Made by a program: the position numbers and the translations under genes
The notes under the pieces: model-generated
Seen by the model: only the letters and a program-made list of their open reading frames with translations
What the model was told of the DNA's origin: nothing
The model's database searches: none
From: a virus
Direction: 5' to 3' (one strand)
Length of the DNA stretch: 37,363 nucleotides
Virus record (IMG/VR): IMGVR_UViG_3300008113_000398
Span: 1 to 37,363 of that record
Shown here: positions 1-37,363 of the stretch, piece after piece
How positions within the stretch are numbered: the first letter of the stretch is position 1
Layout of the letters: each line of letters begins with the position of its first letter

Positions 1-602
1 TTGGTCAGAATGCCACGGCCAGAAGACATGCCGCCGCCGTTTTGTTTGGCAGTGCGACCGCCCTTCTTGTAACCGGGGTCAGGTGTAACACCCTGTCCAT
101 AATAACGATCTGGCACTTCGTCTGGGCGAGTTCCCATTTGACGTTCAATGTTTGCCAAAGTGCTTTGACGCTTAGCAATGGTTTCTTCCATGCTTTCTTT
201 GGGGGTGTACTTAGCAGCAACACGGTTATACATGCCACCGCCACCCTGTTTTTCGGTGCGGCCACCCTTTTTCATGCCACCAACGTGCTTAATGCCTTCG
301 CGCTCTTCGTTGGCATCTTTCACGTTGCGGTTGATCTTGGCATTCATCCACTGCTTAGCTTCCGTCTTGCCACCTGACTTACGGGGCGCACGGCACATAG
401 AAGCCTTGGCCTTTTCGCCTTCAACCTTGCCACCAGACTTAAACGCACGGCGGCTGACAGGGCGCATACCCGTCTTTGCCTGAGCATTCAAAAGCTCCGG
501 GGGTGTCCAATCGGACGAATCAACCTTTTGCGATGTTTCAGAAGCAAGGCGCTTGGCCTTGTCCTTCATGGCCATACGGGCCTTTTTGGCTTCTGCGTAC
601 AT
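1..602 (-). CDS. Lys/Gly-rich virion-cluster protein, 3' end cut by window
   Basis: This frame is open from an ATG at 602 to the window edge, about 200 codons with no stop, so the C-terminus is missing. The start has a good ribosome site (TAGGAG, about 6 nt upstream). The product is basic and carries repeated short motifs: AFKSGGKVEG, RKSGGKTE and two copies of KKGGRT followed by Gly-rich turns. I do not recognise a catalytic domain. It is the last visible gene of the leftward cluster terminase-portal-ejection proteins, 17 nt downstream of its neighbour, so a virion or virion-assembly role is likely. The SGG-x-V type motif is shared with other proteins of both virion clusters. Existence of the gene is well supported; function is unknown. 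Confidence 0.8.
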   Translation of the reverse strand, partial: MYAEAKKARMAMKDKAKRLASETSQKVDSSDWTPPELLNAQAKTGMRPVSRRAFKSGGKVEGEKAKASMCRAPRKSGGKTEAKQWMNAKINRNVKDANEEREGIKHVGGMKKGGRTEKQGGGGMYNRVAAKYTPKESMEETIAKRQSTLANIERQMGTRPDEVPDRYYGQGVTPDPGYKKGGRTAKQNGGGMSSGRGILT

Positions 603-619
603 GGTGGCTCCTAGCTAGG

Positions 620-1966
620 TTATTCCGGGCGTCCCCGGCGGCCTTTTGCCTGTTTTGACAATAACATAAGTGCATCATCTACAACAGAGCCGCCGCGCTG
701 TTTCCCAAGACCTGATTTGTTTGCGTTTTCAGGAGCAAACTCAGCCCAACGGGAGCGAAGATTTTTGGGATTAAGCATAAGATAGCTAACATTCCCACGG
801 TCTTCGACAGAGTTAACATACGGAATGTGATCATAGCCTTTGCTCGTGAGATAATTTTCAAAAGCAATTTTGGCATTGATTGAATCAGGCTTCAGATTGT
901 TCTTTTCAGCAAACTTCGTCACATTCCGACGAAGCTCTGCTTCTGTGAATGGATTGCCATTTGTTTTTGTGTATGGGTTTTCCATTTTTGCCATAAGCGG
1001 CATGATGGAAGCTGCCTGACCCTCATTGGCAACCCCGCTTTTGAAACCATAATCCTTACCAAAGTATTTACGCAGGCGGTCTTCAGCAGCTTGCAAGCTG
1101 CCAACATGGACACCCATCAAATCATGTCGCTGGGGACCGCGTGACATTCTAAATTCTTCAATTGGCTCTGTGGCACGGGTGGCATGATAGACTTCTTTAG
1201 TGAAGCCTGTGCTTCGTGCCCTTTCGGCCTTTTCTGGTTCCATTACAGGCCGATTTGTAGAACCAGCACCAACCATGGGTCGTGCAACTTCTTGCTCTGG
1301 CGCTGGCATCGCATAAACATCGCCAAGCGTTGGGCCAACAGCACGCATTCCGCCCATTTCCAAAGCTTCACTAGGGTTTTCCATTTCTGGGATCACACGG
1401 CCCTTGTTGGCATAAGCAACGCGGCCACCAGCAAAACGACCGCTTTCCAGCGTCTTGCGGTACTGCGTAATCCACTTGGCAAGGTCAGCTGATGGCGCTC
1501 CAACGCGGCCCATGATTAAGCCAGTGCGAGGATCGACATAGGTATTTGCATCACGAAGTTTCTGACCATAACCCCACTGTGCAAGTCGCACACTGTTGGA
1601 GTCCCCGCCAACAAAGGCGTCTGGATAACGCTTGGCAATGTCCATGGCAGACTGCCGCGTCATATGCAGCGGGTCTTTTGGTTCATACTGTGGCACTTCG
1701 TACTTAATGCCACGTTCTTCAGCAAATGATCGCAGTGCCTGACTGACTGGCGCAAAGCGTTTGTCTTCAGGATTTGGCAACACAAATACAGGTGTCATGC
1801 CCATACTGGATGCGTTGGCATATACATCACGTGCAGCTGCCACAGCCGAATCAGGACTACGATAGTCATTGGTTCCAAAGGCAAACACGCCATACCGATC
1901 TGATGCAGGAGCCGTTGGCATCGGCTCATAATCGGGATCGCTGCCTGTATAGACGCGGCCTTCCAT
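620..1966 (-). CDS. Two-domain virion effector: SGNH-esterase-like plus ADP-ribosyltransferase-like
   Basis: ATG at 1966 is preferred over an upstream GTG at 1975 because GGTGAG lies just before it; 448 aa. Residues 25-175 carry the SGNH/GDSL hydrolase blocks in unusual order: GTND (N33, block III), a strand ending PVFVLPNP, DPLH (D98/H101, block V), then GGDSNS (S123, block I) and RVGAPSADL (G156, block II). Residues about 260-430 resemble phage ADP-ribosyltransferase-like domains: YHAT at the start, a GVHVGS strand, MENPY, then GYDHIPYVNSVED and a LNPKNLRSRWAEF ending. The C-terminus has RGGSVVDDALMLLSKQ, related to the SGGxV tails of neighbouring proteins. It overlaps the upstream 582-aa gene. 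Likely a virion-carried protein acting on host surface polymers or cytoplasmic targets after ejection; domain calls are by motif only. Confidence 0.7.
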   Translation of the reverse strand: MEGRVYTGSDPDYEPMPTAPASDRYGVFAFGTNDYRSPDSAVAAARDVYANASSMGMTPVFVLPNPEDKRFAPVSQALRSFAEERGIKYEVPQYEPKDPLHMTRQSAMDIAKRYPDAFVGGDSNSVRLAQWGYGQKLRDANTYVDPRTGLIMGRVGAPSADLAKWITQYRKTLESGRFAGGRVAYANKGRVIPEMENPSEALEMGGMRAVGPTLGDVYAMPAPEQEVARPMVGAGSTNRPVMEPEKAERARSTGFTKEVYHATRATEPIEEFRMSRGPQRHDLMGVHVGSLQAAEDRLRKYFGKDYGFKSGVANEGQAASIMPLMAKMENPYTKTNGNPFTEAELRRNVTKFAEKNNLKPDSINAKIAFENYLTSKGYDHIPYVNSVEDRGNVSYLMLNPKNLRSRWAEFAPENANKSGLGKQRGGSVVDDALMLLSKQAKGRRGRPE

Positions 1967-1971
1967 AGCAC

Positions 1972-3720
1972 TCACCGTGTTATGAGTTGATGAATAATTT
2001 CCAACGCTTTGTGAACGCTGTCAGGCTTCTTGCCATTCACTTCACCACCAGACTTACGCTCCAGCACGGGATTGATGCCACGAACTTCCTGATTGGCTTC
2101 CTGCGTACGGCGCATCTGATCAGCCGCCCGGAAGTAATCAGCGGCACTCTCAGGATCACCCCAGTTAATCTTGCCATCTTGCACCAGCTCGCCGCCCATC
2201 GACTGGTAATCCTTGCCAGAGAATACACGGCCAAGAAGACCGCGTGATTCGGCAGCAGGCGTAGCTGCGCTTGGCTCAGAAGCCGCAGAGCCGCCAGCCG
2301 GAGCAGCGGCAGGAGCGCGGCGCATCATAGCCTTTTCCAGTGCCGCCTGAACGGAAGGATGAGGCATACGGCCCATGCCGCCATAGTCAGGGGCTTGCGG
2401 CGGTCCTTGCACTTCGCCAGTTGTTTGCTGCGGTGCAACAACTTCTGCATCGCCCATACGCGGCGGCGTTGGCAAATTGTCACCCATCGGCGCTTCTTCA
2501 CCGGGGCGACTAAAGGCGTAGTAGCCAGCACCCAGCGCACCCGCACCACCGATTGCAGCGGCACGCTTCATCCAATCGGGCTGAGCTGCACGGTTGGTTG
2601 TGACAGTGAATGCGTAGGCAGGGCTTTCACCTGCAAAGCTTTCGCCAACCAAACGCGGACCTGCATTTGGCACATCAGCACGATAGGTCGGACCAGTAGC
2701 AGGCAAGCCCGCACGTTCGCCTGCCGCCACCGGAGCCCCGCCAAAGTGGCGATCCATAATCGCTGCCAAATCACGGCCAGATGCAGGAACAAGTTCCTTG
2801 CCGGTAATGCGCTGCGCTTCTGAGCTAACATAACGCGGTGCAACGGCAGTGCCGGGGAACTGAGTTGTGTAGCCAAAACCAGCGGCAGCGTCTTGGTCGG
2901 CAGAGAAACGGCGCGGAGGTGGACGATTACGGGATGCAAATGCACCCATACCTTCGCCCTCAGCTTCCATCATTTGGCGTTCAAGGAAAGCTGCCTCCGC
3001 ATCACGTGCACGTTGCTGCGCTGCACGCAAAGCTTCTGCACCACCGCCTTCACCTTCCATGGTGGCAAGCTGTGTTTCACGGAACCCACGCTCAGCTGCA
3101 AGACGCTCCTGAGCAATACGGCGAGCTTGTGCAACAGCATCAGCCGTTGCCCCACCTTCACCTTCCAGCACTGCCAATTCATCTGGCACGGAACGCACAT
3201 CTGGACGAGGCGGCGGCGACATACGTTCCATCTGAGCGCCAGACGCATAGTTGGGCTTAAACGGAACTTGTTCAAACGGCCCAGCATTATAGCCGCTGCC
3301 TGAATATCCACCCGTGGCAGGGCGATCTACAACCAGACGATTGGTTGGTGTCAATGCTTCTTCAGCTGTCATGGCATTTCGGCCACGCATACCGCCAAGC
3401 ACGTTACGCGCTGTGCTAAGGACCTTGCCAGCCCCGCTAATGGCAGCTTCTGGAATGGCAAATGATGCCAAGGTTTCGGTGCGTGACATACGCGCTGCCA
3501 CGGCATCTGCGGTGCGACGAGCCGCATCTTCACTACCTGTGCGGCGCAGAGTTTCGTCATATGCACGCTGAATGGCGGCCTGCTTCATCTCACGATAAGG
3601 GGCCATCGTTTCATCGTAACGGCGGCGCACCTCTTCTTGCATAGCCATGGCTTCAGGATTGTCCCGCTCCGGAACGTACAAGTCCCCACGGCGTGCTGTA
3701 ATTGGAGCGCGTTCAGCCAT
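1972..3720 (-). CDS. Internal virion/ejection-type protein, 582 aa
   Basis: ATG at 3720 overlaps the portal stop (TGATG), with GGAG upstream. The protein is Ala/Arg/Glu-rich and low in recognisable folds. A predicted coiled-coil region around residues 175-265 contains three related segments beginning LEGEGG, MEGEGGG and AEGEGMG, each followed by Ala/Arg/Gln-rich helix. A short hydrophobic Gly/Ala segment (AAAIGGAGALGAGYYAF) lies near residue 395 and could cross a membrane. The C-terminus has ERKSGGEV followed by DSVHKALEIIHQLI, resembling the tail of the 796-aa protein at 29265-31655. Its place directly after portal fits a podovirus ejection or adaptor protein. No enzymatic motif is seen. Confidence 0.7.
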   Translation of the reverse strand: MAERAPITARRGDLYVPERDNPEAMAMQEEVRRRYDETMAPYREMKQAAIQRAYDETLRRTGSEDAARRTADAVAARMSRTETLASFAIPEAAISGAGKVLSTARNVLGGMRGRNAMTAEEALTPTNRLVVDRPATGGYSGSGYNAGPFEQVPFKPNYASGAQMERMSPPPRPDVRSVPDELAVLEGEGGATADAVAQARRIAQERLAAERGFRETQLATMEGEGGGAEALRAAQQRARDAEAAFLERQMMEAEGEGMGAFASRNRPPPRRFSADQDAAAGFGYTTQFPGTAVAPRYVSSEAQRITGKELVPASGRDLAAIMDRHFGGAPVAAGERAGLPATGPTYRADVPNAGPRLVGESFAGESPAYAFTVTTNRAAQPDWMKRAAAIGGAGALGAGYYAFSRPGEEAPMGDNLPTPPRMGDAEVVAPQQTTGEVQGPPQAPDYGGMGRMPHPSVQAALEKAMMRRAPAAAPAGGSAASEPSAATPAAESRGLLGRVFSGKDYQSMGGELVQDGKINWGDPESAADYFRAADQMRRTQEANQEVRGINPVLERKSGGEVNGKKPDSVHKALEIIHQLITR

Positions 3721-6056
3721 CACAGTTCTCCGGTCTTGCGGCCATCAAGAGTCTTTTCCGTAGACTCCAACCGCGCCAGCATTTCAGGTGTAAGCACCGA
3801 CTGAGCAATGTTCATGCCTTGCGGGTTACGGATCAGTTCTTCTGCCAACTTGACAGCCGCCAAACGTTCACGGCTTTCACGATCACGCTTGCGGTTAATG
3901 GCATCCAAAATGGCATCTTCTTGCTGTTGCTTTAGCTCGGCGGCACGAAGTTCCATCTCAGCCATTTGGCTAGGATCAGGCTCGCCAGTAAGGCCAGCCC
4001 TTTGGGCCTCCAACTGCAAACGCGCACGATCCAGTTCAATCTTGGCTTGGCTTTCCTGAGCGCGGGTCTGGCTATCCAGCATACGCGCCGCAGCATTGCT
4101 CTTTTCGTTTTCCATTTGAGCCATGGCCTGAAGAAGCTCAGGAGGCGGATTGGCCTGTGCCGACTTGGGCACCATGAACTGCGCGGGATTAGACCAACCA
4201 AGAGCCTGAAGTGCCGCTGTATCAACGGCAATCGGGTCATACAAAGACGGGCTTGCAGCCGCCAACTGTTTCAGCGCCAACACCTTCATCAGACGCTGGG
4301 TCTGTGATGCAGTGTTGGGGTCGGCCATAGGAACAAAGTAGTAGTTATCCAGAGCATCCGTGAAGGTCTTTTCGTCCCACGGAAAGGCTGGCTTGCGGTT
4401 CTTAATCCAGAAAGCATCTGGATGCTCACGGAAACATTCCGTCAGCAGTTCAAACTCTTCTGCCTGCGAAGCATGAAGGCGCTTGTGAACAGAGTTCAAA
4501 ACCTTCTGCGCTTGTTCAATCATGGCCAGCGTTGTACCGACCGGCGCGTCAGTCTTGCCTTCCATCACCATGGCTTCGCTGGTGCCGCCAACGCGCATAC
4601 CAGTGTCAGCCATTTGCGTGACAAGATTCATCAATGCGCCAGATGGCTCCTTATATGGCAATGGCATGATGGCTTGGGTCAGCGGCATACCATTTGTCTT
4701 CACCAACGCACCACCACCGGGAGGAACGCGGAAGATATTGGTGTTCTGACGCGCACCCGTGTCTGCCATAAGGAAGCCGGGGAAGTTGTTGTACATGCCA
4801 GCGTCAAGCAATTCACGCCAAGCAGCAGTGATGGCATTGGTCGTGTTGCCAAGGATGTGCAACAGGCCAAGGTCGTAAAAGCCCATGCCGGGGACAAAGG
4901 TGTACTTTACAAACCGCTTCTTGGCGGTCGGCAGTTCCTGATCGTCCTCATCATAGTTACGCACGATGGACAGGATTTGCTCAGATGAGACATCAATCGT
5001 GACGATGTATGGGATTTCCAAGCCAGAGATTTTGCCTTTGTGCTTATGTTCAAAGCCGGAAATGTCCAGCTCACAATAGCACTCGTAAATCTCACGATCA
5101 CGATCTTCCGGGTTTAGCGGCTCTTCAGAAATCCCTTGCTGTTCTTTCTCAGCACGCTGAATGGCATCCAATTGCTGCGGCTTTGGCGTTGACAATTCAA
5201 TGTCACGGTACACGCCCAAGATTTGCAGACGCTTCACCGTGTTTGGTGTCATCTGAATGCGATGAGTGATGCGCTTGGCATTTGTCAGATCAGTCGCAGA
5301 GTTATTTACGATCAGATCATTAGCATCAATCGTCTCAGAGACGGGTCGATTACGCAGCGGGCAGTAATAGACCTTCTTAAACGCCGTGCCAGAGAAACCA
5401 AGGCTAAACAACATGCGGTCGGTATCGGGATAATACTCAGTTGCTGTTGCTGTCAGATAATGGTTCAGGTCTTTCTGCAACGCATTGGCAAGTTGATCGT
5501 CTTGCAGCGTTGGATTGTTGTTGTCGTTGCGAATTTTAACCGGGCCATCGGTCGGAAGAAGCTCAGAACGTGCATTGGCTTGGAAGCGAAGCACTGCTTC
5601 AAGCAAAAGTGGGTGCCGAACCTTGCTCATACCTTCAACGGGAGCGCCGTCAGTCGCACCTTGCACGCCGGGAATTTCTAGTTTGATGCCAAGAAGCTTC
5701 AAACCTTGTGCGCGGTCTTCAATCCAGTCGTTTCGGCTGTCAATATCGTCACGAATGCCACGAAGAAGGTCTTGTGAGATGCTGGTCAGGTTGTTGTCAG
5801 CAATGTCATCAACAAGATTACGGAACCATTCGTCGCCGTCACGCTCTTTGCGGTTGTCATTGATGGGTTTGCCATCAAGTGACACGGTGATTGACCCGTC
5901 TGGGTGTTCAATTTCAAGAATTGCACCGTTTTCGTCGGCTTTTTCACGGTCAAGACCGTCTTCAATAATTTCAACGATGACTTCACCGTCCTGAAGATCG
6001 TCTTCAGAAGGCGAAACTTGCCTTAGATTTGGCATCAGGCCCGGTGTCATCGGCAT
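3720..6056 (-). CDS. Portal protein, 778 aa
   Basis: Large portal of the size seen in P22-like podoviruses (about 725 aa) rather than the smaller lambda/HK97 types. The N-terminal 120 residues are acidic. The core has features typical of this phage group: RHPLLLEAVLRFQANARSEL then LPTDGPVKI, a conserved LGFSGTAFKKVYY segment, and KRFVKYTFVPGMGFYDLGLLH. The C-terminal 200 residues are long charged helices rich in Gln/Glu/Arg/Ala, consistent with a helical barrel. It follows the 72-aa gene with a TAATG overlap and sits downstream of large terminase in the same direction, the standard order. It would form the dodecameric DNA channel at one capsid vertex. I assign it from length, motifs and context. 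Confidence 0.85.
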   Translation of the reverse strand: MPMTPGLMPNLRQVSPSEDDLQDGEVIVEIIEDGLDREKADENGAILEIEHPDGSITVSLDGKPINDNRKERDGDEWFRNLVDDIADNNLTSISQDLLRGIRDDIDSRNDWIEDRAQGLKLLGIKLEIPGVQGATDGAPVEGMSKVRHPLLLEAVLRFQANARSELLPTDGPVKIRNDNNNPTLQDDQLANALQKDLNHYLTATATEYYPDTDRMLFSLGFSGTAFKKVYYCPLRNRPVSETIDANDLIVNNSATDLTNAKRITHRIQMTPNTVKRLQILGVYRDIELSTPKPQQLDAIQRAEKEQQGISEEPLNPEDRDREIYECYCELDISGFEHKHKGKISGLEIPYIVTIDVSSEQILSIVRNYDEDDQELPTAKKRFVKYTFVPGMGFYDLGLLHILGNTTNAITAAWRELLDAGMYNNFPGFLMADTGARQNTNIFRVPPGGGALVKTNGMPLTQAIMPLPYKEPSGALMNLVTQMADTGMRVGGTSEAMVMEGKTDAPVGTTLAMIEQAQKVLNSVHKRLHASQAEEFELLTECFREHPDAFWIKNRKPAFPWDEKTFTDALDNYYFVPMADPNTASQTQRLMKVLALKQLAAASPSLYDPIAVDTAALQALGWSNPAQFMVPKSAQANPPPELLQAMAQMENEKSNAAARMLDSQTRAQESQAKIELDRARLQLEAQRAGLTGEPDPSQMAEMELRAAELKQQQEDAILDAINRKRDRESRERLAAVKLAEELIRNPQGMNIAQSVLTPEMLARLESTEKTLDGRKTGEL

Positions 6057-6274
6057 TAGGATTGTTCCTCTGTCACATCCATGGCTTCCATCTCAGCAAC
6101 GAAGCGCCGGATACCCTCTTGGGCTGCCATTGTATCGGTTTTTGCCATGATTTCATAGACTCGCACGTAGTCGTAGGGTGCTTTGCCCCATACTTCCACG
6201 CGGAAGTTGCCAATCCTGACCGGAGTGGACGGCTTAATGACATCAACGACTGCGTTTGCAAGTACCCTTGGCAT
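6056..6274 (-). CDS. Conserved small protein between tRNA-Thr and portal, 72 aa
   Basis: Starts at 6274 and ends by overlapping the portal start, so it is translationally coupled to portal. The sequence is soluble and mixed alpha/beta, with VEVWGKAPYDYVRVYEI in the middle and an acidic helix (RRFVAEMEAMD) at the end. I do not recognise the family. Position between terminase and portal would fit a small head-assembly or regulatory factor, but nothing in the sequence proves it. No membrane segment or cysteine pair is present. Confidence 0.65.
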   Translation of the reverse strand: MPRVLANAVVDVIKPSTPVRIGNFRVEVWGKAPYDYVRVYEIMAKTDTMAAQEGIRRFVAEMEAMDVTEEQS

Positions 6275-6287
6275 AACAACCCCCGAC

Positions 6288-6363
6288 TGGTGCCCCCGGT
6301 AGGATTTGAACCCACGACCTTCGCTTTACAAAAGCGCTGCTCTGGCCTCTGAGCTACAAGGGC
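6288..6363 (-). tRNA. tRNA-Thr (anticodon UGU), CCA encoded
   Basis: Read on the minus strand, a full cloverleaf folds: acceptor GCCCTTG pairs with CGGGGGC (two G-U), D-arm GCTC/GAGC, anticodon stem GCGCT/AGCGA with loop TTTGTAA (anticodon TGT), and T-stem GTGGG/CCTAC with TTCAAAT loop. Discriminator A and CCA are encoded. The outer pair of the anticodon stem is a G-A mismatch. It lies between large terminase and the 72-aa gene in the same direction, so it must be cut out of the virion mRNA. UGU reads ACA threonine codons. Confidence 0.93.
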
Positions 6364-6388
6364 GTGACAGAAACATACAGGATTTCTG

Positions 6389-8110
6389 TCAAATCGGGTA
6401 TAGTGGCTCCCAATTCTTGTTTCCCTTGAAGGAAAGTGTGTCTTCCAGCTCTGCCCGCCACTCATCTGGCCGGAGAATGACCCCCGTATCACGTAAATGG
6501 CGCATGGCCATGGACACGGTATCCACCAAGTCATCGTGCTTGCCCTTGGGGAAGGTGCCAACTTGGGTGATGACCATCTCAGCCCACTGGTAGCCGGGGG
6601 CAAAGACTAGCCCTTCGGCAAAGAGATGCTGCACGGAGTACAGCCTAGCCAGCTTATCTTGGCTCTTGGGGTCAAACATATGCACCCCAAACCGCTCATA
6701 GCCGTACATGCGGCGAATTTCTTGGGCGACTGAGTGACCGGCAGCCTTGTTTTCAATCAGCAACTGGTCAACTTGGAACTTACGGGAGGTTTCTGCCACC
6801 TTCTGAACCAGATCATGCAGCTCATACCTACCCTGCCATGCGTACATAAGCATGACTCTGGGGGCTACCTCTTGGTATTCGCGGGTGTAATCAACCAAGG
6901 TGCCTTGACGATTCGCGGCATGTGTAGGTGCTAAGGCACTGACATCACTAGAAAAAATTCCCCACACGGTCATAGCAGACGGATCGTTCTCCGTCTTGGT
7001 GGTGTAGGCCGTATCTACGCAGGCGATTACGAGGTCCATGTTGGGATAGTTCTGATTATCCCATGGCTGCCACCATTCGCGTTTGATGATACCGCCGCCT
7101 TTGGGTTCTGGGCGCTGTTGGAGCTGGCCCGCAGCCGCCCAAGGACCCAATTGCTTTTCCAGAATTGTGACTTCTTGTTCGCCAAAGCGTTCTGGCCAGA
7201 GAAGGGCACCCTCACGGTCTTCAAGTTCCACCTCCGCTTCGGGGGTGACTGGAATGCGATTACCTTCTTCATCGGTGGTAACAAGGCTGACTCCTTCGTC
7301 TGTCACGCCACGGGGGTCTTCCCAGCCAAGTTGGGTAATGGAATGCCTGCGCCACTCATACCGCATTGGCAGGCAGAGGTGGGTCCATTCTCCCTCGTCC
7401 TTAGACATAATGTGCCCGGTCAGGTCTTCTTCCGAAAGCCTTTGTTGGATGACCACGAAGGCACCCGTCTTGGGGTCGTTAAGGCGGGTCGATAGGGCAG
7501 AGTCCCACCATTCAATGGTCGATGCGATGGTAGCTTCGGAGAAGGCTTCTTGCGCGGCATTTGGGTCATCAACCACGATAATCGAACCACCTTCACCCGT
7601 AAGTGCGGACCCAACTGAAGTTGAAAGACGGGAGCCATTCTTATCATTGTCAAACCTCGTCTTGGTGTTCTGGTCGCCTGTCAGCCTAAACCTGTCACCC
7701 CAGAGGCGCTGATACCATGGGCTTTCAATCAGACGGCGACATTTCACGCTGTCACGCAGAGAAAGCTGCTGGGCATATGAGGCATGAAGGAATTGAACGC
7801 CCGGACCAGAGGTCGGCGTATTCCATGGTTGTGCCCATACCCATGCGGGGAAAGCTACAGATGTCAAAGATGACTTGGCGCAGCGGGGCGGGATGTTGAT
7901 AATTAGACGTCTAATCTCACCATCTGCGACTGCTTGCAGATGCTCTGCCACGGCTTCAACTGGCCAGCCGTCAGTGAATGGCGAAGCGTCGATGTAGCGC
8001 CAAGCGTGCTTCAAGAACGTGTATAGGTTGTCTTCGCAGTCGGCGCGGTCTAGTTCGTCCAGCTGCTTGTTAATGTCAATCTGTTGACCGTCTAGGTTTA
8101 GAATGCTCAT
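6389..8110 (-). CDS. terL: Terminase large subunit (DNA-packaging ATPase/nuclease), 573 aa
   Basis: The N-terminal ATPase domain has a Walker A variant INIPPRCAKSSL (about residues 72-82), Walker B SIIVVDDP (176-183), and an Arg-rich region between them typical of phage motors. The C-terminal RNase-H-like nuclease domain has an acidic triad pattern: VIACVDTAY (D366), LLIENKAAG (E453) and KHDDLVDTV (D526/D527/D530). Length is normal for the family. It drives DNA into the capsid through the portal and cuts the concatemer. It overlaps the upstream DUF551-like gene by 4 nt (ATGA). The cognate small subunit appears to be at 9507-10229, separated by an inverted segment, which is less compact than the usual terS-terL pair. 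Confidence 0.95.
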   Translation of the reverse strand: MSILNLDGQQIDINKQLDELDRADCEDNLYTFLKHAWRYIDASPFTDGWPVEAVAEHLQAVADGEIRRLIINIPPRCAKSSLTSVAFPAWVWAQPWNTPTSGPGVQFLHASYAQQLSLRDSVKCRRLIESPWYQRLWGDRFRLTGDQNTKTRFDNDKNGSRLSTSVGSALTGEGGSIIVVDDPNAAQEAFSEATIASTIEWWDSALSTRLNDPKTGAFVVIQQRLSEEDLTGHIMSKDEGEWTHLCLPMRYEWRRHSITQLGWEDPRGVTDEGVSLVTTDEEGNRIPVTPEAEVELEDREGALLWPERFGEQEVTILEKQLGPWAAAGQLQQRPEPKGGGIIKREWWQPWDNQNYPNMDLVIACVDTAYTTKTENDPSAMTVWGIFSSDVSALAPTHAANRQGTLVDYTREYQEVAPRVMLMYAWQGRYELHDLVQKVAETSRKFQVDQLLIENKAAGHSVAQEIRRMYGYERFGVHMFDPKSQDKLARLYSVQHLFAEGLVFAPGYQWAEMVITQVGTFPKGKHDDLVDTVSMAMRHLRDTGVILRPDEWRAELEDTLSFKGNKNWEPLYPI

Positions 8111-8382
8111 GGCTTAGGGGCCTTTGGTATTGTCATCCAGTGAGTTGGCAAAAGCTTGTCAAAGTTATCGAACCACCCTTCCGTGCCATCGTATGCAGCG
8201 TCCACCCATTTTACGACAGCAAAGAAGTCTTCGTAGGCTTCTAGGTGGTGGCTTGGGCAAAAAACCAAAATAGGGGTGCCATCTTTTGGCGCGGTTCTGA
8301 TTGGCAACCACTGAGACGAGTGGGCATTGATGACCATATTTGTCAGTGTGCGTTGCAGCTTATCTTCATCATCTTCAGTCAT
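8107..8382 (-). CDS. DUF551-like phage protein, 91 aa
   Basis: The middle and end match the DUF551 pattern: WLPIRTAPKDGTPIL, a variable acidic centre with WVDAAYDGTEGWF, and a closing PTHWMTIPKAP. DUF551 proteins are small phage/prophage proteins of unknown biochemical role. Its stop overlaps the terminase start, making it the first gene of the leftward virion operon. The start is at 8382, with a GGGGGC purine-rich site just upstream in the divergent region shared with the plus-strand gene at 8465. Confidence 0.8.
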   Translation of the reverse strand: MTEDDEDKLQRTLTNMVINAHSSQWLPIRTAPKDGTPILVFCPSHHLEAYEDFFAVVKWVDAAYDGTEGWFDNFDKLLPTHWMTIPKAPKP

Positions 8383-8400
8383 TTTAGCCCCCTTGGCTGA

Positions 8401-8464
8401 AGAAAATATAAACCTATAGGTTGATTTGTGCTATAGTGAGTCATCATGGACAGAGGGGGTCCTT
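8401..8464. promoter_or_regulatory. Divergent promoter/operator region between virion operon and Tat-protein gene
   Basis: A perfect 12-bp palindrome AACCTATAGGTT lies at 8411-8422. On the plus strand TGCTATAGT (8429-8437) is an extended -10 type element upstream of the gene at 8465. On the minus strand 8442-8431 reads GACTCACTATAG, identical to the 12-base core of the T7 RNA polymerase promoter. Which of these is used cannot be decided from sequence; the elements overlap. Confidence 0.45.
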
Positions 8465-8926
8465 ATGATAACCAGACGTTTTGTACTATCCGGCCTTGTT
8501 GCCGCGCCAGCGGTTATAGCTGCGGATAAGCTCATGCCAGTACATTCACTACCAAAACGCTATGCCACTGTATGGGGCGTAGGCCATGACCTTGAGGTTG
8601 TGGAACATGTTGTATGGGACCAGCAGGGTGCTTTAGACTTTTGGAAGTTTAACGGGGGCATAGATAAGTTCCGTGAAGTCACGGATATTGTCTATGGCTT
8701 CAAAATGCCACCGTTGCCCAAACCAGTAACGCAGCCGCATTGGCATGTTGACCCATTGGCGCGGTTTGGCCGTCCGGTAGATGATAGCCGTGGGATACCC
8801 AATATCACTGGATATAATCAGCTAAACGCATGGCGGGAAAGCTTGCGGCCTGACCTTGATGGTCGCGACAGCGTTGAATGGATACAGGAACAGATCAAAG
8901 CTGAACGTAAGTTCTTAGGCAGCTAA
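8465..8926 (+). CDS. Small exported protein with Tat-type signal, 153 aa
   Basis: ATG at 8465 follows GAGGGGG at 6 nt spacing and is preferred over a GTG at 8426, which would disrupt the signal peptide. The N-terminus MITRRFVLSGLVAAPAVIAA is a twin-arginine type leader: RR-F-V-L, hydrophobic core, Ala-rich cleavage region. The mature part (about 130 aa) has HVVWDQQGALDFWKF and ends with HWHVDPLARFGRPVDDS and a charged helix. Proteins of this type occur in phages of Alphaproteobacteria, with no assigned function. It is alone on the plus strand, followed 5 nt later by tRNA-Gly, so the two are probably co-transcribed up to the terminator at 9154. Confidence 0.75.
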   Translation: MITRRFVLSGLVAAPAVIAADKLMPVHSLPKRYATVWGVGHDLEVVEHVVWDQQGALDFWKFNGGIDKFREVTDIVYGFKMPPLPKPVTQPHWHVDPLARFGRPVDDSRGIPNITGYNQLNAWRESLRPDLDGRDSVEWIQEQIKAERKFLGS

Positions 8927-8931
8927 GTAAA

Positions 8932-9005
8932 GCAGGCGTAGTTAAACGGTAGAACATCTGGCTTCCATCCAGAGGACAGGGGTTCGACTCCCCTCGCCTG
9001 CTCCA
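8932..9005 (+). tRNA. tRNA-Gly (anticodon UCC), CCA encoded
   Basis: Acceptor GCAGGCG pairs with CGCCTGC, followed by T and an encoded CCA. The anticodon stem TCTGG/CCAGA closes a CTTCCAT loop giving anticodon TCC. The T-arm AGGGG/CCCCT has loop TTCGACT. It reads GGA glycine codons; several virion proteins of this phage are very glycine-rich, so extra tRNA-Gly could help late translation. It begins 5 nt after the Tat-protein stop. Confidence 0.95.
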
Positions 9006-9008
9006 TCA

Positions 9009-9021
9009 TTGAACAGTTCAA
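9009..9021. repeat. Perfect inverted repeat next to parS
   Basis: TTGAACAGTTCAA is a 6+1+6 perfect palindrome that starts 4 nt after the tRNA-Gly CCA and ends 3 nt before the first parS. It could be an operator or a processing hairpin for the tRNA 3' end. Confidence 0.4.
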
Positions 9022-9024
9022 CAA

Positions 9025-9040
9025 TGTTTCACGTGAAACA
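9025..9040. promoter_or_regulatory. parS: parS site 1 (ParB-binding palindrome)
   Basis: TGTTTCACGTGAAACA is an exact 16-bp match to the conserved bacterial chromosomal parS consensus bound by ParB. It is fully palindromic. No ParB or ParA gene is visible in this window, so the site would recruit the host ParB or a ParB encoded outside the window. Confidence 0.88.
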
Positions 9041-9153
9041 TCTAAGGGGCCCAATGGTTCTGCTGGAAAAACCCCGCCAGATATGGCATAGTATCTCAGT
9101 GGGTAGGTGACTGGAACCGCCGACCCACGCCATAGATCACTCCATGATCAGAA

Positions 9154-9191
9154 AGCCTCAGATGGGACCCGCACTCCCTCTGGGGCTTTTT
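9154..9191 (+). terminator. Rho-independent terminator after Tat gene and tRNA-Gly
   Basis: AGCCTCAGATGGGA pairs with TCCCTCTGGGGCT (one bulged T, one G-U) around a 7-nt loop CCCGCAC, and is followed directly by TTTT. It is well placed to end transcription coming from 8465 through tRNA-Gly, and isolates the parS-containing segment. Confidence 0.85.
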
Positions 9192-9386
9192 CTTGGCTCG
9201 GTACATAGGGGAGGTATAGGGGCTATAGGCCATAAAGGGACCCATAGTCTGTATATACCAAAAAGGGGGACCCATAAGGGGGACCCATAGGGGGGGTAGT
9301 GTTTCACGTGAAACATAGGGGAGGTAAGGGGACCCAATTACAAATTGCCAATACTGGGAGATTCCGTGGGAGGGGTTCAGGGACCC
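9164..9386. repeat. Cluster of six GGGACCC motifs flanking parS site 2
   Basis: The near-palindrome GGGACCC occurs at 9164, 9237, 9267, 9280, 9329 and 9380; three copies extend to GGGACCCATA. A 14-bp direct repeat ACATAGGGGAGGTA is at 9203-9216 and 9313-9326, the second copy starting inside parS site 2. No gene is present from 9006 to 9506. Location between the terminase subunit genes makes a packaging (pac/cos), partition or replication site plausible; this is inference. Confidence 0.55.
9300..9315. promoter_or_regulatory. parS: parS site 2 (ParB-binding palindrome)
   Basis: Second exact copy of TGTTTCACGTGAAACA, 275 bp from the first. Two perfect 16-mers in one 300-bp non-coding segment cannot be chance. 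Spaced parS pairs are typical nucleation sites for ParB-CTP clamps. Confidence 0.88.
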
Positions 9387-9506
9387 AGACCCGACCCGGC
9401 CTTCTATTAGGCGGCCATGGGTGGGGGGCCAAAAGGGGGGCCGGAAGCCGCCCCGGCCTGTCAAAGCCAAGGCCGCGCTTGCCAAAGCCTAGCACAAGTC
9501 CGCCTG

Positions 9507-10229
9507 TCAACTGTCCCCATTGTCAGGGCTTGGCAGGGCTCCCCCATTGTCACGGGCGGCCAATAGCAGAGTCCGCAACTGTTCCCGCTTGTCAGGGTCT
9601 AAGTCCCGCCCCGATATTGTCAGGGAATTGTTATTGACAGTAACCACGGGCGGCGGGGCTTTGCTTTCCGCATACTGGCCGGGGTTAAGCCTTTCCGCAT
9701 ACCATTTGAGGCTGTCAGTCACTAATCGGGCCGCACCGACCATGGCAGAGTCCACAAGCGGCTTGGCAGGCCTCCCGTCCCCGTCCGGGGCTTGTGGAGT
9801 CAATGCCAATGCCAAAAGCCTTTGGGGGACTGACAAGGCTTCACTAAACGCCCAATCGGCCAAAGCTTGCCTTGCCCGCGCGTATGTTTCCCGGCAAAAG
9901 AGACCTTCTTCCCCCGTTTGATTCAACCAATCCCCGAAAGTACTAGCAGGGATTCCTACTTCCCTTTGGGCTTCATGGCATGGCAAGCCTTGGCCCATAA
10001 GGTCACATACGGCCTTAAACCTTTCCCTGCTATATGTGCTTTTCCTTCCCCTTGTTTCCTTCCGGGCTTCCGCAATGCTTGCCTTTGTTTCCGCCCTTAT
10101 AGTTGGCAGGACTTGTGAGATTGTTTCCCGCTTTTGCCTTGTGCTAGGCCCCTTCCCCATGGGCTTGGCAAAGGCCGCCGCTATATCGTCCGGGCCAATA
10201 GGCCGCTTGTCTTTATTCCTTCCCGCCAT
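9507..10229 (-). CDS. terS: Terminase small subunit-like DNA-binding protein, 240 aa
   Basis: After a basic, Ala-rich N-terminus of about 55 residues, RGRKSTYSRERFKAVCDLM begins a helix-turn-helix (GLPCHEAQREVGIPASTFGDW), followed by YARARQALADWAFSEAL. Later AARLVTDSLKWYAERLNPGQYAE matches the conserved C-terminal signature of Sf6-like small terminases (kW-a-kL-P-xYg). The small subunit recognises the packaging site and loads the large subunit. It starts after a GGGGG ribosome site and is transcribed towards the parS/GGGACCC segment. Codon choice (GCC, CCC, TCC, GGG) matches the neighbouring MoxR operon and differs from the rest of the window. Confidence 0.78.
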   Translation of the reverse strand: MAGRNKDKRPIGPDDIAAAFAKPMGKGPSTRQKRETISQVLPTIRAETKASIAEARKETRGRKSTYSRERFKAVCDLMGQGLPCHEAQREVGIPASTFGDWLNQTGEEGLFCRETYARARQALADWAFSEALSVPQRLLALALTPQAPDGDGRPAKPLVDSAMVGAARLVTDSLKWYAERLNPGQYAESKAPPPVVTVNNNSLTISGRDLDPDKREQLRTLLLAARDNGGALPSPDNGDS

Positions 10230-10544
10230 TTAGTCCCCCTTAAATCCCCGCCAATGGGGAACGAAACATGAAAACCCCGTGGGCGGCAAAGTCCGCACCC
10301 TTTGGCATGAAAGTACCGGGCCAGACTATCGCCCGCCCTAGGGCTTCCCTGCCAATCTGTCAGGCCGTGACACTTTCTGTCATGTCCGCCAAAGCCCCTT
10401 AGCCCCTGAAATATAGCACAAAAGCCCCTTGGCCCGTTATGACAATTTGACAGGGTGGCGCGTTGTTTGATAAGAGAATTGCGCGGGATTCTGTCCCGCC
10501 CTTGGCCAATATTCCAAGGCAACCCGTGACGAAGGAATAACCCC
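10230..10544. promoter_or_regulatory. Divergent control region between small terminase and MoxR operon
   Basis: No gene is seen here. It holds a 15-bp direct repeat (AAAGCCCCTTRGCCC at 10391 and 10421), an inverted repeat TGACA-CTTTC-TGTCA at 10368-10382, a TTGACA box at 10447-10452 with GATAAG at 10469 (16-bp spacing, weak -10) directed at the MoxR gene, and two tandem leader hairpins: GCGGGA/TCCCGC at 10483-10499 and CCTTGG/CCAAGG at 10500-10519. AAGGAA precedes the MoxR ATG. Confidence 0.5.
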
Positions 10545-11999
10545 ATGTTCGACAATGCTACCGCCCCAAAGGCCGCCAAGCTTTCATTTTCTAGCGCAGG
10601 CAAGTCCGCCTTGCGTTCAACTATTACTGCCAATGCCGGATGGCCCGCTTATTCCCGCCAAAACGGCAAGTCTAGTGCGGACCTTTCCGTGGGGGACATG
10701 CTCGCATTGGCCGCCGCTTTCGGCATTGACCCGGCCCCCTATTCAACGGGCCAATTTAATGAAGGGCCAAAGCCAATGACTTATTCCGCCACGGAAGCGG
10801 CCAATCTATTTGTCCGCTTTGACAATTGCCGCCATAAAATGACTGATAAGGCCCGCCGCCTTTGCTATGACATTTTTGAAACGTCCAAAAATAAGCAAAC
10901 GGGCCAAATGACGGCCCGGCAATATGACACTATTGCCGCCATTTGCCATGAAGCCGAAACGGGGGAAAAGCGGGCCTTTACTGGCCGCCGCCGCCGCTTC
11001 CGTGACAATGGCAACGACTCCGGCCAGTCCGCCGCTTATGAAGCCAAGGCGGAAGAAAAGGCCGCACAAGTCCCGCCGCCCCCGCCAAACAATGCCGCCG
11101 CGCCTAATGATTTGGCCGCCGCCATTGCCGCCGCCATTGCCGGGGTGCTCCAAAACACAATGAACGGGGACGCAATTGCCGCCCTTGTGGACTCCAAGAT
11201 TCAAGCGGCCCTTGCAAGCCAAGGCGGCCCCGCCGTCCGCATTGAATTAAAGGACACAAGCGGCAATGTGCGGACTCATGACGGCTTGCAACATAAAGCC
11301 TTTAAGACTCTGGCCCGGATGGCCGCCGCGCGCCAAGCCAATGGATTCCCCGTGAATATATGGCTTGCTGGCCCCGCCGCTTCCGGCAAGACTCATGCGG
11401 GACAGGACTTAGCTAAGCTTATGGGCCTTGGCTTTTATGGTATGGGCGCAAAAGCCACGGCCTTTGACGTTTTGGGCTTTATTGATGCGGCGGGCCAGTA
11501 CCACGGGACTCCTTTCCGGCAAGCCTTTGAACACGGCGGAATCTGCCAATTTGACGAATTGGACTCGTGGGAAAATGAAGCTTGCTTGGCCCTGCAATCG
11601 GCATTGGCCAATGATTTTTGCCAATTTCCCGACTCCATCGTGAAGCGCCACCCTGACTTTATTTGCATTGCCGGGGCTAACACGTGGGGCCACGGGGCCA
11701 CGGCGGACTATGTGGGGCGGACTAAACTAGACGGGGCTTTCCTGTCCCGCTTTGCCAAATTGCCATGGGATTACGACACGGACCTAGAAACGGCCTTGTC
11801 AGGCAACCCCGCCTTTGCCGCCCGTGTCCAAAAGGCCCGCGCCAAGGCCGCACAAGCGGGCCTTAAAGTCCTGATAACCCCCCGTGACACTATGGCCGGG
11901 GCCGCTTTGATTGCGGCGGGCTTTAGTGAAAATGAAGCGGCGGCCCTGACTTATTTGGCCGCCCTGTCCCCGGATCAAAAAACCATTGTGGAGGGCTAA
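10545..11999 (+). CDS. MoxR/CobS-type AAA+ ATPase, 484 aa
   Basis: Residues 250-480 form an AAA+ module: Walker A AGPAASGKTH (K282/T283), Walker B ICQFDELDSW (D337/E338), sensor-1 GANT (N379) and an arginine finger LSRF (R402). This matches the CobS/MoxR branch (AAA_5), which remodels partner proteins, often one with a VWA-like fold. The first 240 residues are not ATPase: a mixed helical segment with RFDNCRHKMTDKARRLCYDIF, then a Pro/Ala linker (PPPPPNNAAAPN) and an Ala-rich helix. The next gene starts 4 nt after its stop and probably encodes the partner. Codon use is strongly GCC/TCC/CCC-biased. Substrate unknown. Confidence 0.85.
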   Translation: MFDNATAPKAAKLSFSSAGKSALRSTITANAGWPAYSRQNGKSSADLSVGDMLALAAAFGIDPAPYSTGQFNEGPKPMTYSATEAANLFVRFDNCRHKMTDKARRLCYDIFETSKNKQTGQMTARQYDTIAAICHEAETGEKRAFTGRRRRFRDNGNDSGQSAAYEAKAEEKAAQVPPPPPNNAAAPNDLAAAIAAAIAGVLQNTMNGDAIAALVDSKIQAALASQGGPAVRIELKDTSGNVRTHDGLQHKAFKTLARMAAARQANGFPVNIWLAGPAASGKTHAGQDLAKLMGLGFYGMGAKATAFDVLGFIDAAGQYHGTPFRQAFEHGGICQFDELDSWENEACLALQSALANDFCQFPDSIVKRHPDFICIAGANTWGHGATADYVGRTKLDGAFLSRFAKLPWDYDTDLETALSGNPAFAARVQKARAKAAQAGLKVLITPRDTMAGAALIAAGFSENEAAALTYLAALSPDQKTIVEG

Positions 12000-12003
12000 G
12001 CCA

Positions 12004-12861
12004 ATGCGGACTTTGAATCTCCCCCTTCCCGCCAATGCGGAAGCGGCTTTGGGCCGCCCCGCCCGGACTTATTTTGCCTTGGCGGACTCCCTGTCCGCCT
12101 TGGCGGACTTTGCACAAGCCAAGGGCCGCCAAAATGGCCATGGGGATTGGTCCGGCAATAAAACCCTAACGGAAGCTTGCACGGCTTGCCGCACGGGGGA
12201 TTTGTCTCTTGTGGCGCGGTCCGACTCCCTTTTGGCCCGCTTTGAACGATTCACGTTTGCAACCCCTGCCAAGGCTTGGCGGCGGGACGTTTCGGGCCAT
12301 AGGCCGGACGTTCCCGCCCTATTGGCTGGCCATCCGGCGGCAATGCGGCGGCGGGTTAGACTTGTCACGGAAGCGGCCCCCTTGGCGGTTATTGTTGACC
12401 TAACAACAAGCGGAAGCATTGATCCGGCGGACATAGAAAAGCGCGGGGCGGCCATATTGGCCCTTTGCCGCATATTGGCAGGCCGCCGCCCCGTTGAATT
12501 ATGGGCGGGAGTCATGACTCAAGCCTTTGGCCGGGAAGGAGTCGCCCTATTCGCCCGAATTGACACGGCCCCTTTGGACCTAGCACGGGCGGCCTTTGCC
12601 ATGGTTTCCCCCGCCTATCCCCGGCAAATGTTATATAGTTTAGCGCGGGGGGCTTATGACTTTGGGGGAAGCTGGCCCTATAAGAGTCACAATATAAGCC
12701 GGGACTATTTGGCGGACATTATGCGGCCCGCCCTTCCCCATATTGGGGAAGTGTTAGCAATTCCCGCCGCTCATACCAATGACGCAATTCACAAGGCCCC
12801 GGAAGCTTGGCTGGAGTCGACTCTGGCCCGCTTAGACGGGACAGGACAGGCCGCCGCCTAG
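12004..12861 (+). CDS. Probable partner of the MoxR-type ATPase, 285 aa
   Basis: ATG at 12004 is chosen because GGAGG lies about 9 nt upstream inside the ATPase gene; a TTG at 11986 is possible. The layout is like phage proteins encoded beside MoxR-type ATPases (DUF7192 from memory, not verified): SGNKTLTEACTACRTGD, then VSGHRPDVPALLAGHPAAM, then strand-rich PLAVIVDLTTSGSID, KRGAAILALCRILAGRRPVEL, and a late segment with SLARGAYDFGGSWPY. The central domain may be VWA-like, but no canonical DxSxS MIDAS motif is evident, only DLTTSGS. Tight coupling to the ATPase suggests a joint complex. Confidence 0.72.
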   Translation: MRTLNLPLPANAEAALGRPARTYFALADSLSALADFAQAKGRQNGHGDWSGNKTLTEACTACRTGDLSLVARSDSLLARFERFTFATPAKAWRRDVSGHRPDVPALLAGHPAAMRRRVRLVTEAAPLAVIVDLTTSGSIDPADIEKRGAAILALCRILAGRRPVELWAGVMTQAFGREGVALFARIDTAPLDLARAAFAMVSPAYPRQMLYSLARGAYDFGGSWPYKSHNISRDYLADIMRPALPHIGEVLAIPAAHTNDAIHKAPEAWLESTLARLDGTGQAAA

Positions 12862-12872
12862 TTGACTCCGCC

Positions 12873-12896
12873 TAGGCCGTCCCACGGGGCGGCCTA
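12873..12896 (+). promoter_or_regulatory. Intergenic hairpin A with conserved sequence
   Basis: TAGGCCG pairs with CGGCCTA around TCCCACGGGG, which can extend the stem by about three pairs. The flanks (CGCC before, TACGGGGGC after) recur at hairpin B. It lies 11 nt after the 285-aa gene and about 55 nt before the next start. Confidence 0.6.
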
Positions 12897-12951
12897 TACG
12901 GGGGCCAATTGCCGCCGCCCTAATACGGGGCCAGAAACAAGGAGTCTTGTC

Positions 12952-13248
12952 ATGGTAATTCAAACAATAAATGACTTCCGCCGCGCTTATCGCAACGGGC
13001 CATGGGCTTGGCCGGGGGGCTATCCCCTTTTCTATGTCACGGAGGATGGGGAAGCCCTAAGCTTTGAGGCCGTCCGGGCCAATTTGCGGCAAGTCCTGTC
13101 CGCCATTGCCAATCGGGACAATTCCGGGGGGTGGCGCGTCATTGGCTTAGAAGTCAATTACGAGGACTCCGCCCTTTATTGCGCCCATACGGGCCGCCGC
13201 ATTGAATCGGCCTATGCGGAAGAAGAGGCGGAAGAGTCCGCCGCCTAA
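12952..13248 (+). CDS. Conserved small phage/plasmid protein, 98 aa
   Basis: ATG at 12952 has AAGGAG at about 8 nt and is preferred over an upstream in-frame start at 12862 that would run through hairpin A. The protein reads GYPLFYVTEDGEALSFEAVR and then IGLEVNYEDSALYCAHTGRR with an acidic C-terminus (AEEEAEESAA). Such proteins are found in phages and mobile elements without known function; the conserved Cys-x-His-Thr-Gly could bind metal or be structural. It is the third gene of the MoxR operon. Confidence 0.72.
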   Translation: MVIQTINDFRRAYRNGPWAWPGGYPLFYVTEDGEALSFEAVRANLRQVLSAIANRDNSGGWRVIGLEVNYEDSALYCAHTGRRIESAYAEEEAEESAA

Positions 13249-13256
13249 TCCCCGCC

Positions 13257-13280
13257 TTGGCCATCCTAAGGGGTGGCCAA
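13257..13280 (+). promoter_or_regulatory. Intergenic hairpin B, covarying copy of hairpin A
   Basis: TTGGCCA pairs with TGGCCAA around TCCTAAGGGG. Compared with hairpin A, two base pairs changed on both sides (A-T to T-A, G-C to A-T) while the 10-nt loop pattern and the TACGGGGGC flank are kept. Confidence 0.6.
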
Positions 13281-13339
13281 TACGGGGGCTAGATGGCCCC
13301 GCCCCGCCCAATATGGCGGACAGGACAAGGAGTCGCAAA

Positions 13340-13621
13340 ATGCTACGCAAAAGCCTTTTCAGGATGGGGAATATATGCGCAACCCCCGGCGCTTTGGAAT
13401 TATTGCAGGCTGATGGTCAATTGGCCGCCCTGCTATTGGCCCGCCATCAAGGCGGGGACTTTGGGGATATATGCGCGGAAGATAGGGGGACCAATGCGGA
13501 AGCCGTCCGCTTAGGGGGCCGCATATTGTCCGCCTATAAGCTTCCGGGGGCCGGGACCGTATGGATTATAACGGAAGCGGACAGGACTTTGACGACAATT
13601 CTATTGCCGGAAGAATACTAA
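13340..13621 (+). CDS. Plasmid-related conserved protein, 93 aa
   Basis: ATG at 13340 follows AAGGAGTCGCAAA; an earlier in-frame start at 13202 would overlap hairpin B and is rejected. The sequence fits a family usually labelled plasmid-related protein in plasmids, ICEs and phages: GNICATPGALELLQ, LLARHQGGDFGDI, AVRLGGRILSAYKL and a closing WIITEADRTLTTILLPEEY. Function is unknown. It is the last gene of the MoxR operon, and links this island to mobile elements. Confidence 0.8.
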   Translation: MLRKSLFRMGNICATPGALELLQADGQLAALLLARHQGGDFGDICAEDRGTNAEAVRLGGRILSAYKLPGAGTVWIITEADRTLTTILLPEEY

Positions 13622-13935
13622 CCCCGGCAAGGGGGCGGGGCCGCTTGTCACGGGGCGGCCCTGTCCCCGCTTTCCCCTCATATAGCTAGACCATTGCAAG
13701 GCCCTAACCCGGCCAAGGGTGGCGCTTGTGGCAAATGGCAGAGTCACAATGGCAAGTTAAACGGCTTAACATTGCCAATTTGACAGGAAACAACCCTGTC
13801 ACGGCACACCTAATCGGATCATTTGACAGGTAAAAACCATTTAAGGACGGATAGGACCGGATCACTAGCTTGGGGAAAACCATTTAAGGACGAAAACCTG
13901 TCGGATCATTGGATCATTGAAAACCATTTAAGTAT
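13622..13935. other. Non-coding segment with hairpins and repeats
   Basis: No gene is seen. Besides hairpin C it has an inverted repeat TGACAGG-AAACAAC-CCTGTCA near 13778-13798, several TTGACAGG words, and the first copies of the AAAACCATTTAAGGACG repeat. Confidence 0.5.
13638..13661 (+). terminator. Hairpin C at end of MoxR operon
   Basis: GGGCCGC pairs with GCGGCCC around a 10-nt loop, with an outer GCGGGG/CCCCGC stem. Stem size and loop size match hairpins A and B. It starts 17 nt after the last stop and is followed by a weak T tract (CTTTCCCC), so it may end the operon. Confidence 0.45.
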
Positions 13936-13948
13936 TTAAGGACGGCGC
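13832..13948. repeat. Iteron-like direct repeats
   Basis: AAAACCATTTAAGGACG occurs at 13833-13849 and 13876-13892; a third copy at 13920 is expanded to AAAACCATTTAAGTATTTAAGGACG. They alternate with GGATCATT words (at about 13815, 13902 and 13910). A related AAAAACCATATTGACCATGAC lies at 14080. The layout resembles initiator-binding iterons or an operator cluster. Confidence 0.6.
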
Positions 13949-14049
13949 TTTTTGTCAATAAATGCCAAAATGGCAGCACCTCCTAGGATGCCAAGCGGCA
14001 GCCCGATAAACATAAACCCCGCCAATATGAGAATTTGAATATCCGTCAT
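13936..14049 (-). CDS. Small membrane protein, 37 aa
   Basis: ATG at 14049 follows GGGAGG at 7 nt spacing, the best start in the frame; upstream in-frame starts lack one. The product is mostly hydrophobic (ILILAGFMFIGLPLGILGGA) and ends with DKKRRP, giving one long or two short membrane helices with a positive C-terminal anchor. Its end runs into the last iteron-like repeat. Function unknown; small phage membrane proteins may act in lysis or exclusion, but no evidence decides. Confidence 0.55.
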   Translation of the reverse strand: MTDIQILILAGFMFIGLPLGILGGAAILAFIDKKRRP

Positions 14050-14089
14050 TATTGCCTCCCGTTGGATCATTATATCAGCAAAAACCATA

Positions 14090-14116
14090 TTGACCATGAC
14101 AGACTGACAGTATAAT
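14090..14116 (+). promoter_or_regulatory. Sigma70-type promoter for the 96-aa gene
   Basis: TTGACC at 14090-14095 and a perfect TATAAT at 14111-14116, with a 15-bp spacer that is short. The start codon is 32 nt downstream of the -10. Confidence 0.5.
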
Positions 14117-14147
14117 CTGACCATAATCCTCACTACAGGAGAGTCGC

Positions 14148-14438
14148 ATGACTGAATTACCGAAACATATCGCAGACCTGTGCGGCATCATCACAGACAA
14201 GCTTGACCAACAGACCTTTGGCCGGGGCGAAATTAAATCACCCATCCAAATGGTCAAAGATGATGACGAGGACCTATGGACCGTGACCTATAACGGTGAG
14301 GAAATAGGCTGGATCACGCCCATCACCTATGCCAATCGGGACGCCACCCATTATCGGGCAGTGTCCGTACACGGCCAAATGAAACACACCTACACTTTGG
14401 GGCTTGCCAGATCATTTATCATGGCCGAATATCACTAG
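14148..14438 (+). CDS. Hypothetical protein, 96 aa
   Basis: ATG at 14148 has AGGAGA upstream. The protein is soluble, acidic in the middle (KDDDEDLWTVTYNGEEIGW) and ends HTYTLGLARSFIMAEYH. I do not recognise it. It is a lone plus-strand gene with its own promoter, facing the leftward early operon across a shared terminator, so it is a separate transcription unit and could be expressed when the main operons are not. Confidence 0.7.
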   Translation: MTELPKHIADLCGIITDKLDQQTFGRGEIKSPIQMVKDDDEDLWTVTYNGEEIGWITPITYANRDATHYRAVSVHGQMKHTYTLGLARSFIMAEYH

Positions 14439-14487
14439 GTTGCTGGATAAGCTCAGACTTCAGTAACCAGACTCAGACCTCACTAGG

Positions 14488-14507
14488 GCCGGGGCCACAA
14501 CCCCGGC
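14488..14507. terminator. Bidirectional terminator between convergent genes
   Basis: GCCGGGG pairs with CCCCGGC around CCACAA, followed on the plus strand by TCCTTTCATTT. It lies 49 nt after the 96-aa gene and just past the end of the primase gene on the other strand. Confidence 0.65.
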
Positions 14508-14512
14508 TCCTT

Positions 14513-15448
14513 TCATTTGACAAGCCGCAGATGGCCACCCGGCTTTGACCACGTGGCATGATGATGGTCGTTCCAGTCATGCCCAGCGGTCGGCGGGATC
14601 ATCACTTGCACCTTCCGTTTGAACTGGACTTCAAGACGGTTTGCCAAATGAAACGCCTTAGCCTGCCCGGTGAAATTGGCATCATTGTCACCAAATACCG
14701 TAACCTGCTCACACCCCTCCGGCGGAACCCACTTTGACAGCAACGTGCCATTTACGCAGGCCCAGACTGGCATATCAAACATGATCGCAGCAGAGATGGC
14801 CGTTTCAATCCCTTCTGCCACGCCCATGACAGGCTTCACCGGGCCAAGACGAATGGCACACCCATCCGGCAACTTACCCGGCATGACCTTCTTGGCAGGG
14901 GTCACATCCTGCTTTCGACCGTCCTCAGTGATCGCAGTCAGATGCAAGTTAACGGATCGCTCCCCAGTATAGTCCACGATCTTAGCAATCATGAACCAAC
15001 CCTTGCTGCCATAGGATGCCTCACGGATGGCATTAGAAGGCCACAGACACCCCACGCGGTTGCCAAGGTACACCCCTACTGCGCTGTCAAAACTTGGCTG
15101 CCACGAGCCTTCCCAGACGCGCCGCATGGCATTCTTTTGGGCGACCTCCGATGGATCGGGGCCTTTCATCTGGAAGGTGGACGTTTTGCCCAGCATCTCA
15201 TCAATCGCCATGGCCACCTCCTTGAAGCTCTTTCCGGTAATCCGTTGGGCCAGCATGAAGCCGTCACCCCCGCCACAGCCAGAGCAAATAAACCCGCCAT
15301 TGCCGCCTTGATCGTCCCAGCGGAAACGGTCCTTGCCGCCGCACATGGGGCAGGGACCATGCTTGTTGACCAGACGGGCCGGGTCCACGCCAAGGTGGAT
15401 CAGGATTGACCGCCAGTTGCCATGAGCGTTGTCACGGGTGCTGCTCAT
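14513..15448 (-). CDS. Stand-alone DNA primase (zinc ribbon plus Toprim), 311 aa
   Basis: An N-terminal zinc ribbon CPMCGGKDRFRW...FICSGCGGGDGF (C33, C36, C55, C58) matches the P4/T7 gp4-type primase zinc domain. The C-terminal half has a Toprim domain: VAEGIETAISA (E212) and VTVFGDNDANFTG (D254, D256). There is no fused helicase; the separate DEAH helicase gene overlaps its start by 4 nt. It would make RNA primers for phage replication. Length is typical of toprim primases lacking a helicase. Confidence 0.9.
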   Translation of the reverse strand: MSSTRDNAHGNWRSILIHLGVDPARLVNKHGPCPMCGGKDRFRWDDQGGNGGFICSGCGGGDGFMLAQRITGKSFKEVAMAIDEMLGKTSTFQMKGPDPSEVAQKNAMRRVWEGSWQPSFDSAVGVYLGNRVGCLWPSNAIREASYGSKGWFMIAKIVDYTGERSVNLHLTAITEDGRKQDVTPAKKVMPGKLPDGCAIRLGPVKPVMGVAEGIETAISAAIMFDMPVWACVNGTLLSKWVPPEGCEQVTVFGDNDANFTGQAKAFHLANRLEVQFKRKVQVMIPPTAGHDWNDHHHATWSKPGGHLRLVK

Positions 15449-16935
15449 GCCGCCTTCCCCCTAAACTGGCTCTTGGCGCGGCGAATGTTTCTGGACTTAA
15501 TCCAGCTTTGAACGTCAGGAGAAAGATCAGGGGCCGGGATTTTCAGGAGAAAGGATGGCGGAGTGACTTTGAACTTGTCCTTGAAGGCCCAGTAAGCCCA
15601 TCCCGGCTTGTAGCCCCGAAGGTTGGCATGAAGGATCAGGTTTGAATACCAGTGTTGCAGATCGTTTTTCGTATATTGGTTAGCCTTGGATTTTTTATCA
15701 CGGGTTAATTCCTGCAATTCCCCCTCTTCGCATTCAATTTTGGATTTAGGCTGAGGCTGAAAACCGCATGAGGGGCAATTACGGGCCTTCAAGGGTTTTA
15801 CGAAATGGCATTGGGGGCATTCCTTTGGCAGTAATTCCTTTACCTGCTTGGCTTCCCGCTTTGCCGTGCCATCATCCAGCCTTTCGTGATGGATGTCTGT
15901 CACGAAGCCCAACCGCAGTGTCGTGTCGGAGTGGTCCAAGATCAGGCAGTGGTCCTTGCCGGGTGCGGTACGAAGTCCCCGGCCAATCATTTGGACATAC
16001 AGGATTTCAGATTTAGTCGGCCTCGCCAGAATGACACAGCGAACGTCAGCGTCGAAGCCAGTTGTCAGAACGCCCACGTTGCAAATGATCTTCACTTGGC
16101 CAGAGGCAAACTTTTCCAAAATGGCTGCCCGGTCTGCCAAATTGGTGAAAGCATCCATGTAAGCTGCCGGGACGCCGTGTTCTTCAAACCGCTTCTGGAT
16201 ATTCTTGGCATGGACCCGGTTGACAGCGAAACAGACCGTTGGACGCCATTCGGCCCGTTCCAGCCATGTCGAAACAATATCAGCGATCAGCGTTCCCTTG
16301 TTCATCGCCGTGCCAAGGCCAACGGTGTCATAATCGCCACGAACTGTTTTGACAGCCGACAGGTCGGGATGAGACGGGGCATAAACCTTAAAATCTGACA
16401 GGCTACCTTCTTCGATCAGCTTTTGGGTTGTCGTGGCAACAATCAGGTCATCCCACATCCCCTGACTACCCATGCCCTTGGACCATGGGGTTGCCGTAAG
16501 TCCGACGAAGGGGACATTTTTCCAGCGGTCCTCTTTGAACCATTTTTCATACAGACGAAACATCACATGGGCTTCGTCGATAATTACCAAATCAGCCTGC
16601 GGAATATTTCGCCGTGCCAAAGTCTGAACTGAGCAAACCTGAACTGGCTGCGAATAATCCGTCAAATCGTGGATGCCCTGAATTACACCCAGATCGAAAA
16701 TGCCATTAGCCCGGAAGCGTTCAACGGTCTGGTCGATCAGTGACAAAGCCGGGACACAGAACAAAACCTTTTTGCCCTTCTCCCGCGCCATGTTGACGAG
16801 GGCAGCGGCGATGACAGTCTTGCCAGCTCCGGTTGGGGCTTGGACCACCGGGCGCTTTGACCCCCTGCCAAGGGCCTGACGAAGCTGGTTGATGGTTTCT
16901 TGCTGATAGTCTCTGAGAGTTATTGCATCGGTCAT
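15445..16935 (-). CDS. DEAD/DEAH-box superfamily 2 helicase, 496 aa
   Basis: SF2 motifs appear in order: Walker A APTGAGKT (33-40), motif II DEAH (120-123), motif III LTATP (146-150) and motif VI QMIGRGLR (315-322). A C-terminal zinc ribbon follows, CPQCHFVKPLKARNCPSCGF (C373, C376, C387, C390). This Ssl2/UvrB-like form is common in phages and takes part in replication or recombination. It is translationally coupled to primase. The upstream leader at 16936-17108 contains GA-rich repeats that could control expression. Confidence 0.92.
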   Translation of the reverse strand: MTDAITLRDYQQETINQLRQALGRGSKRPVVQAPTGAGKTVIAAALVNMAREKGKKVLFCVPALSLIDQTVERFRANGIFDLGVIQGIHDLTDYSQPVQVCSVQTLARRNIPQADLVIIDEAHVMFRLYEKWFKEDRWKNVPFVGLTATPWSKGMGSQGMWDDLIVATTTQKLIEEGSLSDFKVYAPSHPDLSAVKTVRGDYDTVGLGTAMNKGTLIADIVSTWLERAEWRPTVCFAVNRVHAKNIQKRFEEHGVPAAYMDAFTNLADRAAILEKFASGQVKIICNVGVLTTGFDADVRCVILARPTKSEILYVQMIGRGLRTAPGKDHCLILDHSDTTLRLGFVTDIHHERLDDGTAKREAKQVKELLPKECPQCHFVKPLKARNCPSCGFQPQPKSKIECEEGELQELTRDKKSKANQYTKNDLQHWYSNLILHANLRGYKPGWAYWAFKDKFKVTPPSFLLKIPAPDLSPDVQSWIKSRNIRRAKSQFRGKAA

Positions 16936-17017
16936 GTTGGGTCTTTCTACTCTCTTTATCCTGATAGATTCTACCTATTGGCTAGGTAAGGTTCTAATGA
17001 TGGTTCTATTGACGGTT

Positions 17018-17108
17018 CCCCTATACTCTCAGGGGAGGGGGGCCCTACCCTGAGAGGGGAGGGGGCCCCTACCTTCACATTCACCCCCTATACTCTCAGG
17101 GGAGGGGG
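17018..17108. repeat. G/C-skewed direct and inverted repeats upstream of the helicase gene
   Basis: A 24-bp exact direct repeat occupies 17018-17041 and 17085-17108; each starts CCCCTATACTCTCAGGGG and ends in a G run. Between them lies an inverted partial copy (CCCTGAGAGGGGAGGGGG, 17048-17065), whose CCCTGAGAG can pair with CTCTCAGGG of copy one. The second copy abuts the stop of the HTH gene at 17109. Confidence 0.75.
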
Positions 17109-17429
17109 TCATTTGAACGGGATTAAATCCCCAATATCTTCAACAGCACGATTGCTTTTGACATGGCGATCAATGTGAAGAAGGTATCTGTTCGATGTTT
17201 GCCCGACTTCATTAAAGCGATTTGACCGTGAGATAAGATTAAGAGATTCCAACGCCCGAAGTTTGACGCGGATTGTTTTAATGCACATGGAAGTGTCACG
17301 GGACAAAGTTGCCAAAGATGGCCACGCCTCTTCATCATGATTTGAATAATTGGCCAAAGCGACCAAAACAAACTTTTCCAGCGTTGGGACATTTTGTTCA
17401 AAAGCCCAAGAAACAGCTTGAATCGACAT
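17109..17429 (-). CDS. Winged-helix DNA-binding protein (replication-initiator-like HTH), 106 aa
   Basis: ATG at 17429 with AGGGG upstream is preferred; the frame is open further up but crosses a non-coding hairpin. The protein has the HTH_36/replication-initiator pattern: KFVLVALANYSNHDEEAWPS, LATLSRDTSMCIKTIRVKLRALESLNLISR. This kind of domain binds origin or operator DNA. It stands between the Cro-like gene and the helicase-primase pair, and the repeats directly after it are obvious candidate targets. Confidence 0.75.
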   Translation of the reverse strand: MSIQAVSWAFEQNVPTLEKFVLVALANYSNHDEEAWPSLATLSRDTSMCIKTIRVKLRALESLNLISRSNRFNEVGQTSNRYLLHIDRHVKSNRAVEDIGDLIPFK

Positions 17430-17534
17430 AACGCACCCCTGTGGGTTTGGGGGTGACTTGCAAATTAGACAAAAAGCGGATATTTTCCGGTTTAAGCCCA
17501 ACGTGCGCGACACCCGCATGGTTGGTTTCAGAAG

Positions 17535-17559
17535 CCCCGTCAGTTTGCCGCTGGCGGGG
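17535..17559. terminator. Hairpin between two HTH genes
   Basis: CCCCGTCAG pairs with CTGGCGGGG (one G-T) around TTTGCCG. On the minus strand it lies 25 nt after the 57-aa gene stop. The T tract is poor, so attenuation or mRNA protection is as likely as termination. The rest of 17430-17583 shows no gene. Confidence 0.45.
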
Positions 17560-17583
17560 TTTCGCTCATTCAGAGATACTAGC

Positions 17584-17757
17584 TCACTTCTTTTTTTGCA
17601 GCAACTCCAAAGCAATGAAGGCCATTTTAGGGGGTTGGGTGTCCCCAGCGATCCAGCGATAAACCGTCCGTTCTGTCACGCCCAGATAATCTGCAATTTG
17701 CAGCCGGGACATTCCTAATTTGGCAATTAGCCGTGCCATTTTCTCCGAATTATCCAT
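17584..17757 (-). CDS. Cro/CI-type helix-turn-helix protein, 57 aa
   Basis: The minus strand reads MDNSEKMARLIAKLGMSRLQ..., continuing to QKKK and TGA. The HTH is clear: LGMSRLQIADYLGVTERTVYRW, followed by GDTQPPKMAFIALELL, the usual end of small XRE/phage Cro-like proteins. The start at 17757 is preceded by a weak AGGGGAATAAG site. It could repress an early promoter or act as antirepressor. The gene is easily missed because of its size. Confidence 0.82.
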   Translation of the reverse strand: MDNSEKMARLIAKLGMSRLQIADYLGVTERTVYRWIAGDTQPPKMAFIALELLQKKK

Positions 17758-17769
17758 CTTATTCCCCTG

Positions 17770-18003
17770 TCAGTCTGTCATTTTTGAAGCCTTAATTACG
17801 GCCTCACGGTTATTTTTCAGCCATTTAAGGGTCGCTAAAATAGCTTCCCAATATGGAATTCGCCTTTCTGCTTCATCCAAGACTTCTTGCGGCCTATCCC
17901 CTTGATCTACATACCTTTTTGTCAGCGCCGCAAATGCCTTATTATTTCGGATGGCATCTTCAACGTGCTTTATTTGTTGATCCAAGCTGATTTTATCTGC
18001 CAT
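17770..18003 (-). CDS. Hypothetical helical protein, 77 aa
   Basis: ATG at 18003 lies inside the end of the methyltransferase gene (11-nt overlap). The product is almost all charged helix: LDQQIKHVEDAIRNNKAFAAL, DEAERRIPYWEAILATLKWL. Small coiled phage proteins of this form are common and uncharacterised. It sits in the leftward early operon between methyltransferase and Cro-like gene. No enzymatic motif. Confidence 0.65.
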   Translation of the reverse strand: MADKISLDQQIKHVEDAIRNNKAFAALTKRYVDQGDRPQEVLDEAERRIPYWEAILATLKWLKNNREAVIKASKMTD

Positions 18004-18520
18004 GAAATACAGTCCCTTCCAGCGGGATTGTGTCTTTGAACAAATACCAACAACAATTATCCTTTCCAGCCATATCGCTGTCAGCAATCCACTTCACCCT
18101 GCCAACTGAAACTATAGTCCAACAGTACAAAAGATGATTGGCAGCCTGCTTGGTGTGCATCCAGTCAGCGTCGAAGAGCAACCAAGTGGGAGCTATAGCT
18201 GAGCAGCGTTCTATAATCTGGTGCAGCGGGGTCCGGTCCCACGGCGGGTTAGTGATGATGTACTTGGCCCCGTTCAGATCATCTTTGGTGATCCATGAGG
18301 CATCGTGACGCCGGATGCTGTCATGGCGGGGTTCAACGTCAAAAGCTGACACGCAGCGCAGCCCAGCGGCCTCCAAATGACGGACAAGATCACCCGCGCC
18401 AGCACAAGGCTCACAGAAGCTAGACCCCGGCAAAAGATGCGGAAGCAATGGCTTCACTGCTTCCATTGGCGTGGGGTAGAAGTCCAACTTCTCCCTGTCA
18501 AAGTCAGACCGCTTCCCCAT
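17993..18520 (-). CDS. Class I SAM-dependent N6-adenine methyltransferase-like protein, 175 aa
   Basis: Contains FYPTP (14-18), SAM-binding motif I FCEPCAGAGDL (35-45), an acidic strand end FDVEP for ribose binding, and the catalytic motif IV NPPW (91-94), as in phage and restriction N6-adenine methyltransferases. It is short: no separate target-recognition domain is seen, as in other small phage methyltransferases. Start has GGGGAG upstream. Possible roles are protecting phage DNA from restriction or altering methylation-dependent host gene control. Target sequence cannot be read from the protein. Confidence 0.82.
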   Translation of the reverse strand: MGKRSDFDREKLDFYPTPMEAVKPLLPHLLPGSSFCEPCAGAGDLVRHLEAAGLRCVSAFDVEPRHDSIRRHDASWITKDDLNGAKYIITNPPWDRTPLHQIIERCSAIAPTWLLFDADWMHTKQAANHLLYCWTIVSVGRVKWIADSDMAGKDNCCWYLFKDTIPLEGTVFHGR

Positions 18521-18857
18521 CTTTCTTCTCCCCTAGTGCAGCGCGAGCTTGCATAATGGACTTCCAACAACACCACGCATCGTAAGCATCGTTTGGCCCA
18601 TACCAATCCAGCGCTTCACACGGCTCTTGCGTCCAATGCGGATGATGTGTGCCAATAAGCTGAACTAAATGGTTGCCACCTACCATCACTGTCTCCAGCG
18701 CCGCTTCCAGCGTCTCAATCCGGTCGGCGGCTTCAATGCGCTGCAAAGCAAATCGCTCAATGATGGCTTGAAGGTTTGACACTAAGAACGGACCTTCTAA
18801 TTGATGCGCCTCTAAGTAGATTGTCTGACGCAGCCGCTTCACAAGATCGTCGGTCAC
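18504..18857 (-). CDS. Phage accessory protein, 117 aa
   Basis: Starts at a GTG (18857) overlapping the upstream stop and ends inside the methyltransferase start region. N-terminal DDLVKRLRQ and a following RIEAADRIETLEAALE helix are typical of small accessory proteins in many phages. The second half is Trp/His-rich (GTHHPHWTQEPCEALDWYGPNDAYDAWCCW). Function unknown. Part of the run of overlapping genes 19216-17770. Confidence 0.7.
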   Translation of the reverse strand: MTDDLVKRLRQTIYLEAHQLEGPFLVSNLQAIIERFALQRIEAADRIETLEAALETVMVGGNHLVQLIGTHHPHWTQEPCEALDWYGPNDAYDAWCCWKSIMQARAALGEKKDGEAV

Positions 18858-19216
18858 AGCCCTTCTCCCTCTTCAAAATCTAGATCAAGTTTGATGCAAG
18901 CGACACGGTTACGATGTGAGATGTTGTCAGCTTCTTCTTTTGTACGCCAGCCGCCGTGAATGACTTCGTTGTCATACACATTCAGCCACACCGTCCGCTT
19001 GTGGCGCGGCTTTACTTCGACAAGATCATCAACCGTGTTGACCATGCAGGATGTGGTCGTGAAATGCGTTTTGCCTTCTTCCGTCCATTTCATGCCGTGC
19101 CAAGTGCCATCTTGGAAGATAGCGCCGTGAACGGGGAATAGACCGCCAGCGTCAGTCGCGTATATGCGAACCTCTTGGCCTCCGCGTGTGCAGTAGGTTT
19201 TATCTTTGCTGATCAT
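18854..19216 (-). CDS. Phage accessory protein with beta-rich N-terminal module, 120 aa
   Basis: ATG at 19216 has TAGGAG upstream. The N-terminus (YCTRGGQEVRIYATDAGG then FPVHGAIFQDGTW) is a widespread phage module that usually starts small accessory proteins. The C-terminal half (TVWLNVYDNEVIHGGWRTKEEADN) resembles modules found in other phage accessory proteins. Function unknown. It is the first gene after the non-coding pentamer array, whose end is 24 nt upstream of this start. Confidence 0.72.
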   Translation of the reverse strand: MISKDKTYCTRGGQEVRIYATDAGGLFPVHGAIFQDGTWHGMKWTEEGKTHFTTTSCMVNTVDDLVEVKPRHKRTVWLNVYDNEVIHGGWRTKEEADNISHRNRVACIKLDLDFEEGEGL

Positions 19217-19239
19217 ATCATGCTCCTATTGTGTATTGA

Positions 19240-20002
19240 TTGCCTGCCTTACCTTGGCTCACCGCGCCATACGATACCTAGCCGCCCCCGACCTTGCCTG
19301 CCGGACCCTGACGAACTAGACCACTCCCCGCCAGACCTCACATTGCCATGCCTGCCACGCCATACCCGACAATACCGGAACCGAACCTACCGTACCCGAC
19401 CATGCCTGCCGCACCCTACCTATCCTTCCCGACCGTGACAGACCACGCCTGCCAAACCTTTCCCAACCGTCCGAGCCTTGCATAGCCACGCCTGCCGTAC
19501 CAATCCAAACCGGGACGCACCCGACCCCCCATACCTCACCTCGCCTGCCAAACCGCCCATACCTCACCCGTCCGCGCCGTCCTTGCCTGACCCAACCTGC
19601 CATACCAATCCCTACCAGCCCTCACCTGACCTTGACTTGCCTGCCTTAACTGACCAGAACTTGCCATGGCCTAACAAGCCTAACCATACCTGCCCTGCCT
19701 TAACGAAACCTACTCAGCCCCAGCCAACCATACCTGCCTTAACACACCTCACCTCCCAGACCCGACCTAACCGCACCACACCTGCCGTAACAAACCAATC
19801 CGCAACCTTCCCGAACGTGCCTAGCCTGACCTGCCGCGCAGAACCGCACCCCACCAGACCCAATCAAACCCTGCCGTGCCTGAACGCACCTGCCTTGACA
19901 CAACGCGCCAGAACGAACCGTGACAGACCTCGCCTCACCTGCCCTGCCCCGACAAATTCCACCGTAGCTCACCGCGCCTTGCCTGCCGCGCCTAACCGGG
20001 CC
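19240..20002. repeat. Non-coding array of degenerate pentamers punctuated by 16 TGCC tetramers
   Basis: On the plus strand the segment parses into pentamers of the form NNRCC (for example TTACC, TCACC, GCGCC, ATACC), about two thirds exact in units I parsed. On the leftward mRNA strand this is GGYNN. The pentamer register is reset by an extra TGCC, making CCTGCC at 19243, 19297, 19351, 19405, 19448, 19491, 19544, 19596, 19640, 19689, 19733, 19781, 19830, 19889, 19938 and 19982. The intervals are 54, 54, 54, 43, 43, 53, 52, 44, 49, 44, 48, 49, 59, 49 and 44 nt; ten of fifteen equal 5n+4. The N positions vary freely. The array begins 10 nt after the stop of the 150-aa gene and ends 24 nt before the next start, so it fills the intergenic gap of the operon. 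It does not encode protein: a period of 5 is not a codon repeat. Confidence 0.9.
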
Positions 20003-20011
20003 AAGAGGAGG

Positions 20012-20464
20012 TTAGATCACCTCGTCAATCGCAGCGACCAGATTGGCAAACTCTTCATAGGCCGCATAACGCTGCTTCCAAATCCTGATCTCACGCTTGG
20101 CGCGGTCCAAGATTTCTTCACGCATATCCACATTGGTCATTGCCACTTCAATCGGTACATACTGTGGCTCTTCCAATGTCACATGAACAAACGCACGGGT
20201 TTCAGTATCAACTGGTGCGTCTGCATACTCAGCGACAACGATAGAACCCATCAACTTACGCGCTTGCCACAAACGATAGTTGTCAGCTGCTTTGTCATCC
20301 TGCCATTCAAAGCATGGATGCAATGGTGAACGTGGATTAGCTGCATCATCAACAACTGCGCGGGGAGTCAGCTCACCATTTGCAATGCGGATTGTATGCA
20401 AACGCTCCGCAGCAATCTGTGCGCCAACAGGAAAGCGTGAGTCTCGTCGCCATTCATAAATCAT
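20012..20464 (-). CDS. Conserved phage protein of unknown function, 150 aa
   Basis: ATG at 20464 (MIYEW) is preferred because GGGG lies 5-8 nt upstream; ATG at 20470 is an alternative. The protein begins YEWRRDSRFPVGAQIAAERL, then LTPRAVVDDAANPRSPLHPCFEW and DDKAADNYRLWQARKLMGSI, and ends in charged helix. Proteins with this plan occur in many tailed phages next to homologues of the upstream 210-aa protein. No enzymatic motif is known to me. It directly precedes the pentamer array in the transcript. Confidence 0.78.
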   Translation of the reverse strand: MIYEWRRDSRFPVGAQIAAERLHTIRIANGELTPRAVVDDAANPRSPLHPCFEWQDDKAADNYRLWQARKLMGSIVVAEYADAPVDTETRAFVHVTLEEPQYVPIEVAMTNVDMREEILDRAKREIRIWKQRYAAYEEFANLVAAIDEVI

Positions 20465-20482
20465 GTTCATCCCCATGAGTGT

Positions 20483-20506
20483 GGGGCGACACCGAAGCAT
20501 CGCCCC
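20483..20506 (-). promoter_or_regulatory. UUCG-capped intercistronic hairpin
   Basis: On the minus strand GGGGCGATGC closes on GTGTCGCCCC around TTCG: ten pairs (two G-U) capped by the very stable C(UUCG)G tetraloop. It starts 8 nt after the 210-aa stop and ends 19 nt before the 150-aa start. No T tract follows, so it is more likely an mRNA stabiliser or translational control element than a terminator. Confidence 0.65.
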
Positions 20507-20513
20507 GTTGTTA

Positions 20514-21146
20514 TTACGCTGCCTTCTGGCGGCTATTACGAATGTCAGTGATGCGCTTCATCTCTTCTGCGCTGGCAACATGGAAGCGACCATATTGGCC
20601 GTCTTTCTCAGGACGCCATTCACCAACACCAACTGCGAAGCCCGCAGTCTGCATGAGGTTCAGGATTTGCTCAGCGGACATAACATTCGCATTGTATTTG
20701 ACAGCAATCGTTGTGAACCAATTACGGAACTCACCACGATAACGAATGTCAGCTGTACCCATGGCAATGCGAACCATGTCCTCACGCATTGTCGGTTCAT
20801 CACCTTCAATCACTGCGTATTCACCATCAACGTGAAACGCCTGTCTTGCAGCGACTTTCGTCATGCTGCCGATAGACGTACAAGCCGTGACAGCCGCAGC
20901 CTTAAAGCCGATGATTGGAAAACCATACGTGCCATCTTCCAGCACATACAATGACTCCTTGAAGTCACGTTCCGGGTCTTTGGCTTCTTTGCCAGCTGTA
21001 GCTTTCTTCATTTGTTTATCAAGCATTTGCTTCTTCGCTTTTTCTGACCAGCGGTGAACAATGAGTGGTGTATCGCCCACCAATGTCACATGAACAGTTT
21101 CGATCTTCAGCGGTGGTAGTGTCACCGTAGATGTAGAAGCAGCCAT
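20514..21146 (-). CDS. Conserved phage protein of unknown function, 210 aa
   Basis: Conserved features: VTLVGDTPLIVHRWSEKAKK, QMKKATAGKEAKDPERDF, YGFPIIGFKAAAV, MREDMVRIAMGTADIRYRGEF and GVGEWRPEKDGQYGRFHV. These recur in many tailed-phage early regions from memory, always without assigned function. The alternating strands, a basic helix and a glycine-rich GVGEW loop are compatible with nucleic-acid binding, possibly an RRM/RAMP-like fold, but that is only inference. Start 21146 has AGGGGAA upstream. Its gene, the 150-aa gene and the pentamer array are consecutive in one transcript. Confidence 0.82.
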   Translation of the reverse strand: MAASTSTVTLPPLKIETVHVTLVGDTPLIVHRWSEKAKKQMLDKQMKKATAGKEAKDPERDFKESLYVLEDGTYGFPIIGFKAAAVTACTSIGSMTKVAARQAFHVDGEYAVIEGDEPTMREDMVRIAMGTADIRYRGEFRNWFTTIAVKYNANVMSAEQILNLMQTAGFAVGVGEWRPEKDGQYGRFHVASAEEMKRITDIRNSRQKAA

Positions 21147-21199
21147 TTGTATTTCCCCTATGCTTCATTTTCCAGATACCGTCTGGTGCGGATCGCTGA

Positions 21200-21592
21200 C
21201 TATTCAGCCGATTCTAGTAATTCTTTCAGTCGTTGCTTGTCATCTTGGCTTATTCTGTATCCAAAGCCGTTATAATGAACAATAGACACACCGTAACGAC
21301 TGAGCTTCCGTCTTGTATGGGATACTGCAACCCTTGCACGACCGTAACTATGTGGCAAAACTTCACTGCGGATTTGATGACCGTATTCAATCATCAGTTG
21401 GTCGATACGTTTAGTTGGCAGCTCACCATTGTTTTTATACAGAGCGTTGATGATCGTTGCTTGCTGCGGCGACAGACCAAAGCGTCCCAAGAAAGGATTG
21501 TCAGGAGGCATGAGGATTTCCCTCATTTGCCTAATCTCTTCTTCAAGATGATCTATGCGCTCTCGTAACGATCTAACCTGACTCGTTTCCAT
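21200..21592 (-). CDS. Coiled-coil winged-helix DNA-binding protein, 130 aa
   Basis: Residues 1-30 form a coiled coil (RSLRERIDHLEEEIRQMREIL). Residues 38-125 look like an OmpR/PhoB-type winged helix: LSPQQATIINALYKNNGELP, VAVSHTRRKLSRYGVSI and a closing YNGFGYRIS. No receiver domain is present, so it would act as a constitutive phage transcription factor. GGGGAA precedes the start; the start overlaps the RusA gene end by 20 nt. Confidence 0.75.
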   Translation of the reverse strand: METSQVRSLRERIDHLEEEIRQMREILMPPDNPFLGRFGLSPQQATIINALYKNNGELPTKRIDQLMIEYGHQIRSEVLPHSYGRARVAVSHTRRKLSRYGVSIVHYNGFGYRISQDDKQRLKELLESAE

Positions 21593-21947
21593 CTGTATTC
21601 CCCAGAGATTCTATAATGACCTCACATTCTGGCCCTTTATCTATCCAGCGGGCTTCTATCCACTCACATAAGCAGTCATCTTCCACGATATTCTGGCTAA
21701 CCAGTATGTCACTGATCGCTTTTTCTAAGTTGCCAAGATCACGCTTTCTTTTGTCGGGACGCACAGCCAATATTGTCAGCTTGTATGGTCCTTTGACTGA
21801 CTTACCCTTGGCTTGGCCAGCGATCTGCCACATGGCAAGCCGCCGCCAATCAGTGTACTTCTGGCTACGATAGACGCCCCCTCCCTTACTCGCCCTCCAA
21901 AGGCGGTTTACTGACGGGGGGAAGGGCAGCACAATCCTGATTGTCAT
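21573..21947 (-). CDS. rusA: RusA-family Holliday junction resolvase, 124 aa
   Basis: Matches RusA in length and motifs: LPFPPSVNRLWR near the N-terminus, then KRKRDLGNLEKAISDIL (D70, N73, D80) and NIVEDDCLCE (D90/D91), the acidic residues that bind magnesium. RusA dimers cut four-way junctions symmetrically, resolving recombination or replication intermediates before packaging. It overlaps both neighbours, so it belongs to the leftward early operon. It would complement ERF and YqaJ from the rightward operon. Confidence 0.92.
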   Translation of the reverse strand: MTIRIVLPFPPSVNRLWRASKGGGVYRSQKYTDWRRLAMWQIAGQAKGKSVKGPYKLTILAVRPDKRKRDLGNLEKAISDILVSQNIVEDDCLCEWIEARWIDKGPECEVIIESLGNTDGNESG

Positions 21948-22257
21948 TCATGCTTACCTTTCTCCGTGCCAGCATCTTATGGACATAGTGTTCCACCAGC
22001 GGCTCAGACAGCCGCATTTCTTCGGCAATCTCAGCGGTATTCCGACCCATATTCCAGAACCCTTCTATATAAAGGTCTGGCCTAATCCTGTAGGGGTGGA
22101 TGCCAGTCGCTTGTGAAACCACCCTTACCCACTTCACTGGCAGCATTTCCCAACTGGATACGGCCTGCTTTGACACGCCAAGAGCTTCTGCAAGGCGTGC
22201 TGCGTTGCCGTATCGCCTGAAGATTTCAAGCAAAGATGGGTCACGGTCCAGCTTCAT
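21886..22257 (-). CDS. YdaS/Cro-like repressor-type regulator, 123 aa
   Basis: ATG at 22257 is the likely start (a GTG at 22284 is possible); no strong ribosome site, so it may be nearly leaderless behind TAATAT at 22277-22272. The N-terminal HTH reads LLEIFRRYGNAARLAEALGV, SKQAVSSWEMLPVKWVRVVS and ends with the YdaS-like HPYRIRPDLY. A second helix-turn-helix-like part follows (GRNTAEIAEEMRLSEPLVEH). It is the first gene of the leftward operon, divergent from the rightward operon, the usual place for a Cro/CI switch regulator. Its end overlaps RusA by 62 nt. Confidence 0.8.
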   Translation of the reverse strand: MKLDRDPSLLEIFRRYGNAARLAEALGVSKQAVSSWEMLPVKWVRVVSQATGIHPYRIRPDLYIEGFWNMGRNTAEIAEEMRLSEPLVEHYVHKMLARRKVSMNDNQDCAALPPVSKPPLEGE

Positions 22258-22355
22258 GCAGACAAAATGGCATATTATCCCCACTTGTCAAGAGGGGGGT
22301 TGACTTATTCTGCGGGGTAAGTATATATGGGGAACCCTACTACGGGAGAAACCAA
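22258..22355. promoter_or_regulatory. Divergent early control region
   Basis: For the rightward operon, TTGACT at 22300-22305 and TATATA at 22322-22327 (16-bp spacing) form a good sigma70-type promoter. GTCAA and TTGAC half-sites around GAGGGGGG at about 22286-22304 form an inverted repeat that overlaps the -35 and could be the operator of the YdaS/Cro-like protein. GGGAGA precedes the first rightward start at 22356. Confidence 0.6.
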
Positions 22356-22640
22356 ATGGCATACGAACTACCGATTGAAGAGCTGCAACTGAAGAACCAT
22401 TCAGTCACCATCGACTGCACGATTGAAATCGACAACGGCGGCCCCGGCGACTGGTCTATCGAATCAATCCTCATTCCTTCTTTCAACGGCAAGGAAGACT
22501 TGTTCTTGGACCGTAAGCATTCGCTGTTCCACTTCATTAAGGACAGCATCATGGATAACCCTAAGACGGTCGCCTATATCGACGCTGAAGCTGAAGAGAA
22601 CAATACACCATCACTCTCACACAAGCCCTCTTGGTACTAA
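22356..22640 (+). CDS. First gene of rightward early operon, 94 aa, unknown
   Basis: ATG at 22356 has GGGAGA 7 nt upstream and is preferred over an in-frame start inside the divergent repressor gene. The protein is acidic, beta-rich at the start (HSVTIDCTIEIDNGGPGDWS) and reads DLFLDRKHSLFHFIKDSIMD later. I do not recognise a family. As the first product after the early promoter it may be an early regulatory or host-interaction factor. Confidence 0.7.
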   Translation: MAYELPIEELQLKNHSVTIDCTIEIDNGGPGDWSIESILIPSFNGKEDLFLDRKHSLFHFIKDSIMDNPKTVAYIDAEAEENNTPSLSHKPSWY

Positions 22641-22651
22641 GGAGCAATACA

Positions 22652-23272
22652 ATGAAGATGTCTGAGAATATCTCCCAACTTGCCACAGCCCTGTCCAAAG
22701 CTCAGGGTGAGATTGATGATGCCACCAAGAAGGGCGTCAATCCTGCATTCCGTTCCAAGTATGCAGACCTTGCTGCCGTGCGCGGTGTCATCCGTGAGCC
22801 GCTTGCCACCAACGATCTGTCCATCGTGCAGTTTCCCCGCACCATCCAAGGCGGTGTGGAAGTGGAGACCATGATCGTCCACAAGTCCGGTGAGTTTATG
22901 TCTGAGACGCTGTTCATGCCCGTCAACAAGTATGACGCCCATGGCATTGGTTCAGGCATTACCTATGCTCGCCGTTACGGCTTGATGTCTCTGCTGTGCC
23001 TTGCTGCTGATGATGACGATGGCAATGCCGCTGTCGAAAAAGCCCCTGCAAAAGAAGCCGCGCCAGTAGCTAAAAAGCTTCCCAAGGATGAGCAGGCTGC
23101 TCTTGCTAAGGATGCGATGACTGCGGCCAACTCTGGCACGGCTACGCTCACTGCATGGTGGAAAACACTTTCTAAGGATCAGCGCAACGCATTGGATTCC
23201 GATGCTATCGCAGAACTGAAGAACATGGCTCAGGCCGCTGATGCTAAGGAGAAGACAGATGAGAATGTCTGA
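22652..23272 (+). CDS. erf: ERF-family single-strand annealing protein, 206 aa
   Basis: ATG at 22652 follows AAGGAG. The N-terminal 130 residues match ERF: ISQLATALSKAQGEIDDA, NPAFRSKYADLAAVRGVI, LSIVQFPRTIQGG, and the signature HGIGSGITYARRYGLMSLLCLAADDDDGN. The C-terminal part is a Lys/Ala linker and a helical tail with TLTAWWKTLSKDQRNAL. ERF proteins anneal complementary strands in phage recombination; here the partner exonuclease is the YqaJ protein four genes on. Length is normal. Confidence 0.93.
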   Translation: MKMSENISQLATALSKAQGEIDDATKKGVNPAFRSKYADLAAVRGVIREPLATNDLSIVQFPRTIQGGVEVETMIVHKSGEFMSETLFMPVNKYDAHGIGSGITYARRYGLMSLLCLAADDDDGNAAVEKAPAKEAAPVAKKLPKDEQAALAKDAMTAANSGTATLTAWWKTLSKDQRNALDSDAIAELKNMAQAADAKEKTDENV

Positions 23273-23399
23273 GCACCAGTTTGCAATAGCGGCACTAACA
23301 GGACTTCTTAATAGTGGCGGCGGTGGAGACCCGTCAGAAGATGCTGTTGAAGCGTATTTATACGCTGATGCCATGCTTAAAGCACGGGAAGAAAAGTGA
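23259..23399 (+). CDS. Small protein overlapping ERF end, 46 aa
   Basis: ATG at 23259 lies inside the ERF gene end with AAGGAG 8 nt upstream; TGA at 23397-23399 overlaps the next start (TGATG). It reads MRMSEHQFAIAALTGLLNSG then GGGDPSEDAVEAYLYADAML, a compact helical, acidic peptide. Coupling at both ends supports it being real. Function unknown. Confidence 0.68.
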   Translation: MRMSEHQFAIAALTGLLNSGGGGDPSEDAVEAYLYADAMLKAREEK

Positions 23400-23584
23400 T
23401 GGTTGCCTTTGGCTCCTTCGTCTTCTTTGCTGGCTTGCTTTATGCGGCCATCCAAAGCGGCTATCTGCACGACAAATCTGTCAAAATGACTGACAAAGAA
23501 CTGATGGGGTATATCGTGTCCGCTACTGGCGTGGCACTGATGTATGCTGGTCTGGTCATCAAAATCTACGAGTGGCTCCCATAA
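23399..23584 (+). CDS. Small two-helix membrane protein, 61 aa
   Basis: Starts at 23399 in a TGATG overlap. Two hydrophobic segments are visible: AFGSFVFFAGLLYAAI near the N-terminus and GYIVSATGVALMYAGLVI near the C-terminus, with a polar loop between. Size and topology resemble class II holins or exclusion proteins, but its place between recombination genes and no endolysin nearby argue against a simple holin call. Function unknown. Confidence 0.65.
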   Translation: MVAFGSFVFFAGLLYAAIQSGYLHDKSVKMTDKELMGYIVSATGVALMYAGLVIKIYEWLP

Positions 23585-23597
23585 TAGGAGAATAGAA

Positions 23598-23792
23598 ATG
23601 GAAAAGGATCAATACGAAATCGTCATCAGCACTCTGGCTGAAAAGATTGAAGACTTGCAAGACGAACTAGCTGTTCGTAGCCAAAGTCTGAGCCGCTGGA
23701 TCGACCGTGTCACGGAACTTCAGCATGAACTCTTTGAATTGAAGAAGACCAAGAAGCGCGGCCCCGGTCGCCCAAAGAAGGTGAAGAAATGA
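23598..23792 (+). CDS. Coiled-coil protein with C-terminal AT-hook, 64 aa
   Basis: ATG at 23598 follows AGGAG. A coiled coil (LAEKIEDLQDELAVRSQSL, VTELQHELFELKK) is followed by KKRGPGRPKKVKK, which contains the AT-hook core RGPGRPKK that binds the minor groove of AT-rich DNA. It is probably a dimeric DNA-binding accessory protein. Its stop overlaps the YqaJ start (ATGA), so it is coupled to the exonuclease. Confidence 0.75.
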   Translation: MEKDQYEIVISTLAEKIEDLQDELAVRSQSLSRWIDRVTELQHELFELKKTKKRGPGRPKKVKK

Positions 23793-24412
23793 ACGATCTT
23801 CAACGTACACCTGAATGGATTGAAGCTAGGCTTGGCCGTGTAACCGCCAGCCGTGTGGCTGATGTGGTTGCTAAGACCAAAACGGGCTACAGCGCCAGCC
23901 GCGCCAACTATATGGCCGAACTAATTTGCGAGCGCCTGACAGGAAAACAGGGGGATTCCTATCAGTCGCCTGCAATGGTGTGGGGGACAGAAACCGAACC
24001 AATGGCCCGTGCTGCCTATGAAGCAGAAACAGGCTCGTTGGTGGAAGGGGTCGGTTTCGTCTCCCACCCTACCATTCAGATGTCAGGGGCTTCTCCTGAT
24101 GGGCTTGTCAGCTATGAAGGTTTGGTGGAAATCAAATGCCCTAATACGGCAACGCATATCGACACAATCCTGACGGAGACAATCCCTGCCAAGTATATCA
24201 CGCAGATGCAATGGCAGATGGCTTGCACCACCCGTGATTGGTGCGACTTCATTAGCTATGATCCACGTGTGCCTGAAAAGATGCGCCTCTGGGTCAAGCG
24301 CGTTGAACGTGATGACAAGCTGATTGCTCAGCTTGAAGAAGAAGTCTTCAACTTCATTGAAGAACTAGAAACCAAGATTGATAAGCTTCAGGAGAAATAC
24401 AATGGCTTATGA
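23789..24412 (+). CDS. YqaJ-like recombinational exonuclease, 207 aa
   Basis: The lambda-exonuclease/YqaJ fold is marked by RTPEWIEARLGRVTASRVADV at the start, WGTETEPMARAAYE, then SGASPDGLV (D104) and VEIKCPN (E114, K116), the PD-(D/E)XK site, and later YITQMQWQMACT. It digests 5' ends at breaks to expose single strands for ERF. A C-terminal coiled helix (LEEEVFNFIEELETKIDKLQ) follows. Overlaps the upstream AT-hook gene and the downstream SSB-like gene. Confidence 0.93.
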   Translation: MNDLQRTPEWIEARLGRVTASRVADVVAKTKTGYSASRANYMAELICERLTGKQGDSYQSPAMVWGTETEPMARAAYEAETGSLVEGVGFVSHPTIQMSGASPDGLVSYEGLVEIKCPNTATHIDTILTETIPAKYITQMQWQMACTTRDWCDFISYDPRVPEKMRLWVKRVERDDKLIAQLEEEVFNFIEELETKIDKLQEKYNGL

Positions 24413-24653
24413 GAAGCGTGATAATTCTGGGTCAGTGTTTGTCAATGACCGCAAGGAGCGTGACAATCAACCAGACCGCACCGGGTCGTGCATGATTGAC
24501 GGTGTGGAATACTGGATCAACGGCTGGGTAAAGAAGGATAAGAATGGAAATCCTTGGATGAGCCTTGCCTTCAAGCGCAAAGATGCACCCTCCGGCAAAG
24601 CCCCGCCAGCTCCCGCACAGCCAGCTCTGGGTGAGGACGACATCCCATTTTGA
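24402..24653 (+). CDS. Single-strand-DNA-binding-like protein with SSB-type tail, 83 aa
   Basis: ATG at 24402 follows AGGAG. The core (KRDNSGSVFVNDRKERDNQP, then MIDGVEYWINGWVKKDKNG and PWMSLAFKRKD) matches short DUF736-like phage proteins. A Pro/Ala linker leads to GEDDIPF, the acidic tip of bacterial SSB proteins that binds host recombination and replication factors. A true OB-fold SSB core is not evident at this length. It follows YqaJ directly, so a role in recombination is likely. Confidence 0.75.
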   Translation: MAYEKRDNSGSVFVNDRKERDNQPDRTGSCMIDGVEYWINGWVKKDKNGNPWMSLAFKRKDAPSGKAPPAPAQPALGEDDIPF

Positions 24654-24664
24654 TGGAGGCTTCC

Positions 24665-24994
24665 ATGTCTGACGATGCTATTGAAAATGCACCGCTGTCA
24701 GAACAGTACAGGGTTGTAGCAAAAGCGTGGGTCGATGCTGACGCCGCTGCTAACCTCTTGGAAGAAACCAAGAGTGCTATGCTGGCGCGGATGATGTTGG
24801 CGCAGGGAGATATGCCAGTCTCCCGCGCTGAGATGAACGTCAAAGCATCTGACGAATGGCGGGAGTTTGTGTCTCGTATGGTAGAAGCCCGTGAAAAGGC
24901 TTCTCTTATGAAAGTGAAAATGGAATATATCCGTATGCGCTTCCATGAATGGCAAAGCATTGAAGCATCCAAAAGGGCAGAGATGAGACTATGA
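24665..24994 (+). CDS. Conserved helical phage protein, 109 aa
   Basis: ATG at 24665 has GGAGG at 6 nt. The protein is helical and charged (KAWVDADAAANLLEETKSAM, then NVKASDEWREFVSRMVEARE and EYIRMRFHEWQSIEASKRAE). Proteins of this type sit next to SSB or recombination genes in many phages; function unknown. Next gene starts within a few nucleotides. Confidence 0.72.
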   Translation: MSDDAIENAPLSEQYRVVAKAWVDADAAANLLEETKSAMLARMMLAQGDMPVSRAEMNVKASDEWREFVSRMVEAREKASLMKVKMEYIRMRFHEWQSIEASKRAEMRL

Positions 24995-25014
24995 CAAAGG
25001 GAAAGGAAGATAAC

Positions 25015-25305
25015 ATGGAAGACGTTATTGAAGAATTAAAAGACATTCTGGATAAAGCCAAGGATAGCATGGCCATAACCAAGAAGATTATGGAAGTGCT
25101 ACAACCGGTGACATTCAGCATGAAGATGAGCATCATCAACTCACTTCTTGTGAACACCGTCTTGGAGGAAGCAGACAGCCCTGTTGAAGCGGCTGCTTAC
25201 TTTGCCCGTGTCGTGTCAACGTCTATGAAAATCTTAGACTCTCAGGTCGATGGTGACAGTGACGATGATGACGATGATGATGAGAGCTTCGGCAATCTTC
25301 AATGA
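25015..25305 (+). CDS. Acidic-tailed hypothetical protein, 96 aa
   Basis: ATG at 25015 has AAGGAAG upstream; an ATG at 24991 coupled to the previous stop is also possible. Helices (DVIEELKDILDKAKDSMAIT and KMSIINSLLVNTVLEEADS) are followed by a tail of nine aspartates and glutamate. The acidic tail could mimic DNA or contact a basic partner. Family unknown. Its stop overlaps the HNH gene start. Confidence 0.65.
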   Translation: MEDVIEELKDILDKAKDSMAITKKIMEVLQPVTFSMKMSIINSLLVNTVLEEADSPVEAAAYFARVVSTSMKILDSQVDGDSDDDDDDDESFGNLQ

Positions 25306-25661
25306 AGCGCGTCCGTATCACAGCCAAAATGCGGGCTGACATTTTTATGCGTCACGGTGGCATCTGCCATCTGTGTCAAATGAAGGTCGTGCCCGGTGAA
25401 GATTGGGATGTGAGCCATGAGATACCGCTGGAAACTGGCGGCAAAGACGATGAGACTAACTGGCTGGTTGCTCATCGTCGTTGTCACAGAGTGCATACTA
25501 GCACTGTTGACGTACCACTTATTGCAAAGGTCAAGCGGATACATCAACGACATATCGGGGCCAAGCGATCAAAGAGCCCACTCCCCGGCGGACGGTATTC
25601 AAAATGGAAGCGCAAAATGGATGGCACGGTTGTACTGAGAAATGGCAATGATGACACGTGA
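25302..25661 (+). CDS. HNH endonuclease, 119 aa
   Basis: Zinc-finger HNH domain: GGICHLCQMKV (C22, C25), DVSHEIPLETGGKDDETN (H39, N53) and AHRRCHRVHT (C61, H62). The C-terminal SPLPGGRYSKWKRKMDG is typical of phage HNH proteins of this group. HNH proteins nick or cut DNA; in phages some help packaging, but this one is in the early operon, so recombination, host-DNA attack or mobility are alternatives. Overlaps both neighbours slightly. Confidence 0.88.
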   Translation: MKRVRITAKMRADIFMRHGGICHLCQMKVVPGEDWDVSHEIPLETGGKDDETNWLVAHRRCHRVHTSTVDVPLIAKVKRIHQRHIGAKRSKSPLPGGRYSKWKRKMDGTVVLRNGNDDT

Positions 25662-26124
25662 ACGGTTCGTTCAATCTCTGCATGAATCACGGGCTGCGAC
25701 CTTTAAGGTTGGTCAGTGGTTGCACCTTCTTGGGTATGATGTTCGCATTCCAGCCTTCTACATTCCAACTGCCAAGAATGATCCGGGAATCTCAGACAAG
25801 GGTGACATCTTTATTGTCAAAAAGGACCGGCCAGAGAAGCGAATGGAAGTCAAACACCGTCCAAAGCTAAACTTTACTACCAAGGAAGATTGGCCGTTTA
25901 AGGATGGAATGTTTGTTTCCAATGTTGAAGTTGTGGAACGGGGCGATGTAAATCTAGGGGCATATATCATTGTCAATGGACCAATGACGCATATTGCCAT
26001 CATCCGCCCTGAAACACGACGATATTGGACACAAGTAGATGTATGGTGTTCCAATACACGAAAAACAGAACGAAAGTTCCAATGCCCAGTAGAACACATT
26101 CAGTTCCGTTCAATATCGGAATAG
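25642..26124 (+). CDS. Putative PD-(D/E)XK-type nuclease, 160 aa
   Basis: After GQWLHLLGYDVRIPAF, the segment DKGDIFIVKKDR...RMEVKHR has the layout of a PD-(D/E)XK active site (D...ExK, with E-V-K as the final pair). The rest is mixed alpha/beta (NLGAYIIVNGPMTHIAII). It overlaps the end of the HNH gene by 20 nt. Similar small proteins in phages are unclassified; nuclease activity is suggested only by the motif. Confidence 0.6.
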   Translation: MAMMTRERFVQSLHESRAATFKVGQWLHLLGYDVRIPAFYIPTAKNDPGISDKGDIFIVKKDRPEKRMEVKHRPKLNFTTKEDWPFKDGMFVSNVEVVERGDVNLGAYIIVNGPMTHIAIIRPETRRYWTQVDVWCSNTRKTERKFQCPVEHIQFRSISE

Positions 26125-26133
26125 GAGATTACG

Positions 26134-26481
26134 GTGAGATTTCTAGTCACTATGAATATGCCAAGCGCCGCAGGGATGCTTGTGCATCAACTGACACTGG
26201 ATGTCCCAGAAGTGAAGTCATGCCGTGAGCTGTGTGACATGATGAACAGACAGGAGTTCATTACTGCAAAGCAATGGTACAAACGAAAAGACCCTCATAC
26301 TCGCACGACCGAGTGGGAAGATCGTGGCGAGCTAATAGTGAATACCCACCACATTGGCAAAGTTGCCGAATGGATTGAAATGGAGGACTACTATGATGAA
26401 CCACAAGGACGTACTCAGTTCAGCCGTCAATACACTGCGGGACCGAGGGGGCCAATACGGCCCGGAAGATCAGGTTTTTGA
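26134..26481 (+). CDS. Hypothetical protein, 115 aa
   Basis: A GTG at 26134 has GGAGA 5 nt upstream and gives FLVTMNMPSAAGMLVHQLTL; ATG at 26152 is the alternative. The middle (DMMNRQEFITAKQWYKRKD, ELIVNTHHIGKVAEWIEME) suggests a small alpha/beta fold. I do not recognise it. Its last 89 nt overlap the next gene in another frame, so its Arg/Gly/Pro-rich C-terminus is constrained by that gene. Confidence 0.68.
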   Translation: MRFLVTMNMPSAAGMLVHQLTLDVPEVKSCRELCDMMNRQEFITAKQWYKRKDPHTRTTEWEDRGELIVNTHHIGKVAEWIEMEDYYDEPQGRTQFSRQYTAGPRGPIRPGRSGF

Positions 26482-26740
26482 TCGCATTTCACGCATCGCC
26501 ACTGTCATGTTGGATCGTGTCATCACACCTTATGATGTTGCCATGATCCATGTTGCCACCAAGATGGCGCGGGTTGCAAGCAATCCCCGTCATGCTGATA
26601 ACTATGTGGATGGTGTGAATTACATGGCATTTGCGGCGCAGTTTGCTGGTATTCAAACCACAACAGCCGAAGAAGAAGAGATTGCAGCACTGGCGCGGAG
26701 GTTTGCCCCCGTGCAACAGGAGCCGCAGCAGGGTCAGTAA
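26393..26740 (+). CDS. DUF6378-like phage protein, 115 aa
   Basis: ATG at 26393 has GGAGG at 7 nt. Core matches DUF6378: RDRGGQYGPEDQVFDRISRI, ITPYDVAMIHVATKMARVA, NPRHADNYVDGVNYMAFAAQ. This all-helical family is widespread in phages and is reminiscent of MazG-type nucleotide pyrophosphohydrolase folds, though catalytic residues cannot be assigned here. The C-terminus is Glu/Gln-rich. Confidence 0.75.
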   Translation: MMNHKDVLSSAVNTLRDRGGQYGPEDQVFDRISRIATVMLDRVITPYDVAMIHVATKMARVASNPRHADNYVDGVNYMAFAAQFAGIQTTTAEEEEIAALARRFAPVQQEPQQGQ

Positions 26741-26764
26741 GCGTTGCTTTGTGTAAAGTAAGTA

Positions 26765-26796
26765 TGGTGGCGGGAGGTCGGTACTTCCCGTCACCA
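26765..26796 (+). promoter_or_regulatory. Stable hairpin upstream of gcrA-like gene
   Basis: TGGTGGCGGGAG pairs with TTCCCGTCACCA (two G-U) around GTCGGTAC. It lies 20 nt before the GcrA start and 25 nt after the previous stop, with no T tract. It may regulate gcrA translation or protect the mRNA. Confidence 0.5.
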
Positions 26797-26815
26797 CATG
26801 ACCAGTGAGGCTGAT

Positions 26816-27301
26816 ATGAAAGATATACAGAAGCAAATATACAAACTTTGGGAATCTGGATACCCGGCCAGTGAGATCGCCAAAGAAGTCTGCATCACCC
26901 GAAATGCCGTTATGGGGCATCTGTTCCGTATGCGTCAGGCAGGTGTTAAGATGAGGCAAAAGCCACCATCAGCAAATGCTAAGAAAGCCGCACCGCCACC
27001 GCCTTCAAAGAAGACGGTTGGTGTGCAAAAGATGATACGGAGACTTCCTGCGCCGAAGAAACCAACGCTGGAAGAGATTAACCCGCCACCGCTGATCCCA
27101 AACGGCGATCCCGTGCCAATGATGAAGTTGTCACGGTATTCTTGTCGGTATGTTGTCAATCACGGCGAGGTGAAGAGCTTCTTGTTCTGTAATGCCAGAG
27201 TAAAGGATGGCAGCTCTTACTGCCCTCACCACCATGCGATCTGCTATGTCCCGCTCTCCAATACGAGGCCCCGGCGTAAAAATGATGATGCTACAGCTTA
27301 A
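26816..27301 (+). CDS. gcrA: Phage-encoded GcrA-family cell-cycle regulator, 161 aa
   Basis: ATG at 26816 follows GTGAGG at 5 nt; an ATG at 26798 lacks a site. The N-terminus matches the GcrA DNA-binding domain: IYKLWESGYPASEIAKEVCI then TRNAVMGHLFRMRQAG. A Pro/Lys linker leads to the C-terminal part SRYSCRYVVNHGE, FLFCNARVKDGSSYCPHHHAICY, equivalent to the Cys/His-rich sigma70-contact region of GcrA. Cellular GcrA binds RNA polymerase with sigma70 and activates promoters with methylated GANTC sites in Alphaproteobacteria. A phage copy could redirect the host cell cycle or phage middle promoters. Confidence 0.85.
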   Translation: MKDIQKQIYKLWESGYPASEIAKEVCITRNAVMGHLFRMRQAGVKMRQKPPSANAKKAAPPPPSKKTVGVQKMIRRLPAPKKPTLEEINPPPLIPNGDPVPMMKLSRYSCRYVVNHGEVKSFLFCNARVKDGSSYCPHHHAICYVPLSNTRPRRKNDDATA

Positions 27302-27485
27302 CCCACCACTCCCTGTCAAAACTCCTGATGGCAAAGGCTTGGCACAAGTCCTGATTGACTATGGCCCGGAACATGATCTGATTTGGGTTGTGTTTCAAGA
27401 CAACGGCGAATGCTGGTCTTGGAGGAACCAAGATGTCAGGGCTGATACTAATATCACCATGGGGAGAAAGGCCGATGAAGGATAA
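27282..27485 (+). CDS. Small conserved phage protein, 67 aa
   Basis: Starts at one of three consecutive ATGs (27282-27290), overlapping the GcrA end. The sequence LNPPLPVKTPDGKGLAQVLI, DYGPEHDLIWVVFQDNGECW and ADTNITMGR matches a short beta-rich protein common in phage early or late-early regions. Function unknown. Overlaps the next gene by 11 nt. Confidence 0.72.
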   Translation: MMMLQLNPPLPVKTPDGKGLAQVLIDYGPEHDLIWVVFQDNGECWSWRNQDVRADTNITMGRKADEG

Positions 27486-27708
27486 GCTCATATCCCACGG
27501 CTGGCACTGGACCTATGGATGGCTGCGCCGCCGTGACGAGGATAGGCCATACGGTTTTTGCTATGAGGATGGGGATGGGGATTTGATCTACACCCCAAAT
27601 CCAACTCACAGGGATCGTTGCTACTTAGAATGTCGTGAAGACTTCAGCACAGGGGAGAGATACATCTGCCTTGGCACGGCACCGCGTCAGAACGTCACTC
27701 CCAAGTGA
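27475..27708 (+). CDS. Hypothetical protein at end of rightward operon, 77 aa
   Basis: ATG at 27475 follows AGAAAGG. Trp/Tyr/Asp-rich soluble protein (SHGWHWTYGWLRRRDEDRPY, then CYEDGDGDLIYTPNPTHRD). Not recognised. Its 3' end overlaps the 3' end of the convergent tail-fibre gene by 14 nt, so the two operons collide with no intergenic terminator. Confidence 0.65.
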   Translation: MKDKLISHGWHWTYGWLRRRDEDRPYGFCYEDGDGDLIYTPNPTHRDRCYLECREDFSTGERYICLGTAPRQNVTPK

Positions 27709-28390
27709 TTACGACGCGGCCATCTCCGCCTGCACCAGATGCTTGATACCATGATGTACCACCACCACCGCCGCCGGGAGCAGAGCCAGAAAAAGTAGAA
27801 GCTACACTCCATCCGCCTTGACCGCCAGCGCCGCCATAAGTTGATGTGCCGCCAGCTTTTGTAACGCCACCCGTATTTTGTCCGCCGCCACCACCACCGC
27901 CTGCGTAAGTGACACTCCCACCAACACCGCCATAGCCGCCAGCACCTCCCGTTTCAGATGTCACAAGTGTCCAAGAAACGGTGACAGTCGGTGTGTATGA
28001 CGAGGCAGAACTTGCCCCTGTAAATTGGCCGCGCCCGCCATAGCCGCCAATCGCCCAAATTGCATCGCCAAAGTATGAATAAGTGCCGGGATTACCATTA
28101 CTGCCATTTGATTGACGCCCTGCTCCGCCACCCCCAATATAAACATTCTGTGTTGTACCCGGAAGAAGCTGTCCGGGGGCAATACTATATTTTACATACG
28201 ATCCGCCTTCGCCACCTTGCGATATTGTGTTTCCATTATATGCCGAGCCGCCAGAGCCGCCACCGCCCCAAATTTCAACAGTCATCGTATTGAAGTTTGG
28301 AACAGTGAACGTAGTAAGCCCCGGAGACGAAAATGTCTGACTACCGGGGGTCACTGATTCAGTAATGAAAACTCCCATTCCGGGCAGCAT
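27695..28390 (-). CDS. Glycine-rich tail-tip/adhesin protein, 231 aa
   Basis: A short beta N-terminus (FSSPGLTTFTVPNFNTMTVE) runs into IWGGGGSGGSAY and many Gly-rich blocks (GGAGGYGGVGG, AGGGGGGG, GGAGGQGGW) and ends GAGGDGRVVITWE. This is the pattern of phage receptor-binding tips that form polyglycine-II bundles, with the variable loops setting host range. TAATG coupling to the upstream fibre gene supports a joint tail structure. It is the last gene of the right virion cluster. Confidence 0.8.
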   Translation of the reverse strand: MLPGMGVFITESVTPGSQTFSSPGLTTFTVPNFNTMTVEIWGGGGSGGSAYNGNTISQGGEGGSYVKYSIAPGQLLPGTTQNVYIGGGGAGRQSNGSNGNPGTYSYFGDAIWAIGGYGGRGQFTGASSASSYTPTVTVSWTLVTSETGGAGGYGGVGGSVTYAGGGGGGGQNTGGVTKAGGTSTYGGAGGQGGWSVASTFSGSAPGGGGGGTSWYQASGAGGDGRVVITWE

Positions 28391-29262
28391 TATGAGACAT
28401 CCCTTACGTTGCTAATCAGGATGAAGGATGATGTGTAAACGTAGTAGAATAGGAAATTGTACTCGCTTGCACCTGTGGAAATCGTTGGCGCTGTCCCGTT
28501 AGCAAATTTGTAGTTGCCACCGAAAGACAATGTACGACCACCTGTTCCATCCTGCACAACAACAATCACACCCGATTGTCCAACCTTCGTATTTGTCGGA
28601 TTTGACAAAGTGCGATTGCCACCAAGCGTAACTTGGAAGTTGAAGCCCGTAGACATATCCAACGAGATATTCGTGCCATCTGTAAGAGAAACAAACGCAG
28701 CAGATGACCAAGTTGCAGATGTTTCTAGCAACTTGCTGGCAGTGTTAGCACGAAAATCGGAAGCTGTTCCGATAGCAGACGATGCAATCTTTGGATACGT
28801 CACGCTGCCATCTTGGAGCATTGCGGTTGTAATGCTGTCACTTGCTGGCTGGATAATGCGGGTGCTGCTAAAGCGAATATTGGTTCCATCGCTGTAGATG
28901 TCACTGATATAACCGCGCTCTGCCGTAACAGAAGAACCTCCGCCAGCGGATGCTACGGTGACAGTCCATGGACCGCCGGAAGCATCAGTCGTAGCATTAC
29001 GGACAACCCACCGACCGCCCACGCCAGATGGGATTGTATAAGTCACGCTTGCCGACATAGCCCCAGTAACATCCAGACCCATGGAACGGTATTGACTGGA
29101 TGTCAGGGTCGCACTGCCCGATGTCGCATTCAGACCTGTTACCGTGCCAAAAGCTTGGTCAATGATGTCCATGTCGCCGTTGACAGGGACGTTCCACGTA
29201 TCAACGTAGTCACCGTTACCGGGCTTCTCCAGAACCTTATTGGTTGTGTACGAGGATGTCAT
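28390..29262 (-). CDS. Tail fibre/appendage protein, 290 aa
   Basis: The N-terminus EKPGNGDYVDTWNVPVNGDM followed by DIIDQAFGTVTGLN is a common attachment module of tail fibres in phages with this virion type. The rest is beta-rich, Ser/Thr/Gly-rich repeats (SLTDGTNISLDM, TLGGNRTLSNPTNTKVGQSG, TLSFGGNYKFANGT), typical of trimeric fibre shafts. GAGGG precedes the start at 29262. Likely the fibre that bears the Gly-rich tip encoded next. Confidence 0.82.
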   Translation of the reverse strand: MTSSYTTNKVLEKPGNGDYVDTWNVPVNGDMDIIDQAFGTVTGLNATSGSATLTSSQYRSMGLDVTGAMSASVTYTIPSGVGGRWVVRNATTDASGGPWTVTVASAGGGSSVTAERGYISDIYSDGTNIRFSSTRIIQPASDSITTAMLQDGSVTYPKIASSAIGTASDFRANTASKLLETSATWSSAAFVSLTDGTNISLDMSTGFNFQVTLGGNRTLSNPTNTKVGQSGVIVVVQDGTGGRTLSFGGNYKFANGTAPTISTGASEYNFLFYYVYTSSFILISNVRDVS

Positions 29263-29264
29263 GG

Positions 29265-31655
29265 TTAGCCCTCAAGATGACGGTTAGCAATCTCCAGAGC
29301 CTGAGCGATCTTGCTATCGTCAGTGTTCAGGAGAGTCTTTGTCTCATTATTGATGTTCCGCTTGGAACGATCAACCATTGCCACAAGCTTATCAGACACA
29401 CGGCCACCGCTGGCACGCTCAGGGCGGACCAGTTTGCCAGCACCCTCATCATCAGCTTCAGCCACTTTGACGGCGACATAACGGCCAAGGCGCTGTTCCA
29501 GTTCCTTCAGGGCATTTGCAGTGCTGGCCTGCTTACGCGCGGCCTCCAAGATCATCTGTTGCTGGCGCGGATCATCCGAAATAGCCATGCTCAGAAGTTC
29601 ATTCATACGGCGTCGATTACCAATATAAGATGCCAACCCAACTGGGACACCAACAGCAAGCCCTGCCATACCCATCTTTGTCTGCGCCATTTGTCCAATC
29701 ATGGGCGCAGCCTGCATAATACCATACGACCCAGCGCCAATTGTTGCAGCCTGACCAAACGGCCCAAATCCCTTCAGAATTTGCGCTGCCTTACCCTCAC
29801 GCGCAGCTACAGCCTCTGTCATTGCCATGATGCGGTTGATGCGGAGTGAGTTGTCAATGTCAGCAAAACGATCCCGGCCAAGAATGGCACGAAGGGGGTC
29901 CATGACTGCTTTGTCACCCTTCTGAAAAAGTGCAGTGGCTTCAGCCGGGTTTTCTTTTACCCAAGCACCAATGCCTTGCTGAAAAGCTGTCTGTTCTTCC
30001 GGGGTGAACTTATTGGCATACTGGAACTTCTGGCGGCTCATGTCACCAAGGCTAGGGCCACGGCCCATCTTGGCCATGTCCATGAAGTTTGCACCGGCAT
30101 CAAAGGCATTGTTGCCCTTGATAAAACGACCGGCGCCAGTGACCGCGTCTTCATACGGCTTGAACAGCGTATAAAGGTCTTTAGCAAATGTTTCAGCCGA
30201 TGCACCAGTGCTTGAAGCCGCTGCGTTACCGTCTCTTTTTTGTTGCTTAGCGATATTAGTCAACCCACGCTTAACAAGGTCCAAAAATTCAAGACTTGCA
30301 CCACGCATACCTTGTTGCAGCTGCGGATTTCCGTTGGCATCTAGAACCAATGTCCCGTCTGGATTATGGATAAACGGGCTTTGGATTGGGCCACGACTGG
30401 ATACAGAAGACCATTTCTGGCCTTCATTTCTTGCCCATTCAATAGCCTGTTGTCCTTCTTTAGAAGAGAAGGTTTGTTGAATGTTAGGTGTCCAGATTTG
30501 TTGTGCGCTTGGGTCCCGAAAAGCCCTATCATACGCTGGTCTATTTTGTTGACGAGCCAAATCATCAGACGCTTGACGAATGGCAAATGCATCAATCGGC
30601 TGGCCGAATGCATCATCAATGTCCTGATGAATGCGTTGGGTATTGCCCTGTACACGATCACGAAGGAAGCGGTTGATGTCTGCAAAACGCTGATCGCCTT
30701 CAAAAGCCGCGCCAGCGCGTCCAACTTGTTCCTTTGCACCATGGATGTCGATAGGACGGACTGGACGGCCTTCCAGAACAGCCCTTTCATACTCATCCAT
30801 GGTCATGCCCGGAGTGCGGGATGTCGATACCTTGGATGCGCCTTCGGCAATCTTACGAGCCGCAGCTGCTTCCGGGTTCCACAAAGCCTGCAAAGCATTG
30901 CCAATCGGTTTGGCACCGGCAGCGACACCACGAACTAAACCGGTGACAACAGCCGGAGCAGCGGCACCAAATGCCGCGCCAGTGCCAACACGCTCAGCAG
31001 TTTCACCAGCCGTTTCACCGGGTTTAGCTTCTGACAGCGCGGAAAGACCGCCAAAAGTAGCAGCTTCAGCCGACTGACCAATCAATGGCGCAGCCTTTTG
31101 CGTGAAGGACGGCAGAATTTTAGACCCGGCTTTGATGCCTTCTGTCACACCCTTGGCAATGCCAAGAGACACATTGGCAGGGATCGTGGCAACGCCAGTT
31201 GTAATCTCACCGACCATGCGGCCAAAAGGAGAAGCCTTTGCGCGCTCTTCTCTTAGGGCCTGCATCTCAGCCAAGATATTGGCGCGGCGCTCATCATATG
31301 TTTCACCCTTGCCAGAGCCAGAGCTGGCCAGCGCAGAGGCGTACATACCCTTCATAAGAGGGCTGATAAACGGAACATCACCCGGCAGATAATTCATATA
31401 TGCAGGGCTGGAACCAACTTGCTTACGCGCTTCAGGGCGAGCCGCTTCTACACGCGCCTGCCAGCCAGCAAGACCGGGGTCTTCCTGCTTAGGAGGACGG
31501 TACTGCCCAATGAAAACATCTTCGTCCGCTGGTGCTTGTGTGCGAGCCGGAGAGGGAGCCTGTTCAACTTTCTTAGGTACAGATGGCGGGACCCCACGTG
31601 CCACGAACACATCGGGATCGTTCATGTCAATCTGGGGGGTCTGTTTCTCGTCCAT
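29265..31655 (-). CDS. Internal virion/ejection protein, 796 aa
   Basis: Long, Ala/Gln/Arg-rich, mostly helical, with hydrophobic stretches: one around 185-240 (AAFGAAAPAVVTGLVRGVAA) and one around 650-690 (MGMAGLAVGVPVGLASYIG), which could insert in the cell envelope. The first 60 residues have two related DVF(V/I)ARG/GQY segments. The C-terminal 50 residues carry RASGGRVSDKLVAMVDRSKR and DDSKIAQALEIANRHLEG, a module also seen at the ends of other virion-cluster proteins here. Order S74/lysozyme protein, this protein, tail fibre suggests a podovirus ejection complex. Confidence 0.75.
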   Translation of the reverse strand: MDEKQTPQIDMNDPDVFVARGVPPSVPKKVEQAPSPARTQAPADEDVFIGQYRPPKQEDPGLAGWQARVEAARPEARKQVGSSPAYMNYLPGDVPFISPLMKGMYASALASSGSGKGETYDERRANILAEMQALREERAKASPFGRMVGEITTGVATIPANVSLGIAKGVTEGIKAGSKILPSFTQKAAPLIGQSAEAATFGGLSALSEAKPGETAGETAERVGTGAAFGAAAPAVVTGLVRGVAAGAKPIGNALQALWNPEAAAARKIAEGASKVSTSRTPGMTMDEYERAVLEGRPVRPIDIHGAKEQVGRAGAAFEGDQRFADINRFLRDRVQGNTQRIHQDIDDAFGQPIDAFAIRQASDDLARQQNRPAYDRAFRDPSAQQIWTPNIQQTFSSKEGQQAIEWARNEGQKWSSVSSRGPIQSPFIHNPDGTLVLDANGNPQLQQGMRGASLEFLDLVKRGLTNIAKQQKRDGNAAASSTGASAETFAKDLYTLFKPYEDAVTGAGRFIKGNNAFDAGANFMDMAKMGRGPSLGDMSRQKFQYANKFTPEEQTAFQQGIGAWVKENPAEATALFQKGDKAVMDPLRAILGRDRFADIDNSLRINRIMAMTEAVAAREGKAAQILKGFGPFGQAATIGAGSYGIMQAAPMIGQMAQTKMGMAGLAVGVPVGLASYIGNRRRMNELLSMAISDDPRQQQMILEAARKQASTANALKELEQRLGRYVAVKVAEADDEGAGKLVRPERASGGRVSDKLVAMVDRSKRNINNETKTLLNTDDSKIAQALEIANRHLEG

Positions 31656-34600
31656 TACTGCCTGACCCTCTTCATGATCGGGAAGCCATCTTCAGTTTTG
31701 CCAAGATATTGCAGCTTCATTGGCTTGCCAGTTTCATCGACCTGACCAATGCCCATGCCCGGTTCAATGATGTAACTGCGCCCAATCTTAGCCTCAGTTG
31801 CATCAAACTTTTTATCCTTCAGAGGCACATCGCCAATTACCGCAAAGTCATCGTAAAGCTTGTCTTTGGTTTCACGAATGAAGTTTGCATTGTCCTTGAT
31901 CCACTGAGAAGTGAACTTAGACCTGTCAAACTGGTATGGGTTCTTGGCACGTGCTTCAACCGCATCATTGAAGAACTTGTCCTGAATGAGCAAGTTAGCT
32001 TCCATCTGCGAGATGATGGAGCGGTTCGTACCGGGTTCAACATCAGGGTCCGGGTTAGCCTTTTGTTGACCAACCATTTCAGCCACGCGAATTTGTCCAC
32101 CAATCTGTTTGATGTTTTCAAACACGGAAATCATAGCTTCCTTAGCGAACCTTTGCATAGCTTCTGGCTTGTTGCGGCTTGCGTCAACAACAGAATTAAG
32201 CACCTTCTCATCCACGCCAAGAGCGCGGAGTTTGGTAGCAAATTCGTTGATTTTTGTTGAAAATGCACCAGTTCGGTACAAATTCAGCAAGTCTTTCATG
32301 TTGCGAATGCTTTGCTGTGCAGCAATACGAGCATTTGCCTCATCAGCCCGCTCACCAAACCACTTGTTGTTTTCAGTACGGTTTGCTTCCATCATCCTGT
32401 ATGGAAGATCGACAGCCTTGTCATAAAGCGCGTTGATCTGTTCCCTCAGCTGATTGGCACGCAGGCGAGCTTGTTGGGCACGCTGGCCGTAAACCTTGGC
32501 GGGCAAATCTTCCAACCGGTCAGCCAAACCGCTGGTTTCTTCGTATTGACGTTCCAGCTTACGAACATCGTCCGATCCTTTATCAAGACCAGCGCGGCGA
32601 TAGGCTTCATCACCACCACGGCGGAACTCATCAATGAGCATCTGCTTGGAGATTGGAGGCGATTCAATTGCCTGCTCTGCCGGGATTGGCTTGGCAGGAA
32701 CAAGGCCGCCAGATGTCGGCTGCGCTGCCGGAGCCGCAGCGGGAGGCTGGGCCTGTGCTGTTGTAGCAGGGGGCTGCGCTGCCGGAGGCTGTTCATCTGG
32801 CTTAGCAGCCGGAGGTGGCAACTGTGCAGGCTGTTGCTGACGCTCTGCCTGCGCTTCCAGCGGAGCCCTTGGTGCCTTCGGAGGCTCAGGCATTGAAATG
32901 CCAAGCAAGCGCGGGCTTACCTGTGCTTCCTTTGCCATATTGAAGGCAATTGCCGAATACTCCTGCGGGCTCATATAACGCAGAGTCTTGGTGTCAAACA
33001 TGGCAGGCTTGCCAGCTCTGTCACCATATTCCGGTTCATTCGGGAAAATATCTGGCACAAAGCGTTCATTCATCATCGTACGAAGATCACGGGCTGTTTC
33101 AATCTCATACTTTTGCTGAGCCTGATAACCAGCGACACCGCCAAGCACGCCTTCACCCAATGCCCCGCCAAAGCTGGGATTCCGAGATGCCAGCATGGCA
33201 CCAAGGAACGAAAGTGTTGGCACCCAGAACTTGCCAGTGGTTGGCACCCCTTCAGGAAGCAGCGACGAACCAATATCGCCAAGACCAGCCTGACGGGCCG
33301 GAACATTGTCATAGGTGATCGGAGCGCGTTCTTCCCGCCTTGGGGGAATGTCCTGCGGAGGACGCGGAACTGCAAGGCCACGACCTTCATCGGATGTCGG
33401 AGCATAAGCCCTAGCACCACCAAGTCCGAACAGGCCCTGATTACGAGCAACGGTCCACGGGCTGGCACCCTTCTGGGCAATATACTGCGAGGAGAAATCT
33501 GCAATATCTGCCTGATTGGTGGGATCATTCAGGAATGCGATTTTCTGAGCCGGGGTAAACGTTTTAGCCAATTCAGGATGACGCTCTTGGAAGTAAACAT
33601 CTCCAAGACCTGAATTGGGATAACGGCGTGACAATCCACCAACATGCAGTTGGAAGATGCTTCCAGATGAACCTTCATCACCAGAAATCGGTCGCATACC
33701 GCTTTCGCCTTGTGCAAGACGAATGGCATGATCAACGTCGATGCCGTGCTTTTTGGCAGCTTCAGTTACGATATTTCGGTAGTCCGGCTGTTCGGAACGC
33801 AGCGCATCACGAATAGCAAGCCCAGCCTGCGGAGGAGCTTCAGGGGCACGTTCAGGCATTGCAGGCATTTCTTCTACAAGGGCTTCGCCCCCTTCAAGAT
33901 AGCCACGGCGCGGAACAAGACCACCAGAAGCGCGGGGAACCGCAGACTCTGTTGCCTTGTCATAATTCAGCATCAGGTAGCCGTTGTCATTCATGCCAAC
34001 TGCTTCTGGCTTACGTTCCAGAACTTCCTGAGCCATAAGACCGAGCTGGGTTTTCCCATCACCCATGTCATAGGCATAGATGTTCTGACCGTCATAGGTC
34101 AGACCAACTGGGCGAATATTGTCCTTCAGGCGTTCATCAGAAAGCATCGAAAAGAGGGCTGTTCCCATGGAATACAAGCCCTTGCCAGCTGTATACAGGC
34201 CAGCTGCATCTTTGGCAGCGCCAAGAATACCGCCGCCGCCAGCACCACCACCGCCAGCACCATCAGCTTTCAGCAATGTGGGATTCTTGCTCTCATCCTG
34301 ATTTTCAAGCGTGTCATCAATATACCCCTCCGACAAATCCTTAGACTCGTAGGGGTTAATTGTCTTCATAGCTCCGGGGGAGCCGCCACTGACATAGCCA
34401 TTACGGCCAACAATCAGACCGCCGCGCTTGGCGAGCAGATTGCCAAATTCGCTGAAATCGTCTGGCTTCGGAATGTCAGCCTCTGCCACCTTCAATCCAG
34501 CTTCAGCGGGTGCCGGAGACGCATCAGCCACTTTGGCAGGGGCCGTTGTTGAAGTAGCAGCATCTTTTGTATAGCCGGTCGCACTGCCCTCAGCAGTCGG

Positions 34601-36007
34601 CTTGTTCCACCATTCTTTAATGTCAGTGCCAGCCTGCTTCAGGCCCTTGCCTGTTTCCCATGCGCCAGACACTGCCTTGGCAGCGCCAAGTGCCTGTTCC
34701 GCGCCAGAAGGAGCCTGCCTAGGTGCCGGACCAGCTGTCACAAGCTTTGGCGTGGGAAGCGCCGCTTTAGGGACATAGCTTTTGCCGCCCATAGGCGACC
34801 CGCCAGACTCCTGACCATACAAGCCAGCGCCACCAAAAGGCCCAAACATCTGCTGCTGAGCCTTTAGAATAGCATTTAAGTCGGTTGAATCACTGATGAG
34901 GCCACCACCACCGCCAACAGCATAGCCACCACGATAGAAGCCCTCGCCAGCACGGGACGGGACAACACCGCCGCCTTCAGATTCCGTGGCTTTCTCATAG
35001 TCCACCGTCTTGTACAGGTTGCCATCCGCAGCCGGGGCCAAGCCAACGGCCTCTGGCTTCACACGTTCAACGTCCTGAGCCATAAGGCCGATCTGGGTCT
35101 TATCGTCTCCGTTATACTTATAGCTATAGATCGGCAGCCCATCATCGGTTTGACCAATGCGTTCAACATCATGCTTCAAGCGACGATCTGAGAAGAAGCC
35201 GCTGGGCTGCTGCGTTGTCGTTGTGCTGCCAGAAAGCGCACCAGTACCCATGGCAATGTTTGCCAAGAACTGAGCAACTTGGAACGGATAGCCACGCTCC
35301 TGTAAGAACTGCTGATAACGTGCTGTCAAATCAGCCTGCTGGGTCTGCTGCTCCAGCGTACCAGCGCCAATCTGAGCCTGAGCGCCCTGCAAGGCAGCCT
35401 GCTGAGCGCCAGTTCCGAGACCAGCAATTTGCTGACCTGCCTGCATTTGACGGGCAAGATCGGAAGCAACAACACCTTGCTGCCCCATCGCCGTTTGAAC
35501 GGCCTGTTGATAGCCTTGCTGATAAATTGGAGCCAATGCCTGAGCCGTGGCAAGGTTTTGCTGACGCATCAAATTGGCGCGTTCAATACCTGAACGACTG
35601 CCGCCAAATGCGCCTGCACGAATGGCATTAGCCTGTTGCTGTGCCAATTCCTGACCCTGTTGCTGGCGCAAAGCCTGATAGGTCGGCGCAGCAACTGATT
35701 CAGTATAGGGGCTTTCATAATAGCCAATTTGGCCACGTGTAAGCGGACCAACCGCTTGCGCCCCGCCAAGAGTAAGCCCGGCACCAGCACCAAAGTAAGG
35801 CTGAGCCAGCTGAGACGATTCATTAGTGGCCTGAATGCCTGCCTGCTGCGTGGGAGTAAGATTAGCAACGAATTGGCCGCCATATTGCTGGAATGGCTGC
35901 TTGGCAACTTCTTCAGCACGTGCGTTAACGGCGCTGTAACGCGCCATTACCTCCGGCGGGATTGTCACCGTTTGAGTTGTTGTACCGCCCTTGCCACCGC
36001 CGCCCAT
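31655..36007 (-). CDS. Multidomain virion protein with two S74 chaperone-protease domains and a lysozyme-like domain, 1450 aa
   Basis: The N-terminal 260 residues are Gln/Ala-rich helices. A first Peptidase_S74-type domain is at about 270-342 (FFSDRRLKHDV, S273; then IGLMAQDVERVKPEAVGL), and a second at about 620-687 (MLSDERLKDNI, S623; LGLMAQEVLERKPEAVGM). Each is followed by a Gly-rich linker with GG motifs. Residues about 740-865 resemble a transglycosylase/lysozyme-like domain: AIRLAQGESGMRP (E768 candidate) and GSSGSIFQLHVGGLS. The rest is Pro/Gln linker and long helices. It probably is an ejected peptidoglycan-opening protein. S74 domains usually sit at the C-terminus of fibres and self-cleave; two internal copies are unusual. 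Confidence 0.82.
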   Translation of the reverse strand: MGGGGKGGTTTQTVTIPPEVMARYSAVNARAEEVAKQPFQQYGGQFVANLTPTQQAGIQATNESSQLAQPYFGAGAGLTLGGAQAVGPLTRGQIGYYESPYTESVAAPTYQALRQQQGQELAQQQANAIRAGAFGGSRSGIERANLMRQQNLATAQALAPIYQQGYQQAVQTAMGQQGVVASDLARQMQAGQQIAGLGTGAQQAALQGAQAQIGAGTLEQQTQQADLTARYQQFLQERGYPFQVAQFLANIAMGTGALSGSTTTTQQPSGFFSDRRLKHDVERIGQTDDGLPIYSYKYNGDDKTQIGLMAQDVERVKPEAVGLAPAADGNLYKTVDYEKATESEGGGVVPSRAGEGFYRGGYAVGGGGGLISDSTDLNAILKAQQQMFGPFGGAGLYGQESGGSPMGGKSYVPKAALPTPKLVTAGPAPRQAPSGAEQALGAAKAVSGAWETGKGLKQAGTDIKEWWNKPTAEGSATGYTKDAATSTTAPAKVADASPAPAEAGLKVAEADIPKPDDFSEFGNLLAKRGGLIVGRNGYVSGGSPGAMKTINPYESKDLSEGYIDDTLENQDESKNPTLLKADGAGGGGAGGGGILGAAKDAAGLYTAGKGLYSMGTALFSMLSDERLKDNIRPVGLTYDGQNIYAYDMGDGKTQLGLMAQEVLERKPEAVGMNDNGYLMLNYDKATESAVPRASGGLVPRRGYLEGGEALVEEMPAMPERAPEAPPQAGLAIRDALRSEQPDYRNIVTEAAKKHGIDVDHAIRLAQGESGMRPISGDEGSSGSIFQLHVGGLSRRYPNSGLGDVYFQERHPELAKTFTPAQKIAFLNDPTNQADIADFSSQYIAQKGASPWTVARNQGLFGLGGARAYAPTSDEGRGLAVPRPPQDIPPRREERAPITYDNVPARQAGLGDIGSSLLPEGVPTTGKFWVPTLSFLGAMLASRNPSFGGALGEGVLGGVAGYQAQQKYEIETARDLRTMMNERFVPDIFPNEPEYGDRAGKPAMFDTKTLRYMSPQEYSAIAFNMAKEAQVSPRLLGISMPEPPKAPRAPLEAQAERQQQPAQLPPPAAKPDEQPPAAQPPATTAQAQPPAAAPAAQPTSGGLVPAKPIPAEQAIESPPISKQMLIDEFRRGGDEAYRRAGLDKGSDDVRKLERQYEETSGLADRLEDLPAKVYGQRAQQARLRANQLREQINALYDKAVDLPYRMMEANRTENNKWFGERADEANARIAAQQSIRNMKDLLNLYRTGAFSTKINEFATKLRALGVDEKVLNSVVDASRNKPEAMQRFAKEAMISVFENIKQIGGQIRVAEMVGQQKANPDPDVEPGTNRSIISQMEANLLIQDKFFNDAVEARAKNPYQFDRSKFTSQWIKDNANFIRETKDKLYDDFAVIGDVPLKDKKFDATEAKIGRSYIIEPGMGIGQVDETGKPMKLQYLGKTEDGFPIMKRVRQ

Positions 36008-36012
36008 GCCGA

Positions 36013-36504
36013 TTACTCCGCAGCCTGCCGAAGCGCGCCTGTACGCGCATTATACAGGAAAAATGCCCCAGCGGGTTCACCAAATTGGCGCTCGTAAAGC
36101 TTAACCTTGCCACGGGTGCGATGGTTAGAAAGAACGCCAATTATCAAGGGGATTCCCAACTCGTCGGCCACCTGTTTCGTGAACTCACAAAGCCTACGCG
36201 CTCGCCCCCCTTTGGCAGAACGGTAGTCGGGGTGAATGAAGATGGCTTTTTCTTCAAGCACTTGGTCATCAGAATACCATGTCGGGCCAATTCTGAGAAG
36301 CACAGCGCCTTCAATAATGCCATTTTCACCTTCAATAATGCCAATTATCCCATGAGCCAGATTTAGGGCTGCCCAGATTTCTGCCAATAGTTTCTGAGGA
36401 TTCGGGTTGGTAAACCCATTTTCCTCACAGGCTTTGGCAGCAAGGTCCATCATATTATGGACATCCTCTGGTTTGCCAATTCTCACGCCAAGTTCGTTGG
36501 ACAT
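36013..36504 (-). CDS. GNAT-type N-acetyltransferase-like protein, 163 aa
   Basis: AGGGGG precedes the ATG at 36504. The core has EKAIFIHPDYRSAKGGRARRL, the GNAT motif A strand-loop-helix with R/GGRA for acetyl-CoA, followed by PLIIGVLSNHRTRGKVKLYE, RQFGEPAGAFFLYN, the usual end of the fold. Podovirus-type phages often carry such a protein among virion genes; its substrate is unknown and it may act on a virion or host protein. It lies 5 nt upstream of the 1450-aa gene. Confidence 0.82.
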   Translation of the reverse strand: MSNELGVRIGKPEDVHNMMDLAAKACEENGFTNPNPQKLLAEIWAALNLAHGIIGIIEGENGIIEGAVLLRIGPTWYSDDQVLEEKAIFIHPDYRSAKGGRARRLCEFTKQVADELGIPLIIGVLSNHRTRGKVKLYERQFGEPAGAFFLYNARTGALRQAAE

Positions 36505-36514
36505 TTAGACCCCC

Positions 36515-37078
36515 TTAGTCCTTCTTTGGCGGGGCAAGTTCCTTCAAGGTCTTAACAGTTTTAGCCCGCATTTTAAGAACAAATGCGTCTAATTCCTTGT
36601 GACCCGCATCCATGTCCCCATCACCCATGGATGCCACCACTTCTGGCGGAATTACGTACTCACCGCCAGCTGCAATGATCGGCACCAAGCTGTCCGCGCT
36701 GCCCCCAGCAGCGTAAGCCTTTGGCAAATCACCATATTGCTTAACGATGTCATTCATAATCTTGAACCCAGCCATGGTGTTGCCTTCCCCCATTGCCGAG
36801 ATGATGTCTGCCGGGATCACATAAGACCCAGATGGCACATGCATCGGCAAATGGTCAGTCCGGCCTGCCACAGCACTATGGATTGGTCCGATATGCGGTT
36901 TCACTTGCTTGTTTGTCTGCGTGACAGATGCTGGCATCTTGCCACCAAACGCTCTCTTAGTGCGCCTAGCTGTCTCCAAAGCGATGGCAATAGCCTGCTT
37001 CTGAGGACGACCAGAGTGCATCAGCTCACTGATGTTGGAGCTAACGGTCTTTTGGGATGAGCCTTTTTTTAAGGGCAT
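36515..37078 (-). CDS. Virion-cluster protein with two GxYVIP repeats, 187 aa
   Basis: ATG at 37078 gives MPLKKGSSQKTVSSNISELM; a GTG two codons earlier is possible. The N-terminal PQKQAIAIALETAR segment is typical of small phage proteins near capsid genes. Two internal repeats follow: PSGSYVIPADIISAMGEGNT and AGGEYVIPPEVVASMGDGDM. RAFGGK and AYAAGGSADS are further GG motifs. A run of seven A residues near the start could slip. Function unknown, probably head- or virion-associated. Confidence 0.75.
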   Translation of the reverse strand: MPLKKGSSQKTVSSNISELMHSGRPQKQAIAIALETARRTKRAFGGKMPASVTQTNKQVKPHIGPIHSAVAGRTDHLPMHVPSGSYVIPADIISAMGEGNTMAGFKIMNDIVKQYGDLPKAYAAGGSADSLVPIIAAGGEYVIPPEVVASMGDGDMDAGHKELDAFVLKMRAKTVKTLKELAPPKKD

Positions 37079-37080
37079 GG

Positions 37081-37363
37081 TCACACCGTCAGATTGTAGA
37101 AGGAGATAGAACCCGTGCCAGAACCGGTCGGGCTGTTATTCAAGCCGCGAACCCCAAGCGTATAGGTGTCACTTGCGCCAAATCCGTTGCCGGACAGTGA
37201 CGCTGTATAGCCAATTTGAATGTCAAAGTTATAACCTGTCGGCACAATCGCTGTGTTCGTTGACTGGGAACTTTGAGCAGCAAATGCATTTTGAATGATT
37301 TCATCCACTGTAGTCGTCATGGCTGTTGCGGCAAGATCGACATCTACCTGACCATAAGAGAGA
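37081..37363 (-). CDS. Structural-type protein, 5' end cut by window
   Basis: The frame is open to the right edge and reads LSYGQVDVDLAATAMTTTVD, so the ATG at 37320 is probably internal: it has no ribosome site and the upstream residues continue sensibly. The visible 94 residues are beta-rich, Ser/Thr/Gly-rich (NFDIQIGYTASLSGNGFG, SGTGSISFYNLTV), like capsid-decoration or tail appendage C-termini. It ends 2 nt before the next start. Complete length unknown. Confidence 0.6.
   Translation of the reverse strand, partial: LSYGQVDVDLAATAMTTTVDEIIQNAFAAQSSQSTNTAIVPTGYNFDIQIGYTASLSGNGFGASDTYTLGVRGLNNSPTGSGTGSISFYNLTV

Follow-up and report, generated by a model that had tools for sequence, protein, structure and literature searches.

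Two exact copies of the 16-bp palindrome TGTTTCACGTGAAACA, at positions 9025-9040 and 9300-9315, place host-type parS sites between the genes encoding the small (terS) and large (terL) terminase subunits of a phage, and sites of this kind are conserved at the same address across the clade to which the phage belongs. It is very probable, judging from the comparisons presented here, that these parS sites are read by the ParB protein of the host. We further favor, with lesser confidence, the reading that the palindromes are working parS copies through which host ParB would couple the phage genome to the ParA, SMC or polar machinery of the cell for positioning or co-segregation.

The stretch of DNA considered here in its entirety (37,363 bases; referred to as the window) comes from IMG/VR, where this viral contig is classed as linear; it is possibly incomplete. 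Its assignment to a phage, made earlier in a sequence-only reading, was borne out by matches of terS, terL and the portal, primase and helicase genes to PHROGs families. Genes encoding a RecE-like exonuclease and a methyltransferase were also noted, and no major capsid protein was identified in the window record. As the window lies on a phage record, in which the proximity to oriC that defines a chromosomal parS is not found, the claim made here concerns a site of the parS type carried by a phage and not a chromosomal locus.

When the whole window was searched for TGTTTCACGTGAAACA with up to three mismatches allowed, only the two sites described in that reading were recovered, both of them exact. 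Dinucleotide-shuffled versions of the window, as compared to these two real copies, contained 0.13 matches on average. The palindrome corresponds to the 16-mer listed as the parS of Hyphomonas neptunium and fits the parS consensus of B. subtilis and Caulobacter (PMC7022226). Moreover, when 58 genomes sampled evenly across the Alphaproteobacteria were examined, the same 16-mer was present in 42, mostly in one to three copies that are often about 2 kb apart, such that the identity of the phage sites with bacterial chromosomal parS was upheld. Both sites fall in the interval between terL and terS (Table 1). Site 2 lies inside a mechanically called ORF of 129 amino acids (9096-9485, minus strand), which was treated as spurious, and a 3' flank similar to that of site 1 is also seen at a site in the close relatives L147 and L151.

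Table 1. Features of the window that are relevant to the parS sites.
Feature	Position	Strand	Remarks
terL, terminase large subunit	6389-8110	-	phrog_38, E 6e-85
Gap ORF, reverse-oriented	8426-8926	+	tblastn: 32-78% identity in many family members
Noncoding part of terS-terL gap with parS array	8927-9506	.	putative packaging/control region
tRNA-Gly (anticodon TCC), in terS-terL gap	8932-9005	+	ARAGORN; Rfam tRNA, 67 bits
parS site 1, TGTTTCACGTGAAACA	9025-9040	.	exact 16-bp palindrome; ~20 bp 3' of tRNA-Gly gene
GGGNCCC short palindromes, 7 copies in 341 bp	9046-9386	.	around and between parS sites
parS site 2, TGTTTCACGTGAAACA	9300-9315	.	exact; 275 bp from site 1
terS, terminase small subunit	9507-10229	-	phrog_1482, E 8e-19; Pfam Sf6_terminase, E 3e-11
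GcrA-family cell-cycle regulator homologue	26798-27301	+	Pfam GcrA, 69 bits, E 6.5e-19

The noncoding part of the terS-terL gap accounts for 580 bases, out of a noncoding total of approximately 5,270 for the window, and, together with the parS sites, holds the group of GGGNCCC palindromes, which comprises 7 of the 12 copies found in the window. This group could possibly correspond to TerS/pac sites or to replication iterons; GGGTCCC groups also occur in the terS-terL gap of relatives lacking parS (L005, L006 and L008). The ORF found in the gap has no PHROGs or Pfam match, and the tRNA detected there by ARAGORN in other family members is tRNA-Gly, Gln, Ser, Pro or Leu. A simple promoter and terminator scan of the gap yielded matches no more often than expected by chance. 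Outside the gap, a gene encoding a CobS-like AAA ATPase (phrog_249; 10545-11999) adjoins terS in the opposite orientation and is followed by the gene for a DUF7192 protein, while a tRNA-Thr(TGT) gene (6288-6363), for which DNA of 88-92% identity exists in Synechococcus phages, lies between terL and the portal gene.

The distribution of parS was then considered in relatives of the phage. Those identified through TerS include L001-L003, which are more than 99.9% identical to the window and hence uninformative on conservation, and the more distant L004-L008, where one exact parS is present in L007 and none in L004-L006 or L008. An unbiased sample was assembled by aligning the TerL proteins of the family and drawing 80 relatives on the basis of TerL alone. 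In this sample, 103 exact parS copies were found in the 253 kb upstream of terL, as opposed to none in the 420 kb from terL onward. Of the loci that extend 1.5 kb or more upstream of terL, at least one copy was present in 34 of 58, a few of these loci being duplicates of one phage. The sites number one to five per phage, are variably spaced and cluster in the terS-terL gap, being found between the two genes wherever terS was located. The one doubtful exception is L166, in which one parS (1771) may overlap the start of terS. Across 15 whole family records, matches with up to two mismatches were no more numerous than the known gap sites.

Recent common inheritance of a single block was rejected as a full account of this distribution, given that flanks and spacing differ. 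Indeed, 92 of the 94 fully flanked sites have distinct 40-bp surroundings, with the flanks outside the 16 bp being near-random, apart from a weak preference for R before and Y after the palindrome; the same R/Y flanks are seen at 14 of 27 parS sites from alphaproteobacteria or other bacteria. In the gaps of parS-bearing phages, 89 exact copies, 10 copies with one mismatch and none with two were counted, indicating that decaying copies are rare and that decay is purged. Chance as the origin of the sites is ruled out by the shuffled windows, by the upstream-only distribution in the family and by this mismatch spectrum. As to the imperfect copies, TGTTTCACGGGAAACA or its complement represents 7 of the 10 and is found upstream of terL in L154, L155, L173, L174, L193 and L194. 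In several contigs, parS lies less than 50 bp from a contig end (L058:43, L156:31, L164:35, L075:14, L049:5023 and L107:4943), which may reflect assembly breaks in the gap or the presence of genome ends there. Tandem TTTAG-type repeats (TTTAGTTTAGTTTAGTT) were observed in the terS-proximal part of the gap in L026 and L053.

In a tree of TerL proteins, the group containing the window (SH-aLRT 87) carries parS in 35 of 38 scorable rows. Three rows are exceptions; one of them, L155, contains a copy with a single mismatch, and another, L183, is truncated short of the point at which sites are found in its near-twin L185. Loss of the sites in close relatives, named in the sequence-only reading as an observation that would speak against its proposal, was thus looked for and the opposite was seen, with parS being kept across the clade while flanks, spacing and TerS diverge. 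The sites are conserved and not accidental. Sister clades with the same genes lack parS, from which it follows that the phage body plan can do without the function served.

To address the source of the protein reading the palindrome, 30 family records, the window included, were searched with profiles for ParB_N, AAA_31 (ParA) and phage/tyrosine integrase (PF00589) domains. None was detected, although the controls were; as many of the records are fragments, the absence of ParB, ParA and integrase is strong and not absolute. A self-contained phage ParABS, comprising the phage's own parA and parB, was likewise not found in these records, and the earlier description of host-type parS on a phage without ParB holds for the window record, in which neither domain is present. 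The same reading had named recognition of the palindrome by a phage-encoded protein other than ParB as an observation that would speak against its proposal. TerS is the obvious candidate for such a protein, and the possibility that the palindrome is due to sequence bias may be added. The position of the palindrome next to terS would suit such a protein. However, TerS proteins of the family are only 25-57% identical to that of the window, in contrast to a 16-mer that does not vary and is shared with unrelated phages, which makes a phage-encoded reader unlikely. In an IMG/VR pattern scan, exact parS was found in at least 120 viral stretches, whereas two control palindromes of similar composition were each found in two. 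We accordingly consider recognition by something other than host ParB, or a compositional origin, to be highly improbable.

The host itself is plausibly a member of the Alphaproteobacteria, in light of the GcrA-family gene and the occurrence of the 16-mer in genomes of this class. No GcrA-family gene was seen in the limited loci searched of other family members. Genome searches for the host returned Ruegeria prophages as distant TerL relatives (27% identity), in which parS is lacking, and a few MAG contigs with TerL proteins of 64-70% identity that had been placed in beta-proteobacterial, Paceibacterota and Rhodospirillales bins. These may be misbinned phage contigs.

Beyond the family, the matches listed in the wider scan include 50 parS records of 15 kb or longer; a TerL was recognized in 22 of them with one Pfam family, and only 5 showed a ParB_N match of any kind. 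Contamination by host chromosome was judged unlikely for the window family. A PHROGs tally of the genes beside parS in the wider set was mixed, with terminase large subunit families being the most frequent. When the closeness of parS to TerL was assessed over whole records in 23 parS phages of many families, the window included, weak enrichment was obtained (6 within 2 kb vs. 2.6 expected; p ~0.035), the strong positional signal being confined to the family of the window and to a second group, termed group 2. In group 2, in which TerL is 26-30% identical to that of the window, parS lies some 30-140 bp upstream of terL while the surroundings diverge, and a TerL-based sample revealed parS within 200 bp to be kept in 6 of 15 close members. 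The group 2 member L106/L229 contains TGTTCCACGTGGAACA, a symmetric double change that preserves the palindrome, beside an exact copy. In L028, L036, L038 and L110, also of group 2, the sequence upstream of parS holds a further conserved element resembling CCATGTTTCTCACAAATAATCATGTGAAAAATGATAT. In Pelagibacter phage HTVC027P, noncoding DNA of the terS-terL interval includes CGTTTCACGTGAAACA, a one-mismatch copy, at position 16412. No parS with up to three mismatches was found in the isolates checked by TerL, namely, CRP-902, Pkon1, RHph_X3_2, DSL-LC04, MinM2, phiAO1 and 023Pt_psg01.

To our knowledge, phi29, in which we know of no ParB, represents the sole precedent of a phage using the ParB of its host. 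Four TGTTTCACGTGGAACA sites fitting the B. subtilis consensus are present in phi29, and one of the records returned by the IMG/VR scan (L103) is Bacillus phage Goe1, a member of the phi29 family with one exact parS and one variant. Exact copies are found in Goe1, B103, BSP11 and Chedec 11; in this family, an exact copy falls within the gene for the endolysin, immediately ahead of that for the packaging ATPase. As entrapment of phi29 in the spore is reported to be Spo0J-dependent (Meijer 2005, as cited in PMC9437464), the phi29-family matches provide a positive control for the scan, and Spo0J presumably acts on phi29 through these very sites. The window family resembles phi29 in that several host-consensus parS sites are carried by an apparently virulent phage with no known ParB. 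By contrast, phi29 infects a sporulating host, with its DNA entering the spore; its sites are spread over the genome rather than arrayed between terS and terL; and its genome type and packaging motor are unlike those of the window family. Considered together, group 2, HTVC027P and phi29 suggest convergence on the carriage of parS.

Other elements offer partial parallels. P1, N15 and actinophages possess parS centromeres together with their own ParA and ParB and cognate parS, whereas neither protein was found in the 30 records of the window family. SGI1 contains two mimics of the IncC plasmid parS and hijacks the plasmid ParABS (PMC10954446); like the phages addressed here, it is a mobile element whose parS belongs to another replicon, the ParABS of which it exploits, although SGI1 targets a plasmid and not a chromosomal ParB and is an integrative element and not a phage. 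In the alphaproteobacterial phages for which CtrA-based 'lytic deferment' has been described, CtrA sites are concentrated in one region, and it has been suggested that they link lysis with the cycle of the host (PMC9437464). Tests of CtrA, GcrA, SciP and DnaA sites are listed in that study, in which neither ParB nor parS is brought up. The clustering of sites for a host cell-cycle protein in one genome region is common to both cases, yet the protein differs, and CtrA sites were rejected as an explanation here since the window contains no TTAA-N7-TTAA. Hence, the borrowing of another replicon's ParB through its parS is already known, be it host ParB by phi29 or plasmid ParB by SGI1. For host parS arrays that are restricted to the terS-terL gap throughout a clade, no report was found in the open-access literature, with preprints and subscription papers being sparsely covered.

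ParB loads at parS, closes as a CTP clamp and slides over adjacent DNA. In the reading favored here, host ParB would bind parS in the phage terS-terL gap and, as expected from established ParB biology, would close and slide over the neighboring phage DNA. Loaded ParB would then couple the extrachromosomal phage genome to host ParA/SMC or to polar hubs, and such coupling may position the genome or co-segregate it during delayed lysis, much as phi29 does with Spo0J in Bacillus. That related viruses keep one to five sites beside the packaging genes and have no ParB gene suggests that they probably borrow the host segregation machinery. Whether positioning or segregation is the main use is a separate matter; we regard this as a real possibility that falls somewhat short of an even chance. 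Against it, the restriction of the sites to the interval between terS and terL is left unaccounted for by segregation alone. Nor did the 'plasmid-like prophage' envisaged earlier gain positive support, with integrase, ParA and ParB being absent from the 30 family records. As no lysogeny or plasmid-maintenance genes were found among those sought, a long-lived carrier state is conjecture.

The confinement of the sites to a gap that also contains GGGNCCC groups is what would be expected were host ParB, along with recruited SMC, to load beside the packaging start and there organize, individualize or protect the concatemer end on which terminase acts. The presence of parS just upstream of terL in distant phages, and before the packaging ATPase gene in the phi29 family, points in the same direction. 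Still, close relatives package their DNA without parS, many parS-bearing viral contigs have no TerL of the window family near the site, and phi29 has further copies elsewhere in its genome, such that we consider a role in organizing packaging to be unlikely, if worth entertaining. Somewhat less probable is that the sites report on copy number or the cell cycle, with spreading ParB repressing terS and terL early and replication later diluting ParB so as to free the packaging genes. The placement of parS upstream of terL, often within the short distance seen in group 2, would permit this, ParB over parS can alter the expression of nearby genes (PMC7022226), and host CtrA has a regulatory role in other phages of Alphaproteobacteria (PMC9437464). 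On the other hand, in the window family hundreds to thousands of bases mostly separate the sites from terL, with variable spacing, and the promoter-like matches in the gap do not exceed chance. More doubtful again is a decoy role, in which replicating phage genomes titrate host ParB and so disturb origin segregation and division. Each phage genome has 1-5 sites, as compared to mostly 1-3 on a host chromosome, and the parS-like copies of SGI1 destabilize the helper plasmid, an effect that is stronger when their copy number is higher (PMC10954446), yet nothing about a decoy would call for its restriction to a single gap.

These findings suggest that environmental phages commonly carry host centromere sites in the absence of ParB, and that in one phage clade the possession of parS is nearly fixed, as is its address, namely, the terS-terL gap. 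It is conceivable, if improbable, that many apparently lytic aquatic phages independently placed host parS arrays at the packaging locus, where ParB and perhaps SMC would serve as organizer or switch; if true, this would directly link the bacterial centromere machinery to phage DNA packaging. The predicted CTP-clamp loading sites would be natural ones on a small replicon, making effects of ParB, ParA and SMC on phage DNA testable, and the 16-bp sequence offers a handle with which to find such phages and constrain their hosts.

Follow-up and report, generated by a model that had tools for sequence, protein, structure and literature searches.

The locus examined here raises a simple question: what is an array of five-base GGYNN units, interrupted at intervals by a four-base unit, doing between two genes of a phage (Table 1)? 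An earlier note on the window (i.e., the whole 37,363-nt stretch of viral DNA that was analyzed) had recorded no described function for repeats of this kind. That statement has been overtaken by a 2026 preprint, our sole source on the subject, which describes VIPR (Viral Interference Programmable Repeat) systems (PMC13142463). In that account, Vipr is a phage-encoded RAMP protein that binds RNAs of alternating GGY and NN elements (vrRNAs), and DNA is recognized via the NN dinucleotides with one base skipped between them. Binding of Vipr to vrRNA, and target DNA binding and repression by the RNP, are reported there as shown for two systems only, those of SUSP1 and P. fulva (PMC13142463).

We conclude with high confidence that the array is a bank of guide RNAs (vrRNAs) of a phage-encoded VIPR system. 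Systems of this kind were already known; new here are the grammar by which the array is delimited and the natural targets. The array and its grammar, the homology and fold of Vipr, the conservation of the trio of vipr, partner and array, and the matches for two guides were computed for this phage, whereas for the binding of RNA, for repression and for the rule of the skipped base we rely on the preprint (PMC13142463).

Table 1. Positions, strand and content of the vipr locus in the window. Guide rows include the GGCA that goes with the guide; dinucleotides are the NN elements in order, those of Y-less units in brackets. L003 and L004 are related loci.
Feature	Position	Strand	Content	Remark
vipr	20514..21146	-	210-aa RAMP-family protein, predicted RNA-binding	glycine-rich loop GVGEWRPEKDGQYGRF
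candidate vap (VIPR-associated protein)	20012..20500	-	162 aa	phrog_15946
vrRNA array	19240..20002	-	135 GGYNN-type pentamers, 6 Y-less GGNN units, 16 GGCA tetramers	
guide S1 + GGCA	19940..19983	-	AA GC GA AC GG TT GG AG	
guide S2 + GGCA	19891..19939	-	GA GA CT AC TC CT GC GT AA	
guide S3 + GGCA	19832..19890	-	GC CA AC AG TT TG CT GG GC TC GC	no credible target found
guide S4 + GGCA	19783..19831	-	CA TA AC CG AG GC TT TT AC	
guide S5 + GGCA	19735..19782	-	GT GC TA CG CT (GGGA = ga) GA GT AA	predicted target: HTH_17 gene motif VVYRLEDVE
guide S6 + GGCA	19691..19734	-	AT TG GG TG AG TC AA AG	
guide S7 + GGCA	19642..19690	-	AT TA TT AG AT AA CT CA AA	
guide S8 + GGCA	19598..19641	-	AA AA CA GA CT AG TT AT	same guide in L003
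guide S9 + GGCA	19546..19597	-	TG CA AA (ac) GC CG GA AT (gc) TT	orthologous guide in L003
guide S10 + GGCA	19493..19545	-	GA GA AT (gg) CG GC CC TT TT AC	
guide S11 + GGCA	19450..19492	-	GT TA AA TC (ac) TG AA TT	orthologues in L003 and L004
guide S12 + GGCA	19407..19449	-	GT CT AC CG (aa) TA AG GC	NN identical in L003
guide S13 + GGCA	19353..19406	-	AT CG AC AG CG CC AT CG AT GT	NN identical in L003
guide S14 + GGCA	19299..19352	-	AT AA GA CT GG GT CT TC AG CC	orthologues in L003 and L004
guide S15 + GGCA	19245..19298	-	AA CG GC TA AT AT GC GA AA AA = codons KRAYIIADNK	predicted target: ParB_N / N6_N4_Mtase DNA-methylase gene

Architecture and borders of the array

The array contains 15 full guides, S1 to S15, with a stub of three units at its 5' end and a single unit at its 3' end. 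All 16 tetramers counted in the earlier note (TGCC, i.e., GGCA on the minus strand) were recovered; for the pentamers, the parse gave 135, and the note about 145. The intervals from one GGCA to the next are, in order, 44, 49, 59, 49, 48, 44, 49, 44, 52, 53, 43, 43, 54, 54 and 54 nt; in this recomputed list ten of fifteen equal 5n+4 and all fall between 43 and 59 nt, as had been claimed. The remaining five (48, 52, 53, 43 and 43) depart from the rule because each holds one or two irregular four-base units of the form GGRN (GGGA, GGAC, GGGC, GGGG, GGAC and GGAA). These irregular tetramers are pentamers that have lost the Y base and kept the NN.

The period-5 signal reported previously held up against shuffled sequence, which fell far short: the array parse scored 418, compared with a mean of 16.6 and a maximum of 32.2 in 200 dinucleotide shuffles, and identity at lag 5 was 0.479 within the array and 0.309 ± 0.017 in dinucleotide shuffles. 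Within the window, the array is the strongest period-5 stretch. In the direction of the transcript, it begins 9 nt past the stop codon of the candidate vap gene and ends 23 nt ahead of the start of the gene at 18854-19216, in agreement with the borders drawn earlier. Tandem Repeats Finder called no array at these positions, Rfam gave no family match up to E = 1 within 18800-20600, and searches with PADLOC and NCBIfam yielded insignificant matches only. A nucleotide search of the whole region against phage genomes returned nothing useful, and sites found in a scan for sigma-70 promoters were no more numerous than in shuffles.

Other features were noted elsewhere in the window. An SU10-type portal (3720-6056) points to a podovirus-like phage. 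Near the terminase gene there are two tRNA genes, one for Thr(tgt) at 6288-6363 (minus strand) and one for Gly(tcc) at 8932-9005 (plus strand), and a 13-bp direct repeat, AAGGGGGACCCAT, is present in 2.5 copies at 9263-9295, a region without a clear gene. The minus strand encodes a 1450-aa protein with a Peptidase_S74 (endosialidase-type chaperone) domain at 31655-36007 and, at 17993-18520, a 175-aa piece aligning with no more than the central part (positions 201-364 of 458) of the phage DNA methyltransferase phrog_799; it is possibly a split or truncated methylase.

The Vipr homologue, its partner and their relatives

Because the VIPR systems of the preprint pair GGY/NN RNAs with Vipr (PMC13142463), a vipr gene was predicted near the array. 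As expected, one was found two genes upstream of it, in the same operon. The preprint describes Vipr as a protein of about 20 kDa with an RRM core, a G-loop and a thumb, and the vrRNA as 9-16 GGY/NN repeats near vipr (PMC13142463). In the window, 15 segments of 8-11 GGY/NN units lie 0.5-1.3 kb downstream of vipr, the lower end (8 units) being one unit below the published range. The protein matched SUSP1 Vipr, the structure of which is known (PDB 36pp), with E = 2.8e-6 in phmmer, and a profile of 30 Vipr homologues matched the same entry over nearly its full length (profile positions 14-190; E = 2.8e-13). When an AlphaFold model (pLDDT 84.6) was searched with Foldseek, the top matches were RAMPs of the Csm3/Cas7 type, i.e., CRISPR backbone proteins (E = 8.5e-6), and VIA-align of the model with RAMPs gave Z values of about 10. 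The G-loop motif is kept across 35 aligned sequences. In length, SUSP1 match, fold and G-loop, the protein agrees with a RAMP-type Vipr; it is a Vipr homologue with a predicted Cas7/Csm3-like RAMP fold.

The gene between vipr and the array is a candidate vap accessory gene. Its product matched phrog_15946 with E = 6e-24, and of the 121 vipr loci (the window being one of them), 107 have a homologue adjoining vipr; homologues also occur as gp50 of Mycobacterium phage Donkeykong and gp41 of Gordonia phage UmaThurman. A confident model of the protein (pLDDT 90.8) found no fold match in the PDB by Foldseek at E ≤ 0.001. Sequence searches gave weak matches only, the best being an ssDNA-binding protein at E = 0.035, an assignment on which, at that E value, we do not rely. 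There was no similarity to the gene adjoining vipr in the type-II-like phage VpaE1.

Relatives of Vipr were taken from viral contigs, sequenced phages and bacterial genomes. A total of 131 arrays was found in 110 sequences, nearly all on the same strand as vipr. In the 121 vipr-bearing sequences examined (window included), the commonest gene order was vipr-vap-array. The arrays occur in alphaproteobacterial, clostridial, actinobacterial and Bacteroidetes prophages, in Mycobacterium and Gordonia phages, and in viral contigs. GGCA accounts for 667 of their 853 four-base units, and 257 of 328 GGCA intervals equal 5n+4, mostly at 44-64 nt. Variability, measured as entropy, is lower in the units adjoining GGCA (3.3 and 3.6 bits) than further in (3.8-3.9 bits). 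Relatives differ from one another by whole guides and by one-nucleotide changes in the framework (e.g., GGGA versus GTTGA). In orthologous guides, 7.5% of NN and 9.7% of framework positions had changed, a difference that was not significant (p = 0.19), and the idea that NN evolves more slowly than the framework was dropped on that account.

Unannotated GGCA-punctuated GGYNN arrays were also observed beside vipr-like hypothetical genes in Mycobacterium phage Donkeykong (L058, 2516-2865), Gordonia phage UmaThurman (L059, 3593-3912) and Gordonia phage ODay (L060, 3625-3790).

Predicted guide targets and the GGCA tetramer

Guides were decoded by reading the NN units as xNN, i.e., with one target base skipped between dinucleotides. 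Among the fetched loci, 20 guides gave strong target matches (E < 0.1) at a skip of one base, compared with 7, 2 and 7 guides at skips of 0, 2 and 3, and with 9 shuffled guides. These figures come from an earlier scan, because a later and larger one included loci that had been fetched with S15 and S13 themselves.

S15 had at least 120 exact (20/20) matches in the viral collection, and all 120 of those sampled were in one codon phase, the skipped base being the wobble base. A sample target gene contained the Pfam domains ParB_N and N6_N4_Mtase, and in three relatives (L004, L007 and L008) different guides tile the KRAYIIADNK region in other registers. Read in codons, S5 gives V-A-Y-R-L-(D/E)-(D/E)-V-(K/N). 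Its ortholog in the related locus L006 matches an HTH_17 gene (GGRVVYRLEDVEAYE) perfectly and in the wobble frame, and the combined S5/L006 pattern gave at least 120 matches, 119 of the 120 sampled lying in the HTH_17 gene family. The window's own S5 reached 17/18 at best (three contigs) and 16/18 in most other contigs of the family, two bases differing from most of the sampled family matches. GTTGA in L006 corresponds to the unit GGGA in S5, and because the target requires GA at that place, this alignment indicates that the Y-less unit is still read in pairing. As in the published VIPR systems, targets were thus matched by a one-nucleotide skip that falls mostly at the codon wobble position (skip 1 above controls; S15; the S5/L006 family). 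Convincing targets are predicted for only two of the fifteen guides, i.e., the ParB-methylase gene for S15 and the HTH_17 gene for S5.

Exact scans of the viral collection with S14, S9 and the core of S3 (18-20-base patterns) gave no match, and in 385 alphaproteobacterial genomes S3, S14 and S10 each had at most one match with two mismatches. Those of S3 and S10 look like chance, each being on the strand opposite a long ORF, which by our reading resembles an ATP synthase subunit for S3 and a sensor kinase for S10. S13 matched a single capsid-like ORF exactly at two sites, which were not counted as targets because they lie off the wobble register. None of the guides of the window had a good match in its own genome (best 15/20).

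Guides of other phages matched vipr genes themselves, at EDMVRVGM, DYEACFYRT and MGTADLRYR; 5 guides did so at E < 0.01, compared with 0-1 in controls, so that the statistics are modest. Such matches are in line with the VIPR-against-VIPR targeting of the preprint (PMC13142463). A guide in a Sphingomonas soli prophage (L072, 11069-11166; GA GA AT GT CG GT GG AT = EDMVRVGM) has 16/16 matches to vipr in 36-37 other loci and is, from this pairing, an apparent anti-VIPR guide.

Because each segment from one GGCA to the next, with its 8-11 dinucleotides, acts like a single guide, GGCA looks like a guide delimiter, and may mark processing; this is the most economical reading of the sequence. With both S15 and S5, the matched part was the segment between two GGCA tetramers, and several guide-target mismatches fall in terminal units. 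Treating the tetramer itself as a pairing unit (CA) suited one S15 flank (codon Q) and not the other flanks looked at, and was rejected. Alternatively, the guides might be longer and overlapping (staggered), crossing GGCA, which would then be a framework variant or a capping site. Some VIPR types do have staggered arrays with overlapping vrRNAs, according to the preprint (PMC13142463), the SUSP1 vrRNAs (about 100 nt) correspond to two segments of the window array, and GGCA might be a GG+CA unit without Y, as with the irregular tetramers. However, the S15 and S5 matches stop at GGCA, the codons flanking the target not fitting the neighboring units when judged by eye, and GGCA is invariant at 16 of 16 places in the window, whereas the pentamer frameworks carry a base other than G at 25 of 133 second positions. 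We regard overlapping guides as rather unlikely. There is an even chance, in our estimation, that the array follows a tail-less multi-guide grammar distinct from that of tailed arrays, in which the invariant GGCA would delimit or process the guides of one long transcript, each phage would carry about fifteen reprogrammable guides against different rivals, and loss of Y would be tolerated, the unit still being read.

Two other explanations dispense with guides altogether. One plus-strand frame has a single stop over the 763 nt, and an open frame of 283 aa, rich in Pro, Thr and Ala, runs from 19478 to 20329, as might be expected of low-complexity coding sequence. However, a period of five with four-base phase shifts does not agree with a reading in codons, the remaining five frames carry 6-13 stops, relatives vary by whole guides and by the single-nucleotide framework changes described above, and arrays of differing content occur in 110 sequences; a coding function can hardly be right. 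The spacing of GG and the strand asymmetry would also allow an element acting as DNA (a binding array with GG at every half-turn, a G-quadruplex, an R-loop region, or a packaging or replication signal), but it would then be unexpected that the NN positions spell out, in the wobble register, protein motifs of target genes, or that the array travels with a RAMP gene, and we consider such an element very improbable. Among the suggestions of the earlier note was a phage RNA that is not translated and whose GGN3 units are read by a filament of protein, with a footprint of 5 nt. In essence, this suggestion is supported by the Vipr/RAMP gene in the same operon and by the published binding of such RNAs to Vipr (PMC13142463); as primary functions, G-quadruplexes, R-loops and phasing on the DNA helix are not needed, and nothing supports them. 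What that description of the array had missed is the use of NN as a target code and of the tetramers as guide delimiters.

For the array as a bank of vrRNAs we propose the following scheme. The vipr-vap-array operon would be read leftwards, yielding a non-coding transcript in which about fifteen guides, of 8-11 GGY/NN units apiece, follow one another with GGCA at their borders. By analogy with the published systems, Vipr would coat each guide, a single subunit covering each pentamer, with GGY held and NN exposed. The dinucleotides would pair with DNA, with one base skipped between them; in the S15 targets that were sampled, the skipped base is the wobble base of the codon. Silencing of genes of rival phages or prophages, including at least ParB-methylase and HTH_17 regulator-like genes, would be the likely result, and we infer that the phage uses its guides against competitors.

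Relation to known systems

The locus ties an unannotated non-coding array to an RNA-guided system that was described only in 2026 and has been proposed to be ancestral to the RAMPs of CRISPR. Its code can be read from sequence alone, leading from guides to short peptide motifs of rival phage genes. Three features of the locus, namely the conserved GGCA delimiter, the units without Y and the partner protein conserved alongside, offer an entry to how a multi-guide VIPR array is cut and read, and to which phages compete in nature.

In common with VIPR type II of Escherichia phage SUSP1 (PMC13142463; PDB 36pp), the window has a phage-borne homologue of the Vipr RAMP, non-coding GGY/NN tandem repeats near vipr, and guides that match foreign genes by a one-nucleotide skip at the codon wobble position. 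It differs in having many guides head-to-tail in one array, separated by GGCA and without tails; in VpaE1, a phage of the SUSP1 kind, and in LESphi2, guides occur singly, carry tails and lack GGCA, and the main text of the preprint does not mention a GGCA delimiter (PMC13142463). The conserved, structured 3' tail of the SUSP1 vrRNAs is absent from the GGCA-punctuated arrays, in which one guide follows the next with no more than GGCA in between, and because of this lack of a 3' tail the system was not filed as type II.

With the backbones of Class 1 CRISPR-Cas systems (Cas7/Csm3 RAMP filaments), the window shares a predicted RAMP fold with a G-loop and, if the periodicity given in the preprint (PMC13142463) applies, an RNA filament with periodically disrupted pairing. 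However, it has no CRISPR repeats, its guides are set in a pentamer framework and not as spacers between long repeats, and its code is non-contiguous; no cas1 or cas2 was noticed among the genes examined. The Donkeykong, UmaThurman and ODay loci share with the window a vipr-like gene, a GGCA-punctuated GGYNN array and, in all three, a homologue of the partner. They differ in being annotated only as hypothetical proteins and in the content of their guides, and in Donkeykong, unlike in the window, the array lies upstream of vipr.

Follow-up and report, generated by a model that had tools for sequence, protein, structure and literature searches.

The closest described system to the locus analysed here is VIPR (Viral Interference Programmable Repeat). 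In the accessible part of the report (PMC13142463, bioRxiv 2026) it comprises Vipr, which is a RAMP protein, together with a vap gene and RNAs termed vrRNAs that are built of GGY/NN repeats. The NN dinucleotides of these RNAs are described there as reading double-stranded DNA with one skipped base, and the system is used between phages. The vrRNAs hold 9-16 GGY/NN repeats, the accessory genes are named vap1-6, and vrRNAs aimed at other VIPRs are reported as well. Several array architectures are named in this part of the text, such as staggered arrays with overlapping vrRNAs. In the vrRNAs of SUSP1 (VIPR type II, SUSP1 clade) a structured 3' tail follows each repeat tract, a feature that the accessible text does not state for all types. 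Among the literature matches listed there was no further paper on the system, and the others were unrelated uses of the letters.

Here, we describe a locus of this kind in 37,363 nucleotides of viral DNA (IMG/VR record IMGVR_UViG_3300008113_000398), referred to as the window. The window is of phage nature, as seen from the virus record and from its terminase and portal genes, in keeping with the published trait that VIPR resides mostly in phages and prophages. We regard it as nearly certain that a region of the minus strand is a phage VIPR locus, in which a Vipr of 210 aa and a candidate accessory protein of 150 aa go together with an array of vrRNA guides. The kind of system is known; new are this member of it, its likely target and the evidence that GGCA separates the guides. 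The order on the minus strand is vipr (20514..21146), a GC-rich hairpin (20483..20506), the 150-aa ORF (20012..20464) and ~770 nt of GGYNN pentamers (~19240..20008). This is the consecutive arrangement of two proteins and a pentamer array that a first-pass annotation had read from the letters of the DNA, and the ORFs lie where it had placed them. Promoter and terminator scans of the region stayed near shuffle level, so that a single transcript of vipr, the second gene and the array is unproven. Upstream of vipr lie genes for a Cro/YdaS-like regulator (window 21886-22284, minus strand) and a RusA resolvase (21573-21947, minus strand), and the VIPR locus may therefore sit in an early module. Elsewhere in the window, the plus strand encodes a 484-aa phrog_249 protein ('porphyrin biosynthesis'; 10545-11999) followed by a 291-aa phrog_1909 protein (11986-12861), which we take to be possibly a phage CobS/CobT-like pair. 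The window also holds two tRNA genes, Thr(tgt) at 6288-6363 (minus strand) and Gly(tcc) at 8932-9005 (plus strand).

Sequence comparison shows the 210-aa protein to be homologous to SUSP1 Vipr, whose structure has been solved (PDB 36pp). A profile of 32 Vipr relatives finds PDB chain 36pp_D, 'SUSP1 Vipr protein', with an E-value of 6.6e-13, the next match having an E-value of 0.24, and the window Vipr as a single query finds the same chain by phmmer (E 2.8e-6). The protein falls into phrog_4652 (E 1.2e-30), and a Pfam search gave no family for it or for the 150-aa protein. A RAMP-like fold had been suggested speculatively in the first-pass annotation, and structure prediction of the protein alone agrees with it. 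The AF2 model (pLDDT 84.4, pTM 0.77) has a predicted RAMP/Cas7-like fold; the best Foldseek matches are chains of type VII Cas7 and of Csm3 (54 at an E-value of at most 0.001), and the comparison with Csm3 gives a VIA Z of 10.6 and an rmsd of 3.7 over 151 residues. The G-rich loop AGFAVGVGEWRPEKDG is kept in 32 aligned sequences, and AGFAVGVGEWRPEKDGQYGRF is probably the counterpart of the RAMP glycine-rich loop. One Vipr subunit per pentamer of the RNA, which the first-pass annotation had proposed together with a restart at GGCA, is plausible.

The second ORF has 162 aa at its longest (20012-20500) and 150 aa from the start codon at 20464. Its 150-aa product matches phrog_15946 (E 6e-24), and this match and the neighbourhood make it a candidate VIPR accessory gene (vap). 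A homologue adjoins vipr in 47 of 56 viral loci, in a tally that also took in the window and a duplicate locus. The model of the 150-aa protein (pLDDT 86.5) gave no PDB fold match. The hairpin between the two genes is capped by UUCG and has a 10-bp stem with a folding energy of -19.5 kcal/mol (z -3.19). Similar hairpins with changed stems and partly different loops occur in the closest relatives only (L003-L009 and L011), and none was obvious in four more distant relatives that were folded (L012, L013, L017 and L018). Being confined to the closest relatives and varying in its loops, the hairpin is not a core part of the system.

The array was segmented into 135 pentamers and 23 tetramers, giving ~15 guides (W#), each with a GGCA head and mostly 8-11 GGYNN pentamers. 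Position 1 of the pentamer is G in 126 of 135 cases, position 2 is G in 107 and T in 22, position 3 is C or T in 125, and positions 4 and 5 are near-random in composition; the segmentation scores favoured GG and these frequencies are therefore partly built in. An independent test, which counted GG at 12 fixed slots of 60-nt windows, found at least 8 GG slots in 20 of 142 windows, whereas none of 200 Markov shuffles of this sequence had more than 8 such windows. A shuffle also attained the single maximum of 9 slots, because phase shifts interrupt long runs. Tandem Repeats Finder did not detect the array in the window, since the period alone is conserved, and an Rfam search gave no match. Between the window guides no structured 3' tail was seen, and GGCA alone separates them. 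Single GGNN tetramers (GGAC, GGGA, GGGC, GGGG, GGAA), in which the Y is seemingly missing, stand inside W#4 and W#8-W#11 (19411-19800, minus strand); their NN appears to be kept in homologues, as in GGGA versus GTTGA in the relative L006.

The strongest check that the array is real is the comparative survey, in which the same architecture recurs in relatives. An array was sought within -1.5/+2.5 kb in 56 IMG/VR loci with a Vipr relative, and a GG-period-5 array was found near vipr and on its strand in 44 of them. Counted by strand, 53 arrays lie on the vipr strand and none on the opposite one within this distance, compared with 1 and 2 in the remaining 514 kb. No array was detectable in 12 of the 56 loci; in four of these the sequence runs on for more than 4 kb downstream of vipr, and several end within ~1 kb of it, which L016, L024, L028 and L044 do not. 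Among 62 loci from named genome records, 53 carry a GG-period-5 array on the vipr strand, and the closest of the 62 are from Alphaproteobacteria (Rhizobiales, Sphingomonadales). Annotated phages contain a Vipr relative in 39 records, mainly from Mycobacterium (27) and Gordonia (5) phages, and the array is visible in phages Brocalys, UmaThurman and Ecliptus. In Mycobacterium phage Brocalys (L341, ~2190-2350) a clear GGCNN array is located upstream, not downstream, of the vipr-like gene 45, near antirepressor and excisionase genes. The first-pass annotation had named such a neighbourhood survey as a possible refutation of its proposal that two proteins and a repeat RNA form a unit; the outcome was favourable. 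The two proteins and the array probably form a unit, the linking hairpin is no general part of it, and the interpretation is supported overall.

How the system would work can be outlined from the published one, from which RNA processing, RNP formation, binding and repression are carried over here by analogy. Most likely, Vipr subunits would coat each guide with a five-nucleotide period, with GGY gripped by the protein and NN on display. Double-stranded DNA would be read by the NN pairs in the pattern NNxNNxNN, one base of the target being passed over for each pentamer, and target genes of competing phages that are bound in this way would be silenced.

Recognition with a one-base skip, the noncontiguous reading that is typical of VIPR, is indicated in our material by sequence matches only. 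A first target scan of 57 records gave no clear overall excess for skip 1 (mean best mismatch fraction 0.223, 0.217, 0.222 and 0.222 for skips 0-3). The pool was then widened by 80 terminase relatives and 80 methyltransferase relatives. Against these 217 records, 418 units gave 4, 165, 3 and 13 matches at E<0.05 for skips 0, 1, 2 and 3 (E-values of the target scans assume equal base frequencies and apply per guide, uncorrected for the number of guides); the skip-1 count is inflated because the pool is enriched for the target gene, most of these matches being to one motif for which the pool was partly fetched. When all units were compared with 66 loci chosen for Vipr, not for targets, skips 0-3 gave 3, 15, 1 and 4 matches at E<0.01; comparison of the new units with the older loci yielded 4 matches for skip 1 and 0 for skip 2. 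Several skip-1 matches of the 66-locus test translate into protein segments that look conserved, and in these the wobble base is the one skipped. Among these targets are vipr itself (segment DYEACFYRT in L027, L353 and L356) and, by our own reading, an HTH-like segment. A guide of L054 matches 17 of 18 bases of the vipr genes at L353:5178, L356:5175 and L027:10181, at DYEACFYRT, and would be a case of VIPR directed at VIPR. Some entries of these scans call for caution. The best skip-3 match (24/24, L008 to L007) is array-flanking DNA common to two relatives, the L351 entry among the skip-1 matches is in fact a skip-0 match, and two skip-1 matches are doubtful, L359#0 being flank and not guide and L353#1 also matching its own contig at 20/24.

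Alignment of guides and targets also bears on where a guide begins. In 12 guide-target pairs, picked by hand from the skip-1 matches, the target match starts directly behind GGCA, at the first pentamer, and in some guides it is weakest over the final one to four pentamers. For the CA of the header, 3 of 24 target bases would match, and for the CA of the next header 6 of 24, which is about chance; judged from these pairs, GGCA is not itself read. Across 123 arrays, GGCA accounts for 452 of 668 four-base phase shifts, successive GGCAGG are spaced by 4 mod 5 in 375 of 540 cases, and GGCA spacing peaks at 9-10 pentamers and is most often 8-12. We infer that each GGCA tetramer is the border of one guide.

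A target was found for 2 of the 15 window guides, one firm and one tentative. The firm one belongs to the last guide, W#14 (19249..19302, minus strand), with its GGCA header at 19299-19302, 10 pentamers and the NN pairs AA CG GC TA AT AT GC GA AA AA. Read with a one-base skip, it matches 20 of 20 bases at L179:925, the DNA of the conserved motif KRAYIIADNK of ParB-domain proteins, many of which are DNA methyltransferases. The exact pattern matched at least 120 stretches in IMG/VR. In all 120 matches listed the skipped base is the codon wobble position, with the guide in the longest frame; 118 of the 120 spell KRAYIIADNK, and in 115 the frame also holds a GHG or [DNS]PP[YFW] motif, as is expected of ParB-domain or methyltransferase proteins. 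Related guides of L006 (18/18), L004 (20/22) and L007 (20/22) match the same motif. The first striking match, which was picked out of the list of the 57-record scan and then followed up, linked guides of the window, L004 and L006 to a gene of the near relative L005 that encodes a ParB/N6-adenine methyltransferase. L005 carries the motif gene and none of its guides is among the matches; neither the 37-kb window nor the fetched parts of L003, L004 and L006-L011 contain the motif, a pattern that would suit self-avoidance, contigs other than the window being partial. A 175-aa phrog_799 protein (17993-18520) was considered as a remnant of the L005 methyltransferase, and comparison ruled this out. 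These matches suggest that the last guide would act against phages that carry a ParB-domain/DNA methyltransferase gene.

The tentative target is that of W#12 (19357..19410, minus strand). Its pattern gave three matches at 18 bases, and two of these, from one phage type (L339 and L340), extend to 20/20 in a gene of the major capsid family PF05065 (E 6.4e-16), where the skipped base is codon position 1. By our own estimate ~0.1 such 20/20 matches per scan are expected by chance, so that this target is only suggestive. The patterns of W#13, W#8 and W#9 had 0, 0 and 0 exact matches in IMG/VR, and for W#13 a search that allowed up to 2 mismatches found nothing in 385 genomes, which were drawn from the class of a Sphingomonas centre. 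The remaining window guides were mostly compared with the fetched loci only.

The near-random composition of NN in the window array, together with a strict period and free sequence, would also fit an RNA with a structural or packaging role, or a scaffold of single-stranded DNA, that is coated by the RAMP-like protein and in which NN has no function. The comparison of homologous guides speaks against it. In 21 guide pairs of the nearest clade, selected by a total identity of at least 75% and with flank and irregular units dropped, mismatches at pentamer positions 1-5 were 9, 25, 42, 20 and 25 of 176; before dropping these units they were 10, 31, 49, 24 and 31 of 215. NN differs in 45 of 352 comparisons and Y in 42 of 176 (Fisher p 0.0018, with pairs that share guides and are not independent), which points to a modest constraint on NN relative to Y. 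In a half-unit comparison no constraint on NN stood out clearly (mismatch fractions 0.104, 0.172, 0.178, 0.141, 0.141 and 0.060, 0.138, 0.168, 0.144, 0.210 at positions 1-5); it mixed unrelated guides and is superseded by the homologous pairs of the close clade. Moreover, it is mainly when one base is skipped that the NN strings find matches in conserved phage genes, and a functionless scaffold is very unlikely. The first-pass annotation had likewise taken NN as free sequence and missed that it would be gapped guide sequence for DNA targets.

The fold of Vipr, with its matches to Csm3 and Cas7, could also suggest a relative of type III or type I CRISPR-Cas with degenerate repeats and contiguous spacers. 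We consider this extremely improbable, since no cas family was found among 9 proteins scanned around the array, Tandem Repeats Finder saw no CRISPR-type repeats, and contiguous reading (skip 0) yielded 4 and 3 matches where skip 1 yielded 165 and 15. For the locus taken as VIPR, it might still be asked whether the W#14 match is a chance likeness to a frequent protein motif, the true target being another gene. All 120 listed matches come from one homologous gene family and thus count as one event, and the 217-record pool was enriched for the methyltransferase gene. Against this stand the agreement at 20 of 20 bases, in which the wobble base is the one skipped, the three other guide patterns (W#13, W#8 and W#9) that match nothing, and a guide of L007 and L008 that overlaps W#14 in a shifted position and matches the same place; we therefore think a chance likeness improbable, and prefer the ParB/methyltransferase gene as the target of W#14.

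Taken together, GGCA-delimited arrays free of tails may be a widespread VIPR architecture that goes with this Vipr clade, in phages and in genomes of Alphaproteobacteria, Actinobacteria and Firmicutes, with guides that are in effect written in protein language and with shifted guides of sister phages converging on one motif. We offer this joint reading tentatively, at slightly less than an even chance. If it is true, skipping of the wobble base lets a conserved protein motif be recognised by one guide in hundreds of phages that have diverged, and since the motif belongs to the ParB-domain/DNA methyltransferase family, the phage would attack the DNA-modification gene of its rivals. The convergence of shifted guides in sister phages on the same motif suggests repeated acquisition, by an as yet obscure process because guides of this kind cannot have arisen by simply copying the target DNA. 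The question of how a phage gains guides without such copying is thereby sharpened. The matches lend the gapped VIPR code support drawn purely from sequence, in a clade apart from the two systems for which the main text of PMC13142463 details the targets, and they name a likely natural target for a VIPR guide. With guide borders that can be read from sequence, the targets of many more VIPRs would become predictable.

Among known systems, the Class 1 CRISPR RAMPs (Cas7, Csm3) resemble Vipr in that they are the best structural matches of its model; they probably share the glycine-rich loop, and polymerisation on a guide RNA is plausible. In contrast to Class 1 CRISPR, the window showed no CRISPR repeats and, among the 9 proteins scanned around the array, no cas genes. 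Class 1 CRISPR uses a six-base period and a contiguous spacer, whereas the code here is gapped and has five bases. The likeness to VIPR of SUSP1 and of the P. fulva prophage, as far as the accessible text describes them, is much closer: a small RAMP protein homologous to SUSP1 Vipr, a small candidate accessory gene adjoining it and a phage-borne locus. Unlike in SUSP1 VIPR, the window guides are directly consecutive, with GGCA between them and no visible structured tail, further published architectures being known to us by name only. In common with VIPR as described there, the locus has RNAs of GGY/NN pentamers in about the published repeat number, and its clade appears to read targets with a one-base skip that falls mostly at the wobble position, the targets lying in other phages and in other vipr genes.
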